Assembly: GCA_009919275.1 (NCBI GenBank)
Contig: RGCG01000009.1
Span: 1 to 45,890, forward strand
Length of the DNA stretch: 45,890 bases
Source of the DNA: Actinomycetota bacterium
GTDB taxonomy: Bacteria; Actinomycetota; Acidimicrobiia; Acidimicrobiales; Ilumatobacteraceae
Direction of reading: 5' to 3'
Part shown: positions 1-45,890 of the stretch, piece by piece
Numbering within the stretch: the first letter of the stretch is position 1
How the letters are laid out: each line of letters starts with the position of its first letter
Translations under genes and position numbers: made by a program
Notes under the pieces: model-generated
Told to the model about the DNA's origin: nothing
Database searches by the model: none
Seen by the model: the letters and a program-made list of their open reading frames with translations, nothing else

Positions 1-65
1 TCAGTTGGCAGAGCGCCACGTTCACACCGTGGAGGTCATCGGTTCGAGCCCGGTATCGCCCACCA
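1..65 (+). tRNA. tRNA-Val(CAC), 5' end cut by window edge
   Basis: The window opens in the D arm (TCAGTTGGCAGAGC). The anticodon stem CCACG/CGTGG holds loop TTCACAC, so the anticodon is CAC (Val, codon GTG). The T arm (ATCGG-TTCGAGC-CCGGT) is paired. The 3' acceptor strand is ATCGCCC with discriminator A and an encoded CCA at 63-65. About 16 nt at the 5' end lie outside the window. Confidence 0.93.
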
Positions 66-99
66 GGGCAGGATCGCCTGTCGTGTGGGCATGCCCCAC

Positions 100-105
100 T
101 AATTT
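100..105 (+). promoter_or_regulatory. -10 box TAATTT, leaderless promoter of the DUF3499 gene
   Basis: TAATTT ends 7 nt before GTG 113. The spacing puts the transcription start at or next to the start codon, matching the pattern seen before many genes here. No clear -35 box. Confidence 0.5.
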
Positions 106-112
106 CGGGGAC

Positions 113-637
113 GTGCCACGACTGTGCGAGCGCCCCGGATGTTCAGCGCCTGCAACCGTGACGTACGGGTTCGACACCGCCGAACTATTGGTGTGGCTGA
201 GCCCTTTCGAGCCCGAAGAGAAGGCGCGTCCGTACGGGTCCGGCATCTTGTGTCGTCGCCACGCCGATGCGTTGGTCGTGCCGCGGGGATGGCACGTAGA
301 TGATCGTCGTGAAGTGGTGCCACGGCTGTTCATCGCACCACCGGTTGAAGAGCGGCCCGCATCGGGTGTCGCAAAGAGTGCCACCAAGAGTGAGGGTCAT
401 GGCAAGGTGCGCAGCATCCGCGAAAAGCAAGCACCGCTGGCCGACCTCTTCGACGCTGTCGCTGTTGCGGGTTCCGAAGCCGAGCCTCAACTCGACGAGA
501 CGCGCGCCATGCCGTGGTCGCCGAAACTCATCGAGGAACTGAGCGACGACAATGCGGGTTTGGGCGCCGATGAGCCGCCGAAGGGTGGGCTCTTGGCGCG
601 CGCGTTTGGCAACAAAGACCGTCGCGAACGGAGCTGA
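113..637 (+). CDS. DUF3499 family protein
   Basis: A 174-residue protein of the actinobacterial DUF3499 family, whose function is unknown. The N-terminus carries C5-x4-C10 and, after a strand-rich stretch, C47-x2-H50 followed by a PRGW motif, a likely small zinc-binding core. The remainder is charged, low-complexity and probably disordered. GTG 113 is chosen because the family pattern (M-x-x-x-C) begins there, a TAATTT box sits 7 nt upstream, and longer versions would run into the tRNA. The SRPBCC gene follows after 5 nt, so the two are probably cotranscribed. The family assignment rests on the Cys pattern and the PRGW segment; the role is unknown. Confidence 0.75.
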   Translation: MPRLCERPGCSAPATVTYGFDTAELLVWLSPFEPEEKARPYGSGILCRRHADALVVPRGWHVDDRREVVPRLFIAPPVEERPASGVAKSATKSEGHGKVRSIREKQAPLADLFDAVAVAGSEAEPQLDETRAMPWSPKLIEELSDDNAGLGADEPPKGGLLARAFGNKDRRERS

Positions 638-642
638 CGCAG

Positions 643-1074
643 ATGCGGACCGAGGCAACTCTTGAGGCACCAACGTCGCTGACACGCCTGCGCCCGTACG
701 TGGTTGACCTTGGCGAGTACCCGAAGTGGATGCCGCTCGTTCACCGTGCAACGGTGGCGGGACCGGGTGCATGGGACGTGGAATTGCGCGCAAAGGTGGG
801 CCCGTTTGCGCGATCGAAACGGCTGCGCATGGAGCGCACAACCGATTCACCGCAGTTGGTTGTCTTCGAGCGCCGCGAACACGATGGCCGCGAGCACGCT
901 CCGTGGCGCATGACGTGCACGATGGTTGAAAAGGGCGAGTCGGTGGTGATGCGCGTCGAGCTGTACTACGGCGGCACGCTGTGGACGGGCGGGATTCTCG
1001 AGCGTGTGCTGGCCGATCACATCGAGCGGGGTCGCGAGAACCTGAGAGCGCTGGTCAGCCCGGGCGGGCGCTGA
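643..1074 (+). CDS. SRPBCC (START-like) family protein
   Basis: A 143-residue cytoplasmic protein with the helix-grip layout of SRPBCC/polyketide-cyclase-like proteins: an N-terminal strand (TLEAP), a helix ending DLGEYPKWMPLV, a run of beta strands, and a long C-terminal helix (ERVLADHIERGRENLRALV). Such domains bind hydrophobic ligands; the ligand here cannot be told. It follows the DUF3499 gene by 5 nt. Its last 20 nt overlap the 3' end of the convergent ABC ATPase gene. No signal peptide or membrane segment. Confidence 0.7.
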   Translation: MRTEATLEAPTSLTRLRPYVVDLGEYPKWMPLVHRATVAGPGAWDVELRAKVGPFARSKRLRMERTTDSPQLVVFERREHDGREHAPWRMTCTMVEKGESVVMRVELYYGGTLWTGGILERVLADHIERGRENLRALVSPGGR

Positions 1075-1840
1075 ATCGACCGTCAGTGCGCCGCTCGACG
1101 CGGAGCGGAAACTCGAAGATGGTCGACAACAGGTCGCTGGTGAGTGTTTCGCCGATGGGTCCGCTGTCCAGGACTTTTCCGCGTTTCAACGCAAGCAGAT
1201 GGGTTGCCTTGGTGGGGATTTCATCGACGTGATGCGTGACGATGGCGCTGGCAAGGTTCGGGTCCGAAGCGATGGTGTCGTCGATGGCGCGCACGAGTTG
1301 CTCGCGACCGCCGAGGTCGAGGCGGCCGCTTGGTTCGTCGAGCAGCACGATGGCGGGTGCATTCATTCGGGTGCGAGCGAGAAACACGCGCTGTTGTTCG
1401 CCCGAGGAGAGGGTGGAGATCTCGCGTTCGGCGAGATGGTCGACCCCCATGTGTTGCAGGCAGACGATGGCGCGCCGGCGATCGGTCTCGTCGTAGCTGT
1501 GCCACCAGGGTTCGAGTGCGGCGTGCTTGGCCGTCATGACGACTTCGAAGGCGCGCAGTTGCGGGCGGAGCTCGGTGGCGAAGGCGGCCGACATGTAGGC
1601 AACGCGCCGACGAAGGGTGCGCACGTCGGTGTCTCCGAGCCGTTCTCCCGTGACGATCACCTCACCGGCGCTGGGGTGCAGGTAGAGGGCGGCAATGCGC
1701 ATCAGCGACGTTTTGCCCGAACCGTTGGCACCGAGGATGATCCAGTGCTCGCCGGGGTGCGCATTCCAGTCGACGTTGTCAAGGATGACCGTCGAGTCGC
1801 GGTTCAGCGAGACGTTGCGAAGTTCGAGAGCAGGCCCCAC
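1055..1840 (-). CDS. ABC transporter ATP-binding protein (YlmA-like, no permease nearby)
   Basis: A 261-residue ABC ATPase with all motifs: Walker A GANGSGKT (about 37-44), signature LSSGEQQR (about 144-151), Walker B AIVLLDEP (about 163-170), and switch histidines in VTHHVDE (about 201-207). No permease or binding protein is adjacent, so its partner or even its transport role is open; solitary ATPases of this kind resemble YlmA/ModF-like proteins. GTG 1840 is chosen because it starts just before the first nucleotide-binding-domain strand (ALELRNVSL) and has TACCCT 8 nt upstream. A longer reading frame extends into the divergent gene and is unlikely. It is divergent from the phosphotransferase gene with only 24 bp between them. 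Confidence 0.85.
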   Translation of the reverse strand: MGPALELRNVSLNRDSTVILDNVDWNAHPGEHWIILGANGSGKTSLMRIAALYLHPSAGEVIVTGERLGDTDVRTLRRRVAYMSAAFATELRPQLRAFEVVMTAKHAALEPWWHSYDETDRRRAIVCLQHMGVDHLAEREISTLSSGEQQRVFLARTRMNAPAIVLLDEPSGRLDLGGREQLVRAIDDTIASDPNLASAIVTHHVDEIPTKATHLLALKRGKVLDSGPIGETLTSDLLSTIFEFPLRVERRTDGRFSARPG

Positions 1841-1848
1841 TTGGGTGA

Positions 1849-1858
1849 AGGGTAACGT
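1849..1858. promoter_or_regulatory. Divergent overlapping -10 boxes
   Basis: On the plus strand TAACGT (1853-1858) ends 6 nt before GTG 1865. On the minus strand TACCCT (1854-1849) ends 8 nt before GTG 1840. The boxes share 1853-1854, so two RNA polymerases could not occupy them together. Both would give leaderless transcripts. Confidence 0.5.
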
Positions 1859-1864
1859 TCTGCC

Positions 1865-2845
1865 GTGCCGGATTCCGCTGACACCGTGTTGCGCGAAACC
1901 CTGAGTGACGTCCTGCACGGGGCGGGTGTCGCCGGGGGAGTCTCGTCGCTCACGCGACTGACGGGCGGAGCATCGCGCGAGACATGGCATTTCATCGTTG
2001 GTGGCGAACCGTTCATCTTGCAGCGCCAGCGTCCGGGGACGCCGCGAGACATGCACGTCGAGGTTGCCGTTCTCGAGGCGGCGTATGCAGCGGGAGTTCC
2101 GGTTGCGGAAGTGGTCACGAGCTCGCGTGGCATGGAAACGAATCCGCTGGGTGAACCCTTCATGGTGGTTCGGGCGGTCGAGGGCGAGACGATTGCGCGC
2201 AAGATCTTGCGTGACGACACCTTCGGCTCGGCGCGACCTCAACTTGCCGCACAAATTGGTCGGGCGATGGCGCAGATCCATCGCATCGACCACGCATCAA
2301 TCGACGGCCTCGAGGGCGAAGACCAAGTGGCGAAGTACGTCCAGCTGATGGACGAGTCCGGACAGGCGCATCCGGCTTTCGAGATTGCCTTCCGCTGGCT
2401 CGAGGCGAACCGTCCCGCCCCCCGCGACTGGTGTCTGGTGCACGGCGACTTCCGCTTGGGAAACGTGATCGTGGGCAACGACGGATTGCGGGCGGTGCTC
2501 GACTGGGAGCTCGCCCACGTGGGAAATCCGGCCGAGGACTTGGGTTGGATGTGCGTGCGGGCTTGGCGCTTCGGTGGCAGCAAACCCGTTGCGGGTGTAG
2601 GTGACTACGAGCAGTTGTTGAATGCCTACGAAGCCGAGTCGGGCGTGCGTATCGAGGAACGCGAACTGCGGTGGTGGGAGCTGCTCGGCACGGTGAAGTG
2701 GGGACTCATGTGCATCTCGCAATCGGCATACCACCTCAACGGTGTGGTCCGCAGTCATGAACTCGCTGCCATTGGACGTCGGGTGTGCGAGAACGAATAC
2801 GACGCTCTCATGACCATTCGTGAACTGTCGGCAGGTGCGCGGTGA
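1865..2845 (+). CDS. Phosphotransferase family protein (APH fold, ACAD10-like)
   Basis: A 326-residue protein of the aminoglycoside phosphotransferase/choline kinase fold. It has the catalytic-loop motif VHGDFRLGN (near residues 191-199) and the metal-binding segment VLDWELAHVGNPAEDLGW shortly after. The N-terminal GGASRETWHF segment is the nucleotide-binding loop. Actinobacterial members with this sequence often sit beside acyl-CoA dehydrogenases and DUF6285 proteins and resemble the kinase domain of ACAD10, suggesting phosphorylation of a hydroxylated acyl compound, not antibiotic resistance. It starts at GTG 1865, 6 nt after TAACGT, and overlaps the downstream DUF6285 gene by 4 nt (GTGA). 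The substrate is not determined. Confidence 0.82.
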   Translation: MPDSADTVLRETLSDVLHGAGVAGGVSSLTRLTGGASRETWHFIVGGEPFILQRQRPGTPRDMHVEVAVLEAAYAAGVPVAEVVTSSRGMETNPLGEPFMVVRAVEGETIARKILRDDTFGSARPQLAAQIGRAMAQIHRIDHASIDGLEGEDQVAKYVQLMDESGQAHPAFEIAFRWLEANRPAPRDWCLVHGDFRLGNVIVGNDGLRAVLDWELAHVGNPAEDLGWMCVRAWRFGGSKPVAGVGDYEQLLNAYEAESGVRIEERELRWWELLGTVKWGLMCISQSAYHLNGVVRSHELAAIGRRVCENEYDALMTIRELSAGAR

Positions 2846-3195
2846 CCGCACCCCATGATCCACCCACGGCAGCGCAACTGACCGAAGCCGTACGCGAGTG
2901 GCTCGAAAATCACGTCATGCCGAACGTGTCGGGAGCGATGCAGTTCCATGCCCGTGTTGCCGCGAACGTTCTTGCCATGGTCGAGCGCGAAATCGAATTC
3001 GGCCCCGCACAGCAGCAACGTCATCTTGCGGGGCTGCACGAGCTGGGGTGCGCCGACGATGCGGAGTTGGCGCGGCGCATTCGGTCGGGCGAGCTCGACA
3101 ACGGTCGCGGCGGTGTGCGCGACGACGTCGAGGCGTTCATCTTCGAGTCGGTCGTCGACAAATTGCGGGTGGCGAACCCGAAGTACCTGCGCTAG
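2842..3195 (+). CDS. DUF6285 domain-containing protein
   Basis: A 117-residue, largely helical protein matching DUF6285 (PTAAQLTEAVREWL near the N-terminus, FHARVAANVLAMVERE in the middle). The family is a frequent partner of ACAD10-like phosphotransferases. Here the start overlaps the phosphotransferase stop (GTGA), implying translational coupling and a shared complex or pathway. No catalytic residues are recognised. Its stop overlaps the stop of convergent rlmN by 4 nt. Confidence 0.72.
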   Translation: MTAPHDPPTAAQLTEAVREWLENHVMPNVSGAMQFHARVAANVLAMVEREIEFGPAQQQRHLAGLHELGCADDAELARRIRSGELDNGRGGVRDDVEAFIFESVVDKLRVANPKYLR

Positions 3196-4253
3196 TCGTC
3201 GTGGCGTCCGAAGCGCACGGGGGTGATGGTTTGCCCGGCGGCCAATTGGCCACACGCCGCATCGATATCGGTGCCGCGGTTGCGGCGGACGGTGGCGTTC
3301 ACGCCGAAGCCCACCAGGATGTCGGCGAACTCGCGAACGCGTTGCGGTGATGACCCGCGGGTTGGCCAGCCAGGGGTGGGGTTGAGGGGAATCAAGTTCA
3401 CGTGCGCGCTCGGTCGCAGGCGTTTGCACAATCGCGCCAGTTCGTTTGCGTCTCGTTGGGTGTCGTTGACGCGGTCGATGAGTGCCCACTCAAAACTGAC
3501 GCGACGGCGCCGTTCCGTCAGGTAGTCGTTGCAGGCGGCGACGAGTTCGTCGATCGGGTAGCGCTTGTTGATGGGAACAAGTTCGTTGCGAAGTTCGTCG
3601 CGCGCGGCGTGTAGCGACACCGCGAGGTTCACGGGAAGGGGCCATGCGGCGAGTTGTTTGATGCCGGGGATGATGCCAACCGTGCTGATCGTGAGGTGGC
3701 GCGCCGAGATGCCGATGTCGTCGTGGATGCGTTCGACGGCGGCGCGGGTGGCGGCCTCGTTGGCAAGGGGCTCACCCATTCCCATGAAGACGATGTTCGA
3801 CACGCGACGATCCATGCCCTGCGCGCGCCGAGCAGCCTTCACGACCTGTTCGACAATCTCGCCGGCGGTGAGGTGACGGTTGAACCCGGCCTGTCCGGTG
3901 GCGCAGAAACCGCAGGCCATCGCACAACCAGCCTGCGTGCTCACGCACACCGTGGCGCGGTCGGGATACAACATGAGAACGGTTTCGATCGGGTGCTCAC
4001 CGTCGCGCAGGTGCCAGAGGAATTTCACGGTGTCGCCGGTTGTGTCGGTGCTCTCGGTCTTCCAGATGAGCGACTCGGGAAGTGCGCTCGTCAATTCATC
4101 GCGCAAGGTCGCAGGAAGGCTGGTGATGTCGGCCGGTTGGCGGAACTGTTGGTACAGCGCTTCCCACACCTGTTTCACGCGGTAGGCGGGTTGGTTGGGC
4201 ATCGCCGCAGCGATGTCGTCGCGCGATGCGTCGTAGAGACCCGTGGTTGCCAT
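3192..4253 (-). CDS. rlmN: 23S rRNA/tRNA (adenine-C2)-methyltransferase RlmN
   Basis: A 353-residue radical-SAM enzyme that methylates C2 of A2503 in 23S rRNA (and A37 of some tRNAs). The radical-SAM cluster motif C110-x3-C114-x2-C117 lies in CAMACGFCATGQ. The C-terminal methyl-carrying cysteine is in DAACGQL (about C334). The GEPLAN-like segment (MGMGEPLAN) and the N-terminal accessory domain (PAYRVKQVWEALY) are present. Length matches the family. ATG 4253 lies 4 nt after the mshD stop, so it is probably translated from the mshD transcript. Confidence 0.95.
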   Translation of the reverse strand: MATTGLYDASRDDIAAAMPNQPAYRVKQVWEALYQQFRQPADITSLPATLRDELTSALPESLIWKTESTDTTGDTVKFLWHLRDGEHPIETVLMLYPDRATVCVSTQAGCAMACGFCATGQAGFNRHLTAGEIVEQVVKAARRAQGMDRRVSNIVFMGMGEPLANEAATRAAVERIHDDIGISARHLTISTVGIIPGIKQLAAWPLPVNLAVSLHAARDELRNELVPINKRYPIDELVAACNDYLTERRRRVSFEWALIDRVNDTQRDANELARLCKRLRPSAHVNLIPLNPTPGWPTRGSSPQRVREFADILVGFGVNATVRRNRGTDIDAACGQLAAGQTITPVRFGRHDD

Positions 4254-4257
4254 GGGG

Positions 4258-5166
4258 TCAGTGAATGTCGCCCACGAACGCGCGCTCGCGGTGGGCGGGA
4301 ATGAAGCCGAGCTTGCGGTACATGTTGACCGCCGCATCGTTGCGCGTGTCGACGTAGAGCATGCCCGTTGTGGCACCGTTCGCGGCCAACCAATTGAGAC
4401 CCGAGATGGTGAGCTTCGAACCCATGCCTTTGCCGGCAAAGTCGGGATCGGCGGCGATGACGTAAATCTCGCCGACGGCGTCGGGGTGCATCTTCGTCCA
4501 ACAAAAGCCCGCGATGCGGCCATCGGATTCGGCTATACGGAAGCCATCGGGGTTGAACCACGATTCGCGCGTGCGTGCCGTGAGGGTGTCGATGTCCCAG
4601 TCGCCCTGCTCGGCGTGCTGGGCGAAGGCCCGGTTGTTGACGTCGAGCCATGCAGCCGCATCGCGTTCGAAGTTGAAACCGCGGGTGAAGCCGGCTTCCG
4701 CGCGCGAGGCCAGCTCGGGCTCGAGGGGGAGCGGTCGGCGCATTTGATACAGCTCGCGACCCGGGTGCAGGCCGATCTTTTCGGCGAGTTCGAAGTAGAT
4801 GGAGGAGGGTTCGAACACCCACCAGTGAACGTGTCCGCCACCCTCGGTGCGCACGACGTCGAGCGCGGCGTCGAGCATGGCCGGCCCGATGGCAGCCATG
4901 TCGTAGCGGTGGTGCGGGTGCACCACCAGGTCGACACCCCAACTGTCGTTTCCGCGCGACACCTGCGCATACGCAACGGGGTGGTCGTGGTCGTCTTCCC
5001 AGCCGATGATGGCGGCAAAACCCCGTCGACCCCCTTGGCGAAGGTCGAGCCAAAGATGGTCGGACAGTGCGCGCTGTCCGTCGGCGCGTTCGGCCGCCTC
5101 GAGCAGGCCGTTCACCACTTCGAAACCCCGTGCGTCGATGTTCCGGCGGATCTCGAGGCGCAGCAC
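4258..5166 (-). CDS. mshD: Mycothiol synthase (acetyl-CoA:Cys-GlcN-Ins acetyltransferase)
   Basis: A 302-residue protein with two GNAT domains that performs the last step of mycothiol synthesis. The C-terminal domain has the acetyl-CoA loop FAGKGMGSKL and a closing segment YVDTRNDAAVNMYRKLGF. GFCWTKMHP and GEIYVIAADP are typical of MshD. It marks the organism as a mycothiol-making actinobacterium. GTG 5166 is preferred because TACCCT (5178-5173) ends exactly 6 nt upstream and the predicted length fits known MshD (about 300). An in-frame ATG at 5217 would add 17 residues and overlap the nth start. rlmN follows after 4 nt. Confidence 0.9.
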   Translation of the reverse strand: MLRLEIRRNIDARGFEVVNGLLEAAERADGQRALSDHLWLDLRQGGRRGFAAIIGWEDDHDHPVAYAQVSRGNDSWGVDLVVHPHHRYDMAAIGPAMLDAALDVVRTEGGGHVHWWVFEPSSIYFELAEKIGLHPGRELYQMRRPLPLEPELASRAEAGFTRGFNFERDAAAWLDVNNRAFAQHAEQGDWDIDTLTARTRESWFNPDGFRIAESDGRIAGFCWTKMHPDAVGEIYVIAADPDFAGKGMGSKLTISGLNWLAANGATTGMLYVDTRNDAAVNMYRKLGFIPAHRERAFVGDIH

Positions 5167-5172
5167 GTTGTC

Positions 5173-5207
5173 AGGGTACCGCCGATCCGGCCGGTGCTGG
5201 GTAGTGT
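5173..5207. promoter_or_regulatory. Divergent -10 boxes for mshD (minus) and nth (plus)
   Basis: TACCCT on the minus strand (5178-5173) ends 6 nt before mshD GTG 5166. TAGTGT on the plus strand (5202-5207) ends 8 nt before nth ATG 5216. Both fit leaderless transcription; the intergenic space is 49 bp. Confidence 0.5.
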
Positions 5208-5215
5208 CGCCGCAC

Positions 5216-5857
5216 ATGGGAAAGCCGCGCACAGCCGCATCGCGCGCGAAGGTTGTCGCCGAGCGACTGGCCGGAGAGTTTCCCGAGGCCCGCTGCGAAC
5301 TCGACCACCGCAACCCGTTCGAGTTGCTCGCGGCGACGATCCTTTCCGCACAGTGCACCGATGCCCGTGTGAACATGGTGACGCCGGCGTTGTTCGCCGA
5401 GTTTCCGACACCCGACGACCTGGCGAACGCCGACGTGTCGCGCGTCGAGCAACTCGTGAAGTCGACCGGCTTCTACGCTTCGAAGGCAAAGAACCTGATT
5501 GGCATGGCGCGGGCGCTCGTTGATCGATTCGATGGCGAGGTGCCGCGAGATCTTGAAGACTTGGTGACGTTGCCGGGAGTCGGACGAAAGACGGGCAACG
5601 TGGTGCGCAGCGTCGCGTTCGATCTACCGGGTCTTCCCGTTGACACCCACGTGGGTCGTCTGTCGCGACGGCTCGGCCTGACGACGCAGGAAGATCCGGT
5701 GAAGGTCGAACTGGAACTGAACAAGTTCCTCCCCCCGCAAGAGTGGGGACGTTTCAGTTTGCGACTCATCCTCCACGGGCGACGCACTTGCGATGCGCGC
5801 AAACCGAAGTGCCGCGACTGTGTCCTGCTCGACATCTGCCCATCGGGCAATCCTTGA
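5216..5857 (+). CDS. nth: Endonuclease III (DNA glycosylase/AP lyase)
   Basis: A 213-residue base-excision repair enzyme that removes oxidised pyrimidines and cleaves AP sites. The helix-hairpin-helix is LPGVGRKTGN with catalytic Lys125. Catalytic Asp143 is in PVDTHVGR. The 4Fe-4S loop has C192-x6-C199-x2-C202-x5-C208 at the C-terminus. ATG 5216 follows TAGTGT by 8 nt, and the length is normal for Nth. It is divergent from mshD-rlmN; a small helical protein follows after 27 nt. Confidence 0.95.
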   Translation: MGKPRTAASRAKVVAERLAGEFPEARCELDHRNPFELLAATILSAQCTDARVNMVTPALFAEFPTPDDLANADVSRVEQLVKSTGFYASKAKNLIGMARALVDRFDGEVPRDLEDLVTLPGVGRKTGNVVRSVAFDLPGLPVDTHVGRLSRRLGLTTQEDPVKVELELNKFLPPQEWGRFSLRLILHGRRTCDARKPKCRDCVLLDICPSGNP

Positions 5858-5884
5858 CGCTTGCGATCTGGGAGACTGACCGTC

Positions 5885-6133
5885 ATGGCCGTATCGAAGA
5901 AGAATCAGTCGTCGGGCACGCCGCGGGGCGAAACCTTGATGGCCCTGCGTAACGAACTCGAGGCCTTCGGCGAAGCACTGAACCGCACGCGTGACCGCGC
6001 GGTCGACCTGGAGAATCGACCAGGGGTGCGCCAGCAAGAGGACATCCACCGTGCAATCGTCGAGGTTGCACGGTCGGTCGACTCGGCCCGCAAAGCGGTC
6101 GATCGAGCCCTCAAAATAGCCAAGAACACCTGA
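5885..6133 (+). CDS. Small charged helical protein of unknown function
   Basis: An 82-residue soluble protein, not recognised. After a basic, polar N-terminus (AVSKKNQSSGTPRGE) it is strongly helical with heptad-like spacing (LRNELEAFGEALNRTRDRAVDLE and IVEVARSVDSARKAVDRALKIAK), so a short coiled coil is likely. ATG 5885 has GGGAG about 10 nt upstream; an in-frame TTG at 5861 would add eight residues. It lies between nth and the his operon and is probably read through from nth. No catalytic motif. Confidence 0.65.
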   Translation: MAVSKKNQSSGTPRGETLMALRNELEAFGEALNRTRDRAVDLENRPGVRQQEDIHRAIVEVARSVDSARKAVDRALKIAKNT

Positions 6134-6144
6134 GCCGCCCTCGG

Positions 6145-6150
6145 TAGCGT
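6145..6150 (+). promoter_or_regulatory. -10 box TAGCGT of the his operon, leaderless
   Basis: TAGCGT ends exactly 6 nt before hisC GTG 6157. The his operon mRNA would therefore start at or within a few nt of hisC, leaving no room for a his leader peptide, T-box or riboswitch. Confidence 0.5.
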
Positions 6151-6156
6151 TGTTGC

Positions 6157-7218
6157 GTGACGCGAATCCCCCTGCGCAGTGATCTTCGTGCCCTGTCGGG
6201 CTATCACTCGCCGCAGGTCGACGTCCCCGTGCGGCTGAACACCAACGAAGCGCCGTTCGCGCCGCCGTCGGAATGGCTCGCCGAGGTGGCAGCCGCGGCG
6301 CGTGACATCGAATGGAATCGGTACCCCGACCGAGCAGCATCGGAACTGCGCGAGGGCATTGCCGCGTTGCACGGCGTCTCGGCCGATCAGGTGTTCGTCG
6401 CCAACGGTTCGAACGAAGTCCTGCAGTCGATTCTCCTCGCCTACGCAGGCGCGGGTGGCAACGTCACCATGTTTTCTCCCACGTACCAGATGCACGCCCA
6501 GATTGCCCGAGTGGTCGGTGCAACGGTGGTCGAGGGCAAGCGCAATCCGGACTTCACCCTCGACCGCGCCGAGATCGAACGCGTCGTGGCCGCATCGCGG
6601 CCCGCCGTGTCATTCATCTGCTCGCCGAACAATCCGACGGGAACCGTCGAGCCGCGCGAAAACGTCGAGGCGATGCTCGCAGTGGCGCCCGGCGTCGTGG
6701 TGGTCGACGAGGCGTACGCACAATTCTCGCCTTGGTCGGCCCTCGAACTTGTGAATGACGAGACGCCGCTCGTAGTCACGCGCACCTTTTCGAAGACGTG
6801 GTCCATGGCGGCCGCGCGACTCGGGTATCTCATCGGACCGCGTTGGCTGGTGGCCGACATGGAAGCCGTGGTCTTGCCGTACCACCTCGACGCGTTCAAA
6901 CAGCGTGCAGGTTTGCTGGCGCTTAAGTTCGTGGGTGACATGGAGTCGCGCGTGCGCGACATCGTTGCCGGGCGCGACAAGATCGTTGCCGCATTTTCGC
7001 GGCTTCCCGTGACGTCGTGGCCGAGCGGCGCCAACTTCGTGTTGTTCCGTCCGGAAACACTGTCCGGTCGGACGGTGTGGCAAGGACTCCTTGACAGGGG
7101 AGTCCTTGTGCGCGACTGCAGCAGCTGGGCGGGCCTCGACAACTGCCTGCGTGTCACCGTTGGAACCGACAACGAGAACGAGGCGTTCATCGCTGCAATG
7201 AAAGCCGTGTTGAAATGA
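6157..7218 (+). CDS. hisC: Histidinol-phosphate aminotransferase
   Basis: A 353-residue PLP-dependent class I/II aminotransferase that converts imidazole-acetol phosphate and glutamate to histidinol phosphate. The PLP lysine is K213 in RTFSKTWSMAAARLGYL. The N-terminal LNTNEAPF substrate segment, FICSPNNPTG and VVDEAYAQF are all present. Length is normal. It heads a his cluster: hisB starts 13 nt downstream and hisB-hisH-hisA-hisF are coupled by 4-nt overlaps. GTG 6157 is fixed by the -10 box and by the start of conserved sequence. Confidence 0.93.
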   Translation: MTRIPLRSDLRALSGYHSPQVDVPVRLNTNEAPFAPPSEWLAEVAAAARDIEWNRYPDRAASELREGIAALHGVSADQVFVANGSNEVLQSILLAYAGAGGNVTMFSPTYQMHAQIARVVGATVVEGKRNPDFTLDRAEIERVVAASRPAVSFICSPNNPTGTVEPRENVEAMLAVAPGVVVVDEAYAQFSPWSALELVNDETPLVVTRTFSKTWSMAAARLGYLIGPRWLVADMEAVVLPYHLDAFKQRAGLLALKFVGDMESRVRDIVAGRDKIVAAFSRLPVTSWPSGANFVLFRPETLSGRTVWQGLLDRGVLVRDCSSWAGLDNCLRVTVGTDNENEAFIAAMKAVLK

Positions 7219-7231
7219 AAGGGGCGCTCGC

Positions 7232-7825
7232 ATGAGCAGGACAGCCAAGGTGGAGCGCACCACCAAGGAAACCAGCATCACCGTCGACTTGAACCTCGAC
7301 GGCACTGGTGTGGCCGAGGTATCGACGGGCATCCCGTTCTACGACCACATGCTCGACCAGGTCGCCCGCCACGGCGGCTTCGACCTCACGCTCGCCGCAA
7401 AGGGCGACCTGCACATCGATACCCACCACACCGTCGAAGACGTTGCGCTCGCGCTCGGCGAGGCATTTCGCAAGGCGGCGGGTGATCGTGCCGGCGTGCG
7501 ACGCTTTTCGAGTGGTCGTTATCCGCTCGATGAAGCGGTGATCGACATCGTTCTCGACCTGTCGGGACGCCCCTTCGTGTACTGGGAGGTCCCGATTCCC
7601 GAGTGTTTGCCGCTCGGGAATCCACCTTTCGACCCCAACCTCGCCGAGCATGCAATCTCATCGTTCGCCACTGCTGCGAACATCACCCTGCACGTCACGT
7701 TGGTACGCGGCACAAACGTGCACCACATCGTCGAGGCCGCTTTCAAGGGTCTCGGGCGGTCGTTGCGCGATGCGGTGCGCATCGAGGGTGGTGGGGTTCC
7801 CTCCACGAAGGGTGTGCTTGCATGA
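7232..7825 (+). CDS. hisB: Imidazoleglycerol-phosphate dehydratase
   Basis: A 197-residue monofunctional HisB that dehydrates imidazole glycerol phosphate to imidazole acetol phosphate. The two internally repeated metal motifs are visible: DTHHTVEDVA in the first half and NVHHIVEAAFK in the second, plus PFYDHMLDQVARHGGFDL. There is no histidinol-phosphatase domain, as usual for Actinobacteria. ATG 7232 has a good AAAGGGG ribosome site. It ends by ATGA overlap with hisH. Confidence 0.95.
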   Translation: MSRTAKVERTTKETSITVDLNLDGTGVAEVSTGIPFYDHMLDQVARHGGFDLTLAAKGDLHIDTHHTVEDVALALGEAFRKAAGDRAGVRRFSSGRYPLDEAVIDIVLDLSGRPFVYWEVPIPECLPLGNPPFDPNLAEHAISSFATAANITLHVTLVRGTNVHHIVEAAFKGLGRSLRDAVRIEGGGVPSTKGVLA

Positions 7826-8448
7826 CGGCTCCGCTTGTCGCGGTGCTCGACTACGGAATCGGCAACCTCAGTTCTGCCCAAAAGGCTCTTGTGCGCACCG
7901 GCGCAGACGCACGACTGACGCGCGACCCGGGTCTTGTCGCTGATGCCGATGGCGTCGTTCTGCCGGGCGTCGGCGCATTCGGCGCATGTATGGATGCGTT
8001 GCGTGAGTCCGGCCTCGAGCCCGTCGTGCACGCAGCCGTCGCATCGGGGCGCCCGTTTCTCGGTATATGCGTCGGGATGCAGATGCTTTTCGACGCAAGC
8101 GACGAAGATCCCACGCACACGGGCCTCGGTGTCATTCCCGGACGTGTTGTGTCGATTCCCGACACCGTGCGCAAGCCGCAAATGCAGTGGAACGAACTGC
8201 ACGTGCGCGTCGCCGACCCCGTGTTTGTCGGATTGCCCGCGGTGCCGTGGGTGTACTTCGTGCATTCGTACGCGGCACAGCCCGACGATTCTTCCGTCGT
8301 GATCGCGACCTGTGACTACGGCGCGGAACTCACCGCGGTGGTGCGCCGTGAGAACGTGGTGGCGACGCAGTTCCATCCCGAGAAGTCGGCCGCCGATGGT
8401 TTGGCGATGCTTGGAAACTTCGTTTCGACGTGCGGGGGTCGCCCATGA
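7822..8448 (+). CDS. hisH: Imidazole glycerol phosphate synthase, glutamine amidotransferase subunit
   Basis: A 208-residue class-I glutaminase that supplies ammonia to HisF. The triad is C83 (FLGICVGMQ) with H185 and E187 (ATQFHPEKS). DYGIGNLSSAQKAL is the typical N-terminus. It overlaps hisB (ATGA at 7822-7825) and hisA (ATGA at 8445-8448), so expression is translationally coupled. Confidence 0.95.
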   Translation: MTAPLVAVLDYGIGNLSSAQKALVRTGADARLTRDPGLVADADGVVLPGVGAFGACMDALRESGLEPVVHAAVASGRPFLGICVGMQMLFDASDEDPTHTGLGVIPGRVVSIPDTVRKPQMQWNELHVRVADPVFVGLPAVPWVYFVHSYAAQPDDSSVVIATCDYGAELTAVVRRENVVATQFHPEKSAADGLAMLGNFVSTCGGRP

Positions 8449-9179
8449 ACGAATTCGTCGTGTATCCCGCCATCGACCTGCGGGGCGGCAACGTGGTGCG
8501 ACTGCGCCAAGGCGACTACGCCGACGAAACCGTGTACGGCGACGACCCCCTGTCGGTTGCCGAATCGTTCGTTGCAGCGGGTGCGACGTGGGTCCACATG
8601 GTCGACCTGGACGCAGCCAAAGGTGACGCTGCGGTGAACCGACCGGTCATCGCACGCGTCGCTGCCGCGCTCACGGGTCGCGCGCGCCTGCAGGTCGGCG
8701 GCGGCGTCAGGGGTGTCAACGATGCATCGGCGCTCGCCGAGGCGGGCGTGTCGCGGGTCGTCATGGGGTCTGCCGCCGTGCGCGATCCAGCTCTCGTCGC
8801 CCAGGTGACCACGATGGTCGGGGTCGCTGTCGCCGTGGGTCTCGACCACCGCGCCGGAATTCTGGCAACCGAGGGTTGGACGCAGTCATCCGGGGTTGGT
8901 CTCACCGATGCGCTCGGCATGTATCCCACCGCGGCGTGCGCGGTGATCACCGATATCTCACGCGACGGAATGCTGACGGGGCCCGACATCGACGGATTGT
9001 CGGCCGCGGCGCTCAACGCCCCGATGCCCGTCATCGCAAGTGGTGGTGTGGGTACGGTCGACGACATCGTCGCCCTCGCCGCGATTCCGAACATCGCGGG
9101 TGTGATCACCGGCAAGGCAATCTACGAGGGACGTTTCACCCTGGTCGACGCCCTGCGCGCAGTCGGGGCACGCCGATGA
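8445..9179 (+). CDS. hisA: ProFAR isomerase HisA (possibly bifunctional HisA/PriA)
   Basis: A 244-residue TIM barrel that isomerises ProFAR to PRFAR. The N-terminal [13 protein letters not shown] carries the catalytic Asp. QVGGGVR and [10 protein letters not shown] are the two phosphate-binding loops, and [14 protein letters not shown] contains the second catalytic Asp. Many actinobacteria lack trpF and use a dual HisA/TrpF enzyme, PriA. The window holds trpE nearby but no trpF. The QVGGGVR loop is closer to plain HisA than to the SGGIRD loop of mycobacterial PriA; this is not decisive. Confidence 0.9.
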
Positions 9180-9940
9180 ACGTGGCCCGTGTCATTCCGT
9201 GCCTCGACGTCACCGATGGGCGCGTCGTGAAGGGCATCAACTTCGTCGGCTTGCGCGACGCGGGCGACCCGGTCGAGCTTGCGGCTCGTTACGATGCCGA
9301 AGGCGCCGACGAATTGGTGTTCCTCGACATCACTGCTTCATCCGACAATCGTCGAACCACCATCGACATGGTCGAACGCGTCGCGGCCGAAGTGTTCATC
9401 CCCTTCACGGTCGGAGGGGGTATTCGCACGCTCGAAGATGCTCGCTCGATGTTGCGCGCCGGCGCCGACAAAGTAAGCGTCAACACTTCGGCCGTGCAGA
9501 GACCCGAGTTGATCGACGAGATTGCGGCCGAGTTCGGTGTGCAGTGTTGCGTGTGCGCGGTCGACGCCAAGCGTCGCACCGATGCGGCGGGGTGGGAGGT
9601 CTTTCTCCACGGTGGACGCACTCCAACCGGAATCAATGCGATCGAGTGGGTGGGGCAAGCGGTGTCGCGGGGTGCGGGGGAGATTCTGCTCACCTCAATG
9701 GACCGCGACGGGACCCGCGAGGGTTTCGACATCGAACTCACTCGCGCGGTGTGCGACGCGGTCAACGTTCCGGTCATCGCCAGCGGTGGTGTCGGCACCT
9801 TGCAGCATCTCGTCGACGGCGTCACGCGCGGCGGGGCAAGTGGCGTGCTTGCCGCGTCGATTTTCCACTTCGGCGAACACACCATCGGACAGGCCAAGGC
9901 GGCGATGTCGGCTTCCGGAGTGCGTGTGCGCCCGGCGTAG
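9176..9940 (+). CDS. hisF: Imidazole glycerol phosphate synthase, cyclase subunit
   Basis: A 254-residue TIM barrel that uses HisH-derived ammonia to make imidazole glycerol phosphate and AICAR. The catalytic Asp residues are in [14 protein letters not shown] and CAVDAKRR. The phosphate loops are VGGGIR and VIASGGVGT. It overlaps hisA by 4 nt (ATGA). It is the last gene of the first his block; the next gene is on the opposite strand. Confidence 0.96.
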
Positions 9941-9966
9941 CTGCGGCTCGCGGGCGGTGACTTTCC

Positions 9967-10428
9967 TCACTTGTCGCCGGTGGCGACTTCTCTGTTGCCT
10001 TCGGTCCACAGGACGTTCAGGATGCGGTACTTGATACGCCATCCGTCGGGCGTGCGCACAAGGTTGTCGAGGTACTCACCCGCAACCACGTAGTGCGGCC
10101 CGTTCTTTGCGGCCTTGCGGATGTGTTGGGCGAAGAGGTAAGCGCGGCTGGTGGCGGTGTCGCCATCGACGTTGATCTCTTGTGAGCCGGTGATGTGCTG
10201 GCTCGCGTCGAGGTGGCCGAGCGCATTGCGGATGCGTGCCCAGATGGCGTCGATGCCCTCGAGGAGGGGACTGCCGAGGTGTGCCGTCGCATCGGGTGCG
10301 AAGACTTTTGAGAAGAGTTCGCGGTCGTTCTTGTCGAGCGCCCAGCAGTAGCGCGAGATCACGTTGCGGATCTCTTGGTGGTCGAGGAGTTCGCGGACAG
10401 CCGGGTCGGTCGTTTGGTGTTGTGCCAT
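9967..10428 (-). CDS. SnoaL-like / NTF2-fold protein
   Basis: A 153-residue NTF2-like protein of the SnoaL_4 type: helical N-terminus (VRELLDHQEIRNVISRYCWA), an acidic segment (FSKVFAPDATAHLG), then beta strands ending in DGWRIKYRILNVLW. Members are hydratases, isomerases or ring-hydroxylating-enzyme-like small subunits; the reaction cannot be told. It sits alone on the minus strand between the two his blocks. ATG 10428 is preceded by TAGCGT with a 6-nt gap. Confidence 0.75.
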   Translation of the reverse strand: MAQHQTTDPAVRELLDHQEIRNVISRYCWALDKNDRELFSKVFAPDATAHLGSPLLEGIDAIWARIRNALGHLDASQHITGSQEINVDGDTATSRAYLFAQHIRKAAKNGPHYVVAGEYLDNLVRTPDGWRIKYRILNVLWTEGNREVATGDK

Positions 10429-10434
10429 GTATGA

Positions 10435-10440
10435 ACGCTA
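10435..10440 (-). promoter_or_regulatory. -10 box TAGCGT, leaderless promoter of the SnoaL-like gene
   Basis: On the minus strand TAGCGT (10440-10435) ends 6 nt before ATG 10428. It is the same hexamer and spacing as upstream of hisC. Confidence 0.5.
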
Positions 10441-10483
10441 GTGGGCGCTCGAAAAGGGGTTTTTATCCGAGGTTCGGTGCGGA

Positions 10484-10489
10484 TACCGT
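10484..10489 (+). promoter_or_regulatory. -10 box TACCGT, leaderless promoter of groES-like-hisI-trpE-ygfZ
   Basis: TACCGT ends 7 nt before GTG 10497. A second in-frame GTG at 10488 overlaps the box, which argues for 10497 as the start. Confidence 0.42.
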
Positions 10490-10496
10490 GCCAGCC

Positions 10497-10823
10497 GTGA
10501 GTGACGCCCGCGAAAAGCTTCCGATCAAGATGCTGAACGATCGGCTCCTCGTGAGAATTCCCCAGAACGAGGGTGAACGCCGGTCCTCGGGTGGCATTCT
10601 CATCCCGGCCACGGCGCAGATTTCGAAACGTCTCGTGTGGGCCGAGGTGGTGGCTCTCGGCCAAAACGTGCGCGCGGCCGAGGTGGGCGACAACGTGTTG
10701 TTCAGCCCCGACGACCGTTACGAGGTCGAAGTCGGTGGGGCCGATTTCATCATGTTGCGCGAGCGCGACCTGCACGCGGTTGCGGCCTCGCGTATCGAGG
10801 GCAGCACGGGGCTTTATCTGTGA
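10497..10823 (+). CDS. GroES-like co-chaperonin (Cpn10 family), away from groEL
   Basis: A 108-residue Cpn10-fold protein: an N-terminal strand (IKMLNDRLLVRI), a mobile-loop-like segment SSGGILIPATA with the hydrophobic tripeptide that docks into GroEL, then AEVVALG, VGDNVLFSPDDRYEVEV and a closing strand-helix (GADFIMLRERDLHAVA). No groEL lies in the window, so this is probably a second, divergent GroES. It overlaps hisI by GTGA and is therefore coupled to histidine/tryptophan genes. The start is GTG 10497 (alternative 10488). Confidence 0.8.
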   Translation: MSDAREKLPIKMLNDRLLVRIPQNEGERRSSGGILIPATAQISKRLVWAEVVALGQNVRAAEVGDNVLFSPDDRYEVEVGGADFIMLRERDLHAVAASRIEGSTGLYL

Positions 10824-11185
10824 GCGAGTCGCAGCCTGCCCTCACGCCGGTGGCGCTCGTCGACGAGCAGTTGGCGACGGTGAAGTTCAATTCCGACGGC
10901 CTCGTACCCGTCGTCGCCCAGGATGTGGCGACCAAGCAAGTGCTGATGATGGCCTGGATGAACGCCGAAACCCTGCGCATGAGCCTCGCCGAAGGCCGCA
11001 TGGTCTACTGGAGTCGCAGCAGGAAAGAGGTGTGGCGAAAGGGTGACACCAGTGGCGACCGACAGTTCGTGCGCGAGGCGTATTACGACTGCGACGGCGA
11101 CACGTTGCTGTTTCTCGTCGAACAGGAAGGCCGCGGTGCCTGCCACACCGGTGAAGTGAGTTGCTTTTACCGAAAGTTCGGCTGA
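10820..11185 (+). CDS. hisI: Phosphoribosyl-AMP cyclohydrolase
   Basis: A 121-residue monofunctional HisI that opens the adenine ring of PR-AMP. Visible motifs are MMAWMNAETL, VYWSRSRKEVWRKGDTSG and the zinc-ligand segments YYDCDGDT and GACHTGEVSCFYR. There is no PR-ATP pyrophosphatase (HisE) domain, so hisE must be elsewhere. The start overlaps the groES-like stop (GTGA), and its stop overlaps trpE (TGATG). Confidence 0.95.
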   Translation: MSESQPALTPVALVDEQLATVKFNSDGLVPVVAQDVATKQVLMMAWMNAETLRMSLAEGRMVYWSRSRKEVWRKGDTSGDRQFVREAYYDCDGDTLLFLVEQEGRGACHTGEVSCFYRKFG

Positions 11186-12705
11186 TGCGCCCCACGCTCG
11201 ACGAGTTTCGCGCACTCGCCGCCAAGCACCCGATTGTTCCCGTGTGGGCCGAGGTGCTGGCCGATCTCGAGACGCCGGTCTCGGTGTTCGCCAAAGTCGT
11301 GGGCGACGACAACGGGTTCCTCTTCGAATCTGTCGAACACGGTGAACGTTGGAGTCGGTTTTCGTTCGTTGGACGTAACCCATCGGCGCGCCTCGTCCTG
11401 CGCGACGGTCGAGTGGAAGTCAGCGGTTCGCTGCCCGATGGCGTGCCGACCGATCGCGGCATTCTCGCCGCGATGGAGGCGTTGCTCCGCATTTACGAGG
11501 CGCCACTGTTTCCCGACTTGCCTCCGCTCCAGAGCGGACTCGTGGGTTACGTGGGCTACGACGTCGTTCGCGAGGTCGAGAATCTCCCCGACGCGCCGCC
11601 CGATGCGCGCAAGCTGCCCGACGCCGTCGTCAACGTGATCGGTTCATTGGTCGCCTTCGACCACTGGCGCCAGCGTCTCTACGTGCTCGAGAGCGTGTCG
11701 ACGGTGGGCGCCGACATCGATGCTGCCTACGCCGCGGCAACGTCGCGCATCGAAGAAACGATCGATCGACTCGCGCGGCCGCTTCCTTACAGCCCCGTCG
11801 AACCTCCGGTGCCCGGTGAAGATGTGCCAAACGTTCAATCTTCGTTGCCGAACGGTGCGTATCAGCGTGCCGTCGAGGTCGCCAAAGAGCACGTGCGCGC
11901 CGGCGACATCTTTCAGGTGGTGCTCTCGCAGCGCTTCGACGTAGCACTCGATGCCGAGCCGTACGACGTCTACAGGGTGCTGCGGCAGGTCAACCCCAGT
12001 CCCTACATGTACTTCGTCCGAGAACCCGAGCTGTGCATCGTCGGAAGTTCGCCCGAACCCCTTGTCCAGTTGTCTCACGGTCGAATCACCAGTCGACCCA
12101 TCGCCGGCACGCGCCGACGCGGACGCGACGATGAACACGACCGTCGTCTCGCTGGTGAACTGCGCGAGAACCCCAAGGAAGTCGCCGAACATGTGATGTT
12201 GGTCGACCTTGCGCGCAACGACGTTGGTCGTGTGGCCGAGTTCGGATCGGTGAAGGTCGATGAGTTGATGACTCTCGAGCGCTACAGCCACGTCATGCAC
12301 CTCACTTCGCAGGTCTCGGGCCAACTTCGCGCCGGTTTGACACCTGTCGACTTGCTGCGAGCCACCATGCCCGCGGGAACCGTGAGCGGTGCACCGAAGG
12401 TGCGGGCGATGGAAATCATCGATGCGCTCGAGCCGGTGAAGCGCGGGCCGTACGCGGGAGTCGTGGGATACATCGACTTCAGCGGAAACCTCGACGTCGC
12501 CATTGCCATTCGCACGATGTTCGTGCGTCCCGACGGAAACGGTGGCTGGATCGCCAGCCTGCAAGCCGGCGCGGGAATCGTGGCAGACAGCGATCCGAAC
12601 GACGAGAACCTGGAATGCCACAACAAGGCGGCGGCTCTTCTGGCAGCCATTCCCGCGGCTCGCCGCATGACCGCTCGCCGTCGTGCGGCGGGAACCGAGG
12701 TCTGA
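11185..12705 (+). CDS. trpE: Anthranilate synthase component I
   Basis: A 506-residue chorismate-utilising enzyme that commits chorismate to tryptophan. The C-terminal catalytic part shows SRPIAGTRRRG, ENPKEVAEHVMLVDLARND, MPAGTVSGAPKVRAMEII, GPYAGVVGYIDFSGN and QAGAGIVADSDP. The N-terminal regulatory part has FLFESVE, equivalent to the Trp-binding LLES segment, with Phe in place of Leu. trpG is not adjacent. It overlaps hisI by 1 nt (TGATG), and ygfZ begins immediately after the stop. Pairing with hisI puts His and Trp synthesis on one transcript. Confidence 0.95.
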   Translation: MRPTLDEFRALAAKHPIVPVWAEVLADLETPVSVFAKVVGDDNGFLFESVEHGERWSRFSFVGRNPSARLVLRDGRVEVSGSLPDGVPTDRGILAAMEALLRIYEAPLFPDLPPLQSGLVGYVGYDVVREVENLPDAPPDARKLPDAVVNVIGSLVAFDHWRQRLYVLESVSTVGADIDAAYAAATSRIEETIDRLARPLPYSPVEPPVPGEDVPNVQSSLPNGAYQRAVEVAKEHVRAGDIFQVVLSQRFDVALDAEPYDVYRVLRQVNPSPYMYFVREPELCIVGSSPEPLVQLSHGRITSRPIAGTRRRGRDDEHDRRLAGELRENPKEVAEHVMLVDLARNDVGRVAEFGSVKVDELMTLERYSHVMHLTSQVSGQLRAGLTPVDLLRATMPAGTVSGAPKVRAMEIIDALEPVKRGPYAGVVGYIDFSGNLDVAIAIRTMFVRPDGNGGWIASLQAGAGIVADSDPNDENLECHNKAAALLAAIPAARRMTARRRAAGTEV

Positions 12706-13491
12706 ATGTCACCGGTGCAGTTTCGGGTGCCGCGAGAGTTCGTGTGCGTGCAGGGTGACGACGCCGAGTCGTACCTGCAGTCGCAGTTGAGCAATCAAAT
12801 CGCCGGTCAGTCCGTTCGCTCGTCGCGTTGGTCGTTGCTGCTCGACCCAACCGGAAAGCTCGTGGCGGTCGTTCGTGTGACGCGGTTCGAGGACACCGTG
12901 TTCGTGCTCGACACCGAACCGGGCTTTGGCGATGCGGTGGTTGCGCGTCTCAACAGGTTCAAGATCCGAGTCAAGGCCGACATCCAGTCACTCGATTGGC
13001 AGTGCATTGCCCTGCGCGGCATCGATGCCCGCTCAACGGCCGAGTCTCTCGGTCGTGTTCCCTCCGAGGGTCTCATCGTCGACGCGTGGTGGGGTGGTGA
13101 CAATTCGGTCGACCTCGTGGGCGCCGCCGTTGCCGAGGTGCCGGGTTTGGCGCTGTGTTCGGCGGCCGAGTTCGACGCCTTGCGAGTCGCTGCCGGCTGG
13201 CCACTTGCAGGAACCGACTTCGCGGCGGGTTGCATTCCCGCCGAGACGGCGCTCGTGCGCGTCGCCGTCAGCTTCACGAAGGGTTGTTATCCGGGTCAAG
13301 AACTCGTCGAGCGCATGGACTCGCGCGCGGTGACGGCGCCGCACACGCTGCGTCTCGTCGTCGACGCCGGCTACTCGGTCGGAGACAGCATCGTCGATGG
13401 TGCCGTTGTCACGTCGGTGGGCGGCGGCAAGGCGATCGTGCGCGCAAAGCGCGACGCCGCCGAACTTGGCGAACCGTTGGGGCCCGCCTGA
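12706..13491 (+). CDS. ygfZ: YgfZ/GcvT-domain folate-binding protein
   Basis: A 261-residue tetrahydrofolate-binding protein of the YgfZ/IBA57 family, which helps maintain iron-sulfur enzymes. The signature KGCYPGQELVERMDSR with the conserved Cys is present near residues 193-208. The N-terminal QGDDAESYLQSQLSNQI and LLDPTGKLVA are typical of the GcvT-like fold. ATG 12706 directly follows the trpE stop, so it is read from the trpE transcript. It ends 8 nt from the convergent M50 protease gene. Confidence 0.88.
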   Translation: MSPVQFRVPREFVCVQGDDAESYLQSQLSNQIAGQSVRSSRWSLLLDPTGKLVAVVRVTRFEDTVFVLDTEPGFGDAVVARLNRFKIRVKADIQSLDWQCIALRGIDARSTAESLGRVPSEGLIVDAWWGGDNSVDLVGAAVAEVPGLALCSAAEFDALRVAAGWPLAGTDFAAGCIPAETALVRVAVSFTKGCYPGQELVERMDSRAVTAPHTLRLVVDAGYSVGDSIVDGAVVTSVGGGKAIVRAKRDAAELGEPLGPA

Positions 13492-13499
13492 CGGTTGCG

Positions 13500-14360
13500 T
13501 CAGTCGCGGCGAACCAGCGTCATCTGTTCCGCAAGACGCATCCATGCCTGGGCGCCGTCGTGGTCGCCGCTTGCGCTGAGCGAAATCGACACGCGTGCGG
13601 CGAGTTCCGCCGACGGTCTCGTACGGAAGAGCTTGGCTGCTTCGCCGGCGGCGGCCTCGTGCGCCCCGGCATCCTGTAGAGCGGCGATGAAAGCGAGTGG
13701 TGTGAGGCGCGCCCGCATCCCCTCGAGACTGCGTTCGGCGCGCAGCATCTGTACCTGAAGAACGAGAAGCACGGCCGCGAACGGTAGGAAGCCTTGCAGG
13801 ACGGGCATGACGATTGCACAGGCGACGCCGATCGATGACACGGCGACGCTGAACCACAACATGGCCGATCGTCCGCGGGTTGGCGAGAGCCATTCGACGA
13901 AGATCCCGAGTATCGACCCGCCGTCGAGGGGAAGGATTGGAATCAGGTTGACGACCGCAAGTGCGATCCCGGCCCACCAAATGCTGATGGTTGCATCGTT
14001 CGCGGCGATGTCAGCGCGAGAAAACGGGTTGGCGCCGAGAAGCAACAGGACGACGACCGCGCTGGTGAACTGCGCTGTCGCGCCTGCAACGGCGATGCCG
14101 GCGCGTTCCCATCTCGTGAGTGGCCGACGCGGTACGTACGAGGCGTAGCCCGCGAGAAAGTCGAGAGAAATCTCCGCGTGCGAACCGGTGGCCCGAGCCG
14201 CAGTGGCGTGGCCGAGTTCGTGAATCAGCGTGAAGACCGCGATCGAACCCGCCGCCCAGAGTCCCTGCGATCCTCCGTAGAGCAGAACGACGAGTACGAG
14301 GAACAGGAGGAAACCGGGTCGGATTTCCACGCGGAAGCCGAACAGTCGGAAAACGCCCAC
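13500..14360 (-). CDS. Site-2 protease family (M50) membrane metallopeptidase
   Basis: A 286-residue integral membrane zinc protease. The HExxH motif is H47-E-L-G-H51 in a membrane segment, and the third ligand lies in NLIPILPLDGG (about 145-155). There are about five to six hydrophobic segments, no PDZ or CBS domain, and a soluble helical C-terminal third (LQDAGAHEAAAGEAAKLF) resembling a TPR-like tail. This places it among the small M50 proteins, not RseP. GTG 14360 has TAGCCT 8 nt upstream and is divergent from ppdK across 43 bp. The substrate is unknown. Confidence 0.85.
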   Translation of the reverse strand: MGVFRLFGFRVEIRPGFLLFLVLVVLLYGGSQGLWAAGSIAVFTLIHELGHATAARATGSHAEISLDFLAGYASYVPRRPLTRWERAGIAVAGATAQFTSAVVVLLLLGANPFSRADIAANDATISIWWAGIALAVVNLIPILPLDGGSILGIFVEWLSPTRGRSAMLWFSVAVSSIGVACAIVMPVLQGFLPFAAVLLVLQVQMLRAERSLEGMRARLTPLAFIAALQDAGAHEAAAGEAAKLFRTRPSAELAARVSISLSASGDHDGAQAWMRLAEQMTLVRRD

Positions 14361-14368
14361 TGCATTGA

Positions 14369-14395
14369 AGGCTACGGCGGGTCGCGCCGTAGACT
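14369..14395. promoter_or_regulatory. Divergent -10 boxes for the M50 protease and ppdK
   Basis: Minus strand: TAGCCT (14374-14369), 8 nt before GTG 14360. Plus strand: TAGACT (14390-14395), 8 nt before GTG 14404, with a possible -35 TTGAAG at 14365-14370 (19-bp spacer) that overlaps the other -10 box. Confidence 0.48.
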
Positions 14396-14403
14396 TCTGC
14401 CCC

Positions 14404-17079
14404 GTGCCTTTTGTCTACGCCTTCGACCACAAACATCGCCGAGCCCCCAAGGAAATGAAGGACCTCCTCGGAGGCAAGGGAGCCAACCTTGCCGAGATGA
14501 TGAGTGTCCTCAAGCTGCCGGTGCCGCACGGTTTCACCGTCACCACCGACGCCTGCCGCGCCTACATGAAAGGCGGATGGCCAAAGGTTCTCGATGCCGA
14601 GGTCGCAAAGAACGTGACGGCTCTCGAAAAGAAGATGGGTCGCAAGTTGGGCGACGCCGCCGACCCGTTGTTGGTGTCTGTGCGCTCGGGCGCCAAGTTC
14701 TCGATGCCGGGAATGATGGACACGGTTCTCAACCTGGGTCTGAACGACAAGACCGTCGTCGGTCTTGCCAAGAACAGCGATGAGCGCTTCGCCTACGACA
14801 GCTACCGCCGCTTCATCTCGATGTACGGGCGCATCGTCCTTGGTCTCGAAGGTGAAGAGTTCGAACACGAACTCACCAAGGCACGTCAGGCTGCGGGCGC
14901 CGCATCCGACGCCGACATTCCGGCACCGGCACTGAAGACGCTCTGCGAGACATACAAGAAGATCGTCCAGGTGCACACGGGCAAGCCCTTTCCCCAAGAC
15001 CCCACGAAGCAGCTCCGCGGAGCCATCGAGGCGGTGTTCCGGTCGTGGAACGGTCCGCGCGCCATCGCCTACCGCGTGCGCGAGAAAATCAGCCACGACC
15101 TCGGCACGGCCGTCAACGTGCAGGCCATGGTGTTCGGAAACCGCGACAACAACTCGGGCACCGGTGTCGGCTTCACGCGCAACGCTGCAACGGGTGACAA
15201 CAAGCCCTACGGCGACTTTCTCGTCAACGCCCAGGGTGAAGACGTCGTTGCGGGTATCCGCAACACCGAAGATCTCGACGCGCTGAAGAAGCATTTCCCG
15301 AAGGTGCACGCCGAGCTGTTGGTCATCTTCGACCGTCTCGAGCGCCACTACAAAGACATGTGCGACACCGAATTCACCATCGAACAGGGCAAGTTGTGGA
15401 TGCTCCAGACTCGTGTCGGCAAGCGCACCGGCGCGGCCGCATTGAAGATGGCCGTCGACATGACCAAGTCGAATGGCAAGGGCAAGAAGACCTGGAAGAT
15501 CTCGCAAAAAGAAGCGGTGATGCGCGTCACCGCCGATCACCTCGACCAGGTGCTCCACCCGCAGTTTGCAAACAAGGGCGTTGTGCTGACCAAGGGTCTT
15601 GCCGCATCGCCGGGTGCGGCGGTCGGCAAGGTGTATTTCACTGCAGACGACGCGGCTGATGCCGCCGATGCCGGTGAAGACGTCATCCTTGTTCGCAACG
15701 AAACCAGCCCCGAAGACGTGCACGGAATGATGGTGTCGAAGGGCATCCTCACCGCGCGCGGTGGGCTCGTGAGCCACGCTGCCGTCGTGGCCCGTGGATG
15801 GGGAACCCCGGCCGTGGTCGGTGCCGAAGCAGTGCGTATCGAGGGCAAGTCGTTCTCGGTCGGTGGCGTCGTTGTGAAAGAAGGCGACGTCATCTCGATC
15901 GACGGCGGAACCGGCGAAGTAGTCGTTGGTGAGCTGAAGCTCGAGGCGGCAAAGCCCCCGAAGGAATTCGACATCATCTTGAAGTGGGCCGACCAGATCC
16001 GCAAGGGCAAGCTCGCGGTTCGCGCCAACGCCGACACCGGCGAAGACGCGAAGAACGCGCGCGAACTCGGTGCCGAAGGAATCGGTTTGTGCCGCACCGA
16101 GCACATGTTCCTTGCACCCGATCGTCTGCCCGTCGTGCGTCGCATGATCCTCGCCGACACGCCCGAGGCCGAGGCTGCCGCGCTCGAAGAACTGCGCAAG
16201 GTGCAAAAGGAAGACTTCGCGGCCATCTTCCGCGAAATGTCGGACTTGCCCGTCACGGTCCGTCTCCTCGATCCACCGTTGCACGAGTTCTTGCCGCGCG
16301 TCCAAGAGCTCGAGATCAAGAAGGCAACCGAAGGTCTCAGTCACGTTGAAGAGAAGTTGCTCGCCGCCGCCGAAAGCTGGTCGGAGTTCAACCCGATGAT
16401 CGGCACCCGAGGTGTACGTCTGGGCGTCATCAAGCCCGGTCTGTACGCCATGCAGGTGCGCGCCCTCCTCGAGGCCGCCGATCAGGTTGCGGCCGAGGGG
16501 TACAAGCCCGTCGCCGAAGTCATGATCCCGCTCACCGTCACACGCGAGGAACTTGCTCTCGCGCGTTCGTGGGTCGAGGAAGTACTGCGTGAAAACGCCA
16601 CCAAACCTGCGCCGAAGGCCAAGGGCAAGAAGGTGTCGCGTCCAAAGGTCACCATTGGCACCATGATCGAGACGCCGCGCGCCGCGGTTCGTGCCGATGA
16701 ACTGGCCGAGGTGTCCGACTTCTTCAGTTTCGGAACCAACGACCTCACGCAGCTCACGTTCGGTTTCAGTCGCGACGACGTCGAAAGCCGCATGATGCCG
16801 GCATATCTCGAGGCCGGGCTATTGAAGCGCAACCCGTTCGAGACCATCGACCAGACCGGTGTGGGCGAGCTCGTGCAGTTGGCCGCGCAGCGCGGTCGCA
16901 AGGTGAAGCGCGACCTGAAGCTGGGCGTCTGTGGTGAACACGGTGGTGACCCCGAGTCAATCGGTCTGTTCTATGCGGCCGGACTCAACTACGTCAGCTG
17001 CTCACCGTTCCGCGTCCCGATCGCACGACTGTCGGCCGCGCAAGCGGTTCTCGGCGGTCTCTCGGGCGACACGAAGTAG
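14404..17079 (+). CDS. ppdK: Pyruvate, phosphate dikinase
   Basis: An 891-residue enzyme interconverting pyruvate + ATP + Pi and PEP + AMP + PPi. The N-terminal ATP-grasp region has GGKGANLAEMM and MPGMMDTVLNLGLN. The swivelling domain has the phosphohistidine H458 in GGLVSHAAVVARGWG. The C-terminal PEP barrel has IGLCRTEHMF, MIGTRGVRLG, SFGTNDLTQLTFG and the catalytic Cys C866 in NYVSCSPFRVP. Length is normal for PPDK. The GTG 14404 start is chosen because VPFVYAFDH matches the family N-terminus and TAGACT lies 8 nt upstream; a TTG at 14365 is less likely. A Lys/Ala/Pro-rich insert (TKPAPKAKGKKVSRPK) lies in the last domain. Confidence 0.95.
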   Translation: MPFVYAFDHKHRRAPKEMKDLLGGKGANLAEMMSVLKLPVPHGFTVTTDACRAYMKGGWPKVLDAEVAKNVTALEKKMGRKLGDAADPLLVSVRSGAKFSMPGMMDTVLNLGLNDKTVVGLAKNSDERFAYDSYRRFISMYGRIVLGLEGEEFEHELTKARQAAGAASDADIPAPALKTLCETYKKIVQVHTGKPFPQDPTKQLRGAIEAVFRSWNGPRAIAYRVREKISHDLGTAVNVQAMVFGNRDNNSGTGVGFTRNAATGDNKPYGDFLVNAQGEDVVAGIRNTEDLDALKKHFPKVHAELLVIFDRLERHYKDMCDTEFTIEQGKLWMLQTRVGKRTGAAALKMAVDMTKSNGKGKKTWKISQKEAVMRVTADHLDQVLHPQFANKGVVLTKGLAASPGAAVGKVYFTADDAADAADAGEDVILVRNETSPEDVHGMMVSKGILTARGGLVSHAAVVARGWGTPAVVGAEAVRIEGKSFSVGGVVVKEGDVISIDGGTGEVVVGELKLEAAKPPKEFDIILKWADQIRKGKLAVRANADTGEDAKNARELGAEGIGLCRTEHMFLAPDRLPVVRRMILADTPEAEAAALEELRKVQKEDFAAIFREMSDLPVTVRLLDPPLHEFLPRVQELEIKKATEGLSHVEEKLLAAAESWSEFNPMIGTRGVRLGVIKPGLYAMQVRALLEAADQVAAEGYKPVAEVMIPLTVTREELALARSWVEEVLRENATKPAPKAKGKKVSRPKVTIGTMIETPRAAVRADELAEVSDFFSFGTNDLTQLTFGFSRDDVESRMMPAYLEAGLLKRNPFETIDQTGVGELVQLAAQRGRKVKRDLKLGVCGEHGGDPESIGLFYAAGLNYVSCSPFRVPIARLSAAQAVLGGLSGDTK

Positions 17080-17097
17080 CCGGATCGCTCCGCTCGA

Positions 17098-18084
17098 ATG
17101 ATCGCCACCTCGGAGTCGGGTTCCTTCGTTTCGATCGACGTCGGGGTGGGGGTCTGGGTTTTTCTCAGTGCTCTCATTGCTGCACTGTTGTTGATCGACC
17201 TACTGGTCGTTCACCGCAAGTCACACGTCATCACGACGCGTCGTGCCCTCATTGAGTCGATCGTGTGGATCTCGGTCGGTATCGGGTTCTCGTTCTTCGT
17301 TCTGGCGCAGTTTGGCGGCGAGGCAACGGGTGAGTACCTCAGCGCGTATCTCATCGAAAAGAGCCTCAGCATCGACAACGTGTTCGTGTGGTCGGTCATC
17401 CTCACGCACTACCGCGTCCCCGAGCAATACCAACACAGGGTGCTCTTCTGGGGCATTTTCGGTGCGCTGGCCATGCGGCTCGGGTTCATCCTCGCCGGCG
17501 TCGCGGTGATCGAACGCTTCGAGTTCACGATGGTTCTCTTCGGGGCGTTCCTGTTGTGGACCGGGGCAAAACTCTTCAGGGGCGACGACGAATTCGACCC
17601 CGCCGAGAGCAAGCCGATGAAGGTGTTCCACCGATTCATCCCGAGCGTTGACCAGCTCGACGGTCAGAAACTGATCACGCGGCACCTTGGTCGTCGGGTC
17701 GCCACTCCGCTTCTCGCAGTGCTCGTGCTCATCGAGCTCACCGACCTCTTGTTTGCGGTCGACTCGGTGCCTGCGGTGCTCGCCATCAGTCGCGAACAAT
17801 TCATCGCATTCTCATCGAACGCCTTCGCGATTCTGGGGCTGCGTGCGCTCTACTTCGTTCTCGCCGATATTCGGCACCGTTTCGAGTACCTCGAGCAGGG
17901 GATCGCAGCGATCCTCGTCTTCGTCGGTGTGAAAATGTCGATCTCGCCGTGGTGGCACCTGCCGACATTCGTGTCGCTCGCCGTGATCGCGGTCATTCTC
18001 TTCGTGGCGATCATGTGGTCGCTGCGCCATACGCGTATTCACGCTCATCCCGCACCGCAGTGGCCCGACGAATCCACCCACTGA
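17098..18084 (+). CDS. TerC family integral membrane protein
   Basis: A 328-residue membrane protein of the TerC/Alx family, with about eight to nine hydrophobic segments. The acidic intramembrane motifs are SIDNVFVWSVI and ELTDLLFAVDSVPAVLAIS, as in the family. Such proteins are linked to tellurite resistance, pH response and manganese export. ATG 17098 lies 18 nt after the ppdK stop without a visible -10 box, so it may be read from the ppdK transcript. A 12-bp inverted repeat follows the stop codon. Confidence 0.88.
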   Translation: MIATSESGSFVSIDVGVGVWVFLSALIAALLLIDLLVVHRKSHVITTRRALIESIVWISVGIGFSFFVLAQFGGEATGEYLSAYLIEKSLSIDNVFVWSVILTHYRVPEQYQHRVLFWGIFGALAMRLGFILAGVAVIERFEFTMVLFGAFLLWTGAKLFRGDDEFDPAESKPMKVFHRFIPSVDQLDGQKLITRHLGRRVATPLLAVLVLIELTDLLFAVDSVPAVLAISREQFIAFSSNAFAILGLRALYFVLADIRHRFEYLEQGIAAILVFVGVKMSISPWWHLPTFVSLAVIAVILFVAIMWSLRHTRIHAHPAPQWPDESTH

Positions 18085-18087
18085 GGA

Positions 18088-18134
18088 TTCTCGGTGTGAT
18101 TCGACCCGCTTTTTGCAACATTTCACACCGAGAA
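18088..18134. repeat. 12-bp perfect inverted repeat between terC and dnaG
   Basis: TTCTCGGTGTGA (18088-18099) and TCACACCGAGAA (18123-18134) are exact reverse complements around a 23-nt spacer containing TTTTT. It starts 4 nt after the terC stop and ends 22 bp before the dnaG -10 box. It could be a terminator hairpin with a large loop or a dyad operator. No T-run follows the 3' arm, so a standard intrinsic terminator is doubtful. Confidence 0.6.
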
Positions 18135-18156
18135 CCCGTGAAGTTGGGAGCGGATC

Positions 18157-18162
18157 TACACT
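18157..18162 (+). promoter_or_regulatory. -10 box TACACT, leaderless dnaG promoter
   Basis: TACACT ends 6 nt before dnaG ATG 18169. Confidence 0.5.
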
Positions 18163-18168
18163 GCGCGC

Positions 18169-19926
18169 ATGGCGATTGCGGCCGATGACATCGAGGCGCT
18201 GCGCCAACGAATTTCCATCGTGGAAGTCGTTCAGGGTTACGTCGCCCTGCGTCGAGTGGGTCGCAATTGGGTCGGCCTGTGTCCGTTCCACGCCGAGAAG
18301 TCGGGTTCGTTCAACGTGCGCGAGGAAACGGCCCGCTACCGGTGTTTTGGATGCGGGGCATCCGGCGACATCTTTCGGTTCGTCCAGGACATCGAGCACG
18401 TCGATTTCGTCGGCGCGGTGGAATCCCTGGCGGGGAAGTACGGCTACCAGCTGACCTACACGTCGGGGACGGAATCCAAGGACCGTCAACGCCGAAAGAA
18501 ACTTGTCGAGGCGATGAAGGTTGCCGCCGATTGGTACCACGATCGACTGTTGAACGCGCCCGATGCGCGCGCCGCGCGCGACTACCTGCGTAGTCGCGGT
18601 CTCGCCGGCGACGTCGCACGGCAATTCCGACTCGGATGGGCACCCGACGACTGGGATGCCCTGTCGATCGCGCTTGCAAAGGAGCACGGGGTCACTCACG
18701 ACGTCTTGCGCGACTGCGGTCTTGCCTTCATGAACAAACGTGATCGGATGCAAGATGCGTTCCGCGCCCGCATTCTGTTTCCGATCGTTTCCGACACCGG
18801 CGACGTGCTTGCCTTCGGAGGCCGCATCCTGCCCGGCAGCACAGATCCGGCAAAGTACAAGAACTCTCCCGAGACGCCCATCTATTCGAAATCGCGGACG
18901 CTCTACGGCTTGAACTGGGCCAAGGCAGACATCGTGCGGGCCGACCAGGTGATCATCTGCGAGGGGTACACCGATGTCATCGGATTCCATCGTGCCGGAG
19001 TTCCCCGCGCGGTTGCGACGTGCGGAACCGCGCTCACCGAGGAACACGTGCGGATCCTCAAACGGTTCGCGAACAAGGTGGTCCTCGCATTCGATGCAGA
19101 CGCGGCGGGGCAGGGTGCAGCGGAGCGGTTCTATGAATGGGAGGCAAAGTACGAGGTGAGTGTCAGCGTCGCGCAGTTCCCGAAAGGAAAGGACCCGGGT
19201 GAATTGGCCCAGTCCGACCCCGAGGCCCTGCGTGCGGCGGTCGACGGAGCCCAGCCGTTCCTCGGCTTCCGCCTGCAGCGCGTGCTCGATGTGAACCCCG
19301 CCCGCACGCCCGAAGAGCGCGCACGCACCGCCGAGCGGGCGATCGCGGTCATCAATGAACACCCGAATGTGAACGTGCGCAAGATCTACGCCGGTCAGAT
19401 TGCGACCCACACGGGCCTTCCCGTCGGCGACGTGGTGCCGCGCGTCGAGCGACGTGAACGCAACCCTCGGATTGATGTCGCGGCGCCAGCCGCACCATCG
19501 GCGCGCGAGAACGCCGAATTTGCCGCGATTGCGATGTTGTTGCAGAGCTGGGATTCGATCGCCCCATGGCTGGTCGAGGAACTCTTTCCGACCGACGTGA
19601 TGCGCCGGGCCTTCGTTGCCGTGGCCGACTCGTCGGGTGCGGTCGAGGCCGCCATCGAGGCTGCCGACCCCGAGGCGCGCGAGGTCCTCGAACGTGCCGT
19701 CGTCGTCGATATCGAGGCAAACGGGCGTGCCGAAGCGTTCAACCTGATCTCCGCCGCGGTGCGTCGAGAACTCGCCGCTCGACGTGGTGTCACCGACCCG
19801 AACGTGTTGCGAGCCGACCGCGATGCTCGCCTGCATCTCGAGAAACTCGAATCACCCGAAGGTGATTCGGCAGCGGCATTTCTGCTGGGGTGGTTGCAGT
19901 CATCGGCGGTCGTCGACGACGCGTGA
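18169..19926 (+). CDS. dnaG: DNA primase
   Basis: A 585-residue replicative primase. The zinc-binding domain has C38-x2-H41 and C59-x2-C62 (CPFH and CFGC). The catalytic core carries FGGRIL, and the TOPRIM domain has E265 (IICEGYTDVIG) and D309/D311 (AFDADAAG). The C-terminal helicase-interacting region is divergent and slightly short. dnaG followed 59 nt later by a sigma-70 gene reproduces the classic dnaG-rpoD pairing, here with its own promoter between. ATG 18169 is set by the -10 box and by the conserved start. Confidence 0.96.
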   Translation: MAIAADDIEALRQRISIVEVVQGYVALRRVGRNWVGLCPFHAEKSGSFNVREETARYRCFGCGASGDIFRFVQDIEHVDFVGAVESLAGKYGYQLTYTSGTESKDRQRRKKLVEAMKVAADWYHDRLLNAPDARAARDYLRSRGLAGDVARQFRLGWAPDDWDALSIALAKEHGVTHDVLRDCGLAFMNKRDRMQDAFRARILFPIVSDTGDVLAFGGRILPGSTDPAKYKNSPETPIYSKSRTLYGLNWAKADIVRADQVIICEGYTDVIGFHRAGVPRAVATCGTALTEEHVRILKRFANKVVLAFDADAAGQGAAERFYEWEAKYEVSVSVAQFPKGKDPGELAQSDPEALRAAVDGAQPFLGFRLQRVLDVNPARTPEERARTAERAIAVINEHPNVNVRKIYAGQIATHTGLPVGDVVPRVERRERNPRIDVAAPAAPSARENAEFAAIAMLLQSWDSIAPWLVEELFPTDVMRRAFVAVADSSGAVEAAIEAADPEAREVLERAVVVDIEANGRAEAFNLISAAVRRELAARRGVTDPNVLRADRDARLHLEKLESPEGDSAAAFLLGWLQSSAVVDDA

Positions 19927-19939
19927 CGAGTCGTGTCAT

Positions 19940-19965
19940 TTGACGCCCGCGTTTCGTTCTAGTCT
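19940..19965 (+). promoter_or_regulatory. Candidate promoter of the sigma factor gene
   Basis: TAGTCT (19960-19965) with a TTGACG hexamer at 19940-19945; the 14-bp spacer is short. The predicted transcription start is about 19972, which is itself an ATG out of frame with the sigma gene. Confidence 0.42.
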
Positions 19966-19971
19966 TGGGGC

Positions 19972-19985
19972 ATGGGGGAGTGGGC

Positions 19986-19995
<10 letters not shown>
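19972..19995 (+). other. Candidate leaderless leader peptide (7 codons) overlapping the sigma factor start
   Basis: ATG 19972 lies exactly 6 nt after TAGTCT, the spacing seen for leaderless genes here. It reads Met-Gly-Glu-Trp-Ala-Trp-Pro and stops at TAG 19993-19995. The sigma factor ATG 19986 lies inside it in another frame, and the GGGGGAG that would serve as its ribosome site is also inside. Two of seven codons are Trp. Translation is predicted, not shown. Confidence 0.3.
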
Positions 19996-20912
<917 letters not shown>

Positions 20913-20947
20913 TTTCCCGACCCCGCTGCTAGCCTGCGCGATGCCCT

Positions 20948-21020
20948 TCGGGGGTAGCTCAGTTGGCAGAGCAACGGACTGTTAATCCGTCGGTCGTGGG
21001 TTCGAGCCCCACCCCCCGAG
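20948..21020 (+). tRNA. tRNA-Asn(GTT)
   Basis: A complete cloverleaf: acceptor TCGGGGG pairs with CCCCCGA, D arm GCTCAGTTGGCAGAGC, anticodon stem ACGGA/TCCGT with loop CTGTTAA (anticodon GTT), T arm GTGGG-TTCGAGC-CCCAC, discriminator G. CCA is not encoded (GCA follows). Confidence 0.95.
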
Positions 21021-21021
21021 C

Positions 21022-21046
21022 ATAGGTTCGATCCCTACCTGGCCTA
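21022..21046 (+). pseudogene. Possible decayed tRNA 3' remnant
   Basis: Directly after tRNA-Asn the sequence shows a T-arm-like hairpin (TAGG-TTCGATC-CCTA) followed by seven bases CTGGCCT and an A in the discriminator position. No matching 5' half is present. It differs from the tRNA-Asn 3' end, so it is not a duplication of it. Chance resemblance is possible. Confidence 0.35.
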
Positions 21047-21087
21047 CTGCTCGTCGTCGCAACGACCGCCAATGACCGTTTCGTCTG

Positions 21088-22047
21088 TCAGCCGATGGCT
21101 TGTGCGATTTCGTGGAAGAGCGGAATACCGATCGCCAAGTTGAACGGGAACGTCATGCCGAGCGCTGCACCGAGCGACAAACCCACGTCGGCCTCGGGCA
21201 GACCCACCCGCACGGCTGCCGGCGCTGCGATGTAGCTGGCGCTCGCCGCCATGGCGCCGAGTACTGCGGCGCCGCCCACCGACAAACCGGCGAGGGTGCC
21301 GCCGAGAACGCCGACGGTGCCGAAAATGAGGGGCATGCCGATCGCAAAGACGAGCAGTTTCGGTCCGACGGCCTTCAGGGTCCGCAGGCGCTGGGCAGCA
21401 AGGGTGCCGAGGTCGAGCAGGAAGAGAACGAGCACCCCCGCGAAGAGATCGCGGAAGAGCGGCTCGACCTTTTCGATGCCCTTCTGATTGGCGAAACACC
21501 CGATGACGAGTCCCCCGACCAACAAGACGATGCTTTTCCCGGTGACGACCTCATGGACGGCCGACTTCAAATCGCGCCCACCCAGCGCCCGACTGGCGAT
21601 GACCATTGCGACAATGATTCCGGGAATCTCGAGCAGTGCGACGAGTGCGGGCAGGTAACCCTCATCAAGAGTGCCTGCGGCGCGGGTGAATGTTTCCGCC
21701 GCGGAAAAAGTGACCGCCGAGACCGAGCCATAGTGGGCGGCGATCGACGCCGCGTCGGCGACGTTGAGTCCGACGAAACGGCGCGCCACCTGGTACGCGA
21801 CGAAGGGAACCGTCAGCCCTATGGCGAGGGTGACGACGGTTGGCGCGGCAATGTCGCCGAGAGCAGCGTCGCGCAGCTCGATTCCGCCCTTCAGGCCGAT
21901 TGCAAAAAGCAGATAGGTCGAGAGCAACGACGTCACCGCTTCGGGGAACCGGAGGTCGCTGCGGAACAGCGTGGCGACGAGGCCGAGGGCAAAAGCGAGA
22001 ACCGCGGGCGACCCGAGGTTCAGGCTGACAAGTTCAGAGATCGACAC
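21088..22047 (-). CDS. Sodium-dependent bicarbonate permease (SbtA family)
   Basis: A 319-residue membrane protein with about ten hydrophobic segments. The SbtA hallmarks are AAHYGSVSAVTFSAAETF in the first half and ASASYIAAPAAVRVGLPEAD in the second, the two inverted-repeat crossover loops. The family imports bicarbonate with sodium. No SbtB-type PII gene is adjacent. GTG 22047 is preceded by TAAATT at 8 nt and a well-spaced TTGATT -35 box, plus a dyad, so it appears to be a regulated single-gene unit. It may supply bicarbonate to carboxylases; the physiological role is inferred. Confidence 0.88.
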   Translation of the reverse strand: MSISELVSLNLGSPAVLAFALGLVATLFRSDLRFPEAVTSLLSTYLLFAIGLKGGIELRDAALGDIAAPTVVTLAIGLTVPFVAYQVARRFVGLNVADAASIAAHYGSVSAVTFSAAETFTRAAGTLDEGYLPALVALLEIPGIIVAMVIASRALGGRDLKSAVHEVVTGKSIVLLVGGLVIGCFANQKGIEKVEPLFRDLFAGVLVLFLLDLGTLAAQRLRTLKAVGPKLLVFAIGMPLIFGTVGVLGGTLAGLSVGGAAVLGAMAASASYIAAPAAVRVGLPEADVGLSLGAALGMTFPFNLAIGIPLFHEIAQAIG

Positions 22048-22055
22048 GAAGGTGT

Positions 22056-22084
22056 AATTTATGACATTGAAAACCTGAAATCAA
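22056..22084 (-). promoter_or_regulatory. sbtA-like gene promoter with -35 and -10
   Basis: Minus strand: -35 TTGATT (22084-22079), 17-bp spacer, -10 TAAATT (22061-22056), then 8 nt to GTG 22047. This is the best two-box promoter in the window and implies a leaderless mRNA. Confidence 0.58.
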
Positions 22085-22094
22085 ATACAGGTTT
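22071..22094. promoter_or_regulatory. Inverted repeat, candidate operator over the sbtA -35 box
   Basis: AAACCTG (22071-22077) and CAGGTTT (22088-22094) form a perfect 7-bp dyad with a 10-bp AT-rich centre that contains the -35 box. The position suits a repressor or LysR-type site. Confidence 0.45.
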
Positions 22095-22113
22095 CTGAAG
22101 TCGTCTCCCCGTG

Positions 22114-22515
22114 TCAGAGGTTCTGGGATCGCTGCGATTCGACCGCGATCTTCAGAATCACGCGGCCCTTCTGAATGGGCATCGCGTAGGGGCCACCCGT
22201 GTATCGCATCGAGCAGGCATCGATGTGATCGTGCGCTTCCTTGCCCGCCACCTCGGCGACGAATCGCCCCCGGACCTCGGCATACGCATAGGGGTTGTCG
22301 GCTTGCCACATCGCGACGGTCACTATCGGGTTCGCCTTGATGGAGTCGTACTTGATGCGACCGAGATCGGTGTTGATGAGGATGTGGTCTTCATCGGCAT
22401 CAACCCACATCACGTGGCTGGCGATTCGGCCACTCGGCAACATGAACGACAATGTCCCGAAGTTCTTCCCTTGGGCAAGTTCGCGGATGGCAGGCTCGAG
22501 TTTCTTGAAGGTCAT
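22114..22515 (-). CDS. PPOX-class F420/flavin-dependent protein
   Basis: A 133-residue split-barrel protein of the pyridoxamine-oxidase-like superfamily, of the kind annotated as PPOX-class F420-dependent. Typical segments are FGTLSFMLPSGRIASHVMWVDAD, HILINTDLGRIKYDSIKANP and YAEVRGRFVAEV. Cofactor (F420 or FMN) and substrate are not determined. ATG 22515 is 9 nt after the acyl-CoA synthetase stop, so the two are probably one transcript. Confidence 0.82.
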   Translation of the reverse strand: MTFKKLEPAIRELAQGKNFGTLSFMLPSGRIASHVMWVDADEDHILINTDLGRIKYDSIKANPIVTVAMWQADNPYAYAEVRGRFVAEVAGKEAHDHIDACSMRYTGGPYAMPIQKGRVILKIAVESQRSQNL

Positions 22516-22524
22516 GGCGCGACG

Positions 22525-24075
22525 CTACTGCGCCGCAGCCACCAAACGCTCGCGAAGCTCACGCTTCAGAATCTTGCCCGCACCCGACAATGGAAGTGGT
22601 TCGCTTTGAATCGTCCACGACTTCGGCACCTTGTACCCGGCGATCGTTTTTCGGGCGTGCACATCGAGGTCGGCCTCGGTTGCCGCACCCGGGGCGCACA
22701 CAACGAACGCATGTACCGCTTCACCCCAGATCTCGTGGGGCCTGCCAACGACGGCGACCTGCGTGACGCCAGGGAACGTCGCAATTGCGTTTTCGACTTC
22801 GAGCGAATAAACGTTCTCGCCACCCGAGACGATCATGTCCTTCACACGGTCGGCGAGAAAGACGTATCCCTGTTCGTTCATCCGACCCGCATCGCCCGAG
22901 CGGTACCAACCGTCGACCAGCGCGTGGGAGGTGGCGTCGGGCTTGTTCCAATACCCAAGCATCGCCGAGTCGCAACGGATCCACAGTTCCCCGACCTCGC
23001 CAACCGGCAGCGGCTCGGTGGTCTCGGGGTCGCGGATCTCAACTTCGACGCCGATGCATGGGCGACCGACCGACTTCAAGATGTTGCCGCCGACGCGGTG
23101 GTCGTAGGGCGTGAGTGCGCACACCGTTGCAGCGAACTCCGTCATGCCGTATGCCTGGAAGAAATTGAGATTCGGGTACAGCGACATGTAGCGGGCGAGT
23201 AACGCGTCGGGCATTGGTGCCGCGCCGTACCCCATCAATGTGAGCGATTCGAACATCGACGGTTCGAAATCGGGATGGTGCACGATGAGGCCGAACATCG
23301 TCGGAACACCGGCGATCGCGGTGATGCGGTGGTCGCGCACCGCATTCATCACGGCCTTCGGCTCGAAGCCGGGCAGCAGGTAGACCGAGCCACCTGTGGG
23401 GATGAGGAGCGCCCAGGTCATGATGCTGCCGACGTGGAACAGGGGCATGAAGGCCAGGTACCGCCAGCCCGGTTCGATGAGCATGCCCATCTGGCTGCGG
23501 TAGGTGATGAGCACGATCGCCTTTTGCGGAAGTATCACGCCCTTCGGCAGCCCGGTGGTGCCGCCGGTGTACATCAAGACCGCGGGCTGGTCGTCGTCGG
23601 GCTCGGCCGGAAGAGAACTCACGGGTTGGGCGTCGACCAGATCGTCGTAACGCAGGTCGTGAGGTGCATCGGCGTTGCCAATGAGAACCACCGTGCGCAG
23701 GTGGTCAAGTCGCGGCCGGATCTCGGCAATCAGCGATGCGAACGTTGCATCGACGAACAACACCGTCGTACCCGAATCGTTCAGTATGTAGACGAACTCG
23801 TCGGCCGCCAGGCGGCTGTTCAGCGGGTTGATGATTGCCGTGCCGCACAGACACGCATGCCACAGTTCGATGTACTCGTGGCACGAGCCGGCGAGTACAC
23901 CCACACGATCGGCAGGCTGAACACCGAGGGTGCGCAGCGCTCCGATCAGTTGGGTCACACGGTCGATGTGCTGGCGATACGTGGCGTCGTAGCCACTTGC
24001 GAGGTCGATGAGTGCCCGCTCGTCGGCGAACATCAGACCGCGTTTCAAGATGCGCGAAAAGTTCAGTTCCCCCAC
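22525..24075 (-). CDS. Acyl-CoA synthetase / AMP-binding enzyme
   Basis: A 516-residue adenylate-forming enzyme that activates a carboxylic acid via acyl-AMP to the CoA thioester. Motifs are the P-loop YTGGTTGLPKG, the core segment FQAYGMTEFAATVC, GWYRSGDAG, DRVKDMIVSGGENVYS (hinge) and the catalytic Lys in GAGKILKREL. Substrate cannot be read from sequence; medium or long-chain, or aromatic, acids are possible. GTG 24075 is chosen since TAACCT ends 7 nt upstream and the length is typical. Longer frames run into the neighbouring DUF2231 gene. The PPOX gene follows. Confidence 0.88.
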   Translation of the reverse strand: MGELNFSRILKRGLMFADERALIDLASGYDATYRQHIDRVTQLIGALRTLGVQPADRVGVLAGSCHEYIELWHACLCGTAIINPLNSRLAADEFVYILNDSGTTVLFVDATFASLIAEIRPRLDHLRTVVLIGNADAPHDLRYDDLVDAQPVSSLPAEPDDDQPAVLMYTGGTTGLPKGVILPQKAIVLITYRSQMGMLIEPGWRYLAFMPLFHVGSIMTWALLIPTGGSVYLLPGFEPKAVMNAVRDHRITAIAGVPTMFGLIVHHPDFEPSMFESLTLMGYGAAPMPDALLARYMSLYPNLNFFQAYGMTEFAATVCALTPYDHRVGGNILKSVGRPCIGVEVEIRDPETTEPLPVGEVGELWIRCDSAMLGYWNKPDATSHALVDGWYRSGDAGRMNEQGYVFLADRVKDMIVSGGENVYSLEVENAIATFPGVTQVAVVGRPHEIWGEAVHAFVVCAPGAATEADLDVHARKTIAGYKVPKSWTIQSEPLPLSGAGKILKRELRERLVAAAQ

Positions 24076-24082
24076 GCGGGGC

Positions 24083-24088
24083 AGGTTA
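24083..24088 (-). promoter_or_regulatory. -10 box TAACCT, leaderless promoter of the acyl-CoA synthetase
   Basis: Minus strand TAACCT (24088-24083) ends 7 nt before GTG 24075 and overlaps the last codons of the upstream DUF2231 gene. Confidence 0.45.
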
Positions 24089-24619
24089 GTCGTCGCCTCC
24101 GTCGCGCTCGCCGCCCTCGGTCTTCGCGCTCGTACCGCTCCAAACAGACTTTGCGCCCGTGTGTCCGGCGTCGTAGACGAACTTCGTCGCAACGGCTCCA
24201 GTCGCGACCGTGGTGCCCAGCAAGAGGACGGGTACCCAACGGGGGAGCTTTGACTCTCCGTTCCGACGCCGACGCCAAATCTCCTCCGCGGCGGTACCGA
24301 CGGCGATGATGCCGAATGCCACGGCAGGTGCCTGCGCCGCGTCACCCTTTTCGGTGTGGTCGCGGAGCAATTGTTTTTCGGCCGGAGTGTCGGAGGGTGA
24401 CCTGACCGCCGACTCGAGACTCTCACCTGCACCGGCTGCAAGTAGGACGCCGATTCCGCCAACCGCGGCCGCGCACGCCGCCACGACAAGCATCGGTTTG
24501 CGGATTCTTGGCCAGATGGCCGCAATTGCGAGAATCAGGCCGAGCGGCACGAGGACCACTGGGATGTGAACGAGAAGCGGATGCGCGGGCACTCCGCCGA
24601 TGGTGTCAAGTGCGTACAT
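24086..24619 (-). CDS. DUF2231 family membrane protein
   Basis: A 177-residue membrane protein with four hydrophobic segments (about 13-35, 42-65, 92-112, 125-145), opening with the DUF2231-type GGVPAHPLLVHIPVVLVPLG. A charged Glu/Arg/Asp tail follows. DUF2231 members often sit beside haem or redox membrane proteins; no reaction is known. It starts at ATG 24619, overlapping the 3' end of the ferric-reductase-like gene by 14 nt, as last gene of the ApbE operon. Confidence 0.8.
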   Translation of the reverse strand: MYALDTIGGVPAHPLLVHIPVVLVPLGLILAIAAIWPRIRKPMLVVAACAAAVGGIGVLLAAGAGESLESAVRSPSDTPAEKQLLRDHTEKGDAAQAPAVAFGIIAVGTAAEEIWRRRRNGESKLPRWVPVLLLGTTVATGAVATKFVYDAGHTGAKSVWSGTSAKTEGGERDGGDD

Positions 24620-25229
24620 GGATGTTTCTTTTCCCTTCCGACGCCGCGGACGGCGTCGACGATTCGAACTTGTTTGCTCCACTCAACGGAGCACGTGACG
24701 TGGGCGTACGAATTGTGAGGAGCCGAGCGGCGCCAAAGGCAGACGCGAGGGCAATTACTGCAATGGTGAGCGCGCCGTACCAGCGCGATGACGCATCGGT
24801 CCCGGCTGCGATTGCATGCCACGTCACCGTGACGAAAGCGAGATAACTCAGTAAGTGGATTGTTCGCCACGCCCGCTTCGGAAGGCGCTTGATCATCCAC
24901 GACGTCAATTGCACTGCGCTCAGCATCCAGAATGAAACAACACCCAGGGCAACCGAGCTGGGCTCCCAATGCGACGCAAAGGGAACGAGCAGGTGCGAGG
25001 CGGTGAAGTGTGTGTAGTTGTCACCGACCAGTGCGAGCATGTGGAGGGCTGTCGATGCCAAGAGCAGCGAGCCCAGCCAGCGATGGAGGTCGAGGAGCCA
25101 CGCCGGCCTGTCCCATCCCCGGAAGAGGCGTGTCGCAAGGAGGATTCCCCACACGCACGTGGCGAGTACGAGGACCCAGGCAACGGTGCCCGAGGCGCGT
25201 GAGACGTACCACCAGAAGTGACTGCTCAT
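24606..25229 (-). CDS. Ferric-reductase-like transmembrane (bis-haem b) protein
   Basis: A 207-residue protein with about six membrane spans. Two histidine pairs sit in hydrophobic helices: HRWLGSLLLASTALH (H-x13-H) and HLLSYLAFVTVTWH (H-x12-H), as expected for two transmembrane b haems in the ferric reductase/MsrQ-like fold. It carries no FAD/NADPH domain, so electrons must come from a partner. The start overlaps the apbE stop by 4 nt (ATGA). With ApbE it suggests transmembrane electron transfer to an extracytoplasmic flavin. Confidence 0.83.
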   Translation of the reverse strand: MSSHFWWYVSRASGTVAWVLVLATCVWGILLATRLFRGWDRPAWLLDLHRWLGSLLLASTALHMLALVGDNYTHFTASHLLVPFASHWEPSSVALGVVSFWMLSAVQLTSWMIKRLPKRAWRTIHLLSYLAFVTVTWHAIAAGTDASSRWYGALTIAVIALASAFGAARLLTIRTPTSRAPLSGANKFESSTPSAASEGKRNIHVRT

Positions 25230-26191
25230 CGGGCGAATTCCTTGAATGATGTAGTGGAAACGACACGGCCATCGCTGCGCTCGAAGCGACCAGCGAGACC
25301 GCGCGATTCAAGGATGAGACCTGCGGTGTCGGCGCCGGCCACGATGGTCGCCGTCGCGAACACCTCGGCCCATGCGGCGGTCGACGCGATGACACTCGCC
25401 ATACGAAGGGCGTCGCGTGTCGATTCGTCGATGGGTGAACCGGTTGCTGGGTCGATGATGTGGTGTCCGTTGTGCCAGCGCTTTGCGAATGTCGACGACG
25501 TGGCGATCGCCCCCGATCGGAGCACTACCGTCGTGCCGCCGATTGCAGGGTGAGAGATGGCCTCGATGTCGATGGCCCACCCGTCTCTGTCGGGGCTTTC
25601 TCCCGCACACCTGACGTCTCCTCCGATGCTGACCAAGGCGCCGCGTGCACCATTGAGCACCAGTCGCTCGGCAACGATGTCGGCGGCGAGACCCTTGCCG
25701 AGACCGCCCGGGTCGAGAGTTGCGCCGTCGAGCAGTCGGCACCACGTGGCGCCGTCGACGGTCTCGAGTAGCACGCTGCGCTGCGACGGATTGCGGTGAG
25801 CCGCCGGTGCACTGCAGCTTGGTAGGCCGTCGCCCGCGAGCGACAGGGAGTATCCGGCGCTGAGCAGCGCCGGAAGGATGAACGGATTGAAGAGACCATC
25901 GGTGGCCTGGTACGCAGCGAGCAAGTACCGAATCAAGACTTCGGTGTCGGGGGAGATCTGGATGGCACGACCGCGCGCTGAATTCAGCCGCGCAATGTCG
26001 GAGGTCACCATGAACCGACTCCACGCCGCCTCGAGCGCACGGGTCCAGTCGCGTCCGTGCTCGACGAGCAACTTGGCCCGGTCGGCATCGGTCGCATGGA
26101 CAACGATGTGTGCCGTATTTCCCATCGCGGGAAACTGGGCTTCCCCGACGAATCCGCCGTGGTCAACGCATGCGCCGTCAGTGCGACCCAC
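25226..26191 (-). CDS. apbE: FAD:protein FMN transferase (ApbE family)
   Basis: A 321-residue ApbE-type flavin transferase that links FMN covalently to Thr/Ser of extracytoplasmic proteins. Recognised segments are FPAMGNTAHIVV, LDPGGLGKGLAADI, LVSIGGDVRCAG, ATSSTFAKRWHNGHHIIDP and the metal-binding end WAEVFATATIVAG. No clear lipobox or signal peptide is seen. GTG 26191 with AGAGGA 7 nt upstream is preferred; it overlaps the preceding gene by 14 nt. A start at ATG 26263 is possible. No standard FMN-binding-domain substrate is nearby, so the target is open. Confidence 0.86.
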   Translation of the reverse strand: MGRTDGACVDHGGFVGEAQFPAMGNTAHIVVHATDADRAKLLVEHGRDWTRALEAAWSRFMVTSDIARLNSARGRAIQISPDTEVLIRYLLAAYQATDGLFNPFILPALLSAGYSLSLAGDGLPSCSAPAAHRNPSQRSVLLETVDGATWCRLLDGATLDPGGLGKGLAADIVAERLVLNGARGALVSIGGDVRCAGESPDRDGWAIDIEAISHPAIGGTTVVLRSGAIATSSTFAKRWHNGHHIIDPATGSPIDESTRDALRMASVIASTAAWAEVFATATIVAGADTAGLILESRGLAGRFERSDGRVVSTTSFKEFAR

Positions 26192-26591
26192 CGCTCGATC
26201 CTCTGCTCGGCGCGGATGGAAGTGTGAATTGAACAGGCGGCTCGGCCGGCGCGATGGCTGCAACCGTGCTCATCGGTGTCGTCACTGATGGTGCGACGCG
26301 GATTGCCGGTTGGGCCGTTGTCGGTGCGGAGTTCGAGGGAAATGTGGCTGGGGTGCCGGTGGGGCGCGTGACGGTGCCGAGTGGTCCGAGACCCGAGGGC
26401 CCGCTCGCCTGACCGGGCAACTTCTGAGGCGTTGCGGAACTTTCGGATGCCTGCAATTTTTCCGCGCCGCCGAACGCGGCGGTCATGCCGAGAATGGCAG
26501 TCGCGGAGATTCCTGTGGAAAGAATGCGCGCCGAATGCGCGACGTGACGGGGGCGCTTGGTGGCGAATCTTGCGGTCTTATCAGTCGTCAT
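26178..26591 (-). CDS. Small membrane-anchored Thr/Pro/Ala-rich protein, unknown
   Basis: A 137-residue protein, not recognised. A basic N-terminus (KTARFATKRPRH) precedes one hydrophobic stretch (ILSTGISATAILGMTAAFGG, about 23-42), so it is a signal anchor or signal peptide. The rest is low-complexity Pro/Thr/Ser/Ala, ending SRGSSGGSH. ATG 26591 follows GAAAGAGA and overlaps the stop of the upstream gene by 11 nt. Position between an exported acidic protein and ApbE suggests an extracytoplasmic linker or electron-transfer accessory; no flavinylation motif is evident. Confidence 0.6.
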   Translation of the reverse strand: MTTDKTARFATKRPRHVAHSARILSTGISATAILGMTAAFGGAEKLQASESSATPQKLPGQASGPSGLGPLGTVTRPTGTPATFPSNSAPTTAQPAIRVAPSVTTPMSTVAAIAPAEPPVQFTLPSAPSRGSSGGSH

Positions 26592-27300
26592 CGTCGTGGT
26601 CTCTTTCGTGATTCTCGCGCTCGTGGTGCCCGGGACCATCGCCGTCGTCGTCATCGTCATCGTCATCGTCATCTTCGCGGCGTGATCGTGGCGGATTGAC
26701 GTGACCACTCGACGGTGTGCTGACCGCGGCCATGATTTGACCATTGACAAGCCGCGCCGAGAATTCGACCGCGCTTGACGGAGAAGCGAGAGTGATGCGA
26801 ATCTCGCCGTCAATGTTCGTGCGGTGGTCCGTCGCTTGGTAGGTGGAGTCGGGTGCGATAGCAACGTCTTTCACGATCAAAAGTCCGTCGACGACCTTCA
26901 GGGTGACCGTGGCGATATCGGCGATCTTGAATTGCTTCTCGACGAGGCGGGACGGTGCGTCCGGAGCATCGGTCGACAGCGGTTCGGTCGGTGTGGTGTA
27001 CGAGCCCTCGGCTTCAGATTCAACGATGTCCACGAGGGGACTACCCAGCGGTGTCTCGGGCGAACCGTTGATTGCATCGGCTAGGCCCTCGGCGGAGAAT
27101 TCAGTGACGGAGCCGGAGGTAGCCCCGTCACCCAGCGACGTGACTCCGCTTTGCGTCCTGATACCGACCACCGTGGCGGAGGCGGGGGAGCCTTTTGTCG
27201 ACGACTCGGTATCGAGGATCGAAGAGTTCAGGGCAAGCGCTGCACCACCGGTGGCGAGCACGCCTACAAGCGAGAGGAAAGTGGCGAGACCTGGTTTCAC
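26581..27300 (-). CDS. Exported protein with Asp10 tract and His/Asp-rich tail
   Basis: A 239-residue protein with a signal peptide (LATFLSLVGVLATGGAALAL). A Ser/Thr/Glu-rich middle leads into a beta-rich domain (about 125-210: TVTLKVVDGLLIVKDVAIAP, GEIRITLASPSSAVEFSARL). The C-terminus has ten consecutive Asp residues, then GHHERENHERDHDDDD, a likely metal- or calcium-binding tail. The Asp tract is encoded partly by a GATGAC hexamer repeat. GTG 27300 has TACCGT 7 nt upstream. It heads the ApbE/ferric-reductase-like operon, divergent from a two-component pair, so it may be the sensed or electron-accepting surface component. Function unknown. Confidence 0.68.
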   Translation of the reverse strand: MKPGLATFLSLVGVLATGGAALALNSSILDTESSTKGSPASATVVGIRTQSGVTSLGDGATSGSVTEFSAEGLADAINGSPETPLGSPLVDIVESEAEGSYTTPTEPLSTDAPDAPSRLVEKQFKIADIATVTLKVVDGLLIVKDVAIAPDSTYQATDHRTNIDGEIRITLASPSSAVEFSARLVNGQIMAAVSTPSSGHVNPPRSRREDDDDDDDDDDGDGPGHHERENHERDHDDDD

Positions 27301-27307
27301 GACAGGA

Positions 27308-27313
27308 ACGGTA
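27308..27313 (-). promoter_or_regulatory. -10 box TACCGT of the ApbE/ferric-reductase-like operon
   Basis: Minus strand TACCGT (27313-27308) ends 7 nt before GTG 27300. Confidence 0.48.
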
Positions 27314-27320
27314 CGAAACT

Positions 27321-27348
27321 GATTTCAAGGGATTAGCGAGGAGAAATC
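27321..27348. promoter_or_regulatory. Inverted repeat GATTTC/GAAATC in the divergent regulator region
   Basis: GATTTC (27321-27326) and GAAATC (27343-27348) form a 6-bp dyad with a 16-bp spacer in the 111-bp gap between the operon and the response regulator gene. It sits upstream of the operon -10 box where an OmpR-type activator could bind. Arms this short can occur by chance. Confidence 0.28.
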
Positions 27349-27411
27349 AAAGAAACATCCAAGATTCTCGAAGCCGCGCAGATGAGCCGTGCGTCGGCGA
27401 CAATGGACTCC

Positions 27412-28080
27412 GTGAAGGTTCTTCTCGTCGAAGACGATCCCTCAATTGCGGCGGTGGTGCGGCGTGGTCTCGGAGACGCGGGCTTCGAGGTGCTGCATGT
27501 CGAAACGGGCGCTGCGGCACTCGCGGCTGATGGCTACGACTTCGTGTTGCTCGACCTCGGCCTCCCCGATACCGACGGATTCGACGTGTGCCGAGAAATC
27601 CGAACGAAGAGCCACGTCCCCGTCATCATTGTCACGGCCCGCGGCGATGAGCTCGACAGGGTCGTCGGCCTTGAACTCGGTGCGGATGACTATGTCGTGA
27701 AGCCGTTCGGTATGCGCGAACTCGTTGCGCGCATTCGCGCTGTGCTGCGCCGGGGTGGGGGTCAAGACGGTGTGCAGCCGTCCGGCGACATCGCTGTCGG
27801 AACGCTGCTGGTCAATGAGAAGACGCGTGAAGTGACCCTTGACGGACAGGTGATGTCGTTGACACCGAAAGAGTTCGACTTGCTCGCGTACCTCGCCACC
27901 GAACCCGAGGTGGTGCACCGCCGACACGACATTCTCGAACGCGTCTGGGACACCGAGTGGTACGGTCCGACGAAAACTCTCGACGCTCACGTTGCCGCGT
28001 TGCGCAAGAAGCTCGGAAACCAAGACTGGATCGAGGCGGTCAGGGGGGTCGGCTTCCGCTTGAGGGTCCCCCGAACGTGA
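27412..28080 (+). CDS. OmpR/PhoB-type response regulator
   Basis: A 222-residue two-component regulator. The receiver domain has the acidic pocket EDD, phospho-acceptor D48 in VLLDLGLPD, Thr in IIVTARG and Lys in YVVKPFG. The C-terminal winged helix (SLTPKEFDLLAYL, AVRGVGFRLR) is PhoB-like. GTG 27412 fits the usual M-K-V-L-L-V-E-D start; in-frame ATGs at 27382 and 27403 are alternatives. It overlaps the kinase by GTGA. The likely target is the divergent ApbE operon 111 bp away, by position. Confidence 0.9.
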   Translation: MKVLLVEDDPSIAAVVRRGLGDAGFEVLHVETGAAALAADGYDFVLLDLGLPDTDGFDVCREIRTKSHVPVIIVTARGDELDRVVGLELGADDYVVKPFGMRELVARIRAVLRRGGGQDGVQPSGDIAVGTLLVNEKTREVTLDGQVMSLTPKEFDLLAYLATEPEVVHRRHDILERVWDTEWYGPTKTLDAHVAALRKKLGNQDWIEAVRGVGFRLRVPRT

Positions 28081-29510
28081 GGCGACGATTGATCCTCGCC
28101 GTCGTCGGGTTGGTGGCACTCATCCTCGTTGTTCATGACGTGCCGCTGCGCACTCACCTTCGTCGTGTCGAACGTGATCGGGTCATCACGGCTCTTGAGC
28201 GCGATGCCTCCACTCTCGCGGCCAAGGCACAGCAATTGCTTGCGCAGTCCAATCCTGCCTCTGCTACGACAGTCTCGGGAGTCACGCTCGCGGCGTTGGT
28301 CGAGGATTACAACGCAACGTCAGAAGCCCTCGTTGTGATCGTCGATCGTGACGGCGGGGCGCAGGCCGCAACCGACCCGACTGTGGCACAAGATCAGTCG
28401 TATCTCAATCGGCCGGAAATCGCTTCGGCGTTGCTCGGAAACTCTGCGGTTGGCACGCGGCGTAGCGAGACACTCGGTGAGGATCTGGTGTACTCGGCTG
28501 TTCCCGTACTCACAACCGACAGCGTCATCGGTGCCGTTCGTCTGACATATCCTGAATCAGTCGTCAACGCTCGAGTTGCCGATCGCCTCCGCGGGTTGCT
28601 GATCCTCGCGTTGATCTCACTGTCCTTGGCTTTCTTGGCCGCGTTTCTGGTGGCGACCAGTGTCGTCAGACCATTGAGGCGCCTCCGCGCGCAAAGCGAC
28701 ACCATCGCCGCGGGTGATCTGTCGGCCCGCGCCACCGTTGAAGGTCCGATAGAGGTGAGGGAACTCGCGGCATCGTTCAACGACATGGCGACGCGAGTCG
28801 AACAAACGCTTGCTGAACAGCGACGCTTTGCCGGCGATGCGTCACATCAGTTGCGCACACCGCTCACGGCTTTGCGTCTGCGAGTCGAGCAGGCGTTGGC
28901 GACTGTTGCCGAGCACCCCAACCGGCCCGCCACGGAAGTCGCTGACGATCTCGAGGCGGCGGTCAACGAACTCGACCGACTCGCACGGCTGGTGGAGCAG
29001 TTGCTGGCGCTCGCTCGAACCGAAGCACCCGGCGCAACCGTGCGAGTTGATGTCGACGGGGTCATCGCGGCGCGTGTTGAAATGTGGCGGTCTCTCGCCG
29101 AGGAACGAGGACTTGAGATTGTCAATGAAGGAAGCGCCGAATGCATCGTCGACGCGATGCCGGGTGCGCTCGAACAGATCATCGACAATTACATCGACAA
29201 CGCCCTTGACTACGCGCCCGCAGGTACGGCGATCGTCATCAGCGTCTCGCGGACGTTATCCGAGGCGACGATCCGCGTGGGCGATCGTGGTCCGGGCATG
29301 TCGTCGGCTGCGCGAGAGCGTGCATTTGATCGGTTCTGGCGGGGGCCGGAGAGTCAGAACCGGCCCGGAGGCAGTGGGCTCGGGCTATCAATCGTGGCCC
29401 AACTCGCCGCGGCCTCGGGTGGGCGTGTCTCCCTGAGGGAAAACCCCGGAGGTGGACTTCTGGCCGCCGTGACGCTGCGTGTCGTCAGTCCCGACGGCAC
29501 TCCGCGATGA
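28077..29510 (+). CDS. Sensor histidine kinase
   Basis: A 477-residue membrane kinase: TM1 (LILAVVGLVALILVV, about 5-19), an extracytoplasmic sensor of about 150 residues, TM2 (about 180-200), HAMP (RPLRRLRAQSDTIAAGDLSA), the dimerisation box with phospho-His H257 (GDASHQLRTPL), N box (IIDNYIDNALDYAP) and G boxes (VGDRGPGMS, GGSGLGLSIV). It starts by GTGA overlap with the response regulator. Its last 26 nt overlap the 3' end of a convergent metallopeptidase gene. The signal is unknown; neighbours suggest a redox or envelope cue. Confidence 0.9.
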   Translation: MRRRLILAVVGLVALILVVHDVPLRTHLRRVERDRVITALERDASTLAAKAQQLLAQSNPASATTVSGVTLAALVEDYNATSEALVVIVDRDGGAQAATDPTVAQDQSYLNRPEIASALLGNSAVGTRRSETLGEDLVYSAVPVLTTDSVIGAVRLTYPESVVNARVADRLRGLLILALISLSLAFLAAFLVATSVVRPLRRLRAQSDTIAAGDLSARATVEGPIEVRELAASFNDMATRVEQTLAEQRRFAGDASHQLRTPLTALRLRVEQALATVAEHPNRPATEVADDLEAAVNELDRLARLVEQLLALARTEAPGATVRVDVDGVIAARVEMWRSLAEERGLEIVNEGSAECIVDAMPGALEQIIDNYIDNALDYAPAGTAIVISVSRTLSEATIRVGDRGPGMSSAARERAFDRFWRGPESQNRPGGSGLGLSIVAQLAAASGGRVSLRENPGGGLLAAVTLRVVSPDGTPR

Positions 29511-30894
29511 GTTCGTTGTAGCGGTCGATCGCCCGCTCGTCGGACTGCAGTTCGTCGATCGTGAACTCGGTGTAGATCCCCGTGGCGACGCACTCGGCGT
29601 CGGAATCGGGTTCGGAACGCCAGATGTAGGAAATGTCCCCCGCGCGCCAGAACAGCTGTTGTGTGTCGCTTTCGCTCGGCAAATCGAGGTCTGCCTTTGG
29701 TCCCGGATCGCACGATTCGACACTGAAGTAGTGCTCGTGCGGGGTCACCTTGGCGTCGCGAAGACCGGGTGATTTGGCCCACTCACCGAACGCTTGCCGC
29801 AGTTCATCGGTTGTTTCGTCGTTCTCGCCGCGCACGTTCAGCACGGCGCAGAAGTCGTCGTCGCCCACCTCGAAGCCGGCATACGAGCCATTGCCCCAAA
29901 GGTCGCTCAGGCGCAGTGCCTCGGGCGCATCCCACGCGCGCACCATGAGAAAGAACAAGTCAAGCTGACTCAATTGACCAGACACTGCAAGTTCCGAGTT
30001 CTTCGGACCCTTCGGGATGTCAATCTCTTCGGGCTTGTCTCCCTCAAAGTACTTCGAGGGCAGGATCGTCTGTTCGAGCGACTTCGGCTGCTTCTTCATG
30101 AAGGCATCAAGCAGGGTTTGTTCCCCCTTGCGCTCGAGCGCTTCGACGAATGTCGGTCCGAAGACGTAGGGGGAGAATTGCTGGGCCGAGAGGATCTCGG
30201 GGACCTTGGCGATTGCGGCCGTGTCTTCGTCGTCACCCTGCGTCGCGTCGTCGTACTGCTCGCGTTCGGCATCGGAGAAGTTGTCGCTCACGTACATGTT
30301 CTCGATGGACAAAGCGTGTCCTTCGATGAGGGCCGTCAGTGCTTCGTCGTGGCCTGAATCGTGGGCGCGTTCCCGCATTCGGGCGAGGCCGAAACGCTGA
30401 TCCTGTAATGCGTGGGCGAGTTCGTGCACCACCGTTGCCCGCAGGGCCGGCGACAGTTCATTGCCCGTCACGTCGTCGGGGTTCATCCGGATCACCATCT
30501 CGCGGTCGGACGGCGAGTAGTACGCGAGGATGCCGCTCGCATTCAGTGTGTTCTGGTCCTTGAACAGATCGACGTCGCCACTGGCCAGTCCGAGAGAGCG
30601 CAGCAAACGACCGGTTGCGTCGTAGTAGTCGCGGTCATCGTCGGTGAGATCGTCTTCGTCATCGGTCACCAATTTCTCGAATTCTTTGTCGCCCAGGAAC
30701 CGCGTGCGCACCGGATGCTCGAAGTCGAAGTCGGCATGGCGCTCGACGTAGTCCGCAAGTTTTGCCACGCGCGGGTCCCACTCATCGGGCCAGTCGTACG
30801 CGAACGGTTGCCACGCTCCAAGTCCCCACGAGCCCGCCCCCAAGACGACGATGGCAAGCACCACTGCGACGACGCGTCGGACAACGGTGCTCAT
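29485..30894 (-). CDS. Membrane-anchored HExxH metallopeptidase-like protein
   Basis: A 469-residue protein with one N-terminal membrane anchor or signal (VVRRVVAVVLAIVVLGAGSWGLGAW) and a large outer domain. The zinc motif HELAHALQDQRFGL is followed about 35-40 residues later by a Glu-containing helix (EALTALIEGHALS), which suits a gluzincin-like third ligand. The family is seen in actinobacteria without known substrate. Paired Cys are few. The start overlaps the stop of the preceding gene by 4 nt (ATGA), so both are coupled. Confidence 0.75.
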   Translation of the reverse strand: MSTVVRRVVAVVLAIVVLGAGSWGLGAWQPFAYDWPDEWDPRVAKLADYVERHADFDFEHPVRTRFLGDKEFEKLVTDDEDDLTDDDRDYYDATGRLLRSLGLASGDVDLFKDQNTLNASGILAYYSPSDREMVIRMNPDDVTGNELSPALRATVVHELAHALQDQRFGLARMRERAHDSGHDEALTALIEGHALSIENMYVSDNFSDAEREQYDDATQGDDEDTAAIAKVPEILSAQQFSPYVFGPTFVEALERKGEQTLLDAFMKKQPKSLEQTILPSKYFEGDKPEEIDIPKGPKNSELAVSGQLSQLDLFFLMVRAWDAPEALRLSDLWGNGSYAGFEVGDDDFCAVLNVRGENDETTDELRQAFGEWAKSPGLRDAKVTPHEHYFSVESCDPGPKADLDLPSESDTQQLFWRAGDISYIWRSEPDSDAECVATGIYTEFTIDELQSDERAIDRYNELIAECRRD

Positions 30895-31460
30895 GCTTCA
30901 CCAAGCCAGGCGGGGGAACGCTCGAGCAAGTCGAGGCTGACTTCACGGCATTTGTCGAGCATGGTGCACAGGTTCTCGTCGCGCACCGCATACACGTCGG
31001 CAAGTGAAACGGGCACCTTCGCAACCAGGCTGAGGCTTCGCTCGGGCGCATCGGTGACCGAGGGATAGGAATCGATAGCCGACACCTCGACGGGAAGATC
31101 GAGTCCACCAATGCCCGCCAGTTCGGTCGCGAGAATCAAGAGGTCGGGTGGATGGGGCAACGGTGGCAGCGTCCACGTGAAGAGAAGGTGGAACTCGAAG
31201 CCACTCGGCGGGTCGTCGTCGGGGTCGTCCATCTTGACCACGGCGTCTTCGAACCCGAGCAACACACGCGGGTCGACCTCGAGCGACAGGTGGAGGTCGA
31301 TCGGCCCGTTGCAGGCCTCTTCGGGGTGCAGGTCGACCTCCCACGACTGGCGTAGGGAGTAGGTCTCGACGAAATGGCGTTCGTCGTGCACGTGGAAGCC
31401 GTGGTCGACAGCATGACTCTTCAGGTCGGACACGAAGCCCGCGACGTCGATGACTGCCAC
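30891..31460 (-). CDS. Acidic protein of unknown function
   Basis: A 189-residue soluble protein, not recognised. It is rich in Asp/Glu/Leu/Pro, with an N-terminal helix (VAGFVSDLKSHAVDHGF) and alternating strands (SWEVDLHPEEACNGPIDLHL, GFEFHLLFTWTLPPLP). GTG 31460 is preceded by TAGTGT with a 6-nt gap, and the 3' end overlaps the metallopeptidase start. It is divergent from the inositol monophosphatase gene over 22 bp. No catalytic motif. Confidence 0.65.
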   Translation of the reverse strand: MAVIDVAGFVSDLKSHAVDHGFHVHDERHFVETYSLRQSWEVDLHPEEACNGPIDLHLSLEVDPRVLLGFEDAVVKMDDPDDDPPSGFEFHLLFTWTLPPLPHPPDLLILATELAGIGGLDLPVEVSAIDSYPSVTDAPERSLSLVAKVPVSLADVYAVRDENLCTMLDKCREVSLDLLERSPAWLGEA

Positions 31461-31466
31461 GCCGTG

Positions 31467-31476
31467 ACACTACCTT
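31467..31476. promoter_or_regulatory. Divergent overlapping -10 boxes in a 22-bp intergenic region
   Basis: Minus strand TAGTGT (31472-31467) ends 6 nt before GTG 31460. Plus strand TACCTT (31471-31476) ends 6 nt before GTG 31483. The boxes share 31471-31472. Confidence 0.55.
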
Positions 31477-31482
31477 TCAGGT

Positions 31483-32271
31483 GTGTCCATCGCCGCCTCG
31501 TTCAACCGTGATTCATCGGACGAGGCCATTCTGTACGCGTTGCGAAACGTGGCGAATGTTGCACAGCTCACCATTTCGGCCGCACGGGACTGGTCGCTCA
31601 CCGGAGCGCAACAGGGTCAATACGCTGCCGATGTTTTCGTGAATGACGCAGTCATCTCGGCTCTGCGCGAATTCGGTTGGGGAGTCCTCAGCGAAGAGTC
31701 CGGGGCCGACGGATTCGATGCTTCGCAACCGGCCGAACTCGGCGAGCAACTCGTCGTCATTGTCGACCCCATCGACGGCAGTACCAACGCCAGCCGTGGC
31801 AATGCGTGGCATGCCGTCTCTCTCTGTTGCGTCGACCGCGACGGACCACGGGTCTCGGTGGTTGCCCAACTCGCTCCGCCCCACACCGAGTACACCGCCA
31901 TTCGCGGAAAGGGTGCTTGGAAGAACGGGCTCGCCCTTCAGAAACCAACGACACGCAATTTCGACGAATGCGTGGTCGGTGTCTCGGGGCCACCGCCCGA
32001 ACAGCCGGGGTGGTGGCAATTCCGCGCCAACGGTGCCGCTGCCCTCGATCTCTGCCTCGTCGCCGACGGCGGCCTCGACGCATATCTCGACTGCGACCAG
32101 CACGGCGTCTGGGACTACGCCGGGGCTGCTCTCGTCTGCACCGAGGTCGGCATCACCATCGCCGACGCACGCGGCCGCGATCTCTTCCCCCTTCGCCACG
32201 CCGAGCGCCGCACGCCCATCGCCGCGACGTCGCCCGACGTTCTCGATCGGCTCGTCGCCTTGCGGCACTAG
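31483..32271 (+). CDS. Inositol monophosphatase family protein
   Basis: A 262-residue Mg-dependent phosphatase of the IMPase/FBPase/CysQ superfamily. The metal motifs are EESG (about 67-70), VDPIDGSTNASRG (the DPIDGT motif with Ser) and WDYAGAALVCTEVG near the C-terminus. Substrates could be inositol phosphate (for mycothiol or phosphatidylinositol), histidinol phosphate (HisN) or fructose bisphosphate; sequence alone does not decide. HisN is of interest because hisB here lacks a phosphatase domain. GTG 31483 follows TACCTT by 6 nt. Confidence 0.85.
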   Translation: MSIAASFNRDSSDEAILYALRNVANVAQLTISAARDWSLTGAQQGQYAADVFVNDAVISALREFGWGVLSEESGADGFDASQPAELGEQLVVIVDPIDGSTNASRGNAWHAVSLCCVDRDGPRVSVVAQLAPPHTEYTAIRGKGAWKNGLALQKPTTRNFDECVVGVSGPPPEQPGWWQFRANGAAALDLCLVADGGLDAYLDCDQHGVWDYAGAALVCTEVGITIADARGRDLFPLRHAERRTPIAATSPDVLDRLVALRH

Positions 32272-32323
32272 TGCGAGAAGTGGTCCCTTGCCGCCGCCGC
32301 CCGCATGGGTAAAACTGCGTTCA

Positions 32324-35300
32324 ATGTCGCTGTTCAAGAAAATCCTCGTCGTTGGTTTGATTGTTTCGTCGACAGCCACGTCGGGTGTCGCTTCGACTTT
32401 GGCCCAAGGTCCGGCGGGTGGGACGACCACCGCCTTGAGTGCCGCCGGGCAGAAGCTCGCGGTTGGAAGCGCCCACGCTTGTGCCATTGTCGAATCGCAG
32501 GTCTACTGCTGGGGTGACAACGCCGAGGGCCAATTGGGAACGCTCGACTCGAGCGTGACAGCGAGCAACGTTCCCATTCTCGTGCCCGGCATTACGAGTG
32601 CGATCGCGGTCACTGCCGGATATGCGCACACCTGTGCGCTTCTCGCCGATGAGACCGTTTGGTGCTGGGGGTCAAACCAGTCGAAAAACTTGGGACGCCC
32701 AACCGGCACAAACGGAACGCCCGCCGCGGTGTCTGGACTCTCTTCCGTCAAGGCGATCTCGGCGGGAAACGCAACAACTTGCGCGATCGTTGGCGCGTCA
32801 CGTGGTGTGAAGTGTTGGGGTGCCAACACCGGCGCCACGGGGTCGATGCTCGGGCGAACCACGGGCAGTTCGAGTGCCGATCCGGACCCGACGCCCGGTG
32901 ATGTGACGGGTTTGACATCAGGCGTGAATGCGTTGTCGGTGGGGCAGGGAAGCGCGTGTGCGCTGATGGTCGACAAGACGCTCAAGTGTTGGGGTTCGAA
33001 TTGGGAAGGTCGACTGGGCGACGACACCAACGTTGCGACGACCGACACATCTGGTCCCGTTTCGGTTTACGGTCTGACGAATGTGAGCGCCGTTTCTGTT
33101 GGTGCCGCCCACACGTGCGCGATAGTCACGTCGGGTCAGGTCTTCTGTTGGGGTCAATGGGAATCGGGACAACTCGGCATTGACCGTGGTATCAACGACA
33201 TCGTCGAAATCACCTCTCGGGGAAGTGGACGACGCCCACTGGAAACGCTTGATGCCCGTTCGTCAAGCAACAATCTTCTGAACGGCCAGGCGATCAGCGC
33301 CGGCAGTTCTTTCTCATGTGCGGTGAGGACAACTGGTGCCATCTCGTGTTGGGGATTGAACAGTTCGGGCGAACTGGGAACAGGTGGAAAGAGTGCGTAC
33401 GTCCTTGCACCGGTGTCAGTCTCCGGCTTTAACGACGCTTCTATCGTCGCCGCTGGAAGTTCTTTTGCGTGCGCTATGTCAACGACGGCAGTCGTGAAGT
33501 GTTGGGGAGCGGGCGGATTCGCATCAAACTCCGGTCAAATCGGCAACGGTTCCAATACAGAGTCGCTGACCCCGGCAACCGTTGTCGGCGTGGCGCCGCA
33601 GTCCATCGCCTTTGCCTCTTTGGCCGACAAGTCGGCATCCGATCCGGCGTTCGCGGTGAGTGCAACTGCATCCTCGGGCGGGGCAGTGTCGTTTGCGTCG
33701 ACGACCACGTCCGTCTGCACTGTCTCGGGCTCAACGGTCACGCTTGTCGCATCAGGCACGTGCACGATTTCGGCCTCGCGCGCCGCTTACGGCCTCTACA
33801 GGGCCGCCGACGCCGTGTCGCGGTCGTTCACAGTCGCAGGACTGAAGCCAACTGCGACGACGGGTACTGCAAGCGCGGAAACAACCACGGCAACGTTGAA
33901 TGCCGAGGTGAATGCCAACGGCGCCGACACGACGGTGACGTTTCAGTACGGCACGAGTGCGACTTTGGCGACATCGGAGTCGGTTGCGGTGTCCGCTGCT
34001 GTGACGGGCGCGACGGCAAAGGCGGTGAGTGCCGCGATCGCCAAGCTGACACCGGGTGCGACGTACTACTACCGGGTGTCGGCGACGAATTCGCTCGGCT
34101 CAACGACTGGCGATATCAAGTCGTTTTCGACGAGAGGATTGAAGCCGACCGCAACGACGGGTACCGCAAGCGCGGACACGACTACGGCAACGTTGAATGC
34201 CGATGTCAATGCAAACGAGCTCGATACAGCCGTGACCTTCCAGTACGGCACGAGCGCGACTTTGGCGACAGCGGAGTCGGTCGCGGTCTCCACGGCAGTG
34301 ACGGGGGCGACGGCAAAAGCGGTCAGTGCATCGGTATCGAAGTTGTCGCCGGGCACCACTTACTTCTGGCGGGTGGTGGCAACGAATGCGATCGGCTCGG
34401 CAACGGGTGACATCAAGTCGTTCACGACGAAGGGCTCGAAGCCAACGGTCTCGACCGTGTCGGCATCGCGCGGTACCTCGGGTATGACCTTGAACGGCAA
34501 GGTGAACGCAAACAATCTCGATACGACGGTTCGTTTCGAGTACGGGACGAGCGCAACCCTGGCGGGCGCCCAACAAACCGCTGCAAAGACGCAAACCGGA
34601 GCGACGGAAGAAGATGTGAGCGCGGCCATTTCAGGTTTGGCCGAGAACACCACCTACTACTACCGCATCGTGGCGTCGAACGACCTCGGCACCGCCACCG
34701 GCGAGACAAAGAGCTTCACGACCGTCGGACCGGAGGGCGTGTCGATCAACGACGGTGACGAGTTCACATCGAGTGCAAAGGTCGTCATCTCTGTTGTCGG
34801 CCCGCCGAACGCGGCACGAATTCAGGTGGCGAACGACGGTGGCTTCAAGAACGCAACAACTTTTGACCTGATCGATGGTTCGGCCGATGTTCCGTGGACC
34901 TTGGTGGTCAGTCGGGACGGCACGTTCACCAAGACGGTCTACGTGCGGTTCCTCTCCAGGTTCAATTCGAAAGTGACCGATGACAAAACCGACGACATCA
35001 TCCTCGATACGTCGAAGCCGAAACTGGAGACAGTGGCAGCCACTCCGGTTGCCGCACCTTCGTCGGCGGTGACCGTTTCGGCGGTTCGGGCCAAGGCGAA
35101 AGGGGCTTCGGGCGTCCGGCTTTCGGTTCGGGCTGTCGACACCATCTCCGGTGCGGTGGCCATCGAAGTGCGCAGTGCGGCGAACAAGCCTTCGATTCGG
35201 GTGCCCCTGGGTAAGGCTCCGTCGAAGGTGAAGACGGTGGGCCTACCGCGTCAGACGAACGCGACGGTGACGCTGCGGTCCGGTGCCACGACCCTGCAGA

Positions 35301-35362
35301 TACGCGCCGTTGACGGAGCGGGCAATATGTCGGCGTGGGTCAGAGTCGCCGTCAAGAAATGA
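32324..35362 (+). CDS. Secreted RCC1-propeller/FN3-like protein A
   Basis: A 1012-residue exported protein. Residues 1-28 form a signal peptide (FKKILVVGLIVSSTATSGVA). RCC1-type repeats (about 40-425) carry the recurring HxCAL/CAI...V.CWG.N..GQLG pattern with two Cys per repeat. A bacterial Ig-like domain (about 425-505) and three FN3-like repeats of exactly 99 residues (about 506-802) follow. The end domain starts PEGVSINDGDEFTSS and finishes IRAVDGAGNMSAWVRVAVKK. No LPXTG, lipobox or C-terminal membrane segment is seen, so attachment is unknown. ATG 32324 is the only start that gives a signal peptide; extension upstream would run into the phosphatase gene. Its stop overlaps the downstream lipoprotein start (ATGA). 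Confidence 0.85.
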   Translation: MSLFKKILVVGLIVSSTATSGVASTLAQGPAGGTTTALSAAGQKLAVGSAHACAIVESQVYCWGDNAEGQLGTLDSSVTASNVPILVPGITSAIAVTAGYAHTCALLADETVWCWGSNQSKNLGRPTGTNGTPAAVSGLSSVKAISAGNATTCAIVGASRGVKCWGANTGATGSMLGRTTGSSSADPDPTPGDVTGLTSGVNALSVGQGSACALMVDKTLKCWGSNWEGRLGDDTNVATTDTSGPVSVYGLTNVSAVSVGAAHTCAIVTSGQVFCWGQWESGQLGIDRGINDIVEITSRGSGRRPLETLDARSSSNNLLNGQAISAGSSFSCAVRTTGAISCWGLNSSGELGTGGKSAYVLAPVSVSGFNDASIVAAGSSFACAMSTTAVVKCWGAGGFASNSGQIGNGSNTESLTPATVVGVAPQSIAFASLADKSASDPAFAVSATASSGGAVSFASTTTSVCTVSGSTVTLVASGTCTISASRAAYGLYRAADAVSRSFTVAGLKPTATTGTASAETTTATLNAEVNANGADTTVTFQYGTSATLATSESVAVSAAVTGATAKAVSAAIAKLTPGATYYYRVSATNSLGSTTGDIKSFSTRGLKPTATTGTASADTTTATLNADVNANELDTAVTFQYGTSATLATAESVAVSTAVTGATAKAVSASVSKLSPGTTYFWRVVATNAIGSATGDIKSFTTKGSKPTVSTVSASRGTSGMTLNGKVNANNLDTTVRFEYGTSATLAGAQQTAAKTQTGATEEDVSAAISGLAENTTYYYRIVASNDLGTATGETKSFTTVGPEGVSINDGDEFTSSAKVVISVVGPPNAARIQVANDGGFKNATTFDLIDGSADVPWTLVVSRDGTFTKTVYVRFLSRFNSKVTDDKTDDIILDTSKPKLETVAATPVAAPSSAVTVSAVRAKAKGASGVRLSVRAVDTISGAVAIEVRSAANKPSIRVPLGKAPSKVKTVGLPRQTNATVTLRSGATTLQIRAVDGAGNMSAWVRVAVKK
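33841..34731 (+). repeat. Three tandem 297-bp FN3-like units in protein A
   Basis: Each unit encodes a KPT-x-x-T opening, a QYGTSATL/EYGTSATL middle and a TYYYRV/TYFWRV-GDIKSF ending. The segment around GACATCAAGTCGTT recurs at 34110 and 34407, exactly 297 bp apart. Confidence 0.75.
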
Positions 35363-37482
35363 TTCGTCATCGCGGGGCGTTTGCCCTTGTATCACTTCTG
35401 CTGTTCGCATCGTGTGGAGGAGGCGGCGGGGGAGGCGGCGCAGCTGACGTCACCGTGCCGGCGGCAACGGGCGAGGACCAGTCCTCGGGTCTGATACCAA
35501 ACCCGAACGGCTTCGCCTTTCCCAACTTCGGTTCGGCCGCAACGCCCGAGGTGTTCAACGAGGCCGACCTGGTCGAGATGTTCGGCAACACGCCCGATGT
35601 TTGCGTTGACGGTGCCGATCCGTGTGTGGCCACTGCCGAAGCTGCGGGATGGGCGCGAATGGTGAACGAGTCGCGAGCGGCGGGTCACTGCGAGGGTTTC
35701 GCCGTTCTTGCCGCATCGCGGTTCATGGCTGCCGAGCAACCGAACACTGTCGAGCTTGTGAACCAGGGCGACGTGACCCATGCCTTGATGCGGGGTTTCG
35801 CCACGCAGTTCTTCGACGAAACGAAGGACGCAACGAAAGCGATTGTGAAGAAGTCGATGCGCGACAAGGTGGCGATTCTCGAGGCCGCATTTGCCAAAAA
35901 GAAGGTCGGCGACGTGGTGGGCGTCTACAGCGAGGTCGGTGGACACGCATTGCTGCCCTATGCGATCACCTACGAGTCGCCCGATGTCGCCAAGATCATG
36001 GTCTACGACTCGAACTGGCCCGGGCAAGAGCGCTTCATCACCGTCGACATGGTCGCCGGAACCTGGACGTTCCCATTCTCCGGGGCCGACCCCGCCAATG
36101 ACCCGACGGCGTGGACGGGCGACACGAAGGATTTCGACATCGCCCCCTACGACGCGCGCATCGCAGGGAAGTGTCCATTCTGCAAGGGCGAGACCGCAGC
36201 ACGCCAGACGCTCCTTGTCATTCGCTCGGTTGCCGCCGACTGGTCGATCGAAACCTCAGCGGGAACGTTGACACCCGGTAGGAACGATATGGGCGAAGCG
36301 ACGGTGCGCCCCATGAGGTCGTCGGCGCCCGCGAACGGTGAGAAGGGGCCGTTCGACTACTTGGTGACCATTCCGGCCGGAGAGACGGTCACGGTGAACA
36401 TGCCATCGCTCACACGAATCACCGGTACGACGAACCGCGCGACGATCCAGATTGACTCTCCGGGATCGAAAGACGAGCCCGTCACGGTTTCCGAGGACGA
36501 AGTCACCACCAACGATCCTGCGACGGTCATCACCCTTGCCGACCAGAACTTCGTCGCCACTTCGAACGGAGCGAACAACACCGTGAGCACCGACGGAAAC
36601 CAGGTGACGGCGACGGTCAACGGTGCCGATGGAAACCAGATCTCGGCAACTGCGAACGAGGAAACCAAAGCGGTCGAAGTTCGCACACCGGGTCGAGATG
36701 GTGTCGCCGACGACACGAACTACGAACTCATCACCCAAACTGATCCCGGTCAGCTCGAGCGCAAAGTCGTCACCCGGGACGGCGGCGAAACGGTGACAAA
36801 CGAGCAAGGGACTCTGGCGAATCGTCAGGTGTACCAAGAGCCGCCGAACGATTTGAAGGCGCCAGACGTAAAGACCGGCTTGCCGTCTGCTGCGAGCAGA
36901 GCAATTGGTTCAGCGGCAACGGCAACGACCACCACGTCAAGTACAACCACCACGGTTGTTGCGGCAACGTCCACGTCGACCAGCACAAGCACCAGCTCCA
37001 CGGTCGTCGGACCCGACACTACGGGTCCCGCTGAGGTGACGACCACCGCACCGCGTGCAACACCCACAACTGCGGCGGCGCCTCGAACGACAACCGCGCA
37101 AAACGCAAACGCGCGAAAGAACGTGACCATCTCGTCGAATCTCGACAACTGGTCGCTCGACCTCGCCAATCCGACATCAAGTGGATTCACGGCGGGTCTT
37201 TCGGGCGGACTCGGTCAGCTCGACAACGCAGATCGTTGCACCGATGTGGCATGTCTCGAAACATCCGCCGCCACGATCCTGGGCGGGGGAGTCGATCCGG
37301 CGACCGGACAAGAGACGGTCGTGCCGGTGACCTTCTCGATGCGCGGAGCCGCCGGGCCCTTCAGCATCAGATGTGGTGCCGGTGGCAACTGGGTCGCGGC
37401 ATCCAACAACGGTGGGACGTATGGCGCCACATGCTCGTTTGCGAATGTCACTTCCGACGAGGCGGTGTACCTGCGCGCGTAG
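35359..37482 (+). CDS. Lipoprotein with conserved Cys/His/Asp-Ser-Asn, paralogue A
   Basis: A 707-residue lipoprotein. The lipobox LFASC puts the lipidated Cys at 19, followed by eight Gly. The conserved core (about 45-265) has C111 in AGHCEGFAV, H196 in GGHALLPYAI and D217-S-N219 in VYDSNWPG, in the order and context of papain/C39-like peptidases; C82 and C89 may form a disulfide. A CPFC motif (about 274) is unique to this copy. A long beta-rich stalk, a Thr/Ser-rich linker (about 520-580) and an extra C-terminal domain with four Cys follow. It is translationally coupled to RCC1 protein A. The family is unnamed to me; peptidase activity is inferred. Confidence 0.72.
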   Translation: MIRHRGAFALVSLLLFASCGGGGGGGGAADVTVPAATGEDQSSGLIPNPNGFAFPNFGSAATPEVFNEADLVEMFGNTPDVCVDGADPCVATAEAAGWARMVNESRAAGHCEGFAVLAASRFMAAEQPNTVELVNQGDVTHALMRGFATQFFDETKDATKAIVKKSMRDKVAILEAAFAKKKVGDVVGVYSEVGGHALLPYAITYESPDVAKIMVYDSNWPGQERFITVDMVAGTWTFPFSGADPANDPTAWTGDTKDFDIAPYDARIAGKCPFCKGETAARQTLLVIRSVAADWSIETSAGTLTPGRNDMGEATVRPMRSSAPANGEKGPFDYLVTIPAGETVTVNMPSLTRITGTTNRATIQIDSPGSKDEPVTVSEDEVTTNDPATVITLADQNFVATSNGANNTVSTDGNQVTATVNGADGNQISATANEETKAVEVRTPGRDGVADDTNYELITQTDPGQLERKVVTRDGGETVTNEQGTLANRQVYQEPPNDLKAPDVKTGLPSAASRAIGSAATATTTTSSTTTTVVAATSTSTSTSTSSTVVGPDTTGPAEVTTTAPRATPTTAAAPRTTTAQNANARKNVTISSNLDNWSLDLANPTSSGFTAGLSGGLGQLDNADRCTDVACLETSAATILGGGVDPATGQETVVPVTFSMRGAAGPFSIRCGAGGNWVAASNNGGTYGATCSFANVTSDEAVYLRA

Positions 37483-37524
37483 GGACTGCTTGCGTAGTTC
37501 TCTGAACTGAACAAGGATTCAGGG

Positions 37525-40500
37525 ATGTTCCGCACCCGGTCGTTGGCCCTTGCCTTGTTCCTCGTCGTCTCGGGCGTCGTCGTGCAAGCGCCTATCGTCA
37601 ACGCTGACCCGGCAGGTATGCCTTCCGCCGTTCGCGCCGAAGCCCAACGTCTGTCCGTTGGTCGCACAACCGCCTGTCTCGTTGCGAGTTCGAAGGTGTA
37701 TTGCTGGGGGAACGGCGGGGACTCACGCATCGGCACGCCAAGCGACACCACCGTGGAGAGTCCGCGACTCGTGGCTGACGGACCAACGGATGCAACCGCC
37801 GTTGCGGTTGGTAAGGATCATGCGTGCGCGCTGCGTGCCACGGGCCAAGTGTTCTGCTTCGGTCGCAACATCTACGGGCAGCTGGGTTCCGGCGTTGTGA
37901 GCGCCACGTCGAACACGCTCGCGTCACCGGCTGACTTCACGCAAATCGTCGCGGGCGATGACTACACGTGTGGATTGTCAACATCGTCCGGCGTGATGTG
38001 TTGGGGGCTCAACGCTGGGGGCCTTTTGGGTGGAGTACTCGGTGTCGACAAGGCAATAACCCCGAGTTCGGCGATCCCACTTGTTATCAGCATGGGTGCT
38101 GACACCGCAGTCTCACTCGCCGCGGGCGGCGCCCATATCTGTGCGCTGCTCGCCTCCACGAAAGTGAAGTGTTGGGGTGACAATGCGACAGGACAACTCG
38201 GCGACGGTTACGGCAACAACATCAATGACTCCCCATCAACCCCCGAAGTCTTTGGGCGCGTGCCGCACTACGTCATTACGAGCGGGTCGAGCCAGTACGA
38301 CCCGTCGAAGCATCTCTCCGGCGTCACCGCAATCAGTGCCGGCCTTTCGCACAACTGCGTCGTTCTCTCGTCGGGCGAAGGGCGCTGCTGGGGAGCCGGC
38401 ACGTATGGTCAGCTTGGCGGCGGGATGGCTTCTGGCGGCGTCAACTTGTGGCCGGTCGTGGTCATGGGGTCCTCCAGCGGGCCTCCACTCTCCGATTTGA
38501 AGGGGGTTTCCGCAGGCGATTCGAATTCGTGCTTTGTTCGACAATCGGGTGTCGTGGCGTGTGCGGGCGATAACACCTACGGGCAAATCGGGAACAGCAC
38601 CGCCGGGGCGTCGCACGAGTTCGTCCCGCTGAATGTCACTTCGACAGCATCCGGAATGAACAATGTCGTTTCGGTCGGAGTTGGGTCGGCCTTCGCCTGC
38701 GCTCTCACCTCGACGGGTCGGGCGTATTGCTGGGGTCGGGGCGACAACGGCCAAATCGGCAATGGCGCGACACTCGCAATCAATATCGCCCCGACTGCAA
38801 TCGCAGGCGGGGCGTCGCAGACGATTTCGGTGACGGTGCCAACGACGAAGGCGATCAGCGACGCGCCATTCACGGTCAGTGGAACATCGACCAGCGGCGG
38901 GACGGTGACGTTCGCCAGCATCACGACGAGTGTGTGCACGGTTTCGGGCGTGACGGTGACGTTGGTGAACATCGGAACGTGCACCGTTCGGGCTTCTTCA
39001 GGTGCCACGGGGGTCTACGTGGCGGCAGCCGATGTTGACTCGTCGATCACGGTCAGCGCAGCGCAGCCCCAGGTCAGCACCGGTTCGGTGACCGGTCTCA
39101 CCGTGACCTCGGCAACCCTCACGGGTGTCGTCAACGCGCGAGGTGCTTCGACCACACCGACTTTCGTTTACGGCACATCGGCGACGCTTGCGTCGGGCAC
39201 GACATCAGTGTCCGTGGCGGTAGTCACGGGCGTGATCGACGCCACCGCGACCACGTCGTTGACGTCGCTTCTTTCGGGGGTCACGTATTACTACCGACTC
39301 GACGCGACAAATGCCCTTGGCTCGACTTCGAGTGACATCAAGTCGTTCACGACAAAGGGCACAGCGCCGACGGTGACCACCGGGGCAGCAACGGCCGACA
39401 CCACCACAGCAACGTTGGCGGGCGAGGTGAACGCGAACGAGGTCGATGCCACGGTGTCCTTCGAATACGGAACGAACCCCGCGTTGGTTGGTGCCGAATC
39501 GGCGCCGGTTGCCACGGCAGTGACGGGCACGACCGCTTCTGCGGTGTCGGCGTTGATCTCGAAGCTGGCCCCGGGCACCACATACTTCTTCCGTGTGGTG
39601 GCGGCGAATGCCGTGGGAACGTCGCGCGGTGACATCAAGTCGTTCACGACAAAGGGCACAGCGCCGACGGTGGCGACGGGTTCGGCGGTTCCCGATGCTT
39701 TTGGCGCGACGGTTGCGGCCGAAGTGAACGCGAACGGGGTCGACACGACGGTGTCCGTCGAATACGGAACGAACGCCACGCTGGTGGGCGCCGAGACGGC
39801 GGCAGCTGCACTGGCGGTGACGGGATCGACGACGAAGATGGAGTCGGTGTCAATAACGAAATTGACCCCAGGTACCACATACTTCTTCCGGGTGGTGGCG
39901 GTGAACGCCGTGGGAACGTCGCGTGGTGACATCAAGTCGTTCACGACGAAGGGCGCAAAGCCCACGGTGACGACGGGGTCCGCGACACGTGGTACGTCGG
40001 GTATGACGGTGAACGGCAAGGTGAATGCACGTGACCTCGAGACGTCAATCCGGTTCGATTACGGGCTCGACGCCAAGTTGGTCGGCGCCCAACAGACCGT
40101 GGCCAGAACGCAGACCGGCGCCGACGACGCCGACATCACAGCGGTGATTTCCGGTCTGGCCGAGAACACCACCTACTACTACCGCATTGTTGCGGTGAAC
40201 GTGCTGGGCACAACCGAGGGCGAAATTCGCAGCTTCACGACTCTGCGCCCCGAAGGCGTGTCAATCAACGACGGTGACGAGTTCACTTCGAGCCAGGAAG
40301 TGGTTGTCTCGCTCGTTGGCCCGTCGACCGCCGTGAAGGCGATTTTGTCGAACGACGGAGGCTTTAAGACGTCCGAAACGTTCGACCTCGTGAACAACGC
40401 GGCCGAAGTCAAGTGGAAGTTGCAGTCGAGCCGCGAGGGAACGTTCACGAAAATCGTCTACGTGAAGTATGTGACGCGTTTCGGTTCACAACTGCAGGCG

Positions 40501-40875
40501 GTCACTGATGACATCATTCTCGACACCACAAAGCCAGTGGTTGCCGAGGTGACCGCGGCAGTGGCTGCGCCGACGGGAAGCGCGGTTCAGGTGGCGCGGG
40601 CAAGCGGCGCGAAGGCGCCGAAAACGTCCGGTGGTGTGCGTTTGTCGCTTCGTGGTAGCGACACAATTTCGGGCATCGGAAAAATTGAAGTTCGTAGCGC
40701 AGCAAACAAGCCCACTTCATCGATCCCGGTGTCGCGAGTGGCGGGCAAGGCCGACGGCAAGCCACGGGCGGCATCGCAGACCGTGACGTTGCGCACGAGT
40801 GCAAAGCGACTGCAGGTTCGTGTGATCGACCGGGCCGGCAACGCATCGGCGTGGCGGACGATCGTCGTCAAGTAG
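37525..40875 (+). CDS. Secreted RCC1-propeller/FN3-like protein B
   Basis: A 1116-residue paralogue of protein A. The signal peptide covers about 1-27 (LALALFLVVSGVVVQAPIVNA). RCC1 repeats (about 40-425) again carry HACAL/CALT...YCWGRGDNGQIG-type units. An Ig-like domain (about 429-510), four FN3-like repeats (about 513-908) and the same end domain (PEGVSINDGDEFTSS ... VIDRAGNASAWRTIVVK) follow. It has one FN3-like unit more than A. ATG 37525 has AAGGA upstream and lies 42 nt after the lipoprotein A stop, possibly on the same transcript. Likely a surface adhesion or scaffold protein; no enzyme domain is seen. Confidence 0.85.
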   Translation: MFRTRSLALALFLVVSGVVVQAPIVNADPAGMPSAVRAEAQRLSVGRTTACLVASSKVYCWGNGGDSRIGTPSDTTVESPRLVADGPTDATAVAVGKDHACALRATGQVFCFGRNIYGQLGSGVVSATSNTLASPADFTQIVAGDDYTCGLSTSSGVMCWGLNAGGLLGGVLGVDKAITPSSAIPLVISMGADTAVSLAAGGAHICALLASTKVKCWGDNATGQLGDGYGNNINDSPSTPEVFGRVPHYVITSGSSQYDPSKHLSGVTAISAGLSHNCVVLSSGEGRCWGAGTYGQLGGGMASGGVNLWPVVVMGSSSGPPLSDLKGVSAGDSNSCFVRQSGVVACAGDNTYGQIGNSTAGASHEFVPLNVTSTASGMNNVVSVGVGSAFACALTSTGRAYCWGRGDNGQIGNGATLAINIAPTAIAGGASQTISVTVPTTKAISDAPFTVSGTSTSGGTVTFASITTSVCTVSGVTVTLVNIGTCTVRASSGATGVYVAAADVDSSITVSAAQPQVSTGSVTGLTVTSATLTGVVNARGASTTPTFVYGTSATLASGTTSVSVAVVTGVIDATATTSLTSLLSGVTYYYRLDATNALGSTSSDIKSFTTKGTAPTVTTGAATADTTTATLAGEVNANEVDATVSFEYGTNPALVGAESAPVATAVTGTTASAVSALISKLAPGTTYFFRVVAANAVGTSRGDIKSFTTKGTAPTVATGSAVPDAFGATVAAEVNANGVDTTVSVEYGTNATLVGAETAAAALAVTGSTTKMESVSITKLTPGTTYFFRVVAVNAVGTSRGDIKSFTTKGAKPTVTTGSATRGTSGMTVNGKVNARDLETSIRFDYGLDAKLVGAQQTVARTQTGADDADITAVISGLAENTTYYYRIVAVNVLGTTEGEIRSFTTLRPEGVSINDGDEFTSSQEVVVSLVGPSTAVKAILSNDGGFKTSETFDLVNNAAEVKWKLQSSREGTFTKIVYVKYVTRFGSQLQAVTDDIILDTTKPVVAEVTAAVAAPTGSAVQVARASGAKAPKTSGGVRLSLRGSDTISGIGKIEVRSAANKPTSSIPVSRVAGKADGKPRAASQTVTLRTSAKRLQVRVIDRAGNASAWRTIVVK
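39064..40250 (+). repeat. Four tandem FN3-like units with exact 297-bp period in protein B
   Basis: A 44-bp segment beginning GTGACATCAAGTCGTTCACG at 39332 is repeated identically at 39629, and its first 25 bases again at 39926, each 297 bp apart. The same sequence occurs in protein A at 34407. The near-identity points to recent duplication or gene conversion. Confidence 0.8.
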
Positions 40876-40881
40876 CCGTCG

Positions 40882-41580
40882 TTAACCGACTGCGGCGCCG
40901 AACAAGCTGCCAACGAGCATGGTGAAAGCCATGGCAATGATGCCGCCGATGACGATGCGGCGCACCGAGACTCGTTTGCTGGCTTTGCCGTAGTGAGCGC
41001 CGAACGACCCGAGAGCGACAAGCGCGGCAATTGATACGGCAAGAGTGATCCAAATCCGTGCCGCGGTTGACGACCCGAGTGCAACGGCGATCACGGGCAT
41101 GACGCCACCCAAACCGAAGGCGATGGCTGAACTGACCGCGGCCTGAACGGGCTGTGCGCGATTCTGATCGGTGATGCCCAGCTCTTCGGCGAGGTGAATC
41201 TTCAGGGCATCTTTCTTGGTCAGTTCCGTCGCAACCTCGCGGGCCAGGGCATGGGGCAGACCTTTGTCCTGGTAGATCGCGGTGAGTTCGGCAAGTTCAC
41301 GCTCGGGGGTGTTTTCCAACTCCCATGTCTCTTTTGCGATATCGGAAAGTTCCGAGTCGCGTTGCGAGCTGACGGAGACGTACTCGCCGAGGGCCATCGA
41401 TGCGGCTCCGGCCACGAGGCCGGCCGTACCCGCGGTGAGGATGGCGTTGCGGCTGGCATCGGATGCGGCAACTCCCAACACGAGACAGGCGATCGAGACG
41501 ATGCCGTCGTTGGCGCCCAACACCATCGCGCGCAAGACGCCGACGCGGTGACTTGCGTGGCCTTCGTCGTGCTGCGCCAT
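40882..41580 (-). CDS. VIT1/CCC1 family transporter
   Basis: A 232-residue membrane protein of the vacuolar iron transporter/Nodulin-21-like family. The first helix region has MVLGANDGIVSIACLVLGVA, followed by ASMALGEYVSVSSQRDSE. A cytoplasmic metal-binding helical segment rich in Glu (about 75-130) and three more membrane helices follow. The family moves Fe2+ or Mn2+ out of the cytoplasm. ATG 41580 is preceded by TAGTTT with a 6-nt gap. It is convergent with RCC1 protein B (6 nt apart). Confidence 0.88.
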   Translation of the reverse strand: MAQHDEGHASHRVGVLRAMVLGANDGIVSIACLVLGVAASDASRNAILTAGTAGLVAGAASMALGEYVSVSSQRDSELSDIAKETWELENTPERELAELTAIYQDKGLPHALAREVATELTKKDALKIHLAEELGITDQNRAQPVQAAVSSAIAFGLGGVMPVIAVALGSSTAARIWITLAVSIAALVALGSFGAHYGKASKRVSVRRIVIGGIIAMAFTMLVGSLFGAAVG

Positions 41581-41586
41581 GACAAC

Positions 41587-41592
41587 AAACTA
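41587..41592 (-). promoter_or_regulatory. -10 box TAGTTT, leaderless promoter of the VIT gene
   Basis: Minus strand TAGTTT (41592-41587) ends 6 nt before ATG 41580. Confidence 0.5.
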
Positions 41593-41658
41593 CCGATCAC
41601 GAAGGACAAGACGTCACTCGATTCGGCATCGCGTCGCTGATCGGGCTTGACTCGTGAC

Positions 41659-42714
41659 GTGTCCGCCCCACAGATGTCACGACGGGCCCTGATCGGGTCG
41701 GGAATCGCGACCGTGGTCGGCGGTTCGGTGTTCCTCGCCCTCATCAACCGCGGCTCGGGCGATGTGCCGACCGGCACGAATCTCGCCGACGATGTCATCG
41801 ACCTTCGGAGTCCAACGCCAGAGACCGTCGACAGTTTGGAGTACCTCACGCCGCAGTCCGACTTCTTCATCATCGACACGGTCGGCAAGATGCATCCGCG
41901 CCTCGCGACCGGCGATTGGTCGTTGCGGATTCACGGGATGGTCGAGCGCGAGGTGACGTTGAGTCACGCCGACGTCGCAGCAATGCCGTACGTCGAACAC
42001 GTGGCAACGCTTGGGTGTGTGTCGAACAAAGTGGGTGGCGACCTCATCGGAACGGCGAAATGGGGCGGTGTGTATCTCGCCGACGTTCTGAAGACGGCCG
42101 GCGTCGACCCGAAAGCCGAACAGCTTGTGAGTCGCAGCGCCGACGGTTGGACGTGTGGCACGCCGGTGTCGGCGGTCCTCGACGGGCGCCCCGCGCTTCT
42201 TGCGACGCACATGAACGGCGAGCCGTTGACGACCGAGCACGGTTTTCCCGTTCGCATGATCGTGCCCGGTCTCTTCGGTTTCGTTTCGGCAACGAAGTGG
42301 GTGACCGACATTTTCGTCACCACGTGGGACGCCTTCGATCCGTACTGGCTGCAGCGCGGTTGGGCCCGCGAGGCGCCGATGCTCGCGTCGAGTCGTATCG
42401 ACGTGCCGCGGGCAAAGAGCCAACATTCGGCCGGACAAGTGGTGTTCGGCGGATTCGCCTGGGCCCCGCGTGCGGGTGTCGGCAGCGTCGAGGTTCGTGT
42501 CAACGACGGCGAGTGGGTGGGGGCCACGATCATCGAACAGGAAAACGGTGACTCCTGGGCGCTGTGGCGGGCCGAGCTTGCCATGGTCGGCGGCCAACAC
42601 AAGGTTGCGGTTCGGGTGATCGACCGCGATGGTGCAGCACAAGTGGAAGACGAGCGCGACGTTCTGCCGAGTGGGGCGACGGGTCTCCACGAGATCGAGA
42701 TCACGGTGGCATAG
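41659..42714 (+). CDS. Sulfite-oxidase-like molybdopterin protein (Tat-exported)
   Basis: A 351-residue molybdopterin oxidoreductase. The N-terminus has SRRALIGSGIATVVGGSVFLAL, a Tat-type twin-Arg signal with hydrophobic core. The Mo-binding domain has the likely Mo-ligand C120 in LGCVSN, then KWGGVYLADVL, GEPLTTEHGFPVRMIVPG and TKWVTDI. A C-terminal Ig-like dimerisation domain (GFAWAPRAGVGSVEVRVNDG) follows. GTG 41659 is preferred (TTGACT ends 6 nt upstream); ATG 41674 would leave SRRALIG right at the N-terminus. No cytochrome partner is adjacent. The substrate could be sulfite or another oxo-compound. Confidence 0.85.
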   Translation: MSAPQMSRRALIGSGIATVVGGSVFLALINRGSGDVPTGTNLADDVIDLRSPTPETVDSLEYLTPQSDFFIIDTVGKMHPRLATGDWSLRIHGMVEREVTLSHADVAAMPYVEHVATLGCVSNKVGGDLIGTAKWGGVYLADVLKTAGVDPKAEQLVSRSADGWTCGTPVSAVLDGRPALLATHMNGEPLTTEHGFPVRMIVPGLFGFVSATKWVTDIFVTTWDAFDPYWLQRGWAREAPMLASSRIDVPRAKSQHSAGQVVFGGFAWAPRAGVGSVEVRVNDGEWVGATIIEQENGDSWALWRAELAMVGGQHKVAVRVIDRDGAAQVEDERDVLPSGATGLHEIEITVA

Positions 42715-42738
42715 TCCGGTCGGCACCCGTTAGGGGCG

Positions 42739-42769
42739 CTGACACATTCGCTACGAGAGGTACTAAGGT
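42739..42769 (+). promoter_or_regulatory. Candidate promoter of the FG-GAP lipoprotein gene
   Basis: CTGACA (42739-42744) with either TACTAA (42761-42766, 16-bp spacer) or TAAGGT (42764-42769, 19-bp spacer) as -10. Unlike most genes here it would leave a leader of about 20-30 nt, and an AGGGGA ribosome site is present before ATG 42798. Confidence 0.35.
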
Positions 42770-42797
42770 GCTTCCAACTCGCACGACAGGGGATTCC

Positions 42798-43832
42798 ATG
42801 ACACGTACGTCGCTCTTCCGCACCGTCACAGCCGCAACCGCGGTTCTGGCGGTTTCCGCAACCCTCGCCGCCTGTGGCGGCGGCGGTTCATCCGATTCGT
42901 CCACCGAGTCGACGCGGGTGAAGAACAACGCCTTCACCACGGTGCCAAGCGACGGCGGCGCGCCGACGACGCTCTTTGACTGGACCGGCGGTTCGTCAAC
43001 CACTGTCGCCGGTGGCACCGACACCACTGCAGCTCCCACCGATTCGACGGCAGCGCCCACCGACTCAACCGCGGCCCCAACCGACTCGACAACGGCGGTC
43101 GGCGACACCACCGTGCCGGCGGCAGGCAATACCACGGTTCCGGCCGCAACGGCCGGTGAAGCCATTTCGCTCGTGCAGTCAAAGGGGCAAAGCGGCGACG
43201 CATTCGGTGGGGCCGTCGTGCTGTCCACCGACGGAAGCACGCTCGCCGTCGGTGCCCTCTACGCCGACGTGAACGGCAACGCCGACCAGGGTTCGGTCAC
43301 CGTTTTCACACGCTCGGGTGGTAAGTGGGCCGAGCAGGGTGTCCTCACCGTTCCCGGCGCAGCCAACGATTGGTTCGGCTATTCGATCGCCATGTCATCG
43401 GACGGCAGCACCATCGCCGTCGGCGCGGTGTACGCCACCGTGAACGGCAACAAGGCACAGGGCAGCGCCTCGGTCTTCGCGCGCTCGGGTGGTAAGTGGG
43501 CGCTCGAAAAGACGGTCACGGGTAAGGACGGCGCTGCAGGAGACCTCTTCGGTTACTCGGTCTCGCTCTCCGCTGACGGTGCAACGCTCGCCGTCGGTGC
43601 AACCGGATCCGATGCAGGTGGCAACGCCGACCAGGGCAGCGCAAGTGTGTTCACTCGTTCCGGTGGCTGGGCACTTCAGGCCACGTTGACCACGGCGACA
43701 CCCGCGGCCAAGGCAAACTTCGGTACGTCGGTGGCATTGTCGGCCGACGGCAACACTCTCGCGGTCGGCGGTCCGAATGCGGGCGCCGGAGCAGCAAACG
43801 TGTTCACCCGCGCCAACGGCGCGTGGTCGTAG
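42798..43832 (+). CDS. FG-GAP/beta-propeller-repeat lipoprotein
   Basis: A 344-residue lipoprotein: signal with lipobox LAAC, then four Gly and a Ser/Thr-rich stretch, a Thr/Pro linker with three PTDSTAA units (about 75-100), and an FG-GAP-like region. The latter has about four repeats of roughly 57 residues (LS-x-DG-x-TLAVGA...QGSVTVFTRSGG-KW). DNA repeats CGCTCGGGTGGTAAGTGGGC at 43311 and 43482 (171 bp apart) mark the unit. Four visible units are fewer than the seven blades usual for such propellers. ATG 42798 has AGGGGA 4 nt upstream. It lies just upstream of lipoprotein paralogue B. Confidence 0.8.
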   Translation: MTRTSLFRTVTAATAVLAVSATLAACGGGGSSDSSTESTRVKNNAFTTVPSDGGAPTTLFDWTGGSSTTVAGGTDTTAAPTDSTAAPTDSTAAPTDSTTAVGDTTVPAAGNTTVPAATAGEAISLVQSKGQSGDAFGGAVVLSTDGSTLAVGALYADVNGNADQGSVTVFTRSGGKWAEQGVLTVPGAANDWFGYSIAMSSDGSTIAVGAVYATVNGNKAQGSASVFARSGGKWALEKTVTGKDGAAGDLFGYSVSLSADGATLAVGATGSDAGGNADQGSASVFTRSGGWALQATLTTATPAAKANFGTSVALSADGNTLAVGGPNAGAGAANVFTRANGAWS

Positions 43833-43874
43833 GCAACAGTCGGGTGGTCGAGTCGACGCATGAAGGGTGACCAT

Positions 43875-45695
43875 ATGAGAACGAAACGACGTGTCTTCGC
43901 CGCAACCGCATCGCTCGCGCTTCTCGCCGCCTGTGGCGGTGGTGGCGGCGGCGGTGGTGGTGCTGCGAGCGATGGCGGTGGCGACAACAATGCTGCCGAT
44001 ATCACCGTCCCCGAAGCCAAGGGTGTCAATGTCGACCTGGGCCTGGCGCCGAACCCGAATGGATTCGCATTTGCGAACTTTGGCGCGGCCGCTTCCCCCG
44101 AAGTCTTCGGCGCCGACGACCTCGTCGCCATGTTCGGCAACGGCCCAAACGTGTGTGTGGATGGCAAAGAACCCTGTCAACCCACCGCAGAAGCAGCCGC
44201 ATGGGCCGCGATGGTCAACGACAACCGCGCAGCCGGTCACTGCGAAGGCTTCGCCGTGCTATCAGCGAACCGTTTCTCCGCAGGAAAGACCCCGCCGAGC
44301 GTGCAGTTGACCATGGACCCGACGGTCACCAAAGACATCATGCGCGCGTTCGCGACGCAGTTCTTCCAGTCAACCCAGGAAGAAACCATCGCGTGGCAGG
44401 GCAAGTCGCTGAAGGACAAGGTCGCCGCGCTCGAATCTGCGTTCGCGAGCAAGAAGGCCATCTACACCCTTGCGATCTACACGGCCGAGGGTGGACACGC
44501 CGTCCTTCCGTACGCGATTGAATACACCAGCCCCGACGTGGCGAAGATCAAGATCTACGACTCGAACTGGCCAGGTCAAGACCGCTGGGTCACCGTCGAC
44601 TTGGCAAACGAAACATGGACGTTCCCGTATTCGGGCGCCGATCCGAACAACGACCCCGCGGCGTGGTCGGGAGGACCAAAAGACCTCGATATCACGTCGA
44701 TGACCGCGCGTGACTCGGCAACGGTTCCATTCGGAAGTGGCGATGGCGAAGTGACGAAGTCACTCCTCCTCGTGCGCTCGGCTGCACTGAACTGGAGCGT
44801 CACCACACCGAGCGGTGTCGTTCGTCCCGGCGAATTGGCACCTGCCGGTGTTTCGATTCGTCCGGTCCGCTCGTCGGCCGCCAACGGCAAGGGCGCGCCC
44901 ACCGACTACATGATCTTCGTTCCCGCCAACCAGAAGCTCGAGTTCAACCTTCCCGACGCGACGCGCGTCTCGGGCATCACGCCCAAGGCCGCCATCCGCA
45001 TCGAGACGAAGGGCTCGAACAAGGGTCCGGTCGAGGTGACCGAGAGCGGTGTCAAGGCAGATGACCCGAATGTCGTCTTGTCGCTGGCCGACGGCAACCT
45101 CGTTGCTTCGTCCAACGGCGCGGGCAACCAACTCTCGTCGACCGGTAGCCAGATCGACGTCAACGTCACTGCGCCGAACGGCGAGCAGGTATCGGTGGCC
45201 GTCACTCCAGAAGCGCCGGCTGTCGATGTCCGCACGCCGGGCCGCGATGGTGTCGACCCCAACGCGAACGTTGAAATTCTCACCCAGAAGGGTGCGAATG
45301 AAATCGAGCGCAAGACCATCGATGCCACGGGTAACGAGACCGTGACCACCGAGCAGGGTCAGTTGGAGAACACGCAGGTCAATCGTCCAATGCCGGCCGA
45401 GCTCGAGGCTCCCGTCACAAAGCCAGGCTTGCCGTCGCGTGACGAGCGTGTTGCCGAGGTAACTCCGGCGGCGGGCGCTCCGACAACTGTTGCTGGCGCA
45501 CCGGCGACAACGGTCGCAAGCGCAACGGCAACAACGGTCGCGGGCTCGGCGCCAACGACGTTGGCCGAAGCTTCACCCACAACCGTTCCGGCCGGTCAAC
45601 CCACGACAACACTCGCGGTTCCGCCGGCAACGGCTCCCGCGGGCGCCGGTGGGCTCCCACCGCTACGGCCAGTAGCAACGGTGCCGGGCGGCTAG
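43875..45695 (+). CDS. Lipoprotein with conserved Cys/His/Asp-Ser-Asn, paralogue B
   Basis: A 606-residue paralogue of the lipoprotein at 35359-37482. The lipobox LLAAC is followed by nine Gly. The core has the same motifs in the same order: AGHCEGFAV (Cys near 123), GGHAVLPYAI (His near 208) and IYDSNWPG (Asp/Asn near 229-231), plus a Cys pair near 94 and 101. The beta-rich stalk matches through VRTPGRDGVD and TTEQGQLENTQV. It ends in a Thr/Ala/Pro-rich tail and lacks the extra four-Cys C-terminal domain of copy A and the CPFC motif. ATG 43875 is preferred over ATG 43860, with AAGGGTGA upstream. Confidence 0.72.
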   Translation: MRTKRRVFAATASLALLAACGGGGGGGGGAASDGGGDNNAADITVPEAKGVNVDLGLAPNPNGFAFANFGAAASPEVFGADDLVAMFGNGPNVCVDGKEPCQPTAEAAAWAAMVNDNRAAGHCEGFAVLSANRFSAGKTPPSVQLTMDPTVTKDIMRAFATQFFQSTQEETIAWQGKSLKDKVAALESAFASKKAIYTLAIYTAEGGHAVLPYAIEYTSPDVAKIKIYDSNWPGQDRWVTVDLANETWTFPYSGADPNNDPAAWSGGPKDLDITSMTARDSATVPFGSGDGEVTKSLLLVRSAALNWSVTTPSGVVRPGELAPAGVSIRPVRSSAANGKGAPTDYMIFVPANQKLEFNLPDATRVSGITPKAAIRIETKGSNKGPVEVTESGVKADDPNVVLSLADGNLVASSNGAGNQLSSTGSQIDVNVTAPNGEQVSVAVTPEAPAVDVRTPGRDGVDPNANVEILTQKGANEIERKTIDATGNETVTTEQGQLENTQVNRPMPAELEAPVTKPGLPSRDERVAEVTPAAGAPTTVAGAPATTVASATATTVAGSAPTTLAEASPTTVPAGQPTTTLAVPPATAPAGAGGLPPLRPVATVPGG

Positions 45696-45890
45696 TCCGG
45701 CCAGCCCGGAGTGTTTGGGTCAAGCTCGACACCCATCGTGTTGAGAAACCCGGCCACCATTCGGTACACACCAACAAGCAGAACGAGTTCACAGAGCTCC
45801 GCGTCGGACCATCCGGCGCGGAGCTCTTTCCATGTCGGTTCACTCACGCAGTCGTTCGCACAGATCTCGTCGGTCATTGCGATGATGCCG
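45692..45890 (-). CDS. Carboxymuconolactone decarboxylase/AhpD-like protein, C-terminal part
   Basis: The 3' end of a gene whose 5' part lies beyond the window. The last 65 residues show SDAELCELVLLVGVYRMVAGFLNTMGVELD, typical of the helical C-terminus of CMD/AhpD-like proteins. ATG 45877 is in frame but the frame stays open upstream, so it is probably internal. The stop overlaps the stop of lipoprotein B by 3 nt. Confidence 0.72.
   Translation of the reverse strand, partial: GIIAMTDEICANDCVSEPTWKELRAGWSDAELCELVLLVGVYRMVAGFLNTMGVELDPNTPGWPD

Follow-up and report, generated by a model that had tools for sequence, protein, structure and literature searches.

The window, a stretch of 45,890 nucleotides from a bacterium of the Ilumatobacteraceae (Actinomycetota), contains five overlapping open reading frames, all on the minus strand between positions 24086 and 27300, next to the divergently oriented genes of a two-component system. 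The following genes and features were assigned:

24086..24619, minus strand: DUF2231 membrane protein, 177 aa, accessory (PF09990, 4.4e-9)
24606..25229, minus strand: FRE, predicted bis-haem MsrQ-like membrane cytochrome, 207 aa, no NAD/FAD domain (PF01794, 7.8e-9)
25226..26191, minus strand: ApbE type B (FAD:protein FMN transferase family), 321 aa, GTG start (PF02424, 1.9e-41)
26178..26591, minus strand: MID, candidate ApbE substrate with a C-terminal motif, 137 aa, ATG start, no Pfam match
26184..26195, minus strand: SGGS codons of MID, putative flavin acceptor motif (conserved [ST]-x-[GAP]-S), the last serine being the candidate acceptor
26581..27300, minus strand: SRP, exported protein, 239 aa, GTG start, no Pfam or NCBIfam match
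27109..27132, minus strand: GDGATSGS segment of SRP (residues 57-64 by count), pattern in 1/27 SRPs
27343..27363, minus strand: direct repeat upstream of SRP, putative response regulator site (conserved TTGGA-N6-TTGGA)
27382..28080, plus strand: OmpR-type response regulator, divergent (Response_reg, Trans_reg_C), conserved partner
27957..29510, plus strand: histidine kinase, divergent (HAMP, HisKA, HATPase_c), conserved partner

The coordinates confirmed the five-gene operon described in the initial annotation, with junctions overlapping by 11 nt (SRP/MID), 14 nt (MID/ApbE), 4 nt (ApbE/FRE) and 14 nt (FRE/DUF2231), and the Pfam matches listed above agreed with its assignment of ApbE, a bis-haem ferric-reductase-like protein and DUF2231. 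The same gene order was found in dozens of other genomes, indicating that the arrangement is beyond chance. The conserved module, which is present in several classes of Actinomycetota, consists of the divergent two-component system, SRP, MID, ApbE and FRE, sometimes joined by DUF2231, which a search with the operon's own profile identified in 9/78 named loci. A cultured relative, Desertimonas flava, also has it (locus L180). Upstream of SRP, the TTGGA-N6-TTGGA repeat is probably the binding site of the response regulator, as 16 of 17 matches to its consensus were located between the kinase system and SRP, with one match in the host genome; SRP appears to be the first gene under control of the adjacent two-component system. 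A wide regulon was rejected, as the operator pattern occurred at one place only outside the operon (locus L340). The kinase reading frame as listed begins within the regulator gene, and its true start is probably located later.

FRE exceeded the PF01794 cut-off (36.1 bits versus 28), and its histidines H49, H63, H125 and H138, which form two pairs, were invariant. The structure model of FRE is predicted to be helical. Foldseek returned no match with E <= 0.001, and a second look yielded bacterial NOX (Z 13.6, rmsd 3.5, 159 aligned residues), cytochrome b561 and STEAP; since such matches are near chance level for helical bundles, Pfam and the histidines remain the main basis of the assignment. 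The ApbE of the window was well above the curated PF02424 cut-off (142.8 bits versus 25.6, residues 23-297), and the catalytic-type His244 as well as T231 and S232 were invariant across 18 rows. A triad of conserved His, Ser and Asp has been proposed for ApbE (PMC12052999). At position 276 the alignment displayed Glu in 17/17 type-B rows, whereas the solved ApbEs and the second ApbE of the host genome, encoded at a separate locus (C125), have Asp there, the match to Asp285 being inferred from spacing. These residues are taken from the alignment, which is more reliable here than a loose script-based count of Glu and Asp. In the tree, the C125 enzyme and the type-B enzymes were placed on opposite sides of a fully supported branch, and FMN_bind proteins, including the only one of this genome, go with the separate, shorter ApbE type. 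The ApbE of the window lacks an evident signal peptide, and no hydrophobic ApbE N-terminus occurred in 182/192 loci. Such a cytosolic-looking enzyme sits oddly with the MID tail, which was predicted to be outside in 105 of 126 cases.

The initial annotation had stated that neither exported partner carries a normal FMN-binding domain, and this held: SRP and MID of the window matched no Pfam family at E up to 1, and no operon protein of the window scored above the FMN_bind (PF04205) cut-off. It had further proposed the GDGATSGS segment of SRP as a possible acceptor site for ApbE. SRP consists of a conserved N-terminal helix, a variable linker, a small beta domain (residues 118-196) and an acidic/His tail ending in DDDD. 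The segment exists, and [ST]GA[ST] occurs somewhere in the linker of 4/27 SRPs. In addition, in one genome (G201) ApbE adjoins two other exported proteins, one of which has the canonical DGATGAS. However, the window's SRP was the sole carrier of the GDGATSGS pattern among the 27 rows of the alignment (A3) and among 33 SRPs of the family, 25 of 78 named loci had no SRP profile match (partly owing to contig ends), and SRP with the kinase system occurred without ApbE in five 3-kb loci. On conservation, SRP was rejected as the flavin carrier, and its modification by ApbE, at this segment or another linker site, is very improbable. Two findings had been named as refuting the proposal, an unconserved GAT segment and a standard FMN_bind protein elsewhere as the partner, and for SRP both were literally obtained, the latter protein carrying SGAT, although it adjoins an ApbE of its own. 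The Asp/His tail also described for SRP is real in its acidic part, as all 27 aligned SRPs end in DD and 24 in DDD. The structure model of SRP is seven-stranded, with pLDDT 92-97 over blocks 121-190, and Foldseek identified no PDB match with E <= 0.001. The best second-look match, 4k15 (lmo2686), reached Z 7.4 with an rmsd of 2.7 across 77 residues and was too weak to rely on, and among the NCBIfam rows listed nothing exceeded the cut-offs. The role of SRP is probably that of a partner connected with metals or stress, and not that of a flavin carrier.

MID is built from a basic N-terminal tail, one membrane helix, a P/A/T-rich linker and a C-terminal SSGGSH, and relatives occupy the equivalent position in most loci. 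The pattern [ST]-x-[GAP]-S was located at the extreme C-terminus in 64/65 assessable named loci, compared with 81 of 4807 windows in MID linkers. In a later phylum-wide set from other actinobacterial classes, which was fetched once the motif had been fixed, it occurred in 13/16 tails by script, the value used here, and in 14/17 when counted by eye; shuffled sequences gave a mean of 1.9 and a maximum of 6. The motif as written was missing in 5/58 family, 4/30 class and 3/16 phylum tails. The only invariant outside residue of MID is the serine that follows a small residue and has Ser/Thr at position -3, a pattern that resembles the ApbE acceptor [ST]-G-A-[ST]. Most tails depart from the canonical form: the exact [ST]GA[ST] was found in one of 126 unique tails pooled from four sets (locus L326, ending in SGAS), most tails lack Gly at -2, and the Asp of the seven-residue canonical motif D-x-x-[ST]-G-A-[ST], which the MID of the window does not match, appeared unconserved by eye. 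Eight other MIDs matched no Pfam family, FMN_bind included, at E up to 0.1. Where ApbE is not encoded beside FRE, 7/8 inspected loci have a tail protein abutting FRE, and the motif is present in 7/7. The earlier idea of a new class of ApbE substrate lacking FMN_bind survived and was strengthened, with the difference that MID rather than SRP is likely the better candidate.

As the apbE gene of the window starts within the SGGS codons, and 78/126 unique tails have a candidate apbE start that overlaps MID, the conserved tail might be a by-product of DNA, imposed by the ribosome-binding site or start codon of the overlapping gene. However, the terminal serine uses all six serine codons, all four glycine codons also occur, an SD-like sequence was found in 11/115 motifs, and the motif is kept in 41/45 loci without overlap and also where FRE comes next instead. 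These counts disfavour a ribosome-site or overlap artefact, rendering this explanation extremely improbable. An ordinary MsrQ-like system, in which the ApbE of the window serves an FMN_bind protein encoded elsewhere, would agree with the presence of one such protein, carrying SGAT, in the host genome. This protein, however, is encoded at C125 directly beside its own ApbE and so does not explain the ApbE of the window, and a single-sequence query gave no FMN_bind match in the 78 named loci. The genome-wide substrate searches covered three known families, FMN_bind, NqrB/RnfD and DUF2271; among 50 module-bearing genomes, ApbE was present in all 50 and FMN_bind was not found in 31. Three single-contig genomes, in each of which a single ApbE was found while FMN_bind, NqrB/RnfD and DUF2271 were all absent, already suggest that the module and its ApbE occur without any FMN_bind protein. 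The separate ApbE at C125 and the genomes without FMN_bind disfavour such a partner in trans, which we regard as very improbable.

A further explanation is that the tail of MID, instead of accepting flavin, signals docking to, or recognition by, FRE or ApbE, the target of ApbE being a different protein that has escaped recognition. Proven acceptor motifs are stricter than this tail, MID abuts FRE even when ApbE is encoded elsewhere, and the DGATGAS protein beside ApbE in G201 would provide a different target. However, the invariant outside serine, preceded by a small residue and with Ser/Thr at -3, follows the pattern seen in ApbE acceptors, one tail reads precisely SGAS, and the loci examined showed no further conserved gene as a candidate. 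We therefore consider a pure docking role unlikely, though deserving of attention.

The reading that we favour, with moderate confidence, is that the operon encodes a flavin-based system of the MsrQ-like kind for electron export, with MID replacing the usual FMN_bind subunit as a minimal ApbE substrate. A single helix would anchor MID, its P/A/T-rich linker would form a flexible arm that terminates in [ST]-x-[GA]-S, and the operon's ApbE would attach FMN to the last conserved serine. FRE, which would receive electrons from quinol or from a donor in the cytosol, may pass them from its outer haem to the flavin, and the tail, acting as a swinging carrier, may hand them to an acceptor outside. More tentatively, at slightly less than even odds, we propose a domain-less type of flavoprotein in Actinomycetota, a membrane-anchored flexible arm whose sole conserved outside motif is a C-terminal FMN-serine, which would swing to connect a bis-haem cytochrome with acceptors outside. 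Its FMN would be loaded by a dedicated ApbE subfamily for which [ST]-x-[GA]-S is an acceptable target and whose proposed triad has Glu in place of Asp. MID represents a concrete, testable candidate substrate for ApbE. If true, it would be a new type of ApbE target, implying a wider target code, a natural minimal flavin tag and a simpler electron route across the membrane.

The closest described systems are the MsrQ-like flavinylation clusters of Actinobacteria, which similarly combine ApbE with a bis-haem PF01794 protein in a proposed electron export function, and which typically contain an FMN_bind gene and often an NAD-binding domain (Meheust et al. 2021, PMC8238504). The operon of the window lacks both domains and has MID in that place. 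In the same survey, only genes with a predicted signal peptide were retained, so that an ApbE of this type would have been lost; after this filter, 4% of flavinylation genomes (670) had ApbE and no known substrate. Within the host genome, the type-A locus C125 likewise groups a cytochrome and a flavoprotein with ApbE (a ferric reductase/NAD protein, FMN_bind and a short ApbE), and here too the ApbE has no evident signal peptide; it differs in its canonical FMN_bind protein with SGAT and in the shorter ApbE across the fully supported branch. Substrates without an FMN_bind domain have been described before, namely DUF2271 and DUF3570 (PMC8238504) and Flavodoxin_4 and FMN_red (PMC11334425), and, like MID, were found by gene context. 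In FMN_red proteins, flavinylation occurs on unstructured C-terminal extensions (PMC11334425), where the site of MID would also be located. However, these substrates are folded domains that carry an [ST]GA[ST]-like motif and have been proven by experiment, whereas MID has no recognised domain and a looser motif and is a candidate predicted from sequence. The swinging proposed for the flavin arm may be likened to that of the lipoyl arms of dehydrogenase complexes. With its short terminal acceptor peptide, MID looks like a natural equivalent of the artificial seven-residue Flavin-tag D-x-x-[ST]-G-A-[ST], which performs best at a protein terminus (PMC12052999), but differs from it by the absence of a conserved Asp and, usually, of the Gly.

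The initial annotation described the five genes and their overlaps correctly, and its statement that neither the 239-residue exported protein (SRP) nor the 137-residue one-helix protein (MID) has a normal FMN-binding domain also holds, as Pfam recognises nothing in either; ApbE, Ferric_reduct and DUF2231 are recognised in the operon. The genome carrying the window comprises 2.18 Mb in 237 contigs and is 87.6% complete. Homologues of SRP occur in 43 of 200 family genomes, those of the bis-haem MsrQ-like cytochrome (FRE) in 84 of 200. Within the first 40 fetched stretches, picked around SRP or FRE matches, the order kinase/response regulator (divergent)-SRP-MID-ApbE-FRE was near-invariant, contig ends permitting. 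A single scan of the named collection with an FRE alignment yielded 78 loci, in which profiles detected ApbE in 74, MID in 55, SRP in 53, response regulator and kinase in 44 each and DUF2231 in 9, all underestimates owing to contig ends and weak profiles; profile search found FMN_bind in none of the 78. These counts indicate that DUF2231 is accessory and that SRP is not universal. In NCBIfam, the haem-protein part of FRE (window 24606-25229) weakly matched MamZ, a magnetosome protein (24.1 bits, far below the cut-off of 650). A 469-residue protein encoded beside the kinase gene (window 29485-30894, minus strand) had a weak SprT-like match below the cut-off (18.1 bits).

The proposal that the GDGATSGS segment of SRP serves as the flavin acceptor fails as worded. 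The string D-x-x-[ST]-[GSAP]-[AG]-[ST] occurred in one of 27 aligned SRPs, that of the window itself, which was also the only one among 33 family SRPs; [ST]GA[ST] was present elsewhere in the linker in 4 of the 27. Invariant in this alignment are T7, G18, F180 and the C-terminal DD. Residues 118-196 form a confidently modelled domain of seven strands, for which PDB comparison gave no convincing match. A direct repeat, TTGGA-N6-TTGGA, lies upstream of SRP; its degenerate form had 17 exact matches in 16 of 101 genomes (reversed control, 0), 16 of them between the kinase system and SRP. The lone operator-like match outside the operon (G045:C3:88728) has transporter-like and TetR-like reading frames nearby. 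At five loci, SRP occurs with the kinase system and operator box on a stretch of about 3 kb in which ApbE, MID and FRE were not found, suggesting a role of its own; SRP thus seems to function apart from flavinylation.

MID relatives share a basic N-terminal tail, a conserved helix, a low-complexity linker and C-termini such as SSGGS, TSGSN, SSGSK, SNGSR, SHAS or TKAS. The pattern [ST]-x-[GAP]-S within the last eight residues, set on the 78 named loci, was found in 64 of 65 assessable named proteins versus 81 of 4807 windows in their own linkers; the sole exception has T-K-C-S further in. By one automatic rule applied to unique C-termini, the motif was present in 53 of 58 in the family set (59 assessable proteins from 66 type-B ApbE loci among 80 loci), 62 of 63 in the named set (64, 73 and 78, respectively) and 26 of 30 in the class set (30, 35 and 40), sets which overlap in some genomes and are not mutually independent, and in 13 of 16 from other classes of the phylum (16, 18 and 20), fetched once the pattern was fixed. 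In shuffled-tail controls the motif count averaged 1.9 to 3.6, with maxima between 6 and 10. Among the 126 pooled unique C-termini, 120 have [ST]xxS at most five residues from the end; the residue before the serine is Gly in 84, Ala in 16 and Pro in 15 (115 in total). One tail, SSGAS, contains the canonical acceptor. Several of the six tails without [ST]xxS have a cysteine near the end (e.g., L136, L282, L114, L134). In L134/L202, L136, L212, L213, L282 and L114, cysteines flank a small-Ser motif, as in CKGSKC or CTTNASGKC, perhaps forming a disulphide-closed loop.

As the ApbE start of the window lies inside the SGGS codons, the tail might merely reflect DNA constraints on an overlapping start. 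However, all six codons are used for the terminal serine and all four for glycine, a Shine-Dalgarno-like string lies within only 11 of 115 motifs, and the motif is kept in 41 of 45 MIDs without an overlapping ApbE start compared to 71 of 78 with one. Where ApbE was not beside FRE or not found (8 loci), the tail protein abuts FRE in seven, all with the motif. A DNA effect is therefore disfavoured.

A standard FMN_bind protein does exist elsewhere in the genome, but it adjoins a separate, shorter ApbE. Of the three ApbE profile matches, one is the gene in the window (type B); the other two are parts of this shorter (type-A) ApbE at locus C125. Its neighbours there are a ferric-reductase/NAD-type protein and the FMN_bind protein, the only one in the genome, with SGAT. 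In relatives, the eight fetched loci with a more distant FRE (L125-L132) likewise encode FMN_bind with [ST]GA[ST], seven with ApbE in the stretch. In a quick tree built from 51 ApbEs of type B and 8 of type A, with type A drawn from this family only, one branch with support 100 separated the types. Pfam detected ApbE in all and FMN_bind in 17 of 50 genomes selected for having the module; an ApbE match adjoins FMN_bind in 16 of the 17, and in G008 the two lie about 239 kb apart on one contig, the ApbE being short. In G093 and G422, FMN_bind with SGAT beside a short ApbE had been missed by Pfam. With these two added to the 17, FMN_bind was not found in 31 of the 50. Three single-contig genomes with one ApbE each (G038, G201, G545) lack FMN_bind, NqrB/RnfD and DUF2271. 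A search of 23 genomes for PF03116 had matches in 4, of which 3 exceeded the cut-off, and in none of these three single-contig genomes. The G201 ApbE, of type B, adjoins a two-component system and two other exported proteins:

L355 (G201:C1:1003500-1009500), 3598-4535, minus strand: two small exported-looking acidic-tailed proteins, one holding DGATGAS, the exact canonical acceptor motif

Putative attachment of FMN by ApbE to the serine of the MID tail has to be weighed against the DGATGAS protein beside ApbE in G201, the loose fit of the tail to proven ApbE sites, and topology. In 182 of 192 loci ApbE has no hydrophobic N-terminal stretch, the region considered being 25 residues preceding the domain plus 15 of the domain, and the MID tail is predicted outside in 105 of 126 proteins, which have a helix with a more positive N-side (17 have a helix without it, and 4 no helix by this rule). 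The C125 pair of ApbE and FMN_bind shares this conflict, which is therefore not specific to flavinylation of the tail. Altogether, we lean slightly towards the MID tail being a flavin carrier, with putative flavinylation.

Type-B ApbEs have Glu276 in 17 of 17 aligned rows, where C125 and aligned solved ApbEs have Asp; a loose script count over 192 partly overlapping loci gave Glu 175, Asp 5 and 12 unresolved. From its spacing to the His in an aligned solved sequence, this position would correspond to Asp285 of the conserved triad Ser241, His257 and Asp285 proposed in the review PMC12052999. Compared to proven ApbE sites, the MID tail is looser and without Asp. According to the same review, flavinylation falls to about half on Gly-to-Ala and Ala-to-Val changes of the acceptor and is affected only to a minor extent by Asp-to-Ala; Thr is favoured over Ser. 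The literature searched (one library) contained no description of such a MID-type tail. The tail, which is conserved and widespread, replaces the SRP segment as the candidate for a new class of ApbE substrates.

Follow-up and report, generated by a model that had tools for sequence, protein, structure and literature searches.

The stretch of 45,890 nucleotides analyzed here (the window; contig C216) belongs to the 2.18-Mb metagenome-assembled genome (MAG) of an uncultured, freshwater-type actinobacterium and encodes two related lipoproteins beside secreted repeat proteins, raising the question of what these lipoproteins are and whether their neighbors are working partners. A sequence-only reading had proposed a repeated cassette, in which a propeller gene upstream supplies the exchangeable recognition part and the lipoprotein downstream the constant part of an envelope system. 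The relevant genes are the following:

31483–32271, plus strand: inositol-monophosphatase-like gene, context marker; family by sequence reading
32324–35362, plus strand: RCC1 A, 1012 aa; secreted RCC1 propeller carrying FN3-like repeats, with a conserved domain at its C-terminus
35359–37482, plus strand: lipoprotein A, 707 aa; core at 35491–36318; LLFASC as lipobox
37525–40875, plus strand: RCC1 B, 1116 aa; second secreted RCC1-FN3 propeller
40882–41580, minus strand: VIT1-like gene between the two lipoprotein units; assigned by eye
41647–42714: molybdopterin oxidoreductase between the two lipoprotein units; assigned by Pfam
42798–43832, plus strand: FG-GAP_2 lipoprotein, 344 aa; KNNAF motif at 42915–42934
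43875–45695, plus strand: lipoprotein B, 606 aa; alternative start at 43860; core at 44043–44870

The gene arrangement described in the earlier reading is borne out. The TGA stop codon of RCC1 A overlaps the ATG of lipoprotein A in an ATGA at 35359–35362, and the FG-GAP_2 lipoprotein gene ends 42 nt before lipoprotein B if the latter starts at ATG 43875 (27 nt for the in-frame ATG 43860). The partners belong to different families, as had been claimed: Pfam assigns RCC1 A (WD40_RLD, 1.7e-51; RCC1_2, 3.6e-40) and RCC1 B (WD40_RLD, 1.8e-54) to the RCC1 type, with RCC1 repeats exceeding the cut-off in both, and the third protein to FG-GAP_2 (1.9e-29; 102 bits against a cut-off of 23), with four to five repeats detected, which falls short of a demonstrated complete propeller. 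RCC1 B, which had been overlooked, starts 42 nt 3′ of lipoprotein A. Scans for promoters and terminators returned fewer sites than in shuffled sequence and were disregarded. An oxidoreductase of the same kind as that at 41647–42714, as judged by eye, also lies 3′ of RCC1 genes in two other loci (L042, L043).

Lipoproteins A and B share 50% identity over 548 residues (E 3e-164) and form one supported clade in the core tree (100/99). Their description as full-length paralogues has to be corrected in one respect: an additional C-terminal domain of ~114 aa in A has no counterpart in B. In lipoprotein A, the core is joined by a β-rich second domain, a Thr-rich linker, and this extra domain, while in lipoprotein B the β-rich second domain extends to ~45407 and is followed by a Pro/Thr-rich tail. 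The predicted catalytic residues are C111/H196/D217 in lipoprotein A and Cys123 (44241–44243), His208 (44496–44498), and Asp229 (44559–44561) in lipoprotein B. The Cys/His/Asp signature pointed out earlier is confirmed: Cys123, His208, Asp229, and Asn231 (numbered as in lipoprotein B) do not vary across 73 homologues, nor do two further cysteines and one glutamine. Sequence searches with single lipoproteins and with the core profile yielded no usable match in PDB, Pfam, or NCBIfam and place the core in no described family: lipoproteins A and B have no Pfam match at E ≤ 1, the core profile matched none of the PDB sequences, and 19 core members searched against Pfam and NCBIfam gave stray weak matches, with no family over its curated cut-off.

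Structure prediction points to a papain-like (clan CA) fold. AlphaFold returned good models of the two-domain protein (pLDDT 88.5, pTM 0.90) and of the core alone (pLDDT 83, pTM 0.83). The core model was the informative one; unrelated β structures dominated the fold search with the two-domain model, which was set aside. Each of the 50 VIA-align matches listed for this model is a papain-like enzyme or domain, among them SpeB, IdeS, cathepsins, and the C39 domain of PCAT1. The best match is staphopain (141 residues, 3.3 Å) with a Z-score of 8.9, a level of about 9 only moderately exceeding that reached by unrelated models. Foldseek with the same model gave weak E-values (best 8.6e-3), and the relationship to known peptidases is therefore distant. 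In the core model, Cys74 is located at a helix start, His159 in a strand, and Asp180 after the next strand. Hence, a Cys at a helix N-terminus, then a His, then an Asp/Asn are conserved at matching secondary-structure positions, as papain-like peptidases require. Upstream of the predicted catalytic Cys, where the oxyanion-hole Gln was sought, there is no invariant Gln; the position 8 residues before the Cys is a nearly invariant Asn, and the invariant Gln sits 39 residues after it. Because of the fold and the invariant triad, a papain-like cysteine peptidase with predicted activity is the best assignment for the core, and lipoproteins A and B are probably members of an unnamed family of secreted peptidases of this predicted type.

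The family has five loci in the genome of the window and occurs in 17 of 61 genomes searched, including 12 of the 13 members of the genus. In the one sampled genus member in which the core was not found (G004, 78% complete), RCC1, FG-GAP_2, and the lipoprotein motif described below were likewise not found. A core profile scan of GTDB genomes yielded 259 loci, of which 79 were kept, mostly from freshwater Acidimicrobiales-type MAGs and also from Lysobacterales, Deltaproteobacteria, Thiomargarita, and Chloroflexi, the organism names being as deposited and some of them clearly wrong. For instance, L133, L134, L145, L156, L159, and others derive from MAGs that bear the evidently mistaken name “Bifidobacterium breve” in their records. 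Core homologues devoid of the second domain (L166–L202), most of them single genes, were seen in Lysobacterales, Deltaproteobacteria, Thiomargarita, and Anaerolineales.

Comparison with sister species led us to discard a fixed cassette of upstream propeller and downstream lipoprotein. The gene order in these species is an inositol-phosphatase-like gene, lipoprotein A, and one to three RCC1 genes; no RCC1 A separates the inositol-monophosphatase-like gene from lipoprotein A (or its orthologue) there. In the genus, the conserved partner of lipoprotein A is the downstream RCC1 B, and the first RCC1 gene begins 42–69 nt after lipoprotein A wherever the genus has downstream sequence. RCC1 A is found 5′ of lipoprotein A in two species only (G000 and G003), and the FG-GAP gene precedes lipoprotein B in four only, while eight sister species have an FG-GAP orthologue without a core neighbor. 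The two pairings specific to the window, FG-GAP with lipoprotein B and RCC1 A with lipoprotein A, are recent.

The association itself reaches beyond the genus. In other genera, the core adjoins an RCC1 gene in L155 (16 nt) and a DUF5122/Rax2-like propeller lipoprotein in L173 (81 nt), with a similar arrangement in L163, while lipoproteins with Lcl_C repeats, which are not propellers, adjoin it in L136 and L161 and, within the genus, in L160. Among 48 genes comprising core and second domain, a same-strand RCC1, FG-GAP, or DUF5122 propeller is adjacent in 13 and RCC1 is fused in six, counts that are not independent, since orthologues and a duplicated locus (L037, present again as L124) are among them. 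As propellers make up only 9 of 581 non-adjacent genes in the same loci, chance pairing is unlikely. About half of the genes of the actinobacterial subfamily have neither a propeller nor an Lcl_C partner, many of them at contig ends. Genes without the second domain have a propeller neighbor in 2 of 46 cases, both 3′ of the same kind of giant gene. A usual lack of propeller neighbors, which would speak against the earlier proposal, is thus found among distant homologues in other phyla and not clearly in the actinobacterial subfamily. In the core tree, the partner types are spread over at least five clades, and the type follows the clade. Further, giant paralogues combine the core, Big_2 (Ig) domains, lectin-like LamG/PA14 domains, and many RCC1 repeats in one chain, some also with Lcl_C. 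The earlier proposal is supported in part: adjacency, fusion, and clade-wise partner types favor a constant lipoprotein with an exchangeable partner, which in one clade is an Lcl_C lipoprotein and not a propeller.

The giant paralogues (L035 10160–19999, L065 3–9866, L061 6220–16587) are open frames of 3,300 to 4,400 aa, and in several species a haloperoxidase/PAP2-like gene, assigned by eye, lies 5′ of them. A short core paralogue of 353–355 aa is coupled to a polyamine-binding-protein-like gene (L057, L058, L061, L078, L079, L084), in most cases with a 4-nt overlap and with no propellers in the context. By gene reading, the neighbors of other core paralogues are haloperoxidase-like, polyamine-binding-protein-like, or sulfatase-like genes.

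A second feature shared by many lipoproteins at these loci is a motif, [KR]N-x-[AS]-[LIF], located at a distance of 8–28 residues from the lipobox Cys. In the FG-GAP partner of the window, it appears as STRVKNNAF shortly 3′ of the lipobox (pattern match at 42915–42934; segment around KNNAF: TESTRVKNNAFTT), and further carriers are found in L048, L067, L099, L101, L119, L136, L146, and L173. Of 146 lipoprotein-like N-termini, 31 carry the motif no more than 36 residues away from the lipobox Cys. This frequency is inflated, since about twelve of these N-termini belong to loci retrieved with the motif itself; the other ~19 do not. At four downstream offsets in the same 146 N-termini the motif was not found, nor was the reversed pattern in the same interval. 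At the DNA level, the pattern R-x-K-N-x-A-L/F has 8 matches in the genome of the window versus 0 for the reversed pattern; this enrichment is limited to the genus and G021, in which both matches flank a core gene. Codons vary while the motif peptide is constant, which suggests selection on the protein. The carriers differ in their cargo domains (FG-GAP, Lcl_C, BNR, and, by eye, pentapeptide-like). The motif might be a genuine signal by which a class of actinobacterial surface lipoproteins, unrelated in their cargo, is sorted or processed, and the papain-like lipoproteins might act on it in a new display or shedding pathway; we consider this doubtful and quite improbable.

Our preferred reading, held with moderate confidence, is that of an anchored papain-like peptidase whose adjacent or fused secreted repeat partner supplies binding, targeting, or a scaffold and is exchangeable between clades. 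The N-terminal lipid would hold the peptidase on the external side of the membrane, with the second β-rich domain and then the flexible Thr/Pro-rich tail coming after it. In each clade of the actinobacterial subfamily, the partner would be a secreted repeat protein, either a propeller of the RCC1, FG-GAP, or DUF5122 type or a protein with Lcl_C repeats, and would most likely be the part that brings the peptidase to a cell-surface substrate. The joint lack of core, RCC1, FG-GAP_2, and motif in G004 agrees with this reading. The weak Foldseek E-values and moderate Z-score, the recency of the pairs in the window, the propeller-free surroundings of distant homologues, the other neighbors of some core paralogues, and the subfamily genes that have no repeat partner count against it. 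Genes, conserved triad, predicted fold, recurrent linkage and fusion, and clade-wise partner change are computed results; catalytic activity, physical contact, and targeting by the partner are what we infer.

Alternatively, the genes might lie close together only because surface proteins are co-expressed from an envelope-gene neighborhood, while peptidase and propellers act separately. This would be compatible with the RCC1 and FG-GAP genes that stand alone elsewhere in the same genomes, with the FG-GAP orthologues that have no core neighbor in sister species, and with RCC1 genes in the core-less genomes G013, G023, G041, and G046. We nevertheless regard this explanation as rather unlikely, since the association is repeated and clade-specific, includes direct fusions in one chain, and within the genus keeps its close spacing between lipoprotein A and RCC1. 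The adjacent, co-directional genes would also suit a peptidase that cuts the neighboring repeat protein, or the N-terminal tether of a lipoprotein, for maturation or release, much as LapG frees the adhesin LapA. The motif is placed as a processing site would be, in the tether between the lipid and the first domain, and it is present in FG-GAP, Lcl_C, and DUF5122 partners as well as in several core paralogues. However, the secretion signals of RCC1 A and B are of the ordinary kind and are not followed by the motif, its canonical form is missing from lipoproteins A and B themselves, and in the fused giants partner and peptidase already form one chain; processing or shedding of the partner is accordingly unlikely.

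Finally, the core might have a papain fold yet be catalytically inactive or serve a purpose other than proteolysis, for example as a covalent adhesin domain of the thioester type or as a transamidating enzyme located at an adhesin's base. The giant paralogues have an adhesin-like architecture, and the invariant Gln lies in a T-Q motif resembling the TQ motif of streptococcal thioester domains (PMC4450167). In thioester domains, however, Cys and Gln occur in a β context (PMC4450167), whereas the core has a predicted helix-start Cys with invariant His and Asp/Asn, its fold matches are peptidases, and it is membrane-proximal rather than at the distal tip. A thioester adhesin domain is therefore judged unlikely, and an inactive or non-proteolytic core in general is very unlikely.

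If the anchored peptidase with its swapped partners is real, the papain-like clan would gain an unnamed peptidase family, represented by more than 250 loci across several phyla, and the exchange of propeller and repeat partners may be how uncultured actinobacteria make their surface proteolysis modular. Moreover, the post-lipobox motif poses the testable question of whether monoderm actinobacteria use a lipoprotein sorting or processing signal beyond the lipobox. Neither the fold class nor the concept of coupling a protease to binding modules is new. The searched sources appear to hold no description of the family, of its anchored build with exchangeable partners, or of the post-lipobox motif: our literature search found no paper joining KNAAL and lipoprotein, none combining RCC1 and Acidimicrobiia, and no mention of the motif.

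Among known systems, LapG–LapA pairs a periplasmic peptidase with a giant adhesin, the peptidase gene being associated with large repeat surface proteins. The loci described here resemble it in tying a predicted peptidase gene to such proteins, but the LapG-type family was not detected, and here, in an actinobacterium, the predicted peptidase is lipid-anchored in its own right and in some cases joined to the repeats in one chain. The thioester-domain adhesins (TIE proteins) likewise carry a reactive Cys domain with a TQ motif on Ig-repeat surface proteins; they have LPXTG at the opposite end, whereas the lipoproteins here have the lipid anchor beside the domain, a helix-start Cys, and invariant His and Asp/Asn. 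Staphopain, SpeB, and IdeS share with the lipoproteins the predicted fold, the helix-start Cys followed by His and Asp/Asn, and secretion, although the core has no sequence similarity to them detectable in searches of PDB sequences and Pfam. In contrast to these enzymes, the lipoproteins of the window are lipid-anchored, carry an extra invariant Cys pair and a β-rich second domain, and are linked to repeat-protein partners.
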